This document shows, piece after piece, positions 1 to 39,764 of a stretch of 39,764 nt of DNA (position 1 is its first letter; every line of letters begins with the position of its first letter). Where the stretch lies: positions 1 through 39,764 of the forward strand of contig VGEU01000019.1 of NCBI GenBank assembly GCA_016869145.1, given 5' to 3'. The notes under the pieces were generated by a model that made no database searches, had not been told where the DNA came from, and worked only from the letters and a program-made list of their open reading frames with translations. Source of the DNA: Alphaproteobacteria bacterium. Its GTDB lineage: Bacteria; Pseudomonadota; Alphaproteobacteria; MPNO01; VGEU01. Made by a program: the position numbers and the translations under genes.

Positions 1-153
1 GGCGTCGCTGCGTTCGCCGTGTCCGGCGCCGCACAGGCTCTCGCTCTCCAGCTCCATCAGCCGGGTCGCGGCGAAGCCGATCATCTCGCGCAGCAACGTC
101 GCGTCGGAACCCTTCTCCAGCAGCGCGCGAAGCGCCATCTTGTCTTCGGTCAT
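1..153 (-). CDS. IS256-family transposase, N-terminal fragment
   Basis: These are the first 51 codons of a transposase cut by the window edge. The peptide opens MTEDKMALRALLEK and continues through GFAATRLMELE to GAGHGERSDA. This matches the conserved N-terminus of IS256/Mutator-type transposases (an MALxxLLEK opening, an LMELE helix, then G-A-x-H-x-ER before the catalytic region). The DDE residues would lie beyond the left edge. The start is supported by a GGAG ribosome site about 9 bases upstream. Whether the full copy is intact cannot be judged. Confidence 0.85.
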   Translation of the reverse strand, partial: MTEDKMALRALLEKGSDATLLREMIGFAATRLMELESESLCGAGHGERSDA

Positions 154-231
154 CGTGGTGATCTCCAGGTCAGAGTTGCGTGTTGCAACCCAACCCTACC
201 GAAGAGCACCGCGGTGACCACCGCCGTGGAT

Positions 232-281
232 AAGTAGCCCGCCGCCGCCTGACTCGGGGCGGTCTCTGCGGCGGGCTACTT
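232..281. repeat. 14-bp inverted repeat inside the IS end
   Basis: AAGTAGCCCGCCGC (232-245) is repeated as its exact reverse complement at 268-281, with a 22-base spacer. It sits between the transposase start and the presumed IS terminus. No U-run follows either arm, so it is not a classical terminator. It could block read-through transcription into the transposase gene, or be a subterminal transposase site. Confidence 0.6.
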
Positions 282-424
282 ACCCGCGGCTCCTACACCA
301 CCCGGTGGGACACGACCCGTGATTGTCCTCTCGCGTGATCGGAGGCCCTTAACCGGGACGCATCGGTGCACGGCCAGATGGGTTCTCCGGTCGAGCCAGA
401 GGACGACAACAACAGAACCTACAG

Positions 425-457
425 CAAGAAAAATGGGCGGGTTCGAGACCTGCCCTT
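425..457 (-). terminator. Rho-independent terminator of clpA
   Basis: Read on the minus strand, GGGCAGGT (457 leftward) can pair with ACCCGCCC across a five-base CTCGA loop, with one A-C mismatch. It is followed directly by ATTTTTCTT. The hairpin and T-run lie about 30 bases downstream of the clpA stop codon, the expected place for an operon terminator. Confidence 0.6.
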
Positions 458-485
458 TCGGTGATCGGTCGACGGCGCCCGCCGC

Positions 486-2819
486 CTACTCGACCAGCAC
501 GGGCTCCTTGCCGGCATCGCCCTCGACGTCGTCCTCGTCCTCGCTCTTTCGCCGCACCGTCGCCTCGGTATAGGCGAAGGTGAGCGCGTCGTCCTCGACG
601 TCGACGCGGACGAGGCCGCCCTTCTGCAGCTTGCCGAACAGGAGCTCGTTGGCGAGCGGCTTCTTGAGGTGCTCCTGTATGACGCGGGCGAGCGGGCGGG
701 CGCCGTAGAGCTTGTCGTAGCCCTTGCGCGCGAGCCACTGGCGCGCCGCCTCCGAGAGCTCGATCGTCACGTGGCGATCGCCGAGCTGCGCCTCGAGCTG
801 GATGACGAACTTGTCGACGACGCGCCCGACCGTCTCGGGCGCGAGCGCCGCGAAGGTGATGACCGCGTCGAGCCGGTTCCGGAACTCCGGCGTGAACATG
901 CGCTTGATCGCCTCCTCGTCCTCGCCGACGCGGGTCTCGCGCTCGAAGCCGATCGCGGGCTTGGCCATCTCGGCGGCGCCCGCGTTGGTGGTCATGATCA
1001 GGATCACGTTCCGGAAGTCGACCCGCTTGCCGTTGTGGTCGGTGAGCTTCCCGTGGTCCATCACCTGGAGGAGGATGTTGAAGAGGTCCGGATGCGCCTT
1101 CTCGATCTCGTCGAGCAGGAGCACGCAGTGCGGATGCTGGTCGACGGAATCGGTGAGGAGCCCGCCCTGGTCGAAGCCGACATAGCCGGGCGGCGCGCCG
1201 ATCAGCCGCGACACCGAGTGCCGCTCCATATACTCCGACATGTCGAAGCGGGTGAGCTCGATCCCGAGCGTCAGCGCGAGCTGGCGCGCGACCTCGGTCT
1301 TGCCGACGCCGGTCGGGCCGGAGAAGAGATAGCTGCCGATCGGCTTCTCCGGCTCGCGCAAGCCCGCGCGCGCGAGCTTGATCGCCGCCGATAGCGCATC
1401 GATCGCCTTGTCCTGGCCGAACACCACCGTCTTGAGATCGCGGTCGAGCGCGCGGAGCGCCTCCTGGTCGGAGCGCGACACGCTCTTGGGCGGGATGCGC
1501 GCGATCTTGGCGACGACGGCCTCGACGTCCTTCACGGTGATCAGCTTCCGCCGCTTGGTCTCGGGCAGGAGCTTCTGCGCCGCGCCGACCTCGTCGATCA
1601 CGTCGATCGCCTTGTCGGGAAGCTTGCGGTCGTTGATGTAGCGCGCGGCGAGCTCGACGGCGGTGCGGATCGCCTCGTTGGTGTAGCGCACGCGGTGGTG
1701 CTTCTCGTAATAGGGCTTGAGGCCGCGCAGGATCTTCACCGCGTCCTCGACCGAGGGCTCGTTGACGTCGATCTTCTGGAAGCGGCGGACCAGCGCGCGG
1801 TCCTTCTCGAAATAGGACCGGTACTCCTTGTAGGTGGTCGAGCCGATGCAGCGGAGCGAGCCCGACTGGAGTGCGGGCTTGAGGAGGTTCGAGGCGTCCA
1901 TCGAGCCGCCGGAGGTCGCGCCGGCGCCGATGACGGTGTGGATCTCGTCGATGAACAAGATCGCGCCGTCATAGGCCTCGAGCTCGTTGACGACCGCCTT
2001 GAGCCGCTCCTCGAAGTCGCCGCGATAGCGCGTGCCGGCGAGGAGCGCGCCCATGTCGAGGGCGAAGATCGTCGCGTTCTGGAGGACGTCCGGCACCTCG
2101 CCGGTGACGATGCGGCGCGCGAGCCCCTCGGCGAGCGCGGTCTTGCCGACGCCGGCATCGCCGACATAGAGCGGATTGTTCTTGGTCCGCCGGCACAGCA
2201 CCTGAATCGTGCGCGCGATCTCGGAATCGCGCCCGATCAGGGGATCGATCTTGCCCGCGCGCGCCTTCTTGTTGAGGTTGACGCAGTAGGTCGTGAGCGC
2301 TTCCTGGTTCCGCTTCTGCGACTTCTGCTCGGGCTGGCTGCTCTCCTCCTCGGAGCCCTGCGGCGCGCGCTGCTCGTTGCGTCCGGGCACCTTGGCGATG
2401 CCGTGCGAGATGTAGTTGACGGCGTCGAAGCGCGACATCTCCTGCTCTTGCAGGTAGTAGACGGCGTGCGATTCCCGCTCGGAGAACATGGCGACCAGCA
2501 CGTTGGCGCCGGTCACCTCCTGGCGGCCCGACGACTGGACGTGGATCGCGGCGCGCTGGACGACGCGCTGGAACGAGGCGGTCGGTTTCGGATCCTCGCG
2601 CCGGCCGTTGACCAGGCTCTTGAGCTCGGCCTCGATATAGCCCGTGACCTCGCGGCGGAGCTTCTCGATGTCGACGCCGCAGGCGCGCAGCACCGCGACC
2701 GCGTCCTGGTCCTCGGTGAGCGACAGGAGGAGGTGCTCCAGCGTCGCATATTCGTGACCGCGATCGCCGGCGAAGGCGAGGGCCCGGTGGAGCGTCTGCT
2801 CGAGGTTGCGGGAGAGCAT
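486..2819 (-). CDS. clpA: ATP-dependent Clp protease ATP-binding subunit ClpA
   Basis: This AAA+ unfoldase feeds substrates into the ClpP peptidase in the cytoplasm. The protein is 777 residues (E. coli ClpA is 758). It has a Clp N-domain (about 1-145), a charged Gln/Glu/Ser linker (150-172), a first AAA+ module with Walker A GDAGVGKT (220-227) and Walker B ILFIDEIH, and a second module with Walker A GPTGVGKT and Walker [11 protein letters not shown]. It ends in an acidic tail rich in Asp and Glu. There is no ClpB-type coiled coil between the modules. It lies six bases downstream of clpS, the usual alphaproteobacterial arrangement, so the two are almost certainly co-transcribed. A terminator-like hairpin follows. 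Confidence 0.97.
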
Positions 2820-2825
2820 CGCGGA

Positions 2826-3158
2826 TCAGGCCTTCTCAAGCGTGCATTGCAGGGGATGTTGGTACTGCTTGGCGAGGTCCATGACCTGGGTCACCTTGGT
2901 CTCGGCGACCTCGTAGGTGAACACGCCGCACACACCGATCCCCTTCTGGTGGACGTGCAGCATGATACGCGTCGCCTCCTCGTGGGTCTTGTTGAAGAAG
3001 CGCTCGAGCACCATCACCACGAACTCCATCGGCGTGTAGTCATCGTTGAGCATGAGAACCTTGTACATCGAAGGCTTCTTCGCCTTCGGCTTCGGCTTGA
3101 CGACGACCCCGGTGCCCGGCGTGCCGGCGGGGTTCCTCGGACGTTCCTCATTGCTCAT
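2826..3158 (-). CDS. clpS: ATP-dependent Clp protease adaptor ClpS
   Basis: This small adaptor binds N-degron substrates and delivers them to the ClpA N-domain. The protein is 110 residues. It has a basic, Pro/Lys-rich N-terminal extension (1-28), followed by the ClpS core starting [17 protein letters not shown], in which the NDD segment forms part of the N-degron pocket. The motif [15 protein letters not shown] carries the second conserved pocket face. It starts the clpS-clpA operon. The 161 bases upstream hold no further gene and presumably contain the promoter, but I could not pick a convincing -35/-10 pair. Confidence 0.96.
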
Positions 3159-3319
3159 GCCTGACAGTCCCTGGTCTCTTACCGACGCGACGCGGCCACC
3201 ACACGCGCGCGCCCCGTACCTATGACGTCCGGAGCGGCGCGGTTAAAGGCCTCGCGCGCGAAACCGGGCGGACTCTAGCACTCACCGCGCGACCCATGCC
3301 AGTGCCGTCGCCGCGGCAT

Positions 3320-4030
3320 TCACTGATAGCCGACGAGCCCGTTCCGCCCCACATCGAGCGTGAAGCTCGCCGCACCCGGCGCGTCGCGCTCGAAGCGATG
3401 ATACGGGCTGTCCGGGCGCTCGTTCTCGCCGCGCGGCGCACCGATTAGCCGGTCGATCGGATCAAGCTTCGCGAGGATCGGTGGAAACGCGAGCGCGTCG
3501 AAGCGCGACGACGGCCACGTCCACGCGTTGAGCCGGAAATCTCCGTCCCGGCAGGACGCGGCGAGCCACCAGTAGGCGTTCGACGCGAGCCGGAGCCCGA
3601 CCGCGGGCGGTGCGATCCCGCTTCCCTCGACCGCCGCGCGCAGCGCCGCGACCTCGGCCCCGGACAGCGCCGTCGCGCCGCGTTCCGGCCGCCACGGCGC
3701 CAGCGGATCGGTCACGACGATGCCGCCGGCGAGATCGGCGCCGCCCCGGAGCGTGGTCTCGAGCATCATCCGGCCGCCGCGCGCCACGACGTCATAGGTC
3801 CGCACCTCGACATCGTAGAGGCCGTTATAGACGAAGCGCAGGCGGTCCGGCGCGCCCGGGGCGCAGGCCCTGCGGATGTCCACCGCGCCGACATAGGCGA
3901 ACCAGCCGAGCGCGGTCGAGACCGGGTCGTCCGGGGGGCTCGCATAGCGGCACCCGGCGGCCGTCATCACCATCGCAAGCACGAGCGCGCGCACGCCCAT
4001 CGAACGGGCCCCGCGCCAACGTCGCCGCAT
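3320..4030 (-). CDS. Putative lipoprotein of unknown function
   Basis: I do not recognise a family. With the ATG at 4030, which has a strong GGAGG eight bases upstream, the protein is 236 residues. A GTG at 4045 would add five residues but lacks such a site. The N-terminus has a basic n-region, a hydrophobic stretch (ALVLAMVM) and a lipobox TAAGC with the lipidated Cys at about residue 27, so it should be an exported, membrane-anchored lipoprotein. The mature part contains two further Cys (RRACAPG and AASCRDG) that could form a disulfide, and many aromatic and Asp/Arg residues. It is divergent from the downstream carboxypeptidase gene. An envelope role is an inference from the signal only. 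Confidence 0.75.
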   Translation of the reverse strand: MRRRWRGARSMGVRALVLAMVMTAAGCRYASPPDDPVSTALGWFAYVGAVDIRRACAPGAPDRLRFVYNGLYDVEVRTYDVVARGGRMMLETTLRGGADLAGGIVVTDPLAPWRPERGATALSGAEVAALRAAVEGSGIAPPAVGLRLASNAYWWLAASCRDGDFRLNAWTWPSSRFDALAFPPILAKLDPIDRLIGAPRGENERPDSPYHRFERDAPGAASFTLDVGRNGLVGYQ

Positions 4031-4192
4031 GTGAAGCGCCTCCACCGTTAACGATAAAATAACGACCTAGAGTTCAGAATGGACAAACCGCTTCGAACGT
4101 CTTAGATTGGTCGTTGATTCAAAAAGGAATCTCGGCGTCGAGCGCCGCCCGGGTCAGGATCCGGGTCGGCCACGCAACAGGGTCCAGGTCCG

Positions 4193-5482
4193 ATGCGACA
4201 CATAGCTTGCGTAGTTGCGGCGTTCTGCCTCTACATATGGGGTGCCGTCGATGCCCGGGCCCAGACCCAGGCCGCCATCGTGGTCGACGCCGCCACCGGC
4301 CGGGTGGTCACTGAGCTCAACCCCGACGAGCTCACCTACCCGGCCTCGCTGACCAAGATGATGACCCTCTATATGGTTTTCGAGGCCCTCGAGCAGCGCC
4401 GGCTCCAGCTCGGCGAGCCGCTCCCGGTCTCGACCTACGCCGCGACGCGGGCGCCGTCGAAGCTCGGCCTCGATCCCGGCGACACGATCGTGCTCGAGGA
4501 CGCGATGCTCGGCCTCGTCACCAAGTCGGCGAACGACGCGGCGGCGGTGATCGCCGAGCGGCTCGGCGGCAGCGAGGAGAATTTCGCCGCGATGATGACG
4601 CGGCGCGCGCACCGGCTCGGCATGCGCGATACGTCGTTCCGCAACGCCTCGGGCCTGCCGCATCCCGAACAGGTGACGACCGCGCGCGACATGGCGATCC
4701 TGTCGCTCGCCGTGGTGCGCGACTTCCCGCAGCACTACCACGTGTTCTCGACCGAGAGCTTCACCTATGGCGGCCGCCACCACGGCAATCACAACCGGCT
4801 CATGGCGCGCTATTACGGCATGGACGGGATCAAGACCGGCTATGTCAACGCCTCCGGCTTCAACCTCGCGTCCTCCGCCGAGCGCAACGGCCGGCGGTTG
4901 ATCGCCGTCGTGATGGGCGGCCCGACGGCGCGCGTGCGCGACAGCTATATGGAGCAGCTCCTCGACGCTGCCTTCGACCGGCTCGCCGATCCGCGCGAGG
5001 CCCGTCTCGTCCTCGCCGCCGCCGACCCGCTGAAGCCGGCGGTGCGTCCGCTCACCACGCGTCCCGCCGACGTCGCGCCGATCGTGATCCGCGCCGCGTC
5101 CGCCGATCGTCCCGCGCCACGGATCGAGGCCGGCATCGCGCCGCTCTCGCTCGCCGCGTCCGAGCTCGCCGCGATCGACCGCGCCGTCCGCGGCAATGAC
5201 CGGAAGCCGACCGCTGCGCGCACGGCGGCCTCGGCCGGCAAGTCGTCGGCCGCATGGCGCGTGCAGCTCGCCTCGTTCCCGACCGAGGGCGCCGCGCGCC
5301 AGGCCGCCGCCAAGGCGACCCGCGCCGTGCCGGCGCTCGCCGGCGCGCGCACCACGATCGAGCGCTCGCAGGTTGCCGGGCGCACGGTGTTCAAGGCCCG
5401 GCTGTCCGGCATCGCCGAGGCGACCGCGCGGAACGCGTGCCGCACGCTCAAGTCGATGGCGGCCTGCACCGCGTCGTCGTGA
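4193..5482 (+). CDS. D-alanyl-D-alanine carboxypeptidase with C-terminal SPOR domain (penicillin-binding protein 5/6 type)
   Basis: A serine DD-peptidase that trims the terminal D-Ala from peptidoglycan stem peptides in the periplasm. The protein is 429 residues. It has a signal peptide (about 1-23, ending ARA), and then the three active-site motifs of the family: SLTK (52-55, nucleophilic Ser), SAN (112-114) and KTG (214-216). An Ala/Arg/Pro-rich linker (270-350) leads to a SPOR-like domain (about 354-428, starting AWRVQLASFP) that would bind denuded glycan strands at the septum. This combination is common in alphaproteobacteria, and a DD-carboxypeptidase near clpS is a familiar alphaproteobacterial context. 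The ribosome site before the ATG is weak. Confidence 0.93.
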   Translation: MRHIACVVAAFCLYIWGAVDARAQTQAAIVVDAATGRVVTELNPDELTYPASLTKMMTLYMVFEALEQRRLQLGEPLPVSTYAATRAPSKLGLDPGDTIVLEDAMLGLVTKSANDAAAVIAERLGGSEENFAAMMTRRAHRLGMRDTSFRNASGLPHPEQVTTARDMAILSLAVVRDFPQHYHVFSTESFTYGGRHHGNHNRLMARYYGMDGIKTGYVNASGFNLASSAERNGRRLIAVVMGGPTARVRDSYMEQLLDAAFDRLADPREARLVLAAADPLKPAVRPLTTRPADVAPIVIRAASADRPAPRIEAGIAPLSLAASELAAIDRAVRGNDRKPTAARTAASAGKSSAAWRVQLASFPTEGAARQAAAKATRAVPALAGARTTIERSQVAGRTVFKARLSGIAEATARNACRTLKSMAACTASS

Positions 5483-5634
5483 CGCCGATCGGGTTTCCGT
5501 CGCGCTGAAATTTCCCGCGCGTGTCTCGCGCCTCGTTCACGCCGGCGGCCACGGCCGAGCGGGCTGAAATCGAACCGTTGCCAGACGCCCCGATGCGCGC
5601 TTAGGTGCCGCTCCCTCCTCGCGGGACGCGGCCG

Positions 5635-6417
5635 GTGTCGGGCTTCTGGTTTCCCCTCCTCGTCAAGATGGCGGCCGCGGCGAGCGTGGTCGTCCTCGCC
5701 GCGTGGGCGGCCGAACGGAGCGGCCCGTTCTGGGGCGGGCTGATCGCGGCGCTGCCGCTCGTCACCGGACCGATCTATGTCCTTCTCGCGATCGACACCG
5801 ACGACGGTTTCGTCGCGGCGAGCGCGCTTTCGTCCTTCGCCGCGCTCGGCGCCTCGATCCTGTTCGCGACCGCCGTGGCGCGGACCGGCGAGCGCCTCGG
5901 CCTCGGCGGCGCGATCGCGGTGGGGCTCGGCGCCTGGCTCCTCTTCGCGCTCCCCGTCGCACGGTTCGACTGGACGGTCCTCTCGGCGCTCGTCCTAAAC
6001 CTCGCGGTCTTCGCGCTCGCCTTTCGCCTCACGCGTGATCTCGCCCGCCGCGCCTTGCCGCCGGCGCGCCCGGTCAGGCGTTGGTACGACCACCCGGCGC
6101 GCGCGATCATGGTCGGGCTCCTCGTCGGCGGCGTCGTCACCGCCTCGACCGCGATCGGCCCGGAAGCGACCGGCATCGCCTCGGTGTTCCCGGTCACCTT
6201 CCTCTCCGTCGTCCTGATCCTGATGCCGCGGCTCGGCGCGACGTTCACCGCGGTCACGCTCGCGAAGTCGCTCCGCGCCATGACCGGGATGGCGGGCGCG
6301 TTCCTCGCCGTCCATCTCGGCACGCTCGCATGGGGTGTCGTCGCCGGGCTTGTCGCCGGGCTTCTCGCATCGATCGGCGCCTCGCTCGCGCTCGTCGTCA
6401 TCGAGCGGCGAGGCTGA
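5635..6417 (+). CDS. Polytopic inner-membrane protein, paralog 1 of a tandem pair
   Basis: Unnamed family; about 260 residues, mostly hydrophobic, with seven or eight likely membrane segments. I chose the GTG at 5635 because the translation (SGFWFPLLVKM) then aligns residue for residue with the start of the next gene (PEFWLALLVKM). An upstream in-frame GTG at 5605 would add ten residues. A conserved ERSGPFWGGLI...LP motif (about residues 26-42) recurs in weaker form in the second half as IGPEATGIASVFPVTF, suggesting an internal duplication of two transmembrane halves. A hydrophilic linker with a conserved RWYD separates the halves. It could be a small transporter or permease, but no substrate can be inferred. 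Confidence 0.75.
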   Translation: MSGFWFPLLVKMAAAASVVVLAAWAAERSGPFWGGLIAALPLVTGPIYVLLAIDTDDGFVAASALSSFAALGASILFATAVARTGERLGLGGAIAVGLGAWLLFALPVARFDWTVLSALVLNLAVFALAFRLTRDLARRALPPARPVRRWYDHPARAIMVGLLVGGVVTASTAIGPEATGIASVFPVTFLSVVLILMPRLGATFTAVTLAKSLRAMTGMAGAFLAVHLGTLAWGVVAGLVAGLLASIGASLALVVIERRG

Positions 6418-6421
6418 GACC

Positions 6422-7210
6422 GTGCCCGAGTTCTGGCTCGCGCTCCTGGTCAAGATGACGGCGACGGCCGCCGTCGTCGTGACCGCGACCTATGCCGCCG
6501 AACGCAGCGGGCCGTTCTGGGGCGGCCTCATCACCTCGCTTCCGGTCGCGGCCGGGCCGGCCTATGTGCTCCTGTCGCTGCAAGCCGACCGCGACTTCGT
6601 AGCCGCGAGCGCGCTCGCGAGCTTCGTCACCACACCGGCCTCGATCGTGTTCGTGGTCGTCTTCGCCCGTCTCGCCGCGAGCCGCCCGCTCGCCGTCTCG
6701 CTGGTGGCCGCGATCGCGGCGTGGTTCGCCGCCGCGCTCCCGATCGCCGCCGTCGCGTGGACGCCGCTGACCGGCACGCTTCTCAACGCCGTCGTCTTCT
6801 GGGCGAGCTTCCGGGCGACGCGGCGGCTCGCGGCGAAAGAGATCGCGGCGGCCGCCGTCCGCGCGCGCTGGTACGATCTCCCGTTCCGCGCCTTTCTCGT
6901 CGGCTCGATGGTCGCCGGCGTCGTCACCGCCTCCGATGCGATCGGCCCGCTTGCGACCGGCATGGCGACCGTCTTTCCGATCACCTTCATGAGCTTCGTC
7001 GTGATCCTGATGCCGCGGCTCGGTGGCCCGTTCGCGGCCGTGACGCTCGCCAAGGCGATCCGCGCCATGGTCGGCTTCGTCGTCGCCCTTCTCGCCCTCC
7101 ACCTCGGCACCCTCGCCCTCGGCACGACCGAGGGCCTCGTCCTCGGTCTCGCCACCTCGCTCGCCTATTCGGTTGTGATGGTGCTCGCACGCCGCCTGGG
7201 CCGCGCCTGA
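6422..7210 (+). CDS. Polytopic inner-membrane protein, paralog 2 of a tandem pair
   Basis: About 262 residues, clearly homologous to the preceding gene along its whole length. Shared segments include LLVKM, AAERSGPFWGGLI, AASALxSF, RWYD, VVTAS.AIGP and ILMPRLG. The GTG start at 6422 lies four bases after the previous stop and is preceded by a GAGG ribosome site, so the two genes are almost certainly translated from one message. Longer in-frame starts would overlap the upstream gene deeply and are unlikely. The pair probably arose by tandem duplication and may form a heterodimer. Function unknown. Confidence 0.75.
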   Translation: MPEFWLALLVKMTATAAVVVTATYAAERSGPFWGGLITSLPVAAGPAYVLLSLQADRDFVAASALASFVTTPASIVFVVVFARLAASRPLAVSLVAAIAAWFAAALPIAAVAWTPLTGTLLNAVVFWASFRATRRLAAKEIAAAAVRARWYDLPFRAFLVGSMVAGVVTASDAIGPLATGMATVFPITFMSFVVILMPRLGGPFAAVTLAKAIRAMVGFVVALLALHLGTLALGTTEGLVLGLATSLAYSVVMVLARRLGRA

Positions 7211-7258
7211 TCGGCCGTCGACCGTCATTGCGCCGGCTCCGGTCCCGTCGTAGATGTG

Positions 7259-7289
7259 GTCGCAAGACCGGCATCGAGCCGGCAGCGAC
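7259..7289. repeat. Two-step hairpin in the leader of the first dctP gene
   Basis: GTCGC (7259-7263) pairs with GCGAC (7285-7289), and inside it CCGGC (7268-7272) pairs with GCCGG (7278-7282) around an ATCGA loop. The element ends 22 bases before the ATG at 7312, just upstream of the GGGAGG ribosome site. It may be an operator dyad or a leader-RNA stem. A weak promoter-like TTGCGC-17-TAGATG precedes it. Confidence 0.35.
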
Positions 7290-7311
7290 GGGAGAACGGG
7301 AGGACACGGCC

Positions 7312-8328
7312 ATGAATACGCGGCTTTTCGGCGCCATCGCGTTGGGTGCGGCCATCGCCATCGCCACACCGGTTTCGGCCCAGCAGATCGTGATGAAGAT
7401 CGGCACCGCGACCGTCGGCACGGGCGACCAGAACATGTGGATGGAGCGGTTCAAGCAGCGCGTGGAGCAACGCGCCGGCGGCCGCATGGCGGTCAACCTG
7501 TTTCCGGGCAGCCAGCTCGGCGACAACACGCGCATGATGGAAGGCACCCAGCTCGGCACGCTCGAGGCCTATGTCGCACCGACCGTCTATCTCTCGATCG
7601 CCGACCGCCGCTTCATGGTGCTCGACTCGCCCGGCATCTTCGACGACATCGAGCACGGCCAGCGCGTCGTCACCGATCCGGGCTTCCGCGACATGTTCCT
7701 CGTCCTCGGCACGGCGAAGAACGTGATCGGCATCTCGATGTGGGCGTCGGGCACCTACTGCCTCATGATGCGCTCGAAGCCCGTGCGCACGGTCGACGAC
7801 TTCAAGGGCCTCAAGATCCGCGTGCTCGCAAGCCGGGTCGAGAGCGAGACCGCGAGGCGCCTCGGCTCGACCGGCGTTCCCATGGCGCTCGGGGAGGTGA
7901 TGCAGGCGGTGCAGACTGGCGTCATCGACGGCGCCAAGGGCGCGCTCGTCGTCGCCGACGCGTTCAAGATGTGGACGCTCACCAAGTACCTCACCGAGAC
8001 CGACGAGGCGGTCCTGGTCTCGGCCGTCGCGGTACACAAGCCGTGGTTCGACAAGCTACCCGCCGATCTCCGGACCGCGGTCCTTGAGGAGGGCAAGCGC
8101 CTCGACCAGGAGATGCACGATTACTCGATCGAGCAGCGCAAGGGGTTTCGCGTCAACTGGGTGAAGAACGGCGGCGAGCTGATCCAGCTCGCGCCGGCGG
8201 AGCGGAAGAAGCTGACGGAGCGGCTCGCGACAGTCGGCGAAACCGTGATCCAGGACTTTCCCGAGGTGAAGCCCGTGTTCCAGTCGATGCTCGACTTCGC
8301 GAAAAAGCACCGGAAGCCGGCGAGCTGA
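7312..8328 (+). CDS. TRAP transporter substrate-binding protein, DctP family (copy 1)
   Basis: A periplasmic solute receptor of a tripartite ATP-independent transporter. The protein is 338 residues. The ATG at 7312 is preceded by GGGAGG and gives a clear Sec signal peptide (about 1-23, cleaved after VSAQ or nearby). The mature protein opens MKIGTATVGTGDQN and contains typical DctP features: LFPGSQLGDNTRMMEG, then the VDDFKGLKIRVL segment and the TGVIDGAKG segment of the binding cleft. DctP receptors usually bind carboxylates through a conserved Arg, probably the one in LKIRVL here. The DctQ and DctM membrane subunits are not in the window. The next gene is a close paralog. Confidence 0.92.
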   Translation: MNTRLFGAIALGAAIAIATPVSAQQIVMKIGTATVGTGDQNMWMERFKQRVEQRAGGRMAVNLFPGSQLGDNTRMMEGTQLGTLEAYVAPTVYLSIADRRFMVLDSPGIFDDIEHGQRVVTDPGFRDMFLVLGTAKNVIGISMWASGTYCLMMRSKPVRTVDDFKGLKIRVLASRVESETARRLGSTGVPMALGEVMQAVQTGVIDGAKGALVVADAFKMWTLTKYLTETDEAVLVSAVAVHKPWFDKLPADLRTAVLEEGKRLDQEMHDYSIEQRKGFRVNWVKNGGELIQLAPAERKKLTERLATVGETVIQDFPEVKPVFQSMLDFAKKHRKPAS

Positions 8329-8366
8329 GCCGGGCCCGCGCCCCGCACCATCCAGGGAGAACGCCC

Positions 8367-9386
8367 ATGAGGATCGACGGTCGACTGCTCGCGATCGCCA
8401 CCGTGCTCGCGACAGCACTCGCCATCGCGACACCGGCCGCCGGCCAACAGGCGGTGATGAAGATCGGCACCGCGACCGTCGGCGACGGCGATCAGAACAC
8501 CTGGATGGCGCGGTTCAAGGAACGGGTCGAGGCCCGCGCGCCGGGGCGGATCAGCATCCAGCTCTTCCCCGGCAGCCAGGTCGGCGACAACACGCGCATG
8601 GTCGAGGGCATCCAGCTCGGCACGCTCGAGGGCTATGTCGGCCCGACCACGGTCTCGGCGATTGCCGAACGTCGGCTCCAGATCTTCGATGCCCCCGGCG
8701 TCTTCGACGACATGCAGCACGGCCAGCGCGTGATCACCGACCCCGCGTTCCGTTCTTGGTTCCTCGCACTCGGCGAGCGGCGCAATTTCACCGGCATCTC
8801 GATGTGGGTGTCGGGCACGGCGTGCATGATCACCAAGACGCGGCCGATCCGCACGGTCGAGGACTTCCGCGGCCTCAAGATGAGCGTCCTCGCGACGCGG
8901 ATGGAGACCGAGACCATGAGCCGTCTCGGCGCCGCGGGCGTGCCGATGCCGATGGTTGACCGGCTGCACGCAATGCAGACCGGCCAGATCGACGGCACCA
9001 AGCTCGCGCTCGTCGTCGCCGACGCATTCAAGTTCTGGACCATGGGGAAGTATCTGACCGAGAGCGACGAGGTGCTGATCATCCCGCTGGTGATCGTGCA
9101 CAAGCCTTGGTTCGACAAGCTGCCCGCCGATCTCCAGGCCATCATGCGCGAGGAGGGCCGCAAGCTCGACGACGAGCTGATCGGCTACTCGACCGAGAAG
9201 CGGAAGCTCTACCGCGAGAACTGGGTGAAGAACGGCGGCGAGCTGATCCAGCTCTCGGACGCGGAGCGCAAGCGCTTCCTCGACCGACTCGCCGGCGTCG
9301 CCGATGCGGTGCTCGCCGAGAACCCCGAGGTCAAGGCCGCCTTCGACCACATGATGCCGTTCGTCGAGAAGCACCGGAAGAAATAG
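8367..9386 (+). CDS. TRAP transporter substrate-binding protein, DctP family (copy 2)
   Basis: This 339-residue protein is a tandem paralog of the preceding receptor, with near-identical blocks such as MKIGTATVGDGDQN, GSQVGDNTRM, ADAFK.WT..KYLTE and NWVKNGGELIQL. It has a Sec signal peptide (about 1-26). In copy 1 the segment after the signal-domain Gly-Leu reads LKIRVLASR, while here it reads LKMSVLATR. The Arg that normally contacts the substrate carboxylate is thus replaced by Ser, so this copy may bind a different ligand or use another Arg. It lies 38 bases after copy 1 and seven bases before a UbiD-family gene, which suggests a receptor-receptor-decarboxylase operon. Confidence 0.91.
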   Translation: MRIDGRLLAIATVLATALAIATPAAGQQAVMKIGTATVGDGDQNTWMARFKERVEARAPGRISIQLFPGSQVGDNTRMVEGIQLGTLEGYVGPTTVSAIAERRLQIFDAPGVFDDMQHGQRVITDPAFRSWFLALGERRNFTGISMWVSGTACMITKTRPIRTVEDFRGLKMSVLATRMETETMSRLGAAGVPMPMVDRLHAMQTGQIDGTKLALVVADAFKFWTMGKYLTESDEVLIIPLVIVHKPWFDKLPADLQAIMREEGRKLDDELIGYSTEKRKLYRENWVKNGGELIQLSDAERKRFLDRLAGVADAVLAENPEVKAAFDHMMPFVEKHRKK

Positions 9387-9393
9387 CGCGGTC

Positions 9394-10785
9394 ATGGCGG
9401 CGCGGACCAACGCGGCGCAGAACCTCGGCGGTTTCCTCGCGGCGAACGCCGATCTCGTCCTCCGCCTGACGCGCGCGGTCGAGCTCGCCGATGTGAGCGC
9501 GCTGATCGTCGAGGCGCGCCGTCCGGTCTTGTTCGAAAGGATCGCGGGCCATCCCGGGTGGGTGATCTGCGATCTCCTGTTCCGCGACCGCCGCGCCCAG
9601 GCGCGCGTCCTCGGCACGACGCCCGACCGCGTGCTGCCTGAGCTCGCCCGCCGCCTCGCGCTGCCTCCCCGCGCCCCGGTCATGGTCGACGACGGTCCGG
9701 TCAAGTCGGTCCGCATCGCCCGCGAGGCCGTCGATCTCCGCGCGATCCCGGCGTTCCGTCACGGCGAGAAGGACCCCGGTCCGTCGCTGATCGCGATGAT
9801 GATCATCCGCGATCCGGAAACCGGCCGGGACAATCTCTCGTTCACCCGTATCGCGGCGATCGATGCGCACCGCGCGACCGTGCTGATCGGCTCCTCGCCC
9901 CATATGCGCGCCATCCTCGCCCGCCACGAGGCGGCGGGCCGGCCGATGCCGGTCGCGCTCGTGATCGGGACGCATCCGGCCTACGAGATCATGGCGAGCT
10001 ATTCGGTGCCGACCCATCTTGAGGCGTTCGGCGAGCTCGACATGGTGGCGAATCTCCTCGACGCCCCGGTCGCGCTGGTTGCCTGCGACACGATCCCGCT
10101 CGCGGTGCCGGCCGAGGCCGAGCTCGTGATCGAAGGCGAGGTCCGGCCCAGCGAGCGCGCGCCCGACGGTCCCGGTTCGTCGCAGTTTCTCTATTATCAC
10201 CCCGGTGCCGCCGAGCAGCCGGTGTTCACCGCGACCGCGATCACGCGGCGGACGAGCCCGGTCCTCCGCCAGCACGACACGCTTCTCTACACCGACCACC
10301 AGACGCTGATCGCGCTACCGCACGAGGCGATCCTGTGGCAGCGGCTCCGCGAGCACGCCTTCCCGCTCCACGACGTGCAATACGTGCCGTGGGGCGGCAC
10401 GCTCGTCTGCGTGGTCAAGATGACACCCGAATATGACGGCCAGGTGCGCGACGTGCTCCTGATGGTGCTCGGCCAGCGCTGGCCGAACGCCAAGATGGCG
10501 CTCGCCGTCGACGACGACATCGACATCGAGGAGCTGGCCGAGCTCTTCTGGTTGATCTCGACGCGGGTCGATCCGGCGCGCGATGTCCACATCGTGCCGG
10601 ATACGCGCGGCCATCCCGCCGATCCCGGCGCACGACCGCTCGCCGAAGCGCCGCGCCGCGCCATCACCGGGAAGTGGCTGATCGATGCGACCAAGCCGCC
10701 GCTGTCGCGCGCCGCCGACCGCGCCCGCTTCGAGCGCGCGCTGCCGCCCCGCCACAAGGCCGTCCGCCTCGAGGACTATCTCTGA
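9394..10785 (+). CDS. UbiD-family decarboxylase (probable prenyl-FMN enzyme)
   Basis: UbiD-family enzymes reversibly decarboxylate aromatic or alpha,beta-unsaturated acids with a prenylated FMN made by UbiX. The protein is 463 residues. Family features include DNLSFTRIAAID (the cofactor-side segment with a conserved Arg), VALVIGTHPAYEIMAS, PAEAELVIEGEV, the metal-side segment MALAVDDDIDIEEL and the C-terminal GKWLIDATKP. The EGPFGE block seen in most members is altered to DGPGSSQF here, so substrate choice may differ. It follows the two TRAP receptors by seven bases and may act on the acid they help import. Its last ten bases overlap the convergent gene. No ubiX is present in the window. Confidence 0.88.
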   Translation: MAARTNAAQNLGGFLAANADLVLRLTRAVELADVSALIVEARRPVLFERIAGHPGWVICDLLFRDRRAQARVLGTTPDRVLPELARRLALPPRAPVMVDDGPVKSVRIAREAVDLRAIPAFRHGEKDPGPSLIAMMIIRDPETGRDNLSFTRIAAIDAHRATVLIGSSPHMRAILARHEAAGRPMPVALVIGTHPAYEIMASYSVPTHLEAFGELDMVANLLDAPVALVACDTIPLAVPAEAELVIEGEVRPSERAPDGPGSSQFLYYHPGAAEQPVFTATAITRRTSPVLRQHDTLLYTDHQTLIALPHEAILWQRLREHAFPLHDVQYVPWGGTLVCVVKMTPEYDGQVRDVLLMVLGQRWPNAKMALAVDDDIDIEELAELFWLISTRVDPARDVHIVPDTRGHPADPGARPLAEAPRRAITGKWLIDATKPPLSRAADRARFERALPPRHKAVRLEDYL

Positions 10786-11204
10786 GCCGTCCGGCGTGAC
10801 CGGGCCGCCCGGCGCGGTCCTCGCAATGGGGCGAGCATCGTCTGCTTGTGGCGACGGTGCCAGCCGTCGAACGACCAAAGTCGGGGACCGGGGCGCGCGG
10901 CGGCGCTGGCGGCAAAGGTGAGCGCGGAGATCGCGCATCCGTCGGCCGCGGTGACCCTGACGGCGATCACGCGATACTCGTCGCCCTCGTAGGCGAGGAG
11001 GCGGCGCCACCCGGCGCGGTCGATCGCGCGTGCGAGAAGGCCCGCGGTCTCCGCGCCGGGCGCGTGCACGATGACGGGATAGGGCCGGCCGATCAGCCCA
11101 ACGCGGCGCCAACCGGCGAGCCGCGCGGGCTCGATCAGGGATGCGCCGACGACGCGCGCCCGCACGTCCGCATCCATCAGCGTGCCATAGAAGAAAACGC
11201 GCAC
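10776..11204 (-). CDS. Gamma-glutamylcyclotransferase (AIG2/GGCT-like) family protein
   Basis: A 142-residue protein starting with GTG. It opens VFFYGTLMD, the YGTL substrate-binding loop typical of the GGCT/AIG2 fold, and contains YEGDEYR, whose first Glu corresponds to the catalytic Glu of gamma-glutamylcyclotransferases. These enzymes release 5-oxoproline from gamma-glutamyl compounds, but many small bacterial members have unknown substrates. The C-terminus is very basic (RGPRRAARSRR) and extends ten bases into the convergent UbiD-family gene. There is no clear operon partner, since the next minus-strand gene upstream ends about 50 bases away, at 11257. Confidence 0.82.
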   Translation of the reverse strand: MRVFFYGTLMDADVRARVVGASLIEPARLAGWRRVGLIGRPYPVIVHAPGAETAGLLARAIDRAGWRRLLAYEGDEYRVIAVRVTAADGCAISALTFAASAAARPGPRLWSFDGWHRRHKQTMLAPLRGPRRAARSRRTAQR

Positions 11205-11256
11205 CGGTCAGACCGTCACGCCGCGGCGCGCCGCTCTCTGCGGTGAGCCCACGGCG

Positions 11257-12636
11257 CTAGAACGCCGGCGGCTCGATACCGCTCCGGCGCACCTCGGCCG
11301 CGAGCGCAGCCTTGAGGCGGGAGAGCCCGGCCGCGTCCTTCGCCTCGCAGCGCGCGACGAGGACGTCCTGGGTGTTGGACGCGCGCAACAGCCACCAGCC
11401 GTCGTCGGTCATCACGCGCACGCCGTCGATGTCGTTCATCCGCGCGCCGGCTGCCTTGAGACGGTCGCGCACCTCGGTGATGACCGGGAACTTCCGCGTG
11501 TCGGAGCACGGAAAGCGGAGCTCGGGCGTCGAGACAAGCTGCGGCAGCGCGGCGCGCATCGCCGCGAGGCTCCGTTCCGAGCGCGCGAGGGAGCGGAGGA
11601 GGCGGACCGCCGCGTAGAGCGCGTCATCGTAGCCGTAATAGCGGTCGGCGAAGAAGATGTGACCGCTCATCTCGCCCGCGAGCGGCGCGCCGATCTCCTT
11701 CATCTTTGCCTTGATCAGCGAGTGCCCGGTCCGCCACATCAGCGGCTGGCCGCCGAGCTTCGCGATCGAATCGAACAGCGTCTGGCTCGCCTTCACATCG
11801 GCGATGATCGTCGCGCCCGGCTTGCCCGCGAGCACATCGGTCGCGAGCAGCACCATGAGCTGGTCGCCCCACAGGATGTGGCCCTCGGCGTCGATGACGC
11901 CGATGCGATCGCCGTCGCCGTCGAAGGCGATGCCGAGATCGCATTGCTCGGCCTTCACGGTCTGGATGAGCTGCTCGAGATATTTCGGCACCGTCGGATC
12001 GGGATGATGCGCCGGGAAGGTGCCGTCGATCCGCGCATTGAGGAGGATGTGGGTGCCGGGAAGCTTCGCCGTCACCATCTCCATCGCCCGGCCCGTCGAG
12101 CCATTGCCGGCGTCCCACGCCACCTTGAGCGCGCGGCCGGGCTCGAAATCCGCGAGGATGCGCGCGACATAGTCGTCGAGCACCGGACGCTCGGTGACCG
12201 CGCCCTTGCCGGACGCGAAGTCGCCCGCGGCCGCGAGCGCGCCGAGCCGCTTGATGTCCTCGCCGAAGAACGAGGCGTGGCCCATCATCATCTTGAAGCC
12301 GTTGTACTCGGGCGGGTTGTGCGAGCCCGAGATCATGATGCCGCCGTCGACGCCGAGGGTGTAGACGGCGTAATAGAGCATCGGCGTCGGGCCGAGGCCG
12401 ATCCGCGTGACGTCGATGCCGGCGGCGGTGAGGCCTTCGATCAGCGCCGCCTCGAGCTCGGGCGACGACAGGCGGCCGTCATAGCCGACCGCGACGCGCC
12501 GGCCGCCGCCTTGCGCGACGAAGGTGCCGAACCCGCGTCCGATCGCGCGCGCATCCGCCGGTCCCAGCGTCTTCCCGACCACGCCCCGGATGTCGTACTC
12601 GCGGAGGATCGTCGGGTCGAAGCGGTGCTGGCTCAT
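11257..12636 (-). CDS. Phosphomannomutase/phosphoglucomutase (alpha-D-phosphohexomutase)
   Basis: Interconverts hexose 6- and 1-phosphates through a phosphoserine. The protein is 459 residues, normal for the PMM/PGM family. The active-site loop reads GGIMISGSHNPPEYNG with the phosphorylated Ser at about 105. The metal loop is DGDGDRIG, a sugar-binding loop GEMSGH follows, and the phosphate-binding loop lies near the C-terminus (RASNTQDVLV). The ATG at 12636 overlaps the UDP-glucose dehydrogenase stop as ATGA, so the two are translationally coupled. With galU and ugd it completes glucose-6-P to glucose-1-P to UDP-glucose to UDP-glucuronate, feeding envelope polysaccharide. It could equally supply mannose-1-P. 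Confidence 0.93.
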   Translation of the reverse strand: MSQHRFDPTILREYDIRGVVGKTLGPADARAIGRGFGTFVAQGGGRRVAVGYDGRLSSPELEAALIEGLTAAGIDVTRIGLGPTPMLYYAVYTLGVDGGIMISGSHNPPEYNGFKMMMGHASFFGEDIKRLGALAAAGDFASGKGAVTERPVLDDYVARILADFEPGRALKVAWDAGNGSTGRAMEMVTAKLPGTHILLNARIDGTFPAHHPDPTVPKYLEQLIQTVKAEQCDLGIAFDGDGDRIGVIDAEGHILWGDQLMVLLATDVLAGKPGATIIADVKASQTLFDSIAKLGGQPLMWRTGHSLIKAKMKEIGAPLAGEMSGHIFFADRYYGYDDALYAAVRLLRSLARSERSLAAMRAALPQLVSTPELRFPCSDTRKFPVITEVRDRLKAAGARMNDIDGVRVMTDDGWWLLRASNTQDVLVARCEAKDAAGLSRLKAALAAEVRRSGIEPPAF

Positions 12637-13961
12637 TGGAAATTCTTTCTCAGGATCGGCGGACGCCCGATCGAATGATAGTCGAAGCCCGCGGTCGCGA
12701 ACTCCTCGGGCTTGTAGATGTTGCGGAGATCGACGATCACCGGCTCCTTGAGGAGCGCCCGGATGCGACGGAGGTCGAGCGCGCGGAACTCGTTCCACTC
12801 GGTGACGATGACGAGCGCGTCGGCGCCCTTCATGATGCCGTAGGCGTCGGCGCCGAATTCGACGTTCCTGAACAGATGCCGCGCCTCCTTCATGCCCTGC
12901 GGATCGAAGGCGCGCACCTTGGCGCCGAGCTCCTGGAGCCGCGGGATGATCTCGAGGCTCGGCGCCTCGCGCATGTCGTCGGTGTTGGGCTTGAAGGTGA
13001 GGCCGAGGATCGCGACGGTCTTGCCGGCGACCGAGCCGCCCGAGGCGGCGACCACGCGGTCGGCCATCAGCTCCTTGCGAGCGTCATTGACGGCGACGAC
13101 GGTCTCGATGATGCGGAGCGGCGCGCCCGCGTCGCGCGCGGTGCGCACCAGCGCGAGCGTGTCCTTCGGGAAGCACGAGCCGCCATAGCCGGGTCCGGCG
13201 TGGAGGAATTTCGAGCCGATGCGGCCATCGAGACCGATGCCGCGCGCGATATCCTGAACGTTGGCCCCGACCCGCTCGCAGAGATCGGCGATCTCGTTGA
13301 TGAAGGTGATCTTGGCGGCGAGGAACGTGTTGGCCGCGTATTTGATGAGCTCGGCCGATTCGAGCGTCGTGAACACGATCGGCGTCTCGAGGAGATAAAG
13401 CGGGCGGTAGAGCTGGCGGAGCGCCGCCGCCGCGCGCTCGGATTCGGTGCCGATCACGACCCGATCCGGGCGCATGAAGTCGTTGATCGCCGAGCCCTCG
13501 CGGAGGAACTCGGGGTTCGAGGCGACGTCGAAATCGGCATCGTGGCGCTTGGCGCGGATGATGCGGTGGACCTCGCGGCCGGTGCCGACGGGCACGGTCG
13601 ACTTGGTGACGATGACGAGATAGCCGTCGATCCGCGCCGCGATCTCCTCGGCCGCCTGGTAGACATAGGAGAGATCGGCGTGGCCGTCGCCGCGCCGGCT
13701 CGGCGTGCCGACCGCGATGAAGACGGCATCGGTGCCGCGCATCGCCTCGGCGATGTCGGTCGTGAACGAGAGGCGGCCCGCGGCAACGCCCTTGGCGACC
13801 AGCGCGTCGAGACCCGGCTCGTAGATCGGGATCTCGCCCCGGCGCAGCATCTCGATCTTGGTCGCGTCCTTGTCGAGGCAGACGACGTCGACGCCGAACT
13901 CGGCGAAGCAGGCGCCCGAGACCAGCCCGACATAGCCGGTACCCACCATCGCGATACGCAT
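12633..13961 (-). CDS. ugd: UDP-glucose 6-dehydrogenase
   Basis: Oxidises UDP-glucose twice with NAD+ to UDP-glucuronate. The protein is 442 residues. It has an N-terminal Rossmann motif GTGYVG (7-12), the STVPVGTG segment of the NAD domain, a central dimerisation helix, and the catalytic motif GPGYGGSCFPKD with the nucleophilic Cys at 263. A C-terminal UDP-binding domain begins near LGLTFKPNTDDMREAPS. It sits between galU (67 bases upstream) and the phosphohexomutase (four-base overlap), a pathway-ordered set for UDP-glucuronate. Confidence 0.96.
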   Translation of the reverse strand: MRIAMVGTGYVGLVSGACFAEFGVDVVCLDKDATKIEMLRRGEIPIYEPGLDALVAKGVAAGRLSFTTDIAEAMRGTDAVFIAVGTPSRRGDGHADLSYVYQAAEEIAARIDGYLVIVTKSTVPVGTGREVHRIIRAKRHDADFDVASNPEFLREGSAINDFMRPDRVVIGTESERAAAALRQLYRPLYLLETPIVFTTLESAELIKYAANTFLAAKITFINEIADLCERVGANVQDIARGIGLDGRIGSKFLHAGPGYGGSCFPKDTLALVRTARDAGAPLRIIETVVAVNDARKELMADRVVAASGGSVAGKTVAILGLTFKPNTDDMREAPSLEIIPRLQELGAKVRAFDPQGMKEARHLFRNVEFGADAYGIMKGADALVIVTEWNEFRALDLRRIRALLKEPVIVDLRNIYKPEEFATAGFDYHSIGRPPILRKNFQ

Positions 13962-14028
13962 GACCTTCCTCGTCTCGGTTCAACCCCCCGGCCAGTGCCG
14001 CCGGCCGGCCGATTCTCGGGGGCGATCG

Positions 14029-14910
14029 TCAAGAATGGGTTTTCAGGACGCTCTCGACGGCGGGCCGCACCTGGTCACGGAGATCGGCGCGGGCGAGCGC
14101 GAAGGCGACGTTCGCCTCGACGAAGCCCACCTTGTCGCCGCAATCGAACCGCCTTCCCTCGAAGCGGAGCCCATGGAAGGGCGCGGTCCCGATCATCTTC
14201 GCCATCGCGTCGGTGAGCTGGATCTCGTTGCCGGCGCCGCGCTCGAAGCGGGCGAGATGGGTGAAGATCGCGGGCTCGAGGATGTAGCGCCCGATGATCG
14301 AGAGCGTCGAGGGCGCCTTGGCCGGCTCCGGCTTCTCGACCAGGCCCCTGACCTCGGCGAGCCGGCCGTCGTCCTTGCCGATGTCGAGGATGCCGTAGCG
14401 GTTGGTGTGGGCGCGCGGCACATCGATCACCGCGACGAGATTGCCCCCGGTCGCGGCGCGCGCATCGACCATCTGGCGGAGGCAGGGCGTCTTCGCGAGG
14501 ACGAGATCGTCGGGGAGGAGGATCGCGAACGGCTCGTCACCGACCACCTCGCGCGCGCACCAGACGGCGTGGCCGAGACCCATCGCCTCCTGCTGGCGGG
14601 TGAAGACGATCTGGCCGGGCTTCAAGACGGTCGCCGCGATGTCGGCGAGCTCTTTCGTCTTGGCGCGGCGCTCGAGCGTCGCCTCGAGCTCGATGCCGCG
14701 GTCGAAATGGTCCTCGATCAAGGACTTGCCGCGGCTCGTCACAAACACGAAGGTCTCGATCCCCGCGGCGAGCGCCTCCTCGACCGCGTACTGGATCAGC
14801 GGCTTGTCGACGACCGGCAGCATCTCCTTGGGCATCGCCTTGGTCGCCGGCAGGAACCGGGTGCCCAGGCCCCCGATCGGGAACACCGCCTTGCGGACCC
14901 TCTCTGCCAT
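14029..14910 (-). CDS. galU: UTP-glucose-1-phosphate uridylyltransferase
   Basis: Makes UDP-glucose from UTP and glucose-1-phosphate. The protein is 293 residues, typical for GalU. The nucleotide-binding signature GGLGTRFLPATKAMPKEMLP sits at the N-terminus. It is followed by the DKPLIQYAVEEA helix, the substrate segment LPDDLVL, and VEKPEP with the conserved catalytic-region Lys. It heads the galU-ugd-phosphohexomutase group. About 160 bases of non-coding DNA with tandem repeats separate it from the J-domain gene upstream, so its promoter probably lies there. Confidence 0.96.
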   Translation of the reverse strand: MAERVRKAVFPIGGLGTRFLPATKAMPKEMLPVVDKPLIQYAVEEALAAGIETFVFVTSRGKSLIEDHFDRGIELEATLERRAKTKELADIAATVLKPGQIVFTRQQEAMGLGHAVWCAREVVGDEPFAILLPDDLVLAKTPCLRQMVDARAATGGNLVAVIDVPRAHTNRYGILDIGKDDGRLAEVRGLVEKPEPAKAPSTLSIIGRYILEPAIFTHLARFERGAGNEIQLTDAMAKMIGTAPFHGLRFEGRRFDCGDKVGFVEANVAFALARADLRDQVRPAVESVLKTHS

Positions 14911-15030
14911 TCATCCCCCTTCGCCCCGCCGACATTCGGCGCGGTCACCATCCCCGGGGCCGCGCCCTTGTGCCACGGGAGCCGCGACGCACGCAAGACG
15001 CCGAGCCTAGTCCGGCCGCCTTAACACCCC

Positions 15031-15085
15031 GGAAACGGCTGGGAAACGGCCGGTAAACCGCTGGGAAACGGCTAGGAACCGAGGA
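15031..15085. repeat. Tandem 11-bp repeat, four clear units and one degenerate
   Basis: Units begin at 15031, 15042, 15053 and 15064 and read GGAAACGGCTG, GGAAACGGCCG, GTAAACCGCTG and GGAAACGGCTA. A fifth unit, GGAACCGAGGA, starts at 15075. Periodicity is exactly 11 bp. The last bases of unit four form the stop codon of the J-domain gene (minus strand), and unit five lies inside its final codons. The array sits upstream of galU, so it could be an operator array or simply slipped-strand expansion. Confidence 0.85.
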
Positions 15086-15812
15086 GCAGGTCCTTGGCCT
15101 GGTTGATCTTGGCGGCGAGATAGGTGGAGCCGCCCTGGTCCGGGTGGTTCTTGAGCATGAGACGCCGGTGCGCCTCCTTGATCGCGTCCCGCCCGGCGCC
15201 CCGCGATAGACCCAGGATCTCGTAGGCCTCATCGACGCTCATGCCCCCCGGCGGCGGCCGTGGCCCAGACCCCGCCCCCGCCCCCGACCCCGGCTCCGCA
15301 TAGTCGCCACCGCCGGCGCCCGGACCCGCCGCCCGCCAGTCGGGGTGGATGCGGTCGAGATAGGATTCGAGCACCTGCGCCGATTGCTCGTCGCCGACGC
15401 GGGCCTCCTGCAGGAGCGCGAGCAGGTCGGAGAGCGACAGGTCCTCGAGCCGCTCGCCTCTGAAGCGGCCGTCCAGCACGGTCCCGGAGAGCGTGCCGGT
15501 GTCGTGATCGAGCCGCATGCGCAGAAAGCGCGTCTCAATATCGGACGACTGGCCGGCGGTCGGACCGCGGAAGCCCTTGGCGAGCCGGCCGATGGCCCGC
15601 CAGCGGAGAAAGACCGGCAGGAGCGCGGCGGCGAGCCCGGTGACGAGGCCGAGCCGGCCGGTCATCGCGATATAGAGGAGGCCGAGGCCGCCGGCGGCGA
15701 TGCCGCCCCATTTGAGCACGCGGACGAGCATCTTCGGGTCGGCGTTCGCCAGCCCGCGCAGGATCAGGATGACGCCGAGGATGACCGCGATCGCGAGGAT
15801 GAAATAGGGCAT
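15072..15812 (-). CDS. Membrane-anchored DnaJ-domain protein
   Basis: A 246-residue protein with two or three N-terminal hydrophobic segments (about 2-20, 34-50 and 55-70), so it is anchored in the inner membrane. A middle region (about 80-160) of unknown fold follows, then a Gly/Pro/Ala-rich flexible stretch (165-190), and a C-terminal J-domain (about 192-246) with the HPD tripeptide (KNHPDQGG) that stimulates DnaK ATPase. The layout, with the J-domain at the C-terminus, resembles the TIM14/DjlA-like membrane J-proteins common in alphaproteobacteria. Which client it recruits DnaK to is unknown. It lies 24 bases downstream of the VWA gene, suggesting an operon. Confidence 0.85.
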
Positions 15813-15836
15813 CGGCGCCGCCGTCCCCGCGCAACC

Positions 15837-16544
15837 TCAGCGTACCTGGGAGATCAGGAGCGGCACCTGGCCGCCGGTGCGCTTGCCGAAATCCTCGAGC
15901 GCGCGCCGTCCGCCCGCGGCATAGACGGCGACCGCCTTGAGGAGATCGCGGAGCTGGCGCGCCGAGGACCCGTCGAAGGAGCAATAGGCGCCGTTGGTCA
16001 GCCGCGCGATCTGGCGGAAGGCGCGTGTCGCGATCGGCTCGGCACCCTCCTGGAACATGAACGCCGGCACGCCGAGGACGCCGAGCTTGCCGGCGATGTG
16101 ACAGAGAACGTCGACGTCCTCCTCCATGCAGTCGCCGACGAAGACGAGCGCATTGACGCGCCGCTTCTCCGTCTCGCGCAGGCAATGCGACAGGATCTTC
16201 TCGATCTGGGTCTGGCCGCCGAGGCATTTGACGCCGGTCATGCGGCGGATGAGGTCGGCGGCGTTGTCGACCCACGGGCTTGTCCGGCACTCGCCGAAGC
16301 CGCGGTAGAAGACGAGCTGCACCTCGAGCCCACCGAGCGCCGCAGTCTCCTGGAACATCTCGCTCTGGAGCTGGCAGGCGCGGTCCCAGGTCGGCTCGCG
16401 GCTGGCCGTCGCGTCCATGCCGAACATCAGCCGGCCCTTGCCGCCGGACGGCCGCACCGTCGGCATGCGCGCGATCCTGTCGAGGAAGTCCTTCACCTCG
16501 GCCGTCTTGGCCTTGGCGGGAAGCTTGTCGTCATTGCCGCTCAT
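15837..16544 (-). CDS. VWA-domain protein
   Basis: A 235-residue protein that is essentially one von Willebrand factor A domain. The start chosen is the ATG at 16544 (MSGNDDKLP). Longer in-frame translations run back into the oxidoreductase gene and are not credible. The metal site motif is DATAS (LMFGMDATASRE), a DxTxS form of the usual DxSxS MIDAS motif. A conserved Thr (GGQTQ) and Asp (FVGDCMEED) follow at the spacing expected for MIDAS loops 2 and 3. There is no signal peptide, so it is cytoplasmic. It is followed by the membrane J-domain gene. Such VWA proteins are usually scaffolds or metal-dependent assembly factors. Confidence 0.82.
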   Translation of the reverse strand: MSGNDDKLPAKAKTAEVKDFLDRIARMPTVRPSGGKGRLMFGMDATASREPTWDRACQLQSEMFQETAALGGLEVQLVFYRGFGECRTSPWVDNAADLIRRMTGVKCLGGQTQIEKILSHCLRETEKRRVNALVFVGDCMEEDVDVLCHIAGKLGVLGVPAFMFQEGAEPIATRAFRQIARLTNGAYCSFDGSSARQLRDLLKAVAVYAAGGRRALEDFGKRTGGQVPLLISQVR

Positions 16545-16617
16545 GGCACCATCCTCAACCCCTGAGATAGTGTGCCGCCCCCCGCGAACTAGACCCTGCT
16601 CCGCATGAGGTTCGACG

Positions 16618-18672
16618 TCAGGCCGGTCGCAGCCATACCGCGGTGTCGTGGAACACCGCGCCTCCGTTGGGCGGCGCCGGATCGGCGCTGACCAGGAGGT
16701 TGATGCCCATCCCTTCCTCGAATGCGGCATTGGGCCAGATGCCCTCGACGATGACGATGCCGCGTTGCAGACCGTCGAACGGCTCGACCGCGACGACGAC
16801 CGAGCCCTTGTCGTTGCCGATCCTGACGCGCCCGTCGGCCACGAGCCCGAGCGCGGCGCAGTCATCGGGATGGATCTTCGCCGTCGGACGGCCCTCGCGC
16901 GCCTGCGAGGTCGGCGTCTCGGTGAACGAGGTGTTGAGATAGTTGCGCGACGGCGCAGTGACGAGGCGATAGGGACGGCGCGCATCCGCCTCGTCGGTAT
17001 TGGCGAGATGGTCGGGGAGCGCCGGCATCGCCGCGTGGTCCGGCCCGAGCGCCGCCCAGTCGGGCGCGAAGCGGAAACGGCCGTCGGCATGGCCGAAGCC
17101 GGTCAGGAAATGCGCGCGCTCGAATTCGGGCTGGCAGTCGAGCCAACGCCGCGCGCGCAAATCCTCGGCATCGCCGTAGCCCGAGGCGCGGAGCGTCCAG
17201 TCGATCGCCTCCCAGGCCGACATCGCGAAGCCGGGATGGTCGGCGCCGAGCCGCGCCGCGAGCGCGTTGACGACCTCCTGGTTCGGGCGCGCCTCGGCGA
17301 AGGGCGCGATCGCGCGCGGGCCGATCTGGAGATGGCTGTGCCCGAGCGAGATGTAGAGATCGTCGTGCTCGAGGAACGTCGTCGCCGGCAGAACGAGGTC
17401 GGCGAGGGCCGCCGTCTCGGTCATGAACTGCTCGTGCACCACGGTGAACAGATCCTCGCGTAGGAAGCCGCGGCGGACGAGGCCGGTGTCGGGGGCGACG
17501 GCGAGCGGATTGGTGTTCTGGATCACGAGCGCCTTAACCGGCGGGCCGTCGCCGAGATCGCGGCGGTCGCCGGTGAGCACCGGGCCGATGCGCGACTGGT
17601 CGAGGATGCGGACGCGGCGGTCGAGCCGGTCGTTGCCGTCGATCATGCGCCGATCAAGCTTGTAGAGATCGGTGTAGGAATAGGTCGCGCCGCCGCCCTT
17701 GTGCGCCCAGGCGCCGGTGAGTGTCGGGAGACACGTGACCGCATGCGCCGCCGCGGCGCCGTTGCGCGAGCGGGCGAAGCCGTAGCCGACGCGGATCATG
17801 CTCCGCTTGGTGGCGCCATAGAGACGGGCGAAGGCGACGATGGCATCGACGGAAAGACCGGTGATCGGCGCCGCCCAGGCGGGCGGGCGGTCCGCGACGT
17901 GCGCCGCGAGCCGGTCGGGATCGTCGGCATAGCGGGCGAGATAAGCGCGATCGACGAGGTCGTCTGCGAACAGCACGTGCATCATCGCGACCGCGAGCGC
18001 GCCGTCGGTGCCGGGCCGCGGCATGACGTGGAGATCGGCCTGTGCCGCGGTCGGCGTGCGATAGGGATCGACGACGACCAATTGCGCGCCGCGCTCCTTC
18101 CGCGCGCGCGCGATGTGGTGCATCAGGTTGACCTGGGTGTGGACCGGATTGGCACCCCAGACGACGACGAGATCGGACTCGGCGATCTCGGTCGGGTGCG
18201 GGCCGAACTTGTGGCCGACACCGGCGCGCCAGCCCGCCTCCACGATCGACGAGCAGATCGTGTAGTGCTGACGCGACCAGCCCATGACGTGGCGGAGCCG
18301 GTTGAGGCTCTCGCGCTGCACGAGGCCCATGGTGCCGGCATAGTGGTAGGGCCAGACCGCGGCGGGACCGTCGCGCCGGGCGGTCTCGACGAGGCGGGCG
18401 GCGATCTCGTCGAGCGCCGCGTCCCAGGAGACGGGCTCGAACCGGCCCGAGCCCTTGGGGCCGGCGCGGCGGAGCGGCGTCGCGAGCCGGCCCGGATGGT
18501 GCACGCGCTCGGCGTAGCGCGCGACTTTGGCGCAGACGACGCCGGCGGTATAAGGGAGATCGCGCGCCCCGCGCACGGTGCCGATGCGGCCGTCGGCGCG
18601 GAGCTCGACATCGACCGCGCAGGCGCTCGGACAGTCGTGCGGACAAACGGAGAACGCCGTCCCTTCGGGCAT
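16618..18672 (-). CDS. Molybdopterin-dependent oxidoreductase (DMSO reductase superfamily)
   Basis: A 684-residue catalytic subunit of the Mo/W-bisPGD family. The N-terminal 4Fe-4S motif is CPHDCPSAC followed about 26 residues later by GVVCAK. Then come the cofactor domains with VVWGANPVHTQVN, VVVDPYRTPTA, MPRPGTDGALA and QNTNPLAV, and a C-terminal domain with AKIHPDDCAALGL and NDKGSVVV. The segment where the Mo ligand normally lies reads TICSSIVEAG, so Ser or Cys is possible. There is no twin-arginine leader, so it is cytoplasmic. No electron-transfer partner or Mo-cofactor gene is nearby, so the substrate cannot be named. It is annotated by family only. Confidence 0.92.
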   Translation of the reverse strand: MPEGTAFSVCPHDCPSACAVDVELRADGRIGTVRGARDLPYTAGVVCAKVARYAERVHHPGRLATPLRRAGPKGSGRFEPVSWDAALDEIAARLVETARRDGPAAVWPYHYAGTMGLVQRESLNRLRHVMGWSRQHYTICSSIVEAGWRAGVGHKFGPHPTEIAESDLVVVWGANPVHTQVNLMHHIARARKERGAQLVVVDPYRTPTAAQADLHVMPRPGTDGALAVAMMHVLFADDLVDRAYLARYADDPDRLAAHVADRPPAWAAPITGLSVDAIVAFARLYGATKRSMIRVGYGFARSRNGAAAAHAVTCLPTLTGAWAHKGGGATYSYTDLYKLDRRMIDGNDRLDRRVRILDQSRIGPVLTGDRRDLGDGPPVKALVIQNTNPLAVAPDTGLVRRGFLREDLFTVVHEQFMTETAALADLVLPATTFLEHDDLYISLGHSHLQIGPRAIAPFAEARPNQEVVNALAARLGADHPGFAMSAWEAIDWTLRASGYGDAEDLRARRWLDCQPEFERAHFLTGFGHADGRFRFAPDWAALGPDHAAMPALPDHLANTDEADARRPYRLVTAPSRNYLNTSFTETPTSQAREGRPTAKIHPDDCAALGLVADGRVRIGNDKGSVVVAVEPFDGLQRGIVIVEGIWPNAAFEEGMGINLLVSADPAPPNGGAVFHDTAVWLRPA

Positions 18673-18795
18673 CGCGCATGGTCCTCTCGGGTCTCGCGGG
18701 GAGTATAGGACGGACGCGCCGGGCGGCGGAAGGGCGGGGGTGGTCCGGTGCGTCGTCCGAGACGCGCCCGCGTACGCTCCTCGGGGCGCCCCTCG

Positions 18796-18865
18796 GCACG
18801 CCCCCTGTGCACACCCTTGGCACGCCCCATTGCGCGCCCGGTTGAATACCCCCTGTGCACGCCCC
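18796..18865. repeat. Interspersed GCACGCCCC / CCCCCTGTGCAC motifs in a divergent intergenic region
   Basis: The nonamer GCACGCCCC occurs at 18796-18804, 18820-18828 and 18857-18865, and CCCCCTGTGCAC occurs at 18801-18812 and 18849-18860. The region lies between divergent genes (oxidoreductase on the minus strand, VOC protein on the plus strand). It may be a regulator-binding cluster. No protein-coding signal is seen in these 248 bases. Confidence 0.6.
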
Positions 18866-18920
18866 CTTGCGGGCGGGGCGCGGTTGGCTTAGGCCTGAGG
18901 GGCAAGCGAGGGAGGAGCCG

Positions 18921-19289
18921 ATGGCCCGGATTCGCCACATCGCGATCCTGACCGAGGACGTCGACCGGCTGGTCAAATTCTACATCGACTCGTTCGGCCT
19001 CAGGACCGTCGAGGGCGTCGGCACGGCGACCTATCTCACCGACGGCCATATCAACCTCGCCATCATCCCGATCGGGCCCGAGCGCGAGATCGAGGGCGAC
19101 CACCTCCGCGTCGGCATCAACCATTTCGGCTTCGAGGTCGACGACGTCGCCGCGGTGGCACCGCGCACGCGGTCGGCCGGCGCCGCCGACCCGGTGCGCA
19201 AGCGCCCGCCCAATCGCGAGGCCGAGTACCGGGTGCACGATCCCGACGGCAACCCGATCGACCTGTCGCAGCATGGCTGGCCGCACTGA
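18921..19289 (+). CDS. VOC-family (glyoxalase/dioxygenase-fold) protein
   Basis: A 122-residue single VOC domain. The ATG at 18921 follows a strong GGGAGGAG. It opens IRHIAILTEDVDRLVKFY, the first beta-alpha-beta unit with a metal-ligand His, and has NHFGFEVDD with the second His. Near the end, VHDPDGNPIDL contains the segment in which VOC enzymes usually supply a Glu ligand, but here the motif reads DL rather than the common E, so the metal site may be incomplete or use Asp. The substrate is unknown. It appears monocistronic. Confidence 0.85.
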   Translation: MARIRHIAILTEDVDRLVKFYIDSFGLRTVEGVGTATYLTDGHINLAIIPIGPEREIEGDHLRVGINHFGFEVDDVAAVAPRTRSAGAADPVRKRPPNREAEYRVHDPDGNPIDLSQHGWPH

Positions 19290-19343
19290 GCGGGCGGGCG
19301 TGGCCGGGGAACCGGCGCGACCCGGCCTTGTGACACGATCCCG

Positions 19344-19374
19344 TTGCAAAATCCGGCCGACCGATCCATATACC
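19344..19374 (+). promoter_or_regulatory. Candidate promoter and long leader of the cold-shock gene
   Basis: TTGCAA at 19344 is followed after 17-19 bases by the CATATACC stretch (19367-19374), a plausible -35/-10 pair. If used, it leaves a leader of about 140 bases before the cold-shock ATG. Long structured leaders are typical of csp mRNAs. Based on consensus match only. Confidence 0.35.
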
Positions 19375-19520
19375 CGTGATCGACGTTTGGCCGGACAATC
19401 GGGCCGTTCCGCCTTTGAAGCTCGCGGGCGCGCGTTCAGATCCATGCGAATGATCGATGAATTGCGAGCGATGCGCGGTAGCATCGCCTCGTGTGCACCG
19501 CCTGAGAAAGGAAACCCTCG

Positions 19521-19730
19521 ATGATCAAGGGCACCGTCAAGTTCTACAATGCACAGAAGGGCTTCGGCTTCATCCAGCCGGAGAGCGGCGGCAAGGACGT
19601 GTTCGTCCACGCCACCGCACTCGAGCGCGCCGGGATCTCCGGTCTGACCGACGGCCAGAAGGTCATGTTCGATACGGCCGAAGACCGCCGCAGCGGCAAG
19701 ATCGCCGTCAGCAACATCACCCTCGCCTAA
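19521..19730 (+). CDS. Cold-shock protein (CspA family)
   Basis: A 69-residue single cold-shock domain that binds single-stranded nucleic acid and acts as an RNA chaperone. Both RNA-binding motifs are present: KGFGFI (RNP1, about 13-18) and VFVHATA (RNP2, about 27-33). It starts MIKGTVKFYNAQKG, the alphaproteobacterial form, with AAAGGAAA upstream. It is preceded by about 230 non-coding bases and followed by a GC-rich hairpin. Confidence 0.96.
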   Translation: MIKGTVKFYNAQKGFGFIQPESGGKDVFVHATALERAGISGLTDGQKVMFDTAEDRRSGKIAVSNITLA

Positions 19731-19764
19731 CGCCACCCGTCGCCGGTACCGTCCGACAGCGCGA

Positions 19765-19785
19765 CGCCGCCCGACGCGGGCGGCG
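19765..19785 (+). terminator. GC-rich hairpin after the cold-shock gene
   Basis: CGCCGCCC (19765-19772) and GGGCGGCG (19778-19785) form a perfect 8-bp stem with a five-base loop, 35 bases after the csp stop. There is no U-run, so it is at best a weak or Rho-assisted terminator or an RNA 3'-end stabiliser. Confidence 0.4.
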
Positions 19786-19842
19786 CCGTCCATCGTCGGA
19801 CGGACCGTCGTCCGCCGTGGTCCGAAACGCCGGCCGCGCCCC

Positions 19843-20151
19843 GTGACCGGTCCCGACGCTGTCGTGGCCCTCGGCACGCTCGACTGTCGGCGGTGCGGTG
19901 CGTGCTGTGCTTACGCCGCCGATTGGCCGCGCTTCACCCTCGAAGACGACGCCGCGAGCGCCCGCATTCCGGCGCATCTCGTCGATGACGCAGGCGCGCG
20001 CATGCGCTGCGACGGCGACCGCTGCGCTGCGCTCGAAGGCACGGTCGGCGTTGCGACGCGCTGCACGATCTACGACGACCGGCCCGAGGTGTGCCGCGCC
20101 TGCGTGCCGGGCGACGATGCCTGTCTGATCGCGCGGAGAGCGCGCCTCTAG
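19843..20151 (+). CDS. YkgJ-family cysteine-cluster protein
   Basis: A 102-residue protein starting at GTG 19843. It carries the characteristic cluster CRRCGACC near residues 15-22, and further cysteines in MRCDGDRCAAL, TRCTIYDDRPEVCRAC and DDACLIA. These are the positions expected to bind a metal or Fe-S centre in the YkgJ/UPF0153 family. The molecular function of that family is not established. The start is not strongly supported by a ribosome site. It is convergent with the UbiD-family gene beyond it. Confidence 0.85.
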   Translation: MTGPDAVVALGTLDCRRCGACCAYAADWPRFTLEDDAASARIPAHLVDDAGARMRCDGDRCAALEGTVGVATRCTIYDDRPEVCRACVPGDDACLIARRARL

Positions 20152-20185
20152 CCCGCCACGCCGCTGCCCCGACAGGCCGCCGCCG

Positions 20186-20208
20186 CCCCCTCCCGCGTGC
20201 GGAGGGGG
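20186..20208. terminator. Symmetric GC hairpin between convergent genes
   Basis: CCCCCTCC (20186-20193) pairs with GGAGGGGG (20201-20208) around a seven-base loop, between the convergent YkgJ-like and UbiD-family stop codons. It lacks a T-run on either strand. It is probably the shared transcript end of both genes, or an intergenic palindromic repeat of the kind common in alphaproteobacteria. Confidence 0.4.
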
Positions 20209-20253
20209 GATGCGACTGGCTCGGGCGACGGTGCGATCGCGGTCGCGAACCGG

Positions 20254-21657
20254 CTAGGGCAGGAAGTCCTCGAGGCGGACCTTGTCGAAGTTCCGCGGCA
20301 TGGCGCGCTCGAAGCGGGCGCGCTCCTCCGGCCGCGCGACCGACGGCTTGGTCGCATCGATCAGCCACTTGGTGCCGACGCGCTGGAAGCTCGACAGGCC
20401 CGGCACCACCGGCGAGATGTTGTCGAGTGCGAACACGCGCGTGTTCGGGATCAGCACCACGTCCTTCTCGGCGTGGACGCGCGTCGTCATCGACCACATG
20501 ACCTGGCGGAGATCGCTCGCATCGATGTCGTCGTCGACGGCGATGGCGAGCTTGGGGTGGAGATAGGGACCGGAGAGCGCCGCCATCAGCGCGGTCTTGG
20601 CCTGACCCTCGACGCGCGGCCGGAGCTTGATCACGATCGCCATCAGCCCCGAGACGGTGAGCGAGCGGATGTCGAGGATCTCCATGCCGCCTTCGACATT
20701 GCGCAAGTGATCCCAGGTCGCGATCTCGATGCCGAGCCCGGTCGTCGCCTGGGTGTCGGTCGCGGGAAAGCCGCAATGGATCGCGTAGAAGACGGGGTCC
20801 TTCCGCCGTGTGATCGCCTTGACCTTGAAGATCTCGGAAATGCCGGCCTCGGCATAGGTGCCGGGCACCTCGCCGAACGGGCCTTCGGGCTCCGTATGGT
20901 TGGGCAACACCTCGCCCTCGATGATGAGCTCGGCCTCGGCCGGCACCTCGACGTCGATGGTCTCGCACTTCACCATGCGCACGGCCTCGCCGAGAAGGCC
21001 GCCCGAGACGTCCATCTCGTCGATGCCGAAGCCGGTCGTGTAGGCCGAGCCGAACCAGATCGCCGGATGCGCGCCGACCACCATGGCGACCGGCATCGGC
21101 TTGTTGATCTTGCAGAACTTGTCGTAGATGCGCCGCGCCTGACGCGGCAGCATGAGGAACCCGGTCTTGTCCTTCGCCATGATGTGCTGGCGGTGGATCG
21201 AGATGTTGGAGATCCCGGTGTCCGGATCCTTGATCCAGCCCATGCCCGAGGCGATGAAGCGCCCGCCGTCGTGCTCGGAGACGATCATCGCCGGGAGATC
21301 GTAGAGGCTCGCCGCCTCGCCCTTGAGGATCACCTCCTTGCAGGGCGCCTTCGCCTTGTCGACCATGACCGGCTTGATCGGGTTCTTCACCCGCCGGCTC
21401 ATCTCGGGCAGGAGGTCGTGCTCGTCGATGCCGAGCCCGATCGACCACTTGCGGCGGTCGGCGAGGATCTGGCTGCACGCCTGCCAGCCGGCGTGTCCTT
21501 TGATGGTGGTGAACAGCGTCGACTTGCCGTTCTCGGCATAGTTCTTCCACTCGACCGCCGACATGTTCTGTTCGGGGTCGACCTCCTTCGAGACGCGGAC
21601 GAGTTCGCCCTGCTGCTCGAGATTCTGGAGCAGAGGTCGAATGGACTGATCGGGCAT
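20254..21657 (-). CDS. UbiD-family decarboxylase (probable prenyl-FMN enzyme), operon-terminal
   Basis: A 467-residue UbiD-family protein, the second in this window and a more canonical member. It has SNISIHRQHI (cofactor-side segment with conserved Arg), PVAMVVGAHPAIW, PAEAELIIEGEV followed by the full EPEGPFGE block, LAIAVDDDIDASD and GTKWLIDATKP. The ATG at 21657 has GGAG upstream. It is the last gene of a nine-gene same-strand series with an ABC importer and CoA-ester enzymes. It therefore probably decarboxylates, or carboxylates, an aromatic or unsaturated acid in that pathway. It needs prenyl-FMN from a UbiX encoded elsewhere. UbiQ synthesis is less likely given the context. Confidence 0.9.
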   Translation of the reverse strand: MPDQSIRPLLQNLEQQGELVRVSKEVDPEQNMSAVEWKNYAENGKSTLFTTIKGHAGWQACSQILADRRKWSIGLGIDEHDLLPEMSRRVKNPIKPVMVDKAKAPCKEVILKGEAASLYDLPAMIVSEHDGGRFIASGMGWIKDPDTGISNISIHRQHIMAKDKTGFLMLPRQARRIYDKFCKINKPMPVAMVVGAHPAIWFGSAYTTGFGIDEMDVSGGLLGEAVRMVKCETIDVEVPAEAELIIEGEVLPNHTEPEGPFGEVPGTYAEAGISEIFKVKAITRRKDPVFYAIHCGFPATDTQATTGLGIEIATWDHLRNVEGGMEILDIRSLTVSGLMAIVIKLRPRVEGQAKTALMAALSGPYLHPKLAIAVDDDIDASDLRQVMWSMTTRVHAEKDVVLIPNTRVFALDNISPVVPGLSSFQRVGTKWLIDATKPSVARPEERARFERAMPRNFDKVRLEDFLP

Positions 21658-21824
21658 GACGAACTCCCAGGGGCCGAGCGGATACCGGCCTGCTTGTACG
21701 GACGGGACGTCCCGCCGGCAAGCGGAGAGTGCGGGACCAGCCGGCCGCGCGCAACCTCTCCCCGCAGGCAGAGGGCGCGGGCGACGCGCGGCTGGCGGCG
21801 GCGAACGCGGCCGGATCGGCGCGA

Positions 21825-22949
21825 TCAGGCCGCCGGCTCGATCCCCGACAGACGGGCATAACGCTGGCGGTGGGCGGCCTCGTTGCCACCGCTTGCCGAC
21901 AGGGCCATCGCGCGCTTGAGATAGAGCCCGATGTCGTGCTCGTCGGTGAAGCCGATCGCGCCGTGCATCTGGATCGAGGACTTGCATACCTGGAGCGCCG
22001 CGCCCGAGGCCTTGGCCTTGACGGCGGAGGCCATCATCGGGCTGCCGCGACCGGCGTCGACGGCGGTGCAGACCTGGAACACCAGCGAGCGCGTCAGCTC
22101 GACCTCGATATATTCGTTGACCGCGCGGTGCTGGAGCGCCTGGAAGCTGCCGATCGGACGATCGAACTGCTTCCGGATCTTGAGATACTCGACCGTGGTG
22201 TCGAGCGCCTGGCCCATGACGCCGAGAAGCTCGGCCCCGGCCCCGATCAGGACACCGTCGGCGAGGCGCTGGCCGATGACGGGCGCATGGTTGGGCCCGG
22301 CGAGGACGTTCTCCTTCGGCACCACGACATTGGTGAGCGTCAGCGTGCCGAGCGCGCCGCCGTCGACCTGCTTCTTGACCGCGAGCCCGGCGCCGGCGGC
22401 ATTCTTCGGCACATAGCAGAGGACGAGGCCATTCGGCCCGCGCGCCGAGACGACGAAGCCGTCGGCGCCGGCGGCATCGGCGATGAAGCTCTTGCGGCCG
22501 GACAGCCGGACGCCGGTGCCGTCGGCGGCGGCGGTCGTCTTGGTCTTGTCGAGCTCGACGCCGAACGGTCCTTCCTGGAGCGCCGGCAGCACGATCCGCT
22601 TGCCCGCCATCATCTCGGCGAGGACGGTCTTCCTGAGGGCGTCGCTCTCGCCCTCGGCGATCGCGCGCGCGGTCATCGCGACCGCGGTCAGGGGCTCGGT
22701 GACGAGGCCGCGGCCGGCCTGCTCGAGGACGAGGCAGAGCTCGGTCATGCCAAGATCGAGCCCGTCGGCGGCGGCGGGCACGGCGAGCGCGAGCCAGCCG
22801 GCCTCGGCGATCTCGCGCCAGGTGGCCGCATCCATGTTGGTCGGCGTGTCGCGCAGCTTCCGCGCCCGCTTCGGCCCGGCGCCACGCTCGACGAGTTTCT
22901 GCGCCGATTCCTGGAGCAGCCTCTGTTCGTCGGTCAGCAAGAGTTCCAT
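21825..22949 (-). CDS. Acyl-CoA dehydrogenase
   Basis: An FAD enzyme that introduces the alpha,beta double bond in an acyl-CoA. It is 374 residues, full family length. The N-terminal helical domain opens LLTDEQRLLQESAQKLVER, the middle beta domain carries the FAD-side strands, and the C-terminal helical domain contains RKQFDRPIGSFQALQHR and IQMHGAIGFTDEHDIGLYLKRA. The usual YEGT catalytic-Glu segment is not evident after GFTDE. Such ACADs (as in the heterotetrameric steroid side-chain enzymes of actinobacteria) often use a different arrangement or a partner subunit, but no second ACAD is encoded here. It lies 34 bases after the acyl-CoA ligase. Confidence 0.93.
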   Translation of the reverse strand: MELLLTDEQRLLQESAQKLVERGAGPKRARKLRDTPTNMDAATWREIAEAGWLALAVPAAADGLDLGMTELCLVLEQAGRGLVTEPLTAVAMTARAIAEGESDALRKTVLAEMMAGKRIVLPALQEGPFGVELDKTKTTAAADGTGVRLSGRKSFIADAAGADGFVVSARGPNGLVLCYVPKNAAGAGLAVKKQVDGGALGTLTLTNVVVPKENVLAGPNHAPVIGQRLADGVLIGAGAELLGVMGQALDTTVEYLKIRKQFDRPIGSFQALQHRAVNEYIEVELTRSLVFQVCTAVDAGRGSPMMASAVKAKASGAALQVCKSSIQMHGAIGFTDEHDIGLYLKRAMALSASGGNEAAHRQRYARLSGIEPAA

Positions 22950-22983
22950 CGTCGCATCTCCCTCGTTCTTATTGGGTATCGAG

Positions 22984-24534
22984 TCACGGCGCGGCAGCCG
23001 GCGCGAGCTCGGCGCGTGCGGCCTCGCGGAGGTCCTTCTTGATCACCTTGCCGCTCGACGTGCGCGGCAGGCGATCGACGAAGCGGACATGTTTCGGCTT
23101 CTTGTAGCTCGCGATGCGGGCCCGGCAGTGCTCGATCAGCGCCGCGGCGTCGACGGTGGCGCCGGGCGCGAGCTCGACATAGGCGCAGACCGATTCACCG
23201 AAGGTGGCATCGGGCACGCCCACGACAGCGGCATCGGCCACCGCCGGGTGATCGATCAGCGCGAGCTCGACCTCCTTGGAATAGATGTTGAGCCCGCCCG
23301 AGACGATCATGTCCTTGGCGCGATCGACAAAATAGACATAGCCGTCGGCATCGATCCGCGCGACATCGCCGGTCCTGAGCCAGCCGTCGACGAAGAGCTC
23401 GGCCGTCGCCTCGGGCCGGCGCCAATAGCCCTTGGTCAGCATCATCTCGCCCGGGCCGCCGCAGCGGACCAGCATCTCGCCCGGCTCGCCCGCGGGCACG
23501 TCGCGGAGTTCGGCATCGACGAAGCGGATCTCGACGCCCGGCACCGGACGGCCGAGCGCGTCGCCATAGGTCATCTGCTCCTCCGGGCGAAGGCAGCAGA
23601 CGAAGCCCGATTCGGTCTGGGCGAAGAACGAGAACAGCCGGATGTCGGGCAGCGCGGCAAACAAACGGCGCTTGAGGTCGTTCGGAAACACCTCCCCCGT
23701 CGCCAGCATGGTGCGGACGCTCCGGCAGGACGCCGGCCGGCGCTCGATCTCGGGCATCAGGAGGCGCGCGATCGTCGGCACGACGCCGATGATCGTGACG
23801 CGCTCCTTCTCGATCAGGTCGACCGCGGCCTTGGCGTCGAACTGGGGCAGGATGACGATCGTGGTGCCGAGGACGAGCGCGTTGCCGACGCGGCCGAGCC
23901 CGGTGCGGTGCGCCATCGGCGTCGTGACGAGGACGCGGTCATCGGCGCCGAGCCGCCACTCGATCCCGTTCATGTAGCCGTGGATCATGATGATGTTGCG
24001 GTGGGTGCCGATCGCGCCCTTGGGCCGCCCGGTGGTGCCCGAGGTGTAGCCGATGACGAGATCGTCGATCGCGGCCGGCAGCGTCGGCGGCGCCACCGCA
24101 TCGCCCTCGGCGATAAGGGCCTCGAACGCGATCTCGCCCGGCTCGGCCGGGCCGACGACGATGCGGAGCGGATCGCCGAGGGCGGCGGCCGCCGCGTGCG
24201 CGGCGGCGCGGAATTCGGGCGTGAAGAGGATGAACCGCGGCGTGCAATCCTCGAAGATGAACGCGACCTCGGCTGGTGCGAGCCGGGTCGAGATCGGCAC
24301 GATCACGCCACCCGACTTGGCGACGGCGGCCATCGCTTCGACCAGCTCTGCGCCGTTCGGGAGATAGAGCGCGACGCGATCGCCCAATTTCTGCCCGCGC
24401 GCGACGAGCGCATTGGCGAGCCGGCTCGATTGTTCGTGGAGCGCGGCGAAACTCACGCGGCGATCGCCGCAGACCACCGCCTCGCGCTCGGGATGGCGGC
24501 GCGCGCAATCGGCGAGGAATGTGCCGAGCTTCAT
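22984..24534 (-). CDS. Acyl-CoA synthetase (AMP-dependent, ANL superfamily)
   Basis: Activates a carboxylic acid to its CoA thioester through an acyl-adenylate. The protein is 516 residues. The ATP loop is YTSGTTGRPKGAIGTH. Motif A5-like FFAQTES is followed by GWLRTGDVARIDADGYVYFVDR (hinge region) and KDMIVSGGLNIYSKEVE, and the catalytic Lys lies in SSGKVIKKDL near the C-terminus. The full set of core motifs suggests an active enzyme. It is preceded by 135 bases with a long hairpin and three 11-bp repeats, and followed closely by the acyl-CoA dehydrogenase. It is probably the entry step of the pathway fed by the ABC importer. Confidence 0.94.
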   Translation of the reverse strand: MKLGTFLADCARRHPEREAVVCGDRRVSFAALHEQSSRLANALVARGQKLGDRVALYLPNGAELVEAMAAVAKSGGVIVPISTRLAPAEVAFIFEDCTPRFILFTPEFRAAAHAAAAALGDPLRIVVGPAEPGEIAFEALIAEGDAVAPPTLPAAIDDLVIGYTSGTTGRPKGAIGTHRNIIMIHGYMNGIEWRLGADDRVLVTTPMAHRTGLGRVGNALVLGTTIVILPQFDAKAAVDLIEKERVTIIGVVPTIARLLMPEIERRPASCRSVRTMLATGEVFPNDLKRRLFAALPDIRLFSFFAQTESGFVCCLRPEEQMTYGDALGRPVPGVEIRFVDAELRDVPAGEPGEMLVRCGGPGEMMLTKGYWRRPEATAELFVDGWLRTGDVARIDADGYVYFVDRAKDMIVSGGLNIYSKEVELALIDHPAVADAAVVGVPDATFGESVCAYVELAPGATVDAAALIEHCRARIASYKKPKHVRFVDRLPRTSSGKVIKKDLREAARAELAPAAAP

Positions 24535-24557
24535 GCGGGGCTCGCTGCGTTCGGTAA

Positions 24558-24590
24558 TGCGTCTAGCGTGCGTCTAGAGTGCGTCTACAG
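24558..24590. repeat. Three tandem 11-bp repeats upstream of the acyl-CoA synthetase gene
   Basis: Units TGCGTCTAGCG (24558-24568), TGCGTCTAGAG (24569-24579) and TGCGTCTACAG (24580-24590) follow without gaps. They end 24 bases from the start codon at 24534 (minus strand). The 11-bp period places each unit on about the same helix face, as in an operator array. They could also be repeated RNA sites in the leader. Confidence 0.8.
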
Positions 24591-24613
24591 AGAGAGGCGC
24601 GCGGCATCGTCCG

Positions 24614-24652
24614 CCGCCCCGCCCCTGCCTCCGAGCGGCGGAGACGGGGCGG
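24614..24652. repeat. Long imperfect hairpin between the DUF35 and acyl-CoA synthetase genes
   Basis: CCGCCCC (24614-24620) pairs with GGGGCGG (24646-24652), and inside it CTCCG (24629-24633) pairs with CGGAG (24639-24643). The hairpin lies just after the DUF35 stop and before the 11-bp repeats. It may be an internal terminator/attenuator or an mRNA processing site that splits the long operon. Confidence 0.5.
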
Positions 24653-24669
24653 AGGTTCGGCGCCCGGCA

Positions 24670-25089
24670 TTACGCCGGTTCGAAGCAGAAATAGCTGATG
24701 TCGTCCGACATCCGCTCGAACGCCACCTTGACCGGCATGCCGACCTTCACCTCGTCGGGCTTGACGTTGATCATGTTGCCGATGATGCGCACGCCCTCGT
24801 CGAGCTCGATCAGGCCGATCGCATACGGCACCTTGTCCTCGAAGCCGGCGGTCGGGACGTAGGTGATCGTGTAGGAATAGACCTTGCCGTGCCCGGACAC
24901 CGTGCGCCACTCGAGGTTGCGCTTGCCGGTCTTGACGCTGATCGACCGCGGCCAGAACTGGTAGACCTTGGCGACGGGATCATATTGCAGCGCGAGCTTG
25001 CCCTGCTTGGCCGCGTCCCAGAAGAACTTGGTCGTCTGGGTCGGGGACGGCATCGGCCGCGGACGCCTCGGCCTCTCACCATTGCTCAT
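24670..25089 (-). CDS. DUF35-family OB-fold protein lacking the zinc-ribbon cysteines
   Basis: A 139-residue protein of the DUF35 family, whose members pair with thiolase-fold enzymes. The N-terminal helix (TKFFWDAAKQGKLALQ) and the OB-fold part (EWRTVSGHGKVYSYTITYVP, GLIELDEGVRIIGNM) are typical. Normal members have a rubredoxin-like ribbon of the form LQ-x-C-x2-C...PR-x2-C-x2-C-G between these parts. Here the same frame reads LQYDPVAK...PRSISVKTG, so the four cysteine positions are Asp37, Ala40, Ser51 and Thr54. The fold is kept but zinc cannot be bound there. It begins 23 bases after the thiolase-fold gene, so the two probably form a complex. Confidence 0.88.
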   Translation of the reverse strand: MSNGERPRRPRPMPSPTQTTKFFWDAAKQGKLALQYDPVAKVYQFWPRSISVKTGKRNLEWRTVSGHGKVYSYTITYVPTAGFEDKVPYAIGLIELDEGVRIIGNMINVKPDEVKVGMPVKVAFERMSDDISYFCFEPA

Positions 25090-25112
25090 ATTCGTTCTCC
25101 GAATTCGCGGTT

Positions 25113-26495
25113 CTAGCGGACGAGGACCATGGCGTTGCTCGTCCCCCAGTTTCGACCATAGGGGATGACGCCGATGCCGGTGACGACGGCGTTGTCGGGC
25201 TTGGGCACCTGACGTCCCTCGGCCTCGCCGAACATCTGGCGGACCGCCTCGGTCAGGTTGAGCCCGCCGCCGGCGAGACCGGGCTGGCCGCAGCTGATCT
25301 GGCCGCCGCCGGTGTTGATCGGGAGCCGGCCGGTCGGCGACAGATCGGTGTCGCGCAGGAACTGCGAGCCCTGGCCGCGCTTGCAGAAACCGAACTGCTC
25401 GAGCTTCAGCATCACCGCGATCAGGAAGTCGTCATAGGGATGGAACATCTTGACGTCCTTCGGCTTCATGCCGGCCTGCTTCAACGCCTCCGGACCGACG
25501 ACGGAGAAGCCGGTCTCGGTGATGTCGGGGCAGGCCTCGGCGCCGAGGAAGTTGGTGATCTCGCGATAGGCGATCGGGTAGGCGCGCTTGGTCCAGCCGC
25601 GGCGTCGCGCGTTCGCGGTCGAGGTGACGATCAGCCCGTTGCCGCCGTCGGCCGGCATGACCGAGTCGAGGAGGCGGAGCGGGTAGGAGACCATGCGCGA
25701 GTTGATGTAGGTGTCGATCGAGATCTTTTCCTTGCGGAACGGCTCGTAGGCATTGGGGTTGACGTTGGCGCCGTTGCGCTGCGCCACCGCGAGCGCGCCG
25801 AGGCCGCGATAGTCGAGATTGTACTGCGCGGCATAGCGCGTCATCAGAAAGCCGAACGCGCCGGGCGGGCCCTGGATGCCGACCGGCTCCCAGAACTCGT
25901 TGCGATAGCAGCCGAAGCGCGACAGGTTCTGCGTCGACGTCGCGTCGGCGTGCAGCAGCATGACCGTCTCGCAGAGGCCCGCCTTGATCGCCATCGCCGC
26001 GCGCGCGACGTTGCCGATCGCCGAGGCGCCGCCGATGTCGGTCTTCTGGCACCAGCGCGGCGTGATGCCGAGATAGTCGGAGGCGTAGTTCGACCAGAAC
26101 GGGTTCGGCGCCTCGGACTGCGGCACGGTGAAGGCGATGCCGTCGATGTCCTTGGGCACGAGCCCGGTCCTGGCGAAGAGCTGCTCGGCGACCTCGGCGG
26201 TGATCTCGTAGGCGTTCTTGCCGCTGCGCCGCTCCACCCGCGTCTCGCCATAGGCGACGATGCAGACATCGCGGTCGCGGAGGAAGTTCGTGCGCGGAAG
26301 CGCCTTGCGCGCCGCGCGCGCGGCCGGTTTCTTCGCCGCGCTCTGGGCGGGCTTCTTGGCGGCCCGGGCGGCGGGCTTCTTCGCCCTCACCCTCTTCGCC
26401 GGCTTCTTCGCCGCCGCCTTCCGTGCCGGTCTCGCGGCCGCCCTCTTGGCGGGTTTCGCCGCCTTGCTACGCTTGGTCTTGGCCTTGGCCATCAT
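25113..26495 (-). CDS. Thiolase-superfamily protein (SCP-x/Ltp-like) with histone-H1-like N-terminal tail
   Basis: Thiolase fold from about residue 70 (RDVCIVAYGET) to the C-terminus; 460 residues in all. The start is an ATGATG pair (26495/26492) behind AAGGGGGA, eight bases after the hydratase stop. Residues 1-67 are a low-complexity Lys/Ala/Arg/Pro tail with four AKKPA repeats (29, 38, 46, 54) and no acidic residue before Asp74. Where thiolases carry the nucleophilic Cys, the sequence is GGASAIG (about 155-161), with Ala or Ser instead. The GHP motif near the C-terminus reads GQP within NTGGGQISCGQPG. Such changes are typical of Ltp2-like retro-aldolases that work with DUF35 partners, so C-C cleavage without thiolysis is plausible. 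This is an inference. The downstream DUF35 gene supports it. Confidence 0.88.
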   Translation of the reverse strand: MMAKAKTKRSKAAKPAKRAAARPARKAAAKKPAKRVRAKKPAARAAKKPAQSAAKKPAARAARKALPRTNFLRDRDVCIVAYGETRVERRSGKNAYEITAEVAEQLFARTGLVPKDIDGIAFTVPQSEAPNPFWSNYASDYLGITPRWCQKTDIGGASAIGNVARAAMAIKAGLCETVMLLHADATSTQNLSRFGCYRNEFWEPVGIQGPPGAFGFLMTRYAAQYNLDYRGLGALAVAQRNGANVNPNAYEPFRKEKISIDTYINSRMVSYPLRLLDSVMPADGGNGLIVTSTANARRRGWTKRAYPIAYREITNFLGAEACPDITETGFSVVGPEALKQAGMKPKDVKMFHPYDDFLIAVMLKLEQFGFCKRGQGSQFLRDTDLSPTGRLPINTGGGQISCGQPGLAGGGLNLTEAVRQMFGEAEGRQVPKPDNAVVTGIGVIPYGRNWGTSNAMVLVR

Positions 26496-26503
26496 GTCCC
26501 CCT

Positions 26504-27337
26504 TTATTGTCCCTTGAATTTCGGTTCGCGCTTCTCGGCGAAGGCCTTGAGACCTTCCGCCCGGTCCTCGGAGAATGTCAACAGATACGCGAGGTCGCCT
26601 TCCTGCAGGAAGCCCTGCGCCAGTGTCATGTCGACGCCGCGATCGACCGCCTGCTTGATCATCATGACGGCGAGCGGGCCGTTCTTGCCGATCGCGGCGG
26701 CGATCTCGCGCGCCTTCTCGATCGCCTGTCCCTTGGCGACGACGTGGTTGACGAGGCGGAACTCCTTCGCCTCCTGCGCATTGATGCGCCGCGCGGTCCA
26801 CATCAGCTCCTTGGCGAGCGCCTTGCCGAGGAGCCGCGGCAGGTTCTGGGTGCCGCCGGCGCCGGGGATCAGGCTGTGGCGCGATTCCGGGAGGCCGAAC
26901 TGCGCGGTCTCGCTCGCGACGATGATGTCGCAGAACATCGAGAGCTCGAACCCGCCGCCGAGGCAATAGCCCTCGACCGCGACGATGACCGGCTTCGAGT
27001 AGCCCGAGACATACTTGAAGAGCTGTCGGTTCTTCCGGATGTTGAACCGCGCCCGGTAGTTGTCGTAGCGGTCCTCGGGCCGGTCGGAGAACCCGCCGAG
27101 ATCGGCGCCGGCGCAGAACGCGCGCTCGTTGCCCTGCATGATGATGGCGACGATCTCGCGGTCGAGCTCGACCGAGCCCATCGCCTCGACGATCTCGCCC
27201 GCCATCTGCTCGTTGAGGGCGTTCATCCGGTCCGGGCGGTTGAGCGTGATCTCGAACGTCGAGCCGTGGCGCGCGGTCAGGATGAATTCATAGGTCTTGT
27301 CGGCGGTCTTGGTCTTCTCGGTCGGCTTCTTTGCCAT
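26504..27337 (-). CDS. Enoyl-CoA hydratase/isomerase family protein
   Basis: A 277-residue crotonase-fold protein. It has a Lys-rich N-terminal tail (MAKKPTEKTKTADKTYE) before the core. The oxyanion-hole segments are FCAGADLGGF and VEGYCLGGGFELSMFCD, followed by FGLPESRHSLIPGAGGTQNLPRLLG. The second catalytic Glu of hydratases is expected within this PESRHSLIPGAGGTQ segment, and the Glu of LPES matches it. It therefore probably hydrates a 2-enoyl-CoA, although crotonase members vary widely. It is eight bases upstream of the thiolase-fold gene and 51 bases after the ABC ATPase, linking the importer to the CoA pathway. Confidence 0.92.
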   Translation of the reverse strand: MAKKPTEKTKTADKTYEFILTARHGSTFEITLNRPDRMNALNEQMAGEIVEAMGSVELDREIVAIIMQGNERAFCAGADLGGFSDRPEDRYDNYRARFNIRKNRQLFKYVSGYSKPVIVAVEGYCLGGGFELSMFCDIIVASETAQFGLPESRHSLIPGAGGTQNLPRLLGKALAKELMWTARRINAQEAKEFRLVNHVVAKGQAIEKAREIAAAIGKNGPLAVMMIKQAVDRGVDMTLAQGFLQEGDLAYLLTFSEDRAEGLKAFAEKREPKFKGQ

Positions 27338-27388
27338 GCGTCCCCTCCGTATTACGATCCATGTGCTTGACTCGTTGCGGCGCCACGG

Positions 27389-28189
27389 TCAATGGCGGAG
27401 GCCGTCTGCAACCTCCTCCGCCGGCGCCTCTTCGCCCCCCATCGCCTCGGCGATGCGCCGGTGCCGGTCGCGGAGCCATGCCGGATCGGCGCGATCCTCC
27501 GGCCGCACGCGCACCTCGAGGGCGAGACGCGCCGGGGCGGCGAGCACGATGACGCGGTCGGCCATCTCGAGCGCGTCGTCGATCCTGTGCGTGATCAGGA
27601 CGCATGTCTTCTTGACCCGGCGGACGAGCTCGGTGAAGTCGGACCTAAGCGCCTTCGAGGTGACGTGGTCGAGCTGGCTGAAGCTCTCGTCGAGGAGGAC
27701 GAGCTCGGGGTCGACGGCGAGCGCGCGGGCGAGGCTCACCCGCTGGCGCATCCCGCCCGACAGTTGGTGCGGATATTTCGCGACGTTCTCCGCACCGGTG
27801 ATCTTGACGTTCTCGAGCCAGCGGATCGCCTCGGCGCGCCGCGTCGGGGCGTCGCGCCCCATGATCTGGAGCCCGAGGGCGACGTTCTCCCACGCCGTCC
27901 GCCACGGCAGCAGCCGGTCGGTCTGGAACGAGACCGAGAGCTTGCCCTTGAGCGCCTTGAAGTCGGCATAGGGATCGAGTCCCTCGACCCGCACCGTCCC
28001 CGCGCTCGGCGGCATCACCCCCATGATCATGTGGAGCGCGGTCGATTTGCCGGCCCCGGTGCGCCCGACGATGGCGACGATCTCGCCCTTGGCGACGGCG
28101 AACGAGAGATCGCGCACGGCATAGTGGTCGCCGAACCGCTTGTCGACGCGGTCGAGGACGATCATCGCCGCGCCTCCCGCGGCGGTCAT
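27389..28189 (-). CDS. ABC transporter ATP-binding protein (nitrate/sulfonate/taurine type)
   Basis: A 266-residue ATPase of a TauB/SsuB-like importer. The ATG at 28189 overlaps the permease stop as ATGA. Another ATG at 28165 would give a start at MIVLD. Walker A is GRTGAGKST (42-50), the Q-loop FQTDRLLPW, the signature LSGGMRQRVSLARAL, Walker B LVLLDESFSQLD and the H-loop LITHR. The usual DEPF after Walker B is DESF here, a small departure in an otherwise intact protein. It works with the permease and binding protein directly upstream and is followed by the enoyl-CoA hydratase. Confidence 0.94.
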   Translation of the reverse strand: MTAAGGAAMIVLDRVDKRFGDHYAVRDLSFAVAKGEIVAIVGRTGAGKSTALHMIMGVMPPSAGTVRVEGLDPYADFKALKGKLSVSFQTDRLLPWRTAWENVALGLQIMGRDAPTRRAEAIRWLENVKITGAENVAKYPHQLSGGMRQRVSLARALAVDPELVLLDESFSQLDHVTSKALRSDFTELVRRVKKTCVLITHRIDDALEMADRVIVLAAPARLALEVRVRPEDRADPAWLRDRHRRIAEAMGGEEAPAEEVADGLRH

Positions 28190-29016
28190 CGCACCTCGAC
28201 CTCCGGTCGCCAGCGGAGGAGCGACTTCTCGGCGAGGCTGACGAGCCCCTGCACGGCGAGATTGAGGAAGACGAGGAGGATCGTCCACGCGATGACGCCG
28301 TCCATCGCGAGATTGTTCTGCGCGAGCCCCATGCGCGCGCCCATGCCGGTATTGACCGAGACAAGCTCGGCGAAGGCGGTCATGCGCGTCGCGTAGCCGA
28401 TGATCGACTTGGTCGTCATCAGGATATAGGGGACGACGTGCGGCAGGATCAGATGGCGGAACACCTCGATCCGCGTCGGGCGGAAGGTCTCCACCATCTC
28501 GACCAGATCCCGGGACAAAGCGCGGATGCCGTCATACACGTTGAGCGCATAGAACGGGATCAGGATCATCGCCAGGATGAAGAAGACCCGCGTCTCGGGA
28601 TCCTTGAACCAGAACACCGAGAACAGCATCCAGGACAAGGCCGGGATGCCGGTGTCGATCACGACGATCGACATCAGATAAGGCTGGATCGGGCGGATCA
28701 TCGCCATCAGCGCGCCGATCAGGCTGCCGACGACGAGGGCGAAGCCGACCGACACGACCAGGCGGGTGATGGTGTAGAGGATGTGGCGCCAGTCCTCCTG
28801 GAGGACGGTGCCCGTCGTCTCCAGGCTGGTCGCCGGCGGCGGCATGATGTAGGGCGGCGCCACCATGCTCCAGAACTGCATGCCGGCGATCAGCGCCGCG
28901 ATCACCCAGAGATTGGCGATCAGATCGCGCCGGAAGCCGCCGCGGCGTTCCGCCTCGCCCGGCGTGCGCACGCGCGGGGCGCCCTCCCCCGACCGGTCCG
29001 TGCCCGATCGCGCCAT
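28186..29016 (-). CDS. ABC transporter permease (TauC/SsuC type)
   Basis: A 276-residue inner-membrane permease with about six membrane helices. The N-terminal 30 residues are hydrophilic and basic, followed by the first helix at LWVIAALIAGMQFW. The cytoplasmic coupling loop that docks on the ATPase reads EMVETFRPTRIEVFRHLILPHVVPYI, containing the EAA-type segment of binding-protein-dependent importers. Start and stop both overlap neighbours: the ATG at 29016 shares one base with the binding-protein stop, and its stop overlaps the ATPase start. The three genes are therefore translated as a unit. Confidence 0.94.
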   Translation of the reverse strand: MARSGTDRSGEGAPRVRTPGEAERRGGFRRDLIANLWVIAALIAGMQFWSMVAPPYIMPPPATSLETTGTVLQEDWRHILYTITRLVVSVGFALVVGSLIGALMAMIRPIQPYLMSIVVIDTGIPALSWMLFSVFWFKDPETRVFFILAMILIPFYALNVYDGIRALSRDLVEMVETFRPTRIEVFRHLILPHVVPYILMTTKSIIGYATRMTAFAELVSVNTGMGARMGLAQNNLAMDGVIAWTILLVFLNLAVQGLVSLAEKSLLRWRPEVEVR

Positions 29017-30005
29017 CAGGCGAAGAAGCCGTCGTCGAGCTTCTTCTCGAACGTGCCCGCCTTGGTGAGGAGATTGGCCGCGAAGAGCACCTCCTCGCGG
29101 TTCTTGTCGATCGCCATCGCCCGGCTGTCGAAGCGCATGCGGCCGGAGGAGAGCGCCATGCGCATCACCGCCGCCTCGATCTTGAGCTCCTCCGCGCGCT
29201 TGATGAAATCGGCCTCGTTGGCGTGCACCCACGCGAACATGTCGGCATAGGACTTGACGACGCGCTCGACCGTGCCCTTGGGCTGCTTGGCGATCCAGTC
29301 GGCGCGCATGAAGATGCCGAAGAAAGGCATGTCGCGATTGGTGTGGCGCTTGTAGTACTCGCCGATGGTGAGGAACACCTTCGAGCCCGGCACGCGATGG
29401 AGCCCGACCGAGAGGCTGTGCTCCCAGGAGAGCGCCGCATCGGCCCGCTCGCCGGCGACGAGCGTGACGGTCGCCGGCGGGTTGGGCACGCTCTGGACCT
29501 GGACGTCCTTCTCGAACTCGATGCCCTCGAACTCCTTGGCCCAGGTCTTGGTCATCGCGTAGGTGCCCGACGCCTGCATCGCGGCGAGCGTCTTGCCCTT
29601 GAGCTCGGCCATCGTGTTGGGGCCGTTGGCGCGCGCGAAGAGGCCGGCCATCTGCCCGGTCGAGACGATGCCGACGAGGCGGACGGGCACGCCCTTCTCG
29701 TACATGCGCACGAACGCGTCCCAGGCGCCGATGCCGACCTCGAGCGTTCCCTTGGTCACATCGGCGTAATAGTTCGCGAGCGCAGCGTAGGAATTGAACA
29801 CCGAGAACTTGATGCCGTTGCGCTCGCCGAAGCCGCGCTCGGTGAGGAGGTTGTTGGCGATCTCGGTCCAGCCGCCGGCGAGCGTGCCGGTGACGATCGG
29901 GATCGTCGTCTGGGCCCGCACGATGGCGGGTGCGCCGATCGCGGCGGCCGCACCGGCGGCAGCGGTGCGCGTGATGAATGTGCGGCGAGTGATGAGGCCG
30001 GCCAT
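29016..30005 (-). CDS. ABC transporter substrate-binding protein (NMT1/SsuA-like) with Tat leader
   Basis: A 329-residue periplasmic receptor. The N-terminus carries a twin-arginine leader, TRRTFITR followed by an Ala-rich hydrophobic stretch ending VRAQ, so it is probably exported folded by Tat. The mature part has the class features of SsuA/NMT1-like receptors, including GTLAGGWTEIANNLL, KGTLEVGIGAWDAFVR and LKGKTLAAMQASGTYAM. It begins the ABC importer and probably a nine-gene catabolic operon. The ligand is unknown, but the downstream acyl-CoA ligase and UbiD-type decarboxylase suggest an organic acid. Confidence 0.92.
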   Translation of the reverse strand: MAGLITRRTFITRTAAAGAAAAIGAPAIVRAQTTIPIVTGTLAGGWTEIANNLLTERGFGERNGIKFSVFNSYAALANYYADVTKGTLEVGIGAWDAFVRMYEKGVPVRLVGIVSTGQMAGLFARANGPNTMAELKGKTLAAMQASGTYAMTKTWAKEFEGIEFEKDVQVQSVPNPPATVTLVAGERADAALSWEHSLSVGLHRVPGSKVFLTIGEYYKRHTNRDMPFFGIFMRADWIAKQPKGTVERVVKSYADMFAWVHANEADFIKRAEELKIEAAVMRMALSSGRMRFDSRAMAIDKNREEVLFAANLLTKAGTFEKKLDDGFFA

Positions 30006-30099
30006 CGAGCGTACTCCCTGCGAGCGCCGGGGCCGCTTCTTGTTGATGCGGCGGTCCCTCGGCGAGGCCGGCGCGACGCAACCGGCACGTGTCGACAGA

Positions 30100-30127
30100 A
30101 GTATCAGAACGCCGTCGGCGCCGGCAA
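30100..30127 (-). promoter_or_regulatory. Candidate promoter for the ABC importer/CoA operon
   Basis: On the minus strand TTGCCG (30127-30122) and GATACT (30105-30100) are separated by 16 bases, each matching four of six sigma-70 consensus bases. Transcription would start near 30093, giving a leader of about 90 bases before the binding-protein ATG at 30005. Consensus match only. Confidence 0.35.
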
Positions 30128-30211
30128 GGGGCGTCGCCCGCGACCGCGTGCACCGCGACGGCGTGGCGCAGCACCGCGCGTGCCGTGCATGGGGCCATTG
30201 TTTCTGCGAAG

Positions 30212-30240
30212 TGGACCGGCCCGGAGGTGCAAGCTATATG
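30212..30240 (+). promoter_or_regulatory. Candidate promoter for the aldehyde dehydrogenase gene
   Basis: TGGACC (30212-30217), a 17-base spacer and TATATG (30235-30240) match four of six consensus bases each. The start codon at 30300 lies about 55 bases beyond the predicted start point. The 294-base divergent gap holds no supported gene. Confidence 0.4.
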
Positions 30241-30299
30241 TCTGGCTTTCCCCTCCCGGTTGCGCGACCGGCGCTCATCAGCCAAGGGACCTGGACGAC

Positions 30300-31820
30300 A
30301 TGGAGACCTACAAGCTCTACATCGGCGGCAAGATGGTCGATGCGGAAGCCGCCAAGATCTATCCGACGATCAACCCCTATAACGGCGAGACCATCGCCAT
30401 GATCCCGCAAGGCTCGGCGGGCGATGCGCACCTCGCCATCGCCGCCGCGCGCGCCGCCTTCGACAAGGGTCCGTGGCCGCGCATGTCGGGCGCCGAGCGG
30501 TCGGAGTGGATCGCCAAGGTCGCCAACCGCATCAAGGAGCGGCAGAAGGATCTCGCCCGCCTCGAATCGATGGATTCCGGCGGCACGATCGCCAAGACCG
30601 GCGCCGACGCCTTCCTCGCCCAGCGCCAGATGGCCTTCTTCGCCGAGCAGGCGAAGAAGTACAACGGCGAGGCGAAGGAGATCGAGGGCCTCCAGCGCGC
30701 CGGGCGCGCCTTCAACTACACGATCCGCGAGCCGATCGGCGTCTGCGCCCAGATCATCCCGTGGAACTTCCCGCTCCTGATGGCGGTGTGGAAGCTCGGG
30801 CCCGCGCTCGCGACCGGCAATTGCCTGATCCTCAAGCCGGCGACCGACACGCCTGTCTCGGCGCTCGAGCTCGCCAAGATCTTCCACGAGGTCGGCTTCC
30901 CCGAGGGTGTCGTCAACGTCATCACCGGCCCGGGCAGCGTCATGGGCAAGGCGATGACCGAGAGCCCGCTCGTCGACAAGGTCGCCTTCACCGGCTCGAC
31001 CGAGGTCGGCCGCGAGATCATGCATAAGGCCGCCGGCACGCTCAAGAAGGTGACGCTCGAGTGCGGCGGCAAGTCGCCCAACATCGTGCTCCACGACGCC
31101 AACTGGGACATCGCGGTCGACGGCTCGCTGTTCGCCTCGTTCTATCACCAGGGCCAGGTCTGCGAGTCCGGCACGCGCCTCCTCCTGCCGCGCGACCAGC
31201 ACGACAAATTCGTCGCCGAGATGGTGGCGAAACTTGACGAGCTCAAGCTCGGCGATCCGCTCGATCCCGAGACCAAGGTCGGCCCCGTCATCTCGGAGCG
31301 CCAGATGCGCGCCGTCCTCGACTATGTCGAGATCGGCAAGAAGGAAGGCGCGAAGCTCGCCTGCGGCGGCTATCGCGTCACCGACGGCGCGCTCGGCAAG
31401 GGCTATTTCATCAAGCCCGCGATCTTCACCGACGTGACCAACAGGATGCGGATCGCGCAGGAGGAGATCTTCGGGCCGGTGCTCGCCGTCCTCAAATACG
31501 GGAGCGAAGACGAGGCCGTCGACATCGCCAACGATTCGATCTTCGGTCTCGGCGGCGGGGTGTGGAGCCAGGACGTCGACCGCGCCAAGCGGATCGCGCA
31601 ACGGATGCGCACCGGCACGGTCTGGATCAACGAGTGGCACATACTGTCCGAGCGCGCGCCGTTCGGCGGCTACAAGCAGTCGGGCATCGGGCGCGAGTTC
31701 GGCGACGACGGCATCAACGAGTACACCGAGTTGAAGACGCTCTACGTCGACGACGCCAAGACGCGCGACAACAAGCCCTGGTACGACATGCTGGTGCCGC
31801 GCGCGAAGGCCTCGTCCTGA
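30300..31820 (+). CDS. Aldehyde dehydrogenase (NAD(P)-dependent, ALDH superfamily)
   Basis: Oxidises an aldehyde to a carboxylic acid. The protein is 506 residues. The ATG at 30300 is preceded by AAGGGA. The nucleotide-binding segment includes IIPWNFPLLMAVWKLGPALA, the TGSTEVG turn and the general base Glu254 (LECGGKSPN). The catalytic Cys is at 288 in HQGQVCESGTR. The C-terminal APFGGYKQSGIGRE motif is intact. Overall it resembles betaine or other broad-specificity medium-chain ALDHs, but the substrate is not defined. A Gfo/Idh/MocA oxidoreductase follows after 19 bases. Confidence 0.95.
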   Translation: METYKLYIGGKMVDAEAAKIYPTINPYNGETIAMIPQGSAGDAHLAIAAARAAFDKGPWPRMSGAERSEWIAKVANRIKERQKDLARLESMDSGGTIAKTGADAFLAQRQMAFFAEQAKKYNGEAKEIEGLQRAGRAFNYTIREPIGVCAQIIPWNFPLLMAVWKLGPALATGNCLILKPATDTPVSALELAKIFHEVGFPEGVVNVITGPGSVMGKAMTESPLVDKVAFTGSTEVGREIMHKAAGTLKKVTLECGGKSPNIVLHDANWDIAVDGSLFASFYHQGQVCESGTRLLLPRDQHDKFVAEMVAKLDELKLGDPLDPETKVGPVISERQMRAVLDYVEIGKKEGAKLACGGYRVTDGALGKGYFIKPAIFTDVTNRMRIAQEEIFGPVLAVLKYGSEDEAVDIANDSIFGLGGGVWSQDVDRAKRIAQRMRTGTVWINEWHILSERAPFGGYKQSGIGREFGDDGINEYTELKTLYVDDAKTRDNKPWYDMLVPRAKASS

Positions 31821-31839
31821 CCGGGGGAGGCCGCCCGCC

Positions 31840-32808
31840 ATGATCGACGCCGCCATTGTCGGGCTCGGCCGCTGGGGCCGGCTCCTGGTCGATTCCGTGC
31901 AGGGTCGGAGCAACACCATCCGCTTCGCCAAGGGCGTGACCCGGACCGCGGCGAAGGCGAGCGAGTATTGCCGCGACAAGGGGATCGAGCTCGTCGCGAG
32001 CTATGAGAGCGTGCTCGCCGACCCGAAGATCCAGGCCGTGGTGCTGGCGACGCCGCACACGCAGCACTTCGACCAGATCATGGCCGCGGCGGCGGCGCGG
32101 AAGCACGTCTTCGCCGAGAAGCCGTTCACGCTGACCCGCGCCGAGGCCGAGAAGGCGATCCGCGCCTGCCAGGCCGCCGGAATCGCGGTCGGCATCGGTC
32201 ACAACCGGCGCTTCCTCCCCAATACCGCCGAGCTCAAGCGCATGATCACCGCGGGCGAGCTCGGCCGGCTCCTCCACGTCGAGGGCAATTTCTCCGCCGA
32301 TCTCTCCGGCAATATCGACGCCTGGCGCAACTCGCGCGCCGAGAGCCCGGCCGGCGGCATGACCTCGCTCGGCATCCACGTCATCGACGCGATGATCCAT
32401 CTGTGCGGACCGATGACCGAGGTCGACGCGCGGAGCGTCCGCATCGCGATGCCGTTCGACGTCGATGATTCGACGATGGTGTTCCTCCGCTTCGCCTCGG
32501 GCATCACCGGCTATCTCGGCTCGGTCGCCTATACCGGATCGCTGTGGCACGTGCGGGTGTTGGGCACCGGCGGCTGGGCCGAGGTCAACGCGCACGAGGG
32601 TTTCGCCATGGCGCTCCGCGGCAAGGCGCAGGCGGCGCGCACATTCCCGCCCTTCGATTCGCTCCGCGCCGAGCTCGAGGCGTTCGCCGCCGCCGCCGCC
32701 GGCGGGCCCGCCTTCCCGATCACGCCCGACCAGATCGTGCACGCGACCGGCGTGCTCGAGGCGATCGTCGCCTCGGCCGCGAAGGGCCGCCCGCAGGCGG
32801 TCGCGTAG
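31840..32808 (+). CDS. Gfo/Idh/MocA-family oxidoreductase
   Basis: A 322-residue NAD(P)-dependent dehydrogenase with an N-terminal Rossmann fold (AAIVGLGRWGRLL, GxGxxG) and the family motif AEKPFTL, where the Lys of EKP is a conserved catalytic-site residue. GIGHNRRFLP and GGMTSLGIHVIDAMIHLCG follow, the latter with the conserved Asp/His segment (D...H). GGGGGAGG lies just before the ATG. It is probably co-transcribed with the aldehyde dehydrogenase. Family members oxidise sugars, inositols or similar hydroxy compounds. The substrate here is open. Confidence 0.93.
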   Translation: MIDAAIVGLGRWGRLLVDSVQGRSNTIRFAKGVTRTAAKASEYCRDKGIELVASYESVLADPKIQAVVLATPHTQHFDQIMAAAAARKHVFAEKPFTLTRAEAEKAIRACQAAGIAVGIGHNRRFLPNTAELKRMITAGELGRLLHVEGNFSADLSGNIDAWRNSRAESPAGGMTSLGIHVIDAMIHLCGPMTEVDARSVRIAMPFDVDDSTMVFLRFASGITGYLGSVAYTGSLWHVRVLGTGGWAEVNAHEGFAMALRGKAQAARTFPPFDSLRAELEAFAAAAAGGPAFPITPDQIVHATGVLEAIVASAAKGRPQAVA

Positions 32809-32949
32809 GCCGCCCTCGCCCGGCGCGGAAGCGTTGGGGCCGCGCGCGGACGACGGCGGAGGACGGACGACGGCGGTCGCTCCCGCCGCTCACCGCAAGT
32901 TGAACGAGACCCGCTTGCGAGGCAGAGAGGGCTGAGGCGAGCATGCGCC

Positions 32950-33948
32950 ATGCTCGCGCGCCGCACGCTCGTCCTTCTGTTTTTGTCCTTCTTTCTGGTC
33001 GTCCCGCTCCGGGTCGCGCCCGCCATCGCCGATCCGCCGCCGCGGTCCTGGACGTTCGAGTGGACGCGGACCGATTTCACCCGGACGTCGGTGCCGTTCG
33101 CCGAGATCCCCTCCGGCGGACCGCCCAAGGACGGCATTCCCTCGATCGACGCACCGCGCTTCGTCGCGATCGCCGACGCCCCCGCTCTCGCCGACAACGA
33201 GCCGGTGATCGGCTTCATCAACGGCGGCGACGCGCGCGCCTATCCGCTCCGCATCCTGACCTGGCACGAGATCGTCAACGACGTCGGCGGCGGCCGGCCG
33301 GTCGCCGTGACTTATTGCCCGCTGTGCAACGCCGCGATCGTGTTCGACCGCAGCGTCGACGGCCGCACGCGCTCGTTCGGGACGACCGGCAAGCTCCGCA
33401 AGTCGGACCTCGTGATGTACGACCGCGAGACCGAAAGCTGGTGGCAGCAATTCAGCGGCGAGGCGATCGTCGGCGCCGAGACCGGCAAGCGCCTGGTCGC
33501 GCTGCCGGCCCGGCTCGAGTCCTGGGCGCGGTTCAAGGCGCGGGCGCCCGAGGGAAAGGTACTGGTGCCGAACGATCCGGACGCACGGCCCTATGGGACC
33601 AACCCCTATGTCGGCTATGACAGCGCGGCCGCGCCGTTCCTCTACGACGGCGCCATGCCCGCCGGCATCGCACCGCTCGCCTATGTCGTCGTCGTCGGCA
33701 AGGAGGCATGGGCGCTCGAGCTCCTCAGGAAGCGGGGCCGCATCGAAACCGGCGCGCGCGTGATCGAGTGGCAGCCGGGGAAGTCATCGGCACTCGATGC
33801 GCATCGCATCGCCGAGGGGCGCGACATCGGCAACGTCGTCGTGCGGCGCCGCACCGCCGACGGGCTCGCCGATGCCGTGCACGACGTCACCTTCGCGTTC
33901 GTCTTCCACGCCTTCGTGCCCGACGGCACCATCCATCGCGCCGAGTGA
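32950..33948 (+). CDS. DUF3179-domain exported protein
   Basis: A 332-residue protein with a Sec signal peptide (about 1-27, LVLLFLSFFLVVPL core). The remainder matches the DUF3179 family: VIGFINGGDARAYPLRILTWHEIVND, then VAVTYCPLCNAAIVFDR with a CPLC motif, then SDLVMYDRETESWWQQFSGEAIVG and the C-terminal PYVGYD segment. The paired Cys in CPLC could bind a metal or form a redox disulfide. No biochemical role is established for DUF3179. It lies 141 bases after the oxidoreductase gene and may be independently transcribed. Confidence 0.9.
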   Translation: MLARRTLVLLFLSFFLVVPLRVAPAIADPPPRSWTFEWTRTDFTRTSVPFAEIPSGGPPKDGIPSIDAPRFVAIADAPALADNEPVIGFINGGDARAYPLRILTWHEIVNDVGGGRPVAVTYCPLCNAAIVFDRSVDGRTRSFGTTGKLRKSDLVMYDRETESWWQQFSGEAIVGAETGKRLVALPARLESWARFKARAPEGKVLVPNDPDARPYGTNPYVGYDSAAAPFLYDGAMPAGIAPLAYVVVVGKEAWALELLRKRGRIETGARVIEWQPGKSSALDAHRIAEGRDIGNVVVRRRTADGLADAVHDVTFAFVFHAFVPDGTIHRAE

Positions 33949-33957
33949 CGCCGCCGG

Positions 33958-34521
33958 TCACTCGGACTGCGGCGCCGCGCCCTTGACGACGTGGAAGGGC
34001 CTGCCCGGCACCTCCTCGAACATCAGGTTGCGCTCGCCGGCGCGGGCCGGGAAGTCCTGCACACCGATCATGATGGCCGGCTCGGTGCCGGTGTTGAAGT
34101 GCTCGTGCAGCGACCACGCCGGGCACATGAATGTGTCCCCCTTCTCCCAGTCGATGCGCACGCCCTCGACGATCGAATACCCGGTGCCCTGCATCATGTG
34201 GTAGATCGCGAAGGTGTTGTGCCGGTGCGCCTTGACGTGCTCGCCCGGGTTGATCCACTGCATGCCGAAATAGAGCGTCGGGGCGCAGGCGCCGCTGTCG
34301 CCGAGGTCGTCGTGCACGAGGCCGATGAAGCGCCGATCGGCGTTCTTGTTCGGGTTGTCGCTCATGCCCTTCAGCACCGCCTCGACATCGCGCCAGCGCC
34401 ACAGCGCCGGGCGGAGCGGCGTCTTGACGAGAAACGGGTAGTACTCCTCGTCGGTCATGATGCGTGCCCACGGCGAGGTCTTCTTCGACGCGGGCTCGTT
34501 CGGCTTCCCGGCCTCCTCCAT
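33958..34521 (-). CDS. Single-domain cupin, related to gentisate 1,2-dioxygenase N-terminal half
   Basis: A 187-residue protein starting at ATG 34521 (a GTG at 34530 would add three residues). It opens with a short charged stretch, then PALWRWRDVEAVL and TLYFGMQWINPGEHVKAHRHNTFAIYHMMQGTGYSIVEG. The cupin metal residues are the HRH pair plus Glu/His in the second motif GDTFMCPAWSLHEHFNTG. The order and wording closely follow the first cupin of gentisate or 1-hydroxy-2-naphthoate dioxygenases, but at about half their length. A ring-cleaving role is possible but unproven. It is downstream of the di-metal oxidase-like gene on the same strand. Confidence 0.83.
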   Translation of the reverse strand: MEEAGKPNEPASKKTSPWARIMTDEEYYPFLVKTPLRPALWRWRDVEAVLKGMSDNPNKNADRRFIGLVHDDLGDSGACAPTLYFGMQWINPGEHVKAHRHNTFAIYHMMQGTGYSIVEGVRIDWEKGDTFMCPAWSLHEHFNTGTEPAIMIGVQDFPARAGERNLMFEEVPGRPFHVVKGAAPQSE

Positions 34522-34544
34522 GACCGTCACCCGATCGCCGCCGG

Positions 34545-35294
34545 TCAGGCCGCGAGGCCGGGTGGCATCAGGTCCTTCTCGCCCAGCACCTCGGTCCGGT
34601 AGAGATCGGTGATCGAGGCCCAGCGCAGCTTGCACGCTTCCTCCGACACCGCGAAGGCGCGCTCTGCCACCTCGGCCGTGTCGATGTACTTGGCGCAGAG
34701 CGCGAGCTGGCGCTCGGAGTGCTCGCGGTCGGCCTCGGCGTGCTCGGCGAAGAAGGCGATCTCCTCGGCGTCGCGCTTGTAGCCGTAATGCTTCTCGAAC
34801 GCCGGCAGCGTGATCTCGGTGTTGAGCGCGACCTGCTGGCCCTCCTGGGTCGACTGCATGGCAAGCGCGGCGCCGAGCGGCTCCTCGCGCAGCACGTGGA
34901 CATAATGGAGCCGGCGCGCCCACCACGCCGGCGTCGGCTCGATCGTGCGCACCGCATCCTCGCCGAGGCCGGCGGCGCGGCAGAAATCGAAGATCATCTT
35001 GTTGTGGTCGTGCGGCACGTGGCCGGGCACGGGGATGGCGCGCATCCCCTCCTCCTCGGCGAGGTTCTCGACGATCGCCTTGCGCACGTCGACTGGCGCT
35101 CGCCACAGGAGGAAGCCGAACGAGGGTTGCGCCATCTGGACGAAGCGGTAGTGGTGCGCCATGTAGACGCCGAGCGCGCGCAAGGGGAGCTTCCCTTCCG
35201 CCATCCGCTGGAAGAACGGATGCTTCTTGGTATGCCATTTCTCGCGGATCGCGATGACTTCCTTCGCCGCCTCGAGACCGACCTTCACCGCCAT
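34545..35294 (-). CDS. PqqC/CADD-like heme-oxygenase-fold (di-metal oxidase-like) protein
   Basis: A 249-residue all-helical protein of the TenA/PqqC/heme-oxygenase-like group. It contains HHYRFVQMAQPSFG, an acidic helix ENLAEEEG (Glu80-82), Glu160 and EHAEADREH. In the last, His185, Asp189 and His192 have the H-x3-D-x2-H spacing used as metal ligands in CADD-type di-iron oxidases. This favours a metal-dependent oxidase rather than a TenA thiaminase. PqqC itself is less likely because no pqq genes are present. It lies 35 bases after a TAXI binding-protein gene and 23 bases before the cupin gene, so the three probably form one operon. Confidence 0.82.
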   Translation of the reverse strand: MAVKVGLEAAKEVIAIREKWHTKKHPFFQRMAEGKLPLRALGVYMAHHYRFVQMAQPSFGFLLWRAPVDVRKAIVENLAEEEGMRAIPVPGHVPHDHNKMIFDFCRAAGLGEDAVRTIEPTPAWWARRLHYVHVLREEPLGAALAMQSTQEGQQVALNTEITLPAFEKHYGYKRDAEEIAFFAEHAEADREHSERQLALCAKYIDTAEVAERAFAVSEEACKLRWASITDLYRTEVLGEKDLMPPGLAA

Positions 35295-35329
35295 GGTGCT
35301 CTCCTGTTGTTGTCGGCGCCGCGGCGCCG

Positions 35330-36322
35330 CTATTGACCCGCACGCGTATTGAGGGCGTCCGCCTCGCGCGTCCAGACCCCCTTCTCGCGGTAGAACGCGA
35401 TCGCCGCCGGATGATAGGGGACGACCGGCAGATCGCTGACCGCGACCTGGTTGGTGAAGCCGCGGAGCGAGGGGTGCGTCGCGATCAGCTCCTGCTCGCG
35501 GTCCCAGAGCGCGGTGAGGATCTTGCGCACCACCTCGGCCCGCACGCCGTTATGCGCGAGAAGATAGCTGTCATAGGTGATCATCGTCGTCGGCTCGTCG
35601 ACCCCGATGCGGGGATCGGCCTCGACGGTGGTGAGCTTGGCGCCCGGGAAGATGCCCTTGCGCAGCGTCTCGAGCGCGGCCGGGGTGTTCTCGATCGCGA
35701 CATAGCGGATCGGCGACTTGGCGTGGAGCTCGCGCACCACCGGCATCCCGAACGAGGCCCAGCACGCATCGACGCGACCCGCGCCCATCGCCTCGATGCC
35801 GTTGACGGCGCCCGTCACCGGCACCTGGACCACGTCGTTCCAGCCGAGACGCGCGGTCGCGAGCGTCGCCTCGACCGATTCCACGATCGCCGAGTGGCCG
35901 CCGAAGTTGCCGCATATGCGCTTGCCGCGGATGTCCTTGACGGTCTTGATCCCGCTCTCGCGCGTCGCGATGAACGAGAGCATCAGCCCGCGCTCGCCGG
36001 AGCGGAGGATGCGAAGATTGACGAGCGGCTTGCCGCGCGGCGCCTCGCCACGCGCGCCGCGATAGGCGCTGGTCGAGGAGATCGCGGCGAGGTCGATCTC
36101 GCCGTCGTTGAGGGCGGCGATATAGGCATCGGGCCCGGCGAAGGGCCGGACGACGGCGCGGACGTCGGAGCCCTCGCCGATGACCTTGGCAAGGCCGGAG
36201 CCCATCGCGTTGAAGGTGGTGCCGGGTCGATCGGTCGCGAGCGCGAGCGTCTGGGCGGCGAGCGGGGTCGCGGCGAGCAGCATCGCGCCCGTGACCACGA
36301 TCGCGCCGAACCGAAGCCGCAT
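35330..36322 (-). CDS. TAXI-family TRAP transporter solute-binding protein
   Basis: A 330-residue periplasmic receptor of the TAXI group of TRAP transporters. It has a Sec signal peptide (about 1-23, ending PLAAQ) and typical features including TFNAMGSGLAKVI, AALNDGEIDLAAISS, IRGKRICGNFGGHSA and EAMGAGRVDACWASFG. TAXI receptors normally work with a fused DctQM (TRAP 4TM/12TM) protein, and none is in the window. It heads a minus-strand operon with a di-metal oxidase-like gene and a cupin gene, and is divergent from a Rieske oxygenase. This suggests it collects an aromatic or organic-acid substrate. Confidence 0.9.
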   Translation of the reverse strand: MRLRFGAIVVTGAMLLAATPLAAQTLALATDRPGTTFNAMGSGLAKVIGEGSDVRAVVRPFAGPDAYIAALNDGEIDLAAISSTSAYRGARGEAPRGKPLVNLRILRSGERGLMLSFIATRESGIKTVKDIRGKRICGNFGGHSAIVESVEATLATARLGWNDVVQVPVTGAVNGIEAMGAGRVDACWASFGMPVVRELHAKSPIRYVAIENTPAALETLRKGIFPGAKLTTVEADPRIGVDEPTTMITYDSYLLAHNGVRAEVVRKILTALWDREQELIATHPSLRGFTNQVAVSDLPVVPYHPAAIAFYREKGVWTREADALNTRAGQ

Positions 36323-36481
36323 CGAAACCTCCCTGTCTTATGTTCCGCCCGCATGCCGGTTTGGCTCAGTCTGCCCCAAGCCGCACCCCGCCAGCAACAG
36401 ATGCCGCCCGCCCCGATTGCGCGGCGGGGGCCGGATGCTATGCTCGGCCTTGCCAAACGCGGCGCGGACGGGAGTGGGCGG

Positions 36482-37540
36482 ATGTTCTTGCGCGAACACT
36501 GGTATGTCGCGGCCTGGGCGGAGGAGATCGGGGAGGCACCGGTCGCCCGGGTGATCCTCGGCGAGCCGATCGTATTGTTCCGCAAGGCCGATGGCGCGCC
36601 GGTCGCGCTCGAGGACCGCTGCCCGCACCGGAACCTGCCGTTGAGCGCCGGGCGCCGCCGGGGCGATGCGCTCGAATGCGGCTATCACGGCATGGTGTTC
36701 GCGGCCGATGGCGTGTGCACGTTCGTGCCGAACCAGGCCGTGCCGGCCTGGGCCAGGGTGCGGGCCTATCCGGTGGTCGAGCGCGACCGCTGGGTGTTCA
36801 TCTGGATGGGCGACCCCGCGCGCGCCGATCCCGCGCGCGTGCCGGGCTACAACCACCGCTTCGCCGATCCGGACTGGCGCGTGGTCAACGGCAAGGCGAC
36901 GGTCAAGGGCGGCTACCGGCTGATCCTCGACAATCTCCTCGACCTCTCCCACCTCGCTTATGTGCACAACTCCTCGACCGGCAACGCCGCGGTCGCCGAG
37001 CGCGCCGAGATCATCTTTTCGACCGAGGGCGACCGCGTGCGCCAGGTCCGCTTCATGCGCGACATCCCGCCGGCGCCGGTCTTCGTCGACTATGCCGGCT
37101 ACGACGCCAATATCGACCGCTGGCAGACGACGCTCTACATGCCGCCGTCCTACATCTTCATCAATAACGGTACGCTGCGGGCCGGCAATGCGCGCCCCGA
37201 CGAGGCCGCGCTTCGGAGCCAGGGCAGCTGGGGGTTCGAGGTCTACCACGCCATCACGCCCGAGACCGAGGCCACCTCGCACCAGTTCTGGGCGGTCGCC
37301 CATCCGGCGCCGTTCGTCGCGCCGGAGAAGCTCGCGCGCTTCAACGTCCAGATGCGGAACGTCATCGAGGAGGACCGCGTCGTCTACGAGGCGCAGCAGC
37401 GGGCGATCGACCGCGACCCGGACGCGATCGGGCGCGACGTCAATCCGCGCGGCACGATCGAGGCCGACCAGGGCCTCCTCGCGATGCGTCGCGTGATCCG
37501 CCGGCTATACGGCGAGGAGCAGAAGGCGGCGGCCGGCTGA
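36482..37540 (+). CDS. Rieske 2Fe-2S aromatic ring oxygenase / O-demethylase, oxygenase subunit
   Basis: A 352-residue oxygenase of the vanillate demethylase (VanA)-like group. The Rieske motif is Cys47-Pro-His49 (DRCPHRN) and Cys66-x2-His69 (ECGYHG). The mononuclear iron motif is DNLLDLSHLAYVH with Asp154 bridging and His157 and His162 as ligands. The third ligand should lie in the C-terminal half. It opens MFLREHWYVAAWAEEIG, standard for the family, and GGGAGTGGGCGG precedes the ATG. No ferredoxin reductase gene is adjacent, so electrons must come from a distant reductase. It is divergent from the TAXI/oxidase/cupin operon with 159 bases between. Confidence 0.93.
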   Translation: MFLREHWYVAAWAEEIGEAPVARVILGEPIVLFRKADGAPVALEDRCPHRNLPLSAGRRRGDALECGYHGMVFAADGVCTFVPNQAVPAWARVRAYPVVERDRWVFIWMGDPARADPARVPGYNHRFADPDWRVVNGKATVKGGYRLILDNLLDLSHLAYVHNSSTGNAAVAERAEIIFSTEGDRVRQVRFMRDIPPAPVFVDYAGYDANIDRWQTTLYMPPSYIFINNGTLRAGNARPDEAALRSQGSWGFEVYHAITPETEATSHQFWAVAHPAPFVAPEKLARFNVQMRNVIEEDRVVYEAQQRAIDRDPDAIGRDVNPRGTIEADQGLLAMRRVIRRLYGEEQKAAAG

Positions 37541-37544
37541 ACGA

Positions 37545-38363
37545 TCAGAGCGCGGGGCCCGGGCTCGCGAGGTGGTGGGCGACGAGCTCCGTGGTGATGA
37601 AGTCGTAGGCCTCGTCGACCGAATCGGTGCGGTGCACAAGCGCGACGTCGGCCGCATCGATCATGCCCCAGTGCGCCATCGCCTCGAAATTGACCACCTT
37701 GTCCCAGTAGCTCGTCCCGAACAGCACGATCGGGAGCTTCTTGGTCATCTTGTGGGTCTGGATCAGCGTCAGCGCCTCGAACAGCTCGTCGAGCGTGCCG
37801 AAGCCACCCGGCATGATCACCATCGCCTTGGCGAGATAGAGGAACCAGTATTTGCGCATGAAGAAGTAGTGGAACTCGAAGGCGAGCTTCCGCGTGATAT
37901 AGGGATTGCCCTGCGCCTCGAAGGGCAGCGAGATGCAGAGCCCGACATTCTCGCCCTTGGCCTCCGAGGCGCCGCGATTGGCCGCCTCCATGATGCCCGG
38001 ACCGCCGCCCGAGCAGACGACGAAGCGCCGGCCGGAGCCCTTGAGGCCCTTCGACCACGTGGTGAGACGGCGGGCGAGCTCGCGCGTGTCCTCGTAGTAG
38101 CGTGACATCTCGAGCATGCGCGTGGCGGCGGCGCGGTGGCCGGGCGCACCGGTCGCCGCGGCGAGCCGCTCTTCGGCCTCGGCGCGCGAGGGGATCCGCG
38201 CCGAGCCGAAGAACAGGATCGTGTCGCGCACCCGGAGCCGATCGAAGCGCTCCTTGGGCTCGAGATATTCGGCGACGATGCGGATCGGCCGCGCATCGGG
38301 GCTCGCGAGGAACTCCTCGTCGAGATAGGCCTTCTTGGGCTTGAACGGCGTGTCGTTCCGCAT
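37545..38363 (-). CDS. LOG-family (TIGR00730) protein, probable nucleoside-monophosphate phosphoribohydrolase
   Basis: A 272-residue Rossmann-like protein. It carries the two family hallmarks: SGGGPGIMEAANRGA and MPGGFGTLDELFEA (PGGxGTxxE), which form the active site of LOG-type enzymes that cleave ribose-5-phosphate from AMP or cytokinin nucleotides. Bacterial members were long misnamed lysine decarboxylases. It has about 95 extra residues before the first motif compared with short LOG proteins, as in the longer type II form. The ATG at 38363 has GGGAA upstream. It is convergent with the Rieske gene, with four bases between the two stops. Confidence 0.9.
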   Translation of the reverse strand: MRNDTPFKPKKAYLDEEFLASPDARPIRIVAEYLEPKERFDRLRVRDTILFFGSARIPSRAEAEERLAAATGAPGHRAAATRMLEMSRYYEDTRELARRLTTWSKGLKGSGRRFVVCSGGGPGIMEAANRGASEAKGENVGLCISLPFEAQGNPYITRKLAFEFHYFFMRKYWFLYLAKAMVIMPGGFGTLDELFEALTLIQTHKMTKKLPIVLFGTSYWDKVVNFEAMAHWGMIDAADVALVHRTDSVDEAYDFITTELVAHHLASPGPAL

Positions 38364-38479
38364 CGTTGGTTCCCGGCTGAGGCTGAGGTCGGATCGGACC
38401 CGATCGAGCCTAACGGTTCGTTGACGCGGCCGGCAACGGCGCTGCACGGGCGCGGGATTCGCGTTAATCTGGCCGCCCC

Positions 38480-39724
38480 ATGAACCCCTATCTCGCCGTC
38501 CTCGCCATCGTCCTCGCCGCCGTCGCGCTCCAGATCGCAAACGGGCTGTTCGGCACCTTCCTGCCGCTCCGCATGGCCGCGGACGGGTTCTCGGCGGCGG
38601 CGATCGGCACCGTCGTCACCGGCCATTCGATCGGATTCTTCGTCGGCTGCCTGACCGTGAGCCGGCTGATCCGCACCATCGGCCATATCCGCGCCTTCGC
38701 GGTGTTCGCCGCCGCCGCCTCGATCACGGTTCTGTCGTTCGCGATGGCGACCGACGTGATCTACTGGACGGCGCTCCGCGTCCTCCTCGGGTTCTGCTCG
38801 GCGGGCCTGTTCACGATCACCGAGAGCTGGCTTTCCGAGCGCACCGAGCCCGCCGCGCGCGGGCGCGTCATCGGCTTCTACATGGTGTTCAACCGGCTCT
38901 CCTTCGCGACCGGCCAGCTATTGGTCGCCGCCGGCGACATCATGGGCCTCGGCCTCTTCATGATCACCGCGGCCGCCTACACGACCGCCATGATCCCGAT
39001 CGCGACGACGCGCGCCTCGAGCCCGCCGATCCCGGGCGTCGTCACCATGAACCCGCTCGCCCTCATCGCGATCGCGCCGGCGGGCGTGGTCGGCTGCTTC
39101 GTGTCCGGCCTCACCAACACGACGATCATCGGGCTGATGCCGGTCTACGGCACCGGGCTCGCCCTCAGCGCCGGCGCGATCTCGATCCTCCTCGCGCTGA
39201 TGCAGGTCGGAAGCCTCGTCTCGCAGTGGCCGCTCGGTCTGATCTCGGACCGCATGGATCGCCGCCGCGTGATCGTGTTCATCTCGCTCGGCAACGCCCT
39301 CGTCTCGGCGATCATCGTCGCGGTCGGCGTGGCGCCGGTCTGGGTGCTGGTGCCGCTGTCGCTCCTGTGGGGCGCGTTCGCGCTCTCGCTCTATGCGATC
39401 TGTCTTGCGCACGCCTCCGACCACGCGCCGCCCGACCGCATCGTCGCGCTGGTGAGCAACCTCCTCCTCGTCTGGGGGGCGGGATCGGTGGTCGGGCCGC
39501 CGATCGCCACCGCGATGATCTCGATCCTCGGGCCGGGTGGGCTCTTCGTCTACTCGGCCGCGGTCGCGCTCGTCCTCGCCGCCTTCGTCGCCTGGCGCAT
39601 GACGCGGCGCGCGCCGGTGCCGGCCGATCTCCGCGAGCGTTTCGTCACCGTGCCGGAGACGACGCCGACGGTCGCCGAGCTCGATCCGCGCCGCGCCGAC
39701 GAGCGCGGCGCGGGGACGCGCTAG
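38480..39724 (+). CDS. MFS transporter (YcaD-like)
   Basis: A 414-residue major facilitator with about 12 membrane helices. It opens NPYLAVLAIVLAAVALQIANGLFGTFLPLRM and contains the intracellular loop features of the superfamily: ESWLSERTEPAARGRVIGFYMV between helices 4 and 5, and QWPLGLISDRMDRRRVIVF between helices 8 and 9. The helix content and ESWLSE segment resemble YcaD-type MFS proteins of unknown substrate. The hydrophilic C-terminal tail is about 40 residues. Its stop overlaps the 3' end of a minus-strand gene by a few bases. Confidence 0.92.
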   Translation: MNPYLAVLAIVLAAVALQIANGLFGTFLPLRMAADGFSAAAIGTVVTGHSIGFFVGCLTVSRLIRTIGHIRAFAVFAAAASITVLSFAMATDVIYWTALRVLLGFCSAGLFTITESWLSERTEPAARGRVIGFYMVFNRLSFATGQLLVAAGDIMGLGLFMITAAAYTTAMIPIATTRASSPPIPGVVTMNPLALIAIAPAGVVGCFVSGLTNTTIIGLMPVYGTGLALSAGAISILLALMQVGSLVSQWPLGLISDRMDRRRVIVFISLGNALVSAIIVAVGVAPVWVLVPLSLLWGAFALSLYAICLAHASDHAPPDRIVALVSNLLLVWGAGSVVGPPIATAMISILGPGGLFVYSAAVALVLAAFVAWRMTRRAPVPADLRERFVTVPETTPTVAELDPRRADERGAGTR

Positions 39725-39764
39725 CGCCGGCGCCGCCCGCCGAGGATCGCGCCGAGGACGCCGC
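39721..39764 (-). CDS. 3' end of a minus-strand gene, possibly HerA-like (DUF853)
   Basis: Only the last 13 codons and the TAG stop (39723-39721) lie in the window. They encode GVLGAILGGRRRR. A C-terminus of GxLGxxLGG followed by Arg residues is what I recall for the DUF853/YjgR HerA-like helicase family, but so short a tail cannot prove it. It is convergent with the MFS gene and overlaps its stop by three bases. Confidence 0.35.
   Translation of the reverse strand, partial: GVLGAILGGRRRR

Follow-up and report, generated by a model that had tools for sequence, protein, structure and literature searches.

The gene at positions 25113-26495 on the minus strand of the window (the whole stretch of 39,764 nucleotides that was analyzed) encodes a protein of 460 amino acids in which a histone H1-like tail and a thiolase-fold domain share one reading frame. 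Histone-like tails are familiar from DNA-packing and granule proteins. Here such a tail is carried by what is probably a catabolic enzyme; among the genomes searched it is lineage-specific, and its function is proposed by analogy. The best explanation, which we put forward tentatively and at somewhat less than an even chance, is that the tail is a lineage-specific, generic electrostatic anchor of the AlgP or PhaF kind that would hold the enzyme complex loosely on nucleic acid or polyphosphate.

Composition and Translation of the Tail

Translation of the frame gives the N-terminus MMAKAKTKRSKAAKPAKRAAARPARKAAAKKPAKRVRAKKPAARAAKKPAQSAAKKPAARAARKALPR, followed by TNFLRDRD. Sequence composition, predicted disorder and absence from the close orthologs read all delimit the tail to residues 1-67 (26295-26495, minus strand). 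These residues comprise 26 Ala, 17 Lys, 9 Arg and 7 Pro (88% in total) and carry a net charge of +26, compared to +5 for the 392 residues from 69 to 460. The first acidic residue of the protein is Asp74. The motif AKKPA occurs four times, starting at residues 29, 38, 46, and 54 (spacing 9, 8, and 8), and KPA five times; a long Lys/Ala/Pro-rich stretch with such KPA-type repeats and almost no acidic residue is what defines an H1-like (AlgP/PhaF-type) tail. When the tail's own residues were shuffled, none of 20,000 shuffles had more than two AKKPA motifs, and the arrangement of four is more than chance. The initial annotation had described the same composition, repeat spacing and lack of acidic residues before position 74, all of which were recovered on recounting, and its comparison to H1 and AlgP agrees with the KPA repeats and the predicted disorder.

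A Shine-Dalgarno-like sequence, AAGGGGG (26498-26504, minus strand), is located 2 nt before a first ATG (ATG1, 26493-26495) and 5 nt before a second (ATG2, 26490-26492), and the stop codon of the upstream hydratase gene lies 8 nt ahead of ATG1. The tail is therefore in frame behind a good ribosome site, as had been claimed. The further claim that no good alternative start exists just ahead of the domain was also borne out. In-frame start codons were found only at residues 1, 2, 36 (GTG, in the middle of the tail), and 87 (GTG, right past the first strand of the domain), and the stretch from 36 to 87 holds no further one. No start therefore deletes the tail alone; a translation start inside or after the tail was rejected for this reason. 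ATG2, giving MAKAK, is the likelier start since most close orthologs begin with MA(K/R). The GC content at third codon positions was 0.91 for the tail, against 0.94 for the domain, and the tail thus resembles coding sequence. All of this is in favor of an anchor, and the maintained third-position GC content also counts against a tail that is merely tolerated.

An AlphaFold model built from 45 sequences had a mean pLDDT of 83, while an earlier model built from 12 sequences had a mean of 46. In the former, residues 1-67 were predicted to be disordered (pLDDT below 50, no secondary structure), and pLDDT was mostly above 90 after residue 67. Residue 69 of the model aligns with residue 1 of 9myr in the fold comparison, i.e., the ordered domain begins where its homologs begin. 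Both the predicted disorder and this boundary speak for an anchor.

The codons of the AKKPA repeats had a mean identity of 0.86, a value that was reached or exceeded in simulations of independent codon choice with P = 0.76. With codons as varied as such choice predicts, the repeats did not arise by a fresh duplication of DNA, which excludes recent tandem duplication as the source of the tail and speaks for the anchor. Among the Arg codons of residues 1-68, four of ten are AGG or AGA compared to a background of 4.8% (P = 0.0008). This excess fits either a drift from AAG to AGG or a sequence that is not host-optimized. It is a point against the anchor and in favor of a neutral addition; however, a change from Lys (AAG/AAA) to Arg keeps the charge, and the Arg codons therefore do not discriminate between the two.

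It is very improbable that the tail is an artefact, whether because an H1-like sequence was wrongly joined to the gene during assembly or because translation starts inside the domain. The genome is fragmented into 247 contigs, a stand-alone H1-like gene is located at a contig end, and repetitive Lys/Ala-rich DNA is prone to mis-assembly. Against this, syntenic neighbors and reading frame are intact on both flanks, so that two in-frame mis-joins would be needed, and the absence of a start codon between residues 36 and 87 also counts against an artefact. Nor did the tail have a convincing long DNA match to the stand-alone gene or to the rest of the searched part of the genome (best matches 24-47 nt at 78-96%), and a tail copied from either source was rejected on the same grounds.

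The Tail Is Absent from Orthologs

Among 26 other genomes of the order we found ten close orthologs with 66-72% identity over the matched stretch. By tblastn comparison the close orthologs read have no tail, and most start with MA(K/R)NFL. None of 76 relatives from a scan of named genomes (24-74% identity) had a Lys/Ala-rich N-terminus; the best of these belongs to Defluviicoccus, and the nearest relatives are only 74% identical. Within the class (385 genomes), only a paralog in the same genome (C55, L003) matched ahead of query residue 45, apparently from residue 6-7. The gene of this paralog starts with MKNHMAARDV and has no tail; the apparent extension is noise from the upstream frame. Plasmid homologs, considering the best 15 of 217 records, match from query residue 66-79 onward and are likewise without the tail.

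The tail-less orthologs and plasmid homologs rule out the tail as a conserved feature of the family, and because orthologs lack it, it is not needed for catalysis. By sequence comparison the tail is a gain of the lineage of this genome, alone among the genomes searched, placed behind a conserved MA(K) start; at the insertion point the start of the relatives already reads MAK(K)NFL. The initial annotation had mentioned a role in assembly as one possibility and had named tail-less orthologs as one finding that would refute its reading. The proposed ortholog comparison gave precisely this outcome, so that the tail is a lineage-specific add-on and does not belong to the mechanism or assembly of the family. 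The tail-less orthologs can serve as natural controls when asking whether the gain of one tail alters where the enzyme is located or how active it is.

The lack of a counterpart in any ortholog argues against the anchor and leads to a second explanation, which is plausible and almost as likely. The beginning of the protein, ATGGCCAAGAAG here and MAKK in relatives, may have expanded or taken in a Lys/Ala-rich piece, with the resulting disordered tail tolerated without function and any polyanion binding incidental. Starts such as MAKKNFL already hold an AKK seed, the Arg codons are atypical, and the nearest relatives, at only 74% identity, give no indication that the tail has been retained through time. 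On the other hand, an acid-free segment of charge +26 with regularly spaced AKKPA is improbable from drift alone, and a tail this strongly cationic may be costly to the cell. Similar tails recur on catabolic enzymes that this genome encodes and in the same operon of a relative, as described below, which also disfavors neutrality.

The Enzyme Domain and Its Operon

The domain (residues 68-460 and the stop codon, 25113-26294, minus strand) matches Thiolase_C_1 (PF22691) in Pfam, and sequence comparison with solved structures places it nearest to 9MYR (Sal), 4U4E, and 6OK1 (Ltp2). Sequence matches to 9MYR (E = 3e-68) and 6OK1 (E = 2e-46) are at an identity of about 28-32%. In comparisons of the AlphaFold model 9MYR was the top fold match (Z = 48.2, 2.5 Å over 371 residues), and 6OK1 gave Z = 46.2 and 2.3 Å over 366 residues. 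These two structures, the DUF35-linked steroid side-chain aldolases CtSal and TcLtp2, are thus among the best matches by both sequence and fold. Both solved chains align from residue 1 or 2 onward and are without such a tail.

In place of the thiolase nucleophile the domain has GG155-156, and the nucleophilic Cys is missing. The initial annotation had called the protein a thiolase-fold metabolic enzyme, and while the fold agrees with the structural matches, the loss of this Cys makes thiolase activity improbable. GG155-156, Y354-D355-D356-F357, Gln399, and Gln404 are invariant across 45 homologs. In the alignments Tyr354 falls on the catalytic Tyr of both enzymes, Tyr294 in Ltp2 and Tyr302 in Sal (PMC12329534), so the Tyr base of CtSal and TcLtp2 is conserved. 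Asp356 stands in place of Sal Cys304 and Ltp2 His296, and Gln404 is at the Tyr344/Gln352 position (Tyr344 in Ltp2). The second catalytic residue, Cys in Sal (Cys304) or Tyr in Ltp2 (Tyr344), was not found, and since it differs the enzyme at most acts in a similar way and was assigned to neither Sal nor Ltp2. Given the GG at the Cys site, the aligned Tyr354 and the adjoining DUF35 gene, the enzyme is probably a DUF35-linked C-C lyase rather than a Cys-dependent thiolase. The motif YDDF is invariant in the thiolase-fold family, compared to YDCY in Sal and YDHF in Ltp2. Possibly, the YDDF family represents a third active-site type among the DUF35-linked aldolases, with Asp356 as candidate acid.

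The gene is preceded by an enoyl-CoA hydratase (crotonase) gene (26504-27337, minus strand; PF00378), whose product has a mildly basic N-terminus, MAKKPTEKTKTADK, and whose place in the gene order is kept in relatives; CtSal and TcLtp2 systems, in contrast, have a MaoC hydratase. Further upstream is the ATPase of an ABC transporter (27389-28165, minus strand; inferred start MIVLDRV), with 71-78% identity in syntenic relatives. The gene of the DUF35/OB-fold partner (ChsH2-type; 24670-25089, minus strand; PF01796) is directly downstream here and in all syntenic relatives, as expected of a Sal/Ltp2-type aldolase at the gene level; the complex is predicted. By synteny, genes for an AMP-forming acyl-CoA ligase (22984-24534, minus strand; PF00501) and an acyl-CoA dehydrogenase (21825-22949, minus strand; PF00441 and PF02771) belong to the same operon. 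Nine relatives share the gene order hydratase, thiolase-fold, DUF35, ligase, and some of them also have the ABC ATPase or the dehydrogenase. The cluster from ABC ATPase to acyl-CoA dehydrogenase (21825-28165, minus strand) looks like one for uptake and CoA-dependent degradation of a carboxylic acid.

Similar Tails Elsewhere

A six-frame census of tails covered 2.66 of the 3.93 Mb of this genome (68%) and returned four open reading frames with such a Lys/Ala-rich stretch, i.e., the thiolase-fold gene and three others. The first is the stand-alone H1-like protein of 84 amino acids near a contig end (G000:C208:3324-3656; L150, plus strand), which had no Pfam or NCBIfam match. The second is a small subunit of the acetone/acetophenone carboxylase type (PF08882/NF042974; G000:C2:25377-25931; L142:5377-5931, plus strand) with a Lys/Ala/Arg-rich C-terminal tail of about 45 amino acids; its plasmid homologs match the core and little more, up to residue 104-125 of 156. 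The third is an alpha/beta hydrolase (G000:C46; L241:7929-9563, minus strand) whose C-terminus is extended by about 200 amino acids of low-complexity sequence rich in Ala, Pro and Lys.

The 104 loci of relatives examined (626 kb) contained a single tail match, in the hydratase whose gene immediately precedes the thiolase-fold gene in genome G014 (L067, also present as L013). This hydratase starts with MARKPAAAKKPAKKPAATKTGKYEYI and has a tail of 22 amino acids, MARKPAAAKKPAKKPAATKTGK, that includes AKKPAKKPA. The view that such tails do not occur on metabolic enzymes can therefore not be upheld, given the carboxylase subunit and the hydrolase of the same genome and the short tail of the G014 hydratase. 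In the literature, as far as it was covered, which was incompletely, we found no enzyme with an H1-like tail.

Clusters of AKK(P/A)A are rare in the order. Five were found among 11 other genomes examined in full, and one of the five lies in the thiolase-fold operon (P about 0.001-0.005 by chance); the clusters were picked and scored by hand, post hoc, and the figure rests on one extra case. Together with the tails on other catabolic proteins, this recurrence argues for the anchor.

The tail of the G014 hydratase also suggests an operon-specific role in assembly, where the hydratase or the thiolase-fold subunit would use a basic tail to bind the other enzyme, an acidic partner or sites rich in acyl-CoA, so that a pathway intermediate is handed over. 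In agreement with this, the hydratases of L060-L062 and L066 have other strongly basic N-termini, MARKL(K/T)SF(S/R)RP(K/R)GG, and the order hydratase, thiolase-fold, DUF35 is conserved. However, L059, L063, L065, and L102 keep the operon and have a basic tail on neither protein, no acidic partner was identified, and in known Sal/Ltp2-type complexes DUF35 already bridges the subunits (PMC12329534). We consider this explanation improbable. It is also unlikely, if slightly less so, that enzymes of this single catabolic operon acquire H1-like tails again and again, each time independently (the thiolase-fold protein here, the hydratase in G014), as interchangeable electrostatic tags that would place the pathway on a polyanionic scaffold, be it the nucleoid or a polyphosphate granule.

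The Tail as a Proposed Electrostatic Anchor

For the tail to act as an anchor, translation would start at ATG1 or ATG2, as the sequence strongly indicates, and the tail would be disordered, as predicted, and bind polyanions, as its composition and the examples of AlgP and PhaF suggest. Binding to cytoplasmic polyanions would be loose and without sequence preference, with nucleoid DNA and RNA as the first targets and polyphosphate granules as a further one if the cell makes them. This would alter the location, solubility or local concentration of the enzyme and leave its chemistry unchanged. Tethering to nucleic acid or polyphosphate, along the lines suggested by the initial annotation, is plausible. 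In the known relatives two DUF35 subunits flank a dimer of the enzyme; with the same architecture each complex here would carry two or more tails (about +52 charges). If a catabolic enzyme indeed gained a portable tag, bacteria could readily relocate metabolism through charge alone.

The composition and KPA repeats match the corresponding domains of PhaF and AlgP. The C-terminal domain of AlgP from Pseudomonas aeruginosa is a disordered, strongly positive Lys/Pro/Ala repeat tail of H1-like composition (PMC9239181), and as in the present protein the tail and a separate ordered part are found in one polypeptide. In AlgP the tail is 154 amino acids long, contains 25 perfect KPAA repeats, is attached to a helical DNA-binding protein, and is reported to be required for the spacing of polyphosphate granules (PMC9239181), whereas the tail described here is N-terminal, 67 amino acids long, Arg-containing, of the AKKPA type, and located on an enzyme. 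In the phasin PhaF, AAKP-like repeats are joined to an unrelated functional domain and link a cargo to nucleoid DNA (PMC5658603). The histone-like domain of PhaF was reported to bind DNA non-specifically; it is C-terminal with eight repeats, and PhaF itself is a protein of PHA granules, to which it binds, rather than an enzyme (PMC5658603).

Genes for polyphosphate kinase and PHA synthase are present in this genome, which is in agreement with an anchor. Defluviicoccus, which includes the nearest named relatives, has ppk and ppx, yet polyphosphate storage was not reported under the conditions tested (PMC9041414). This is a point against an anchor, and it makes nucleic acid a likelier partner of the tail than polyphosphate.
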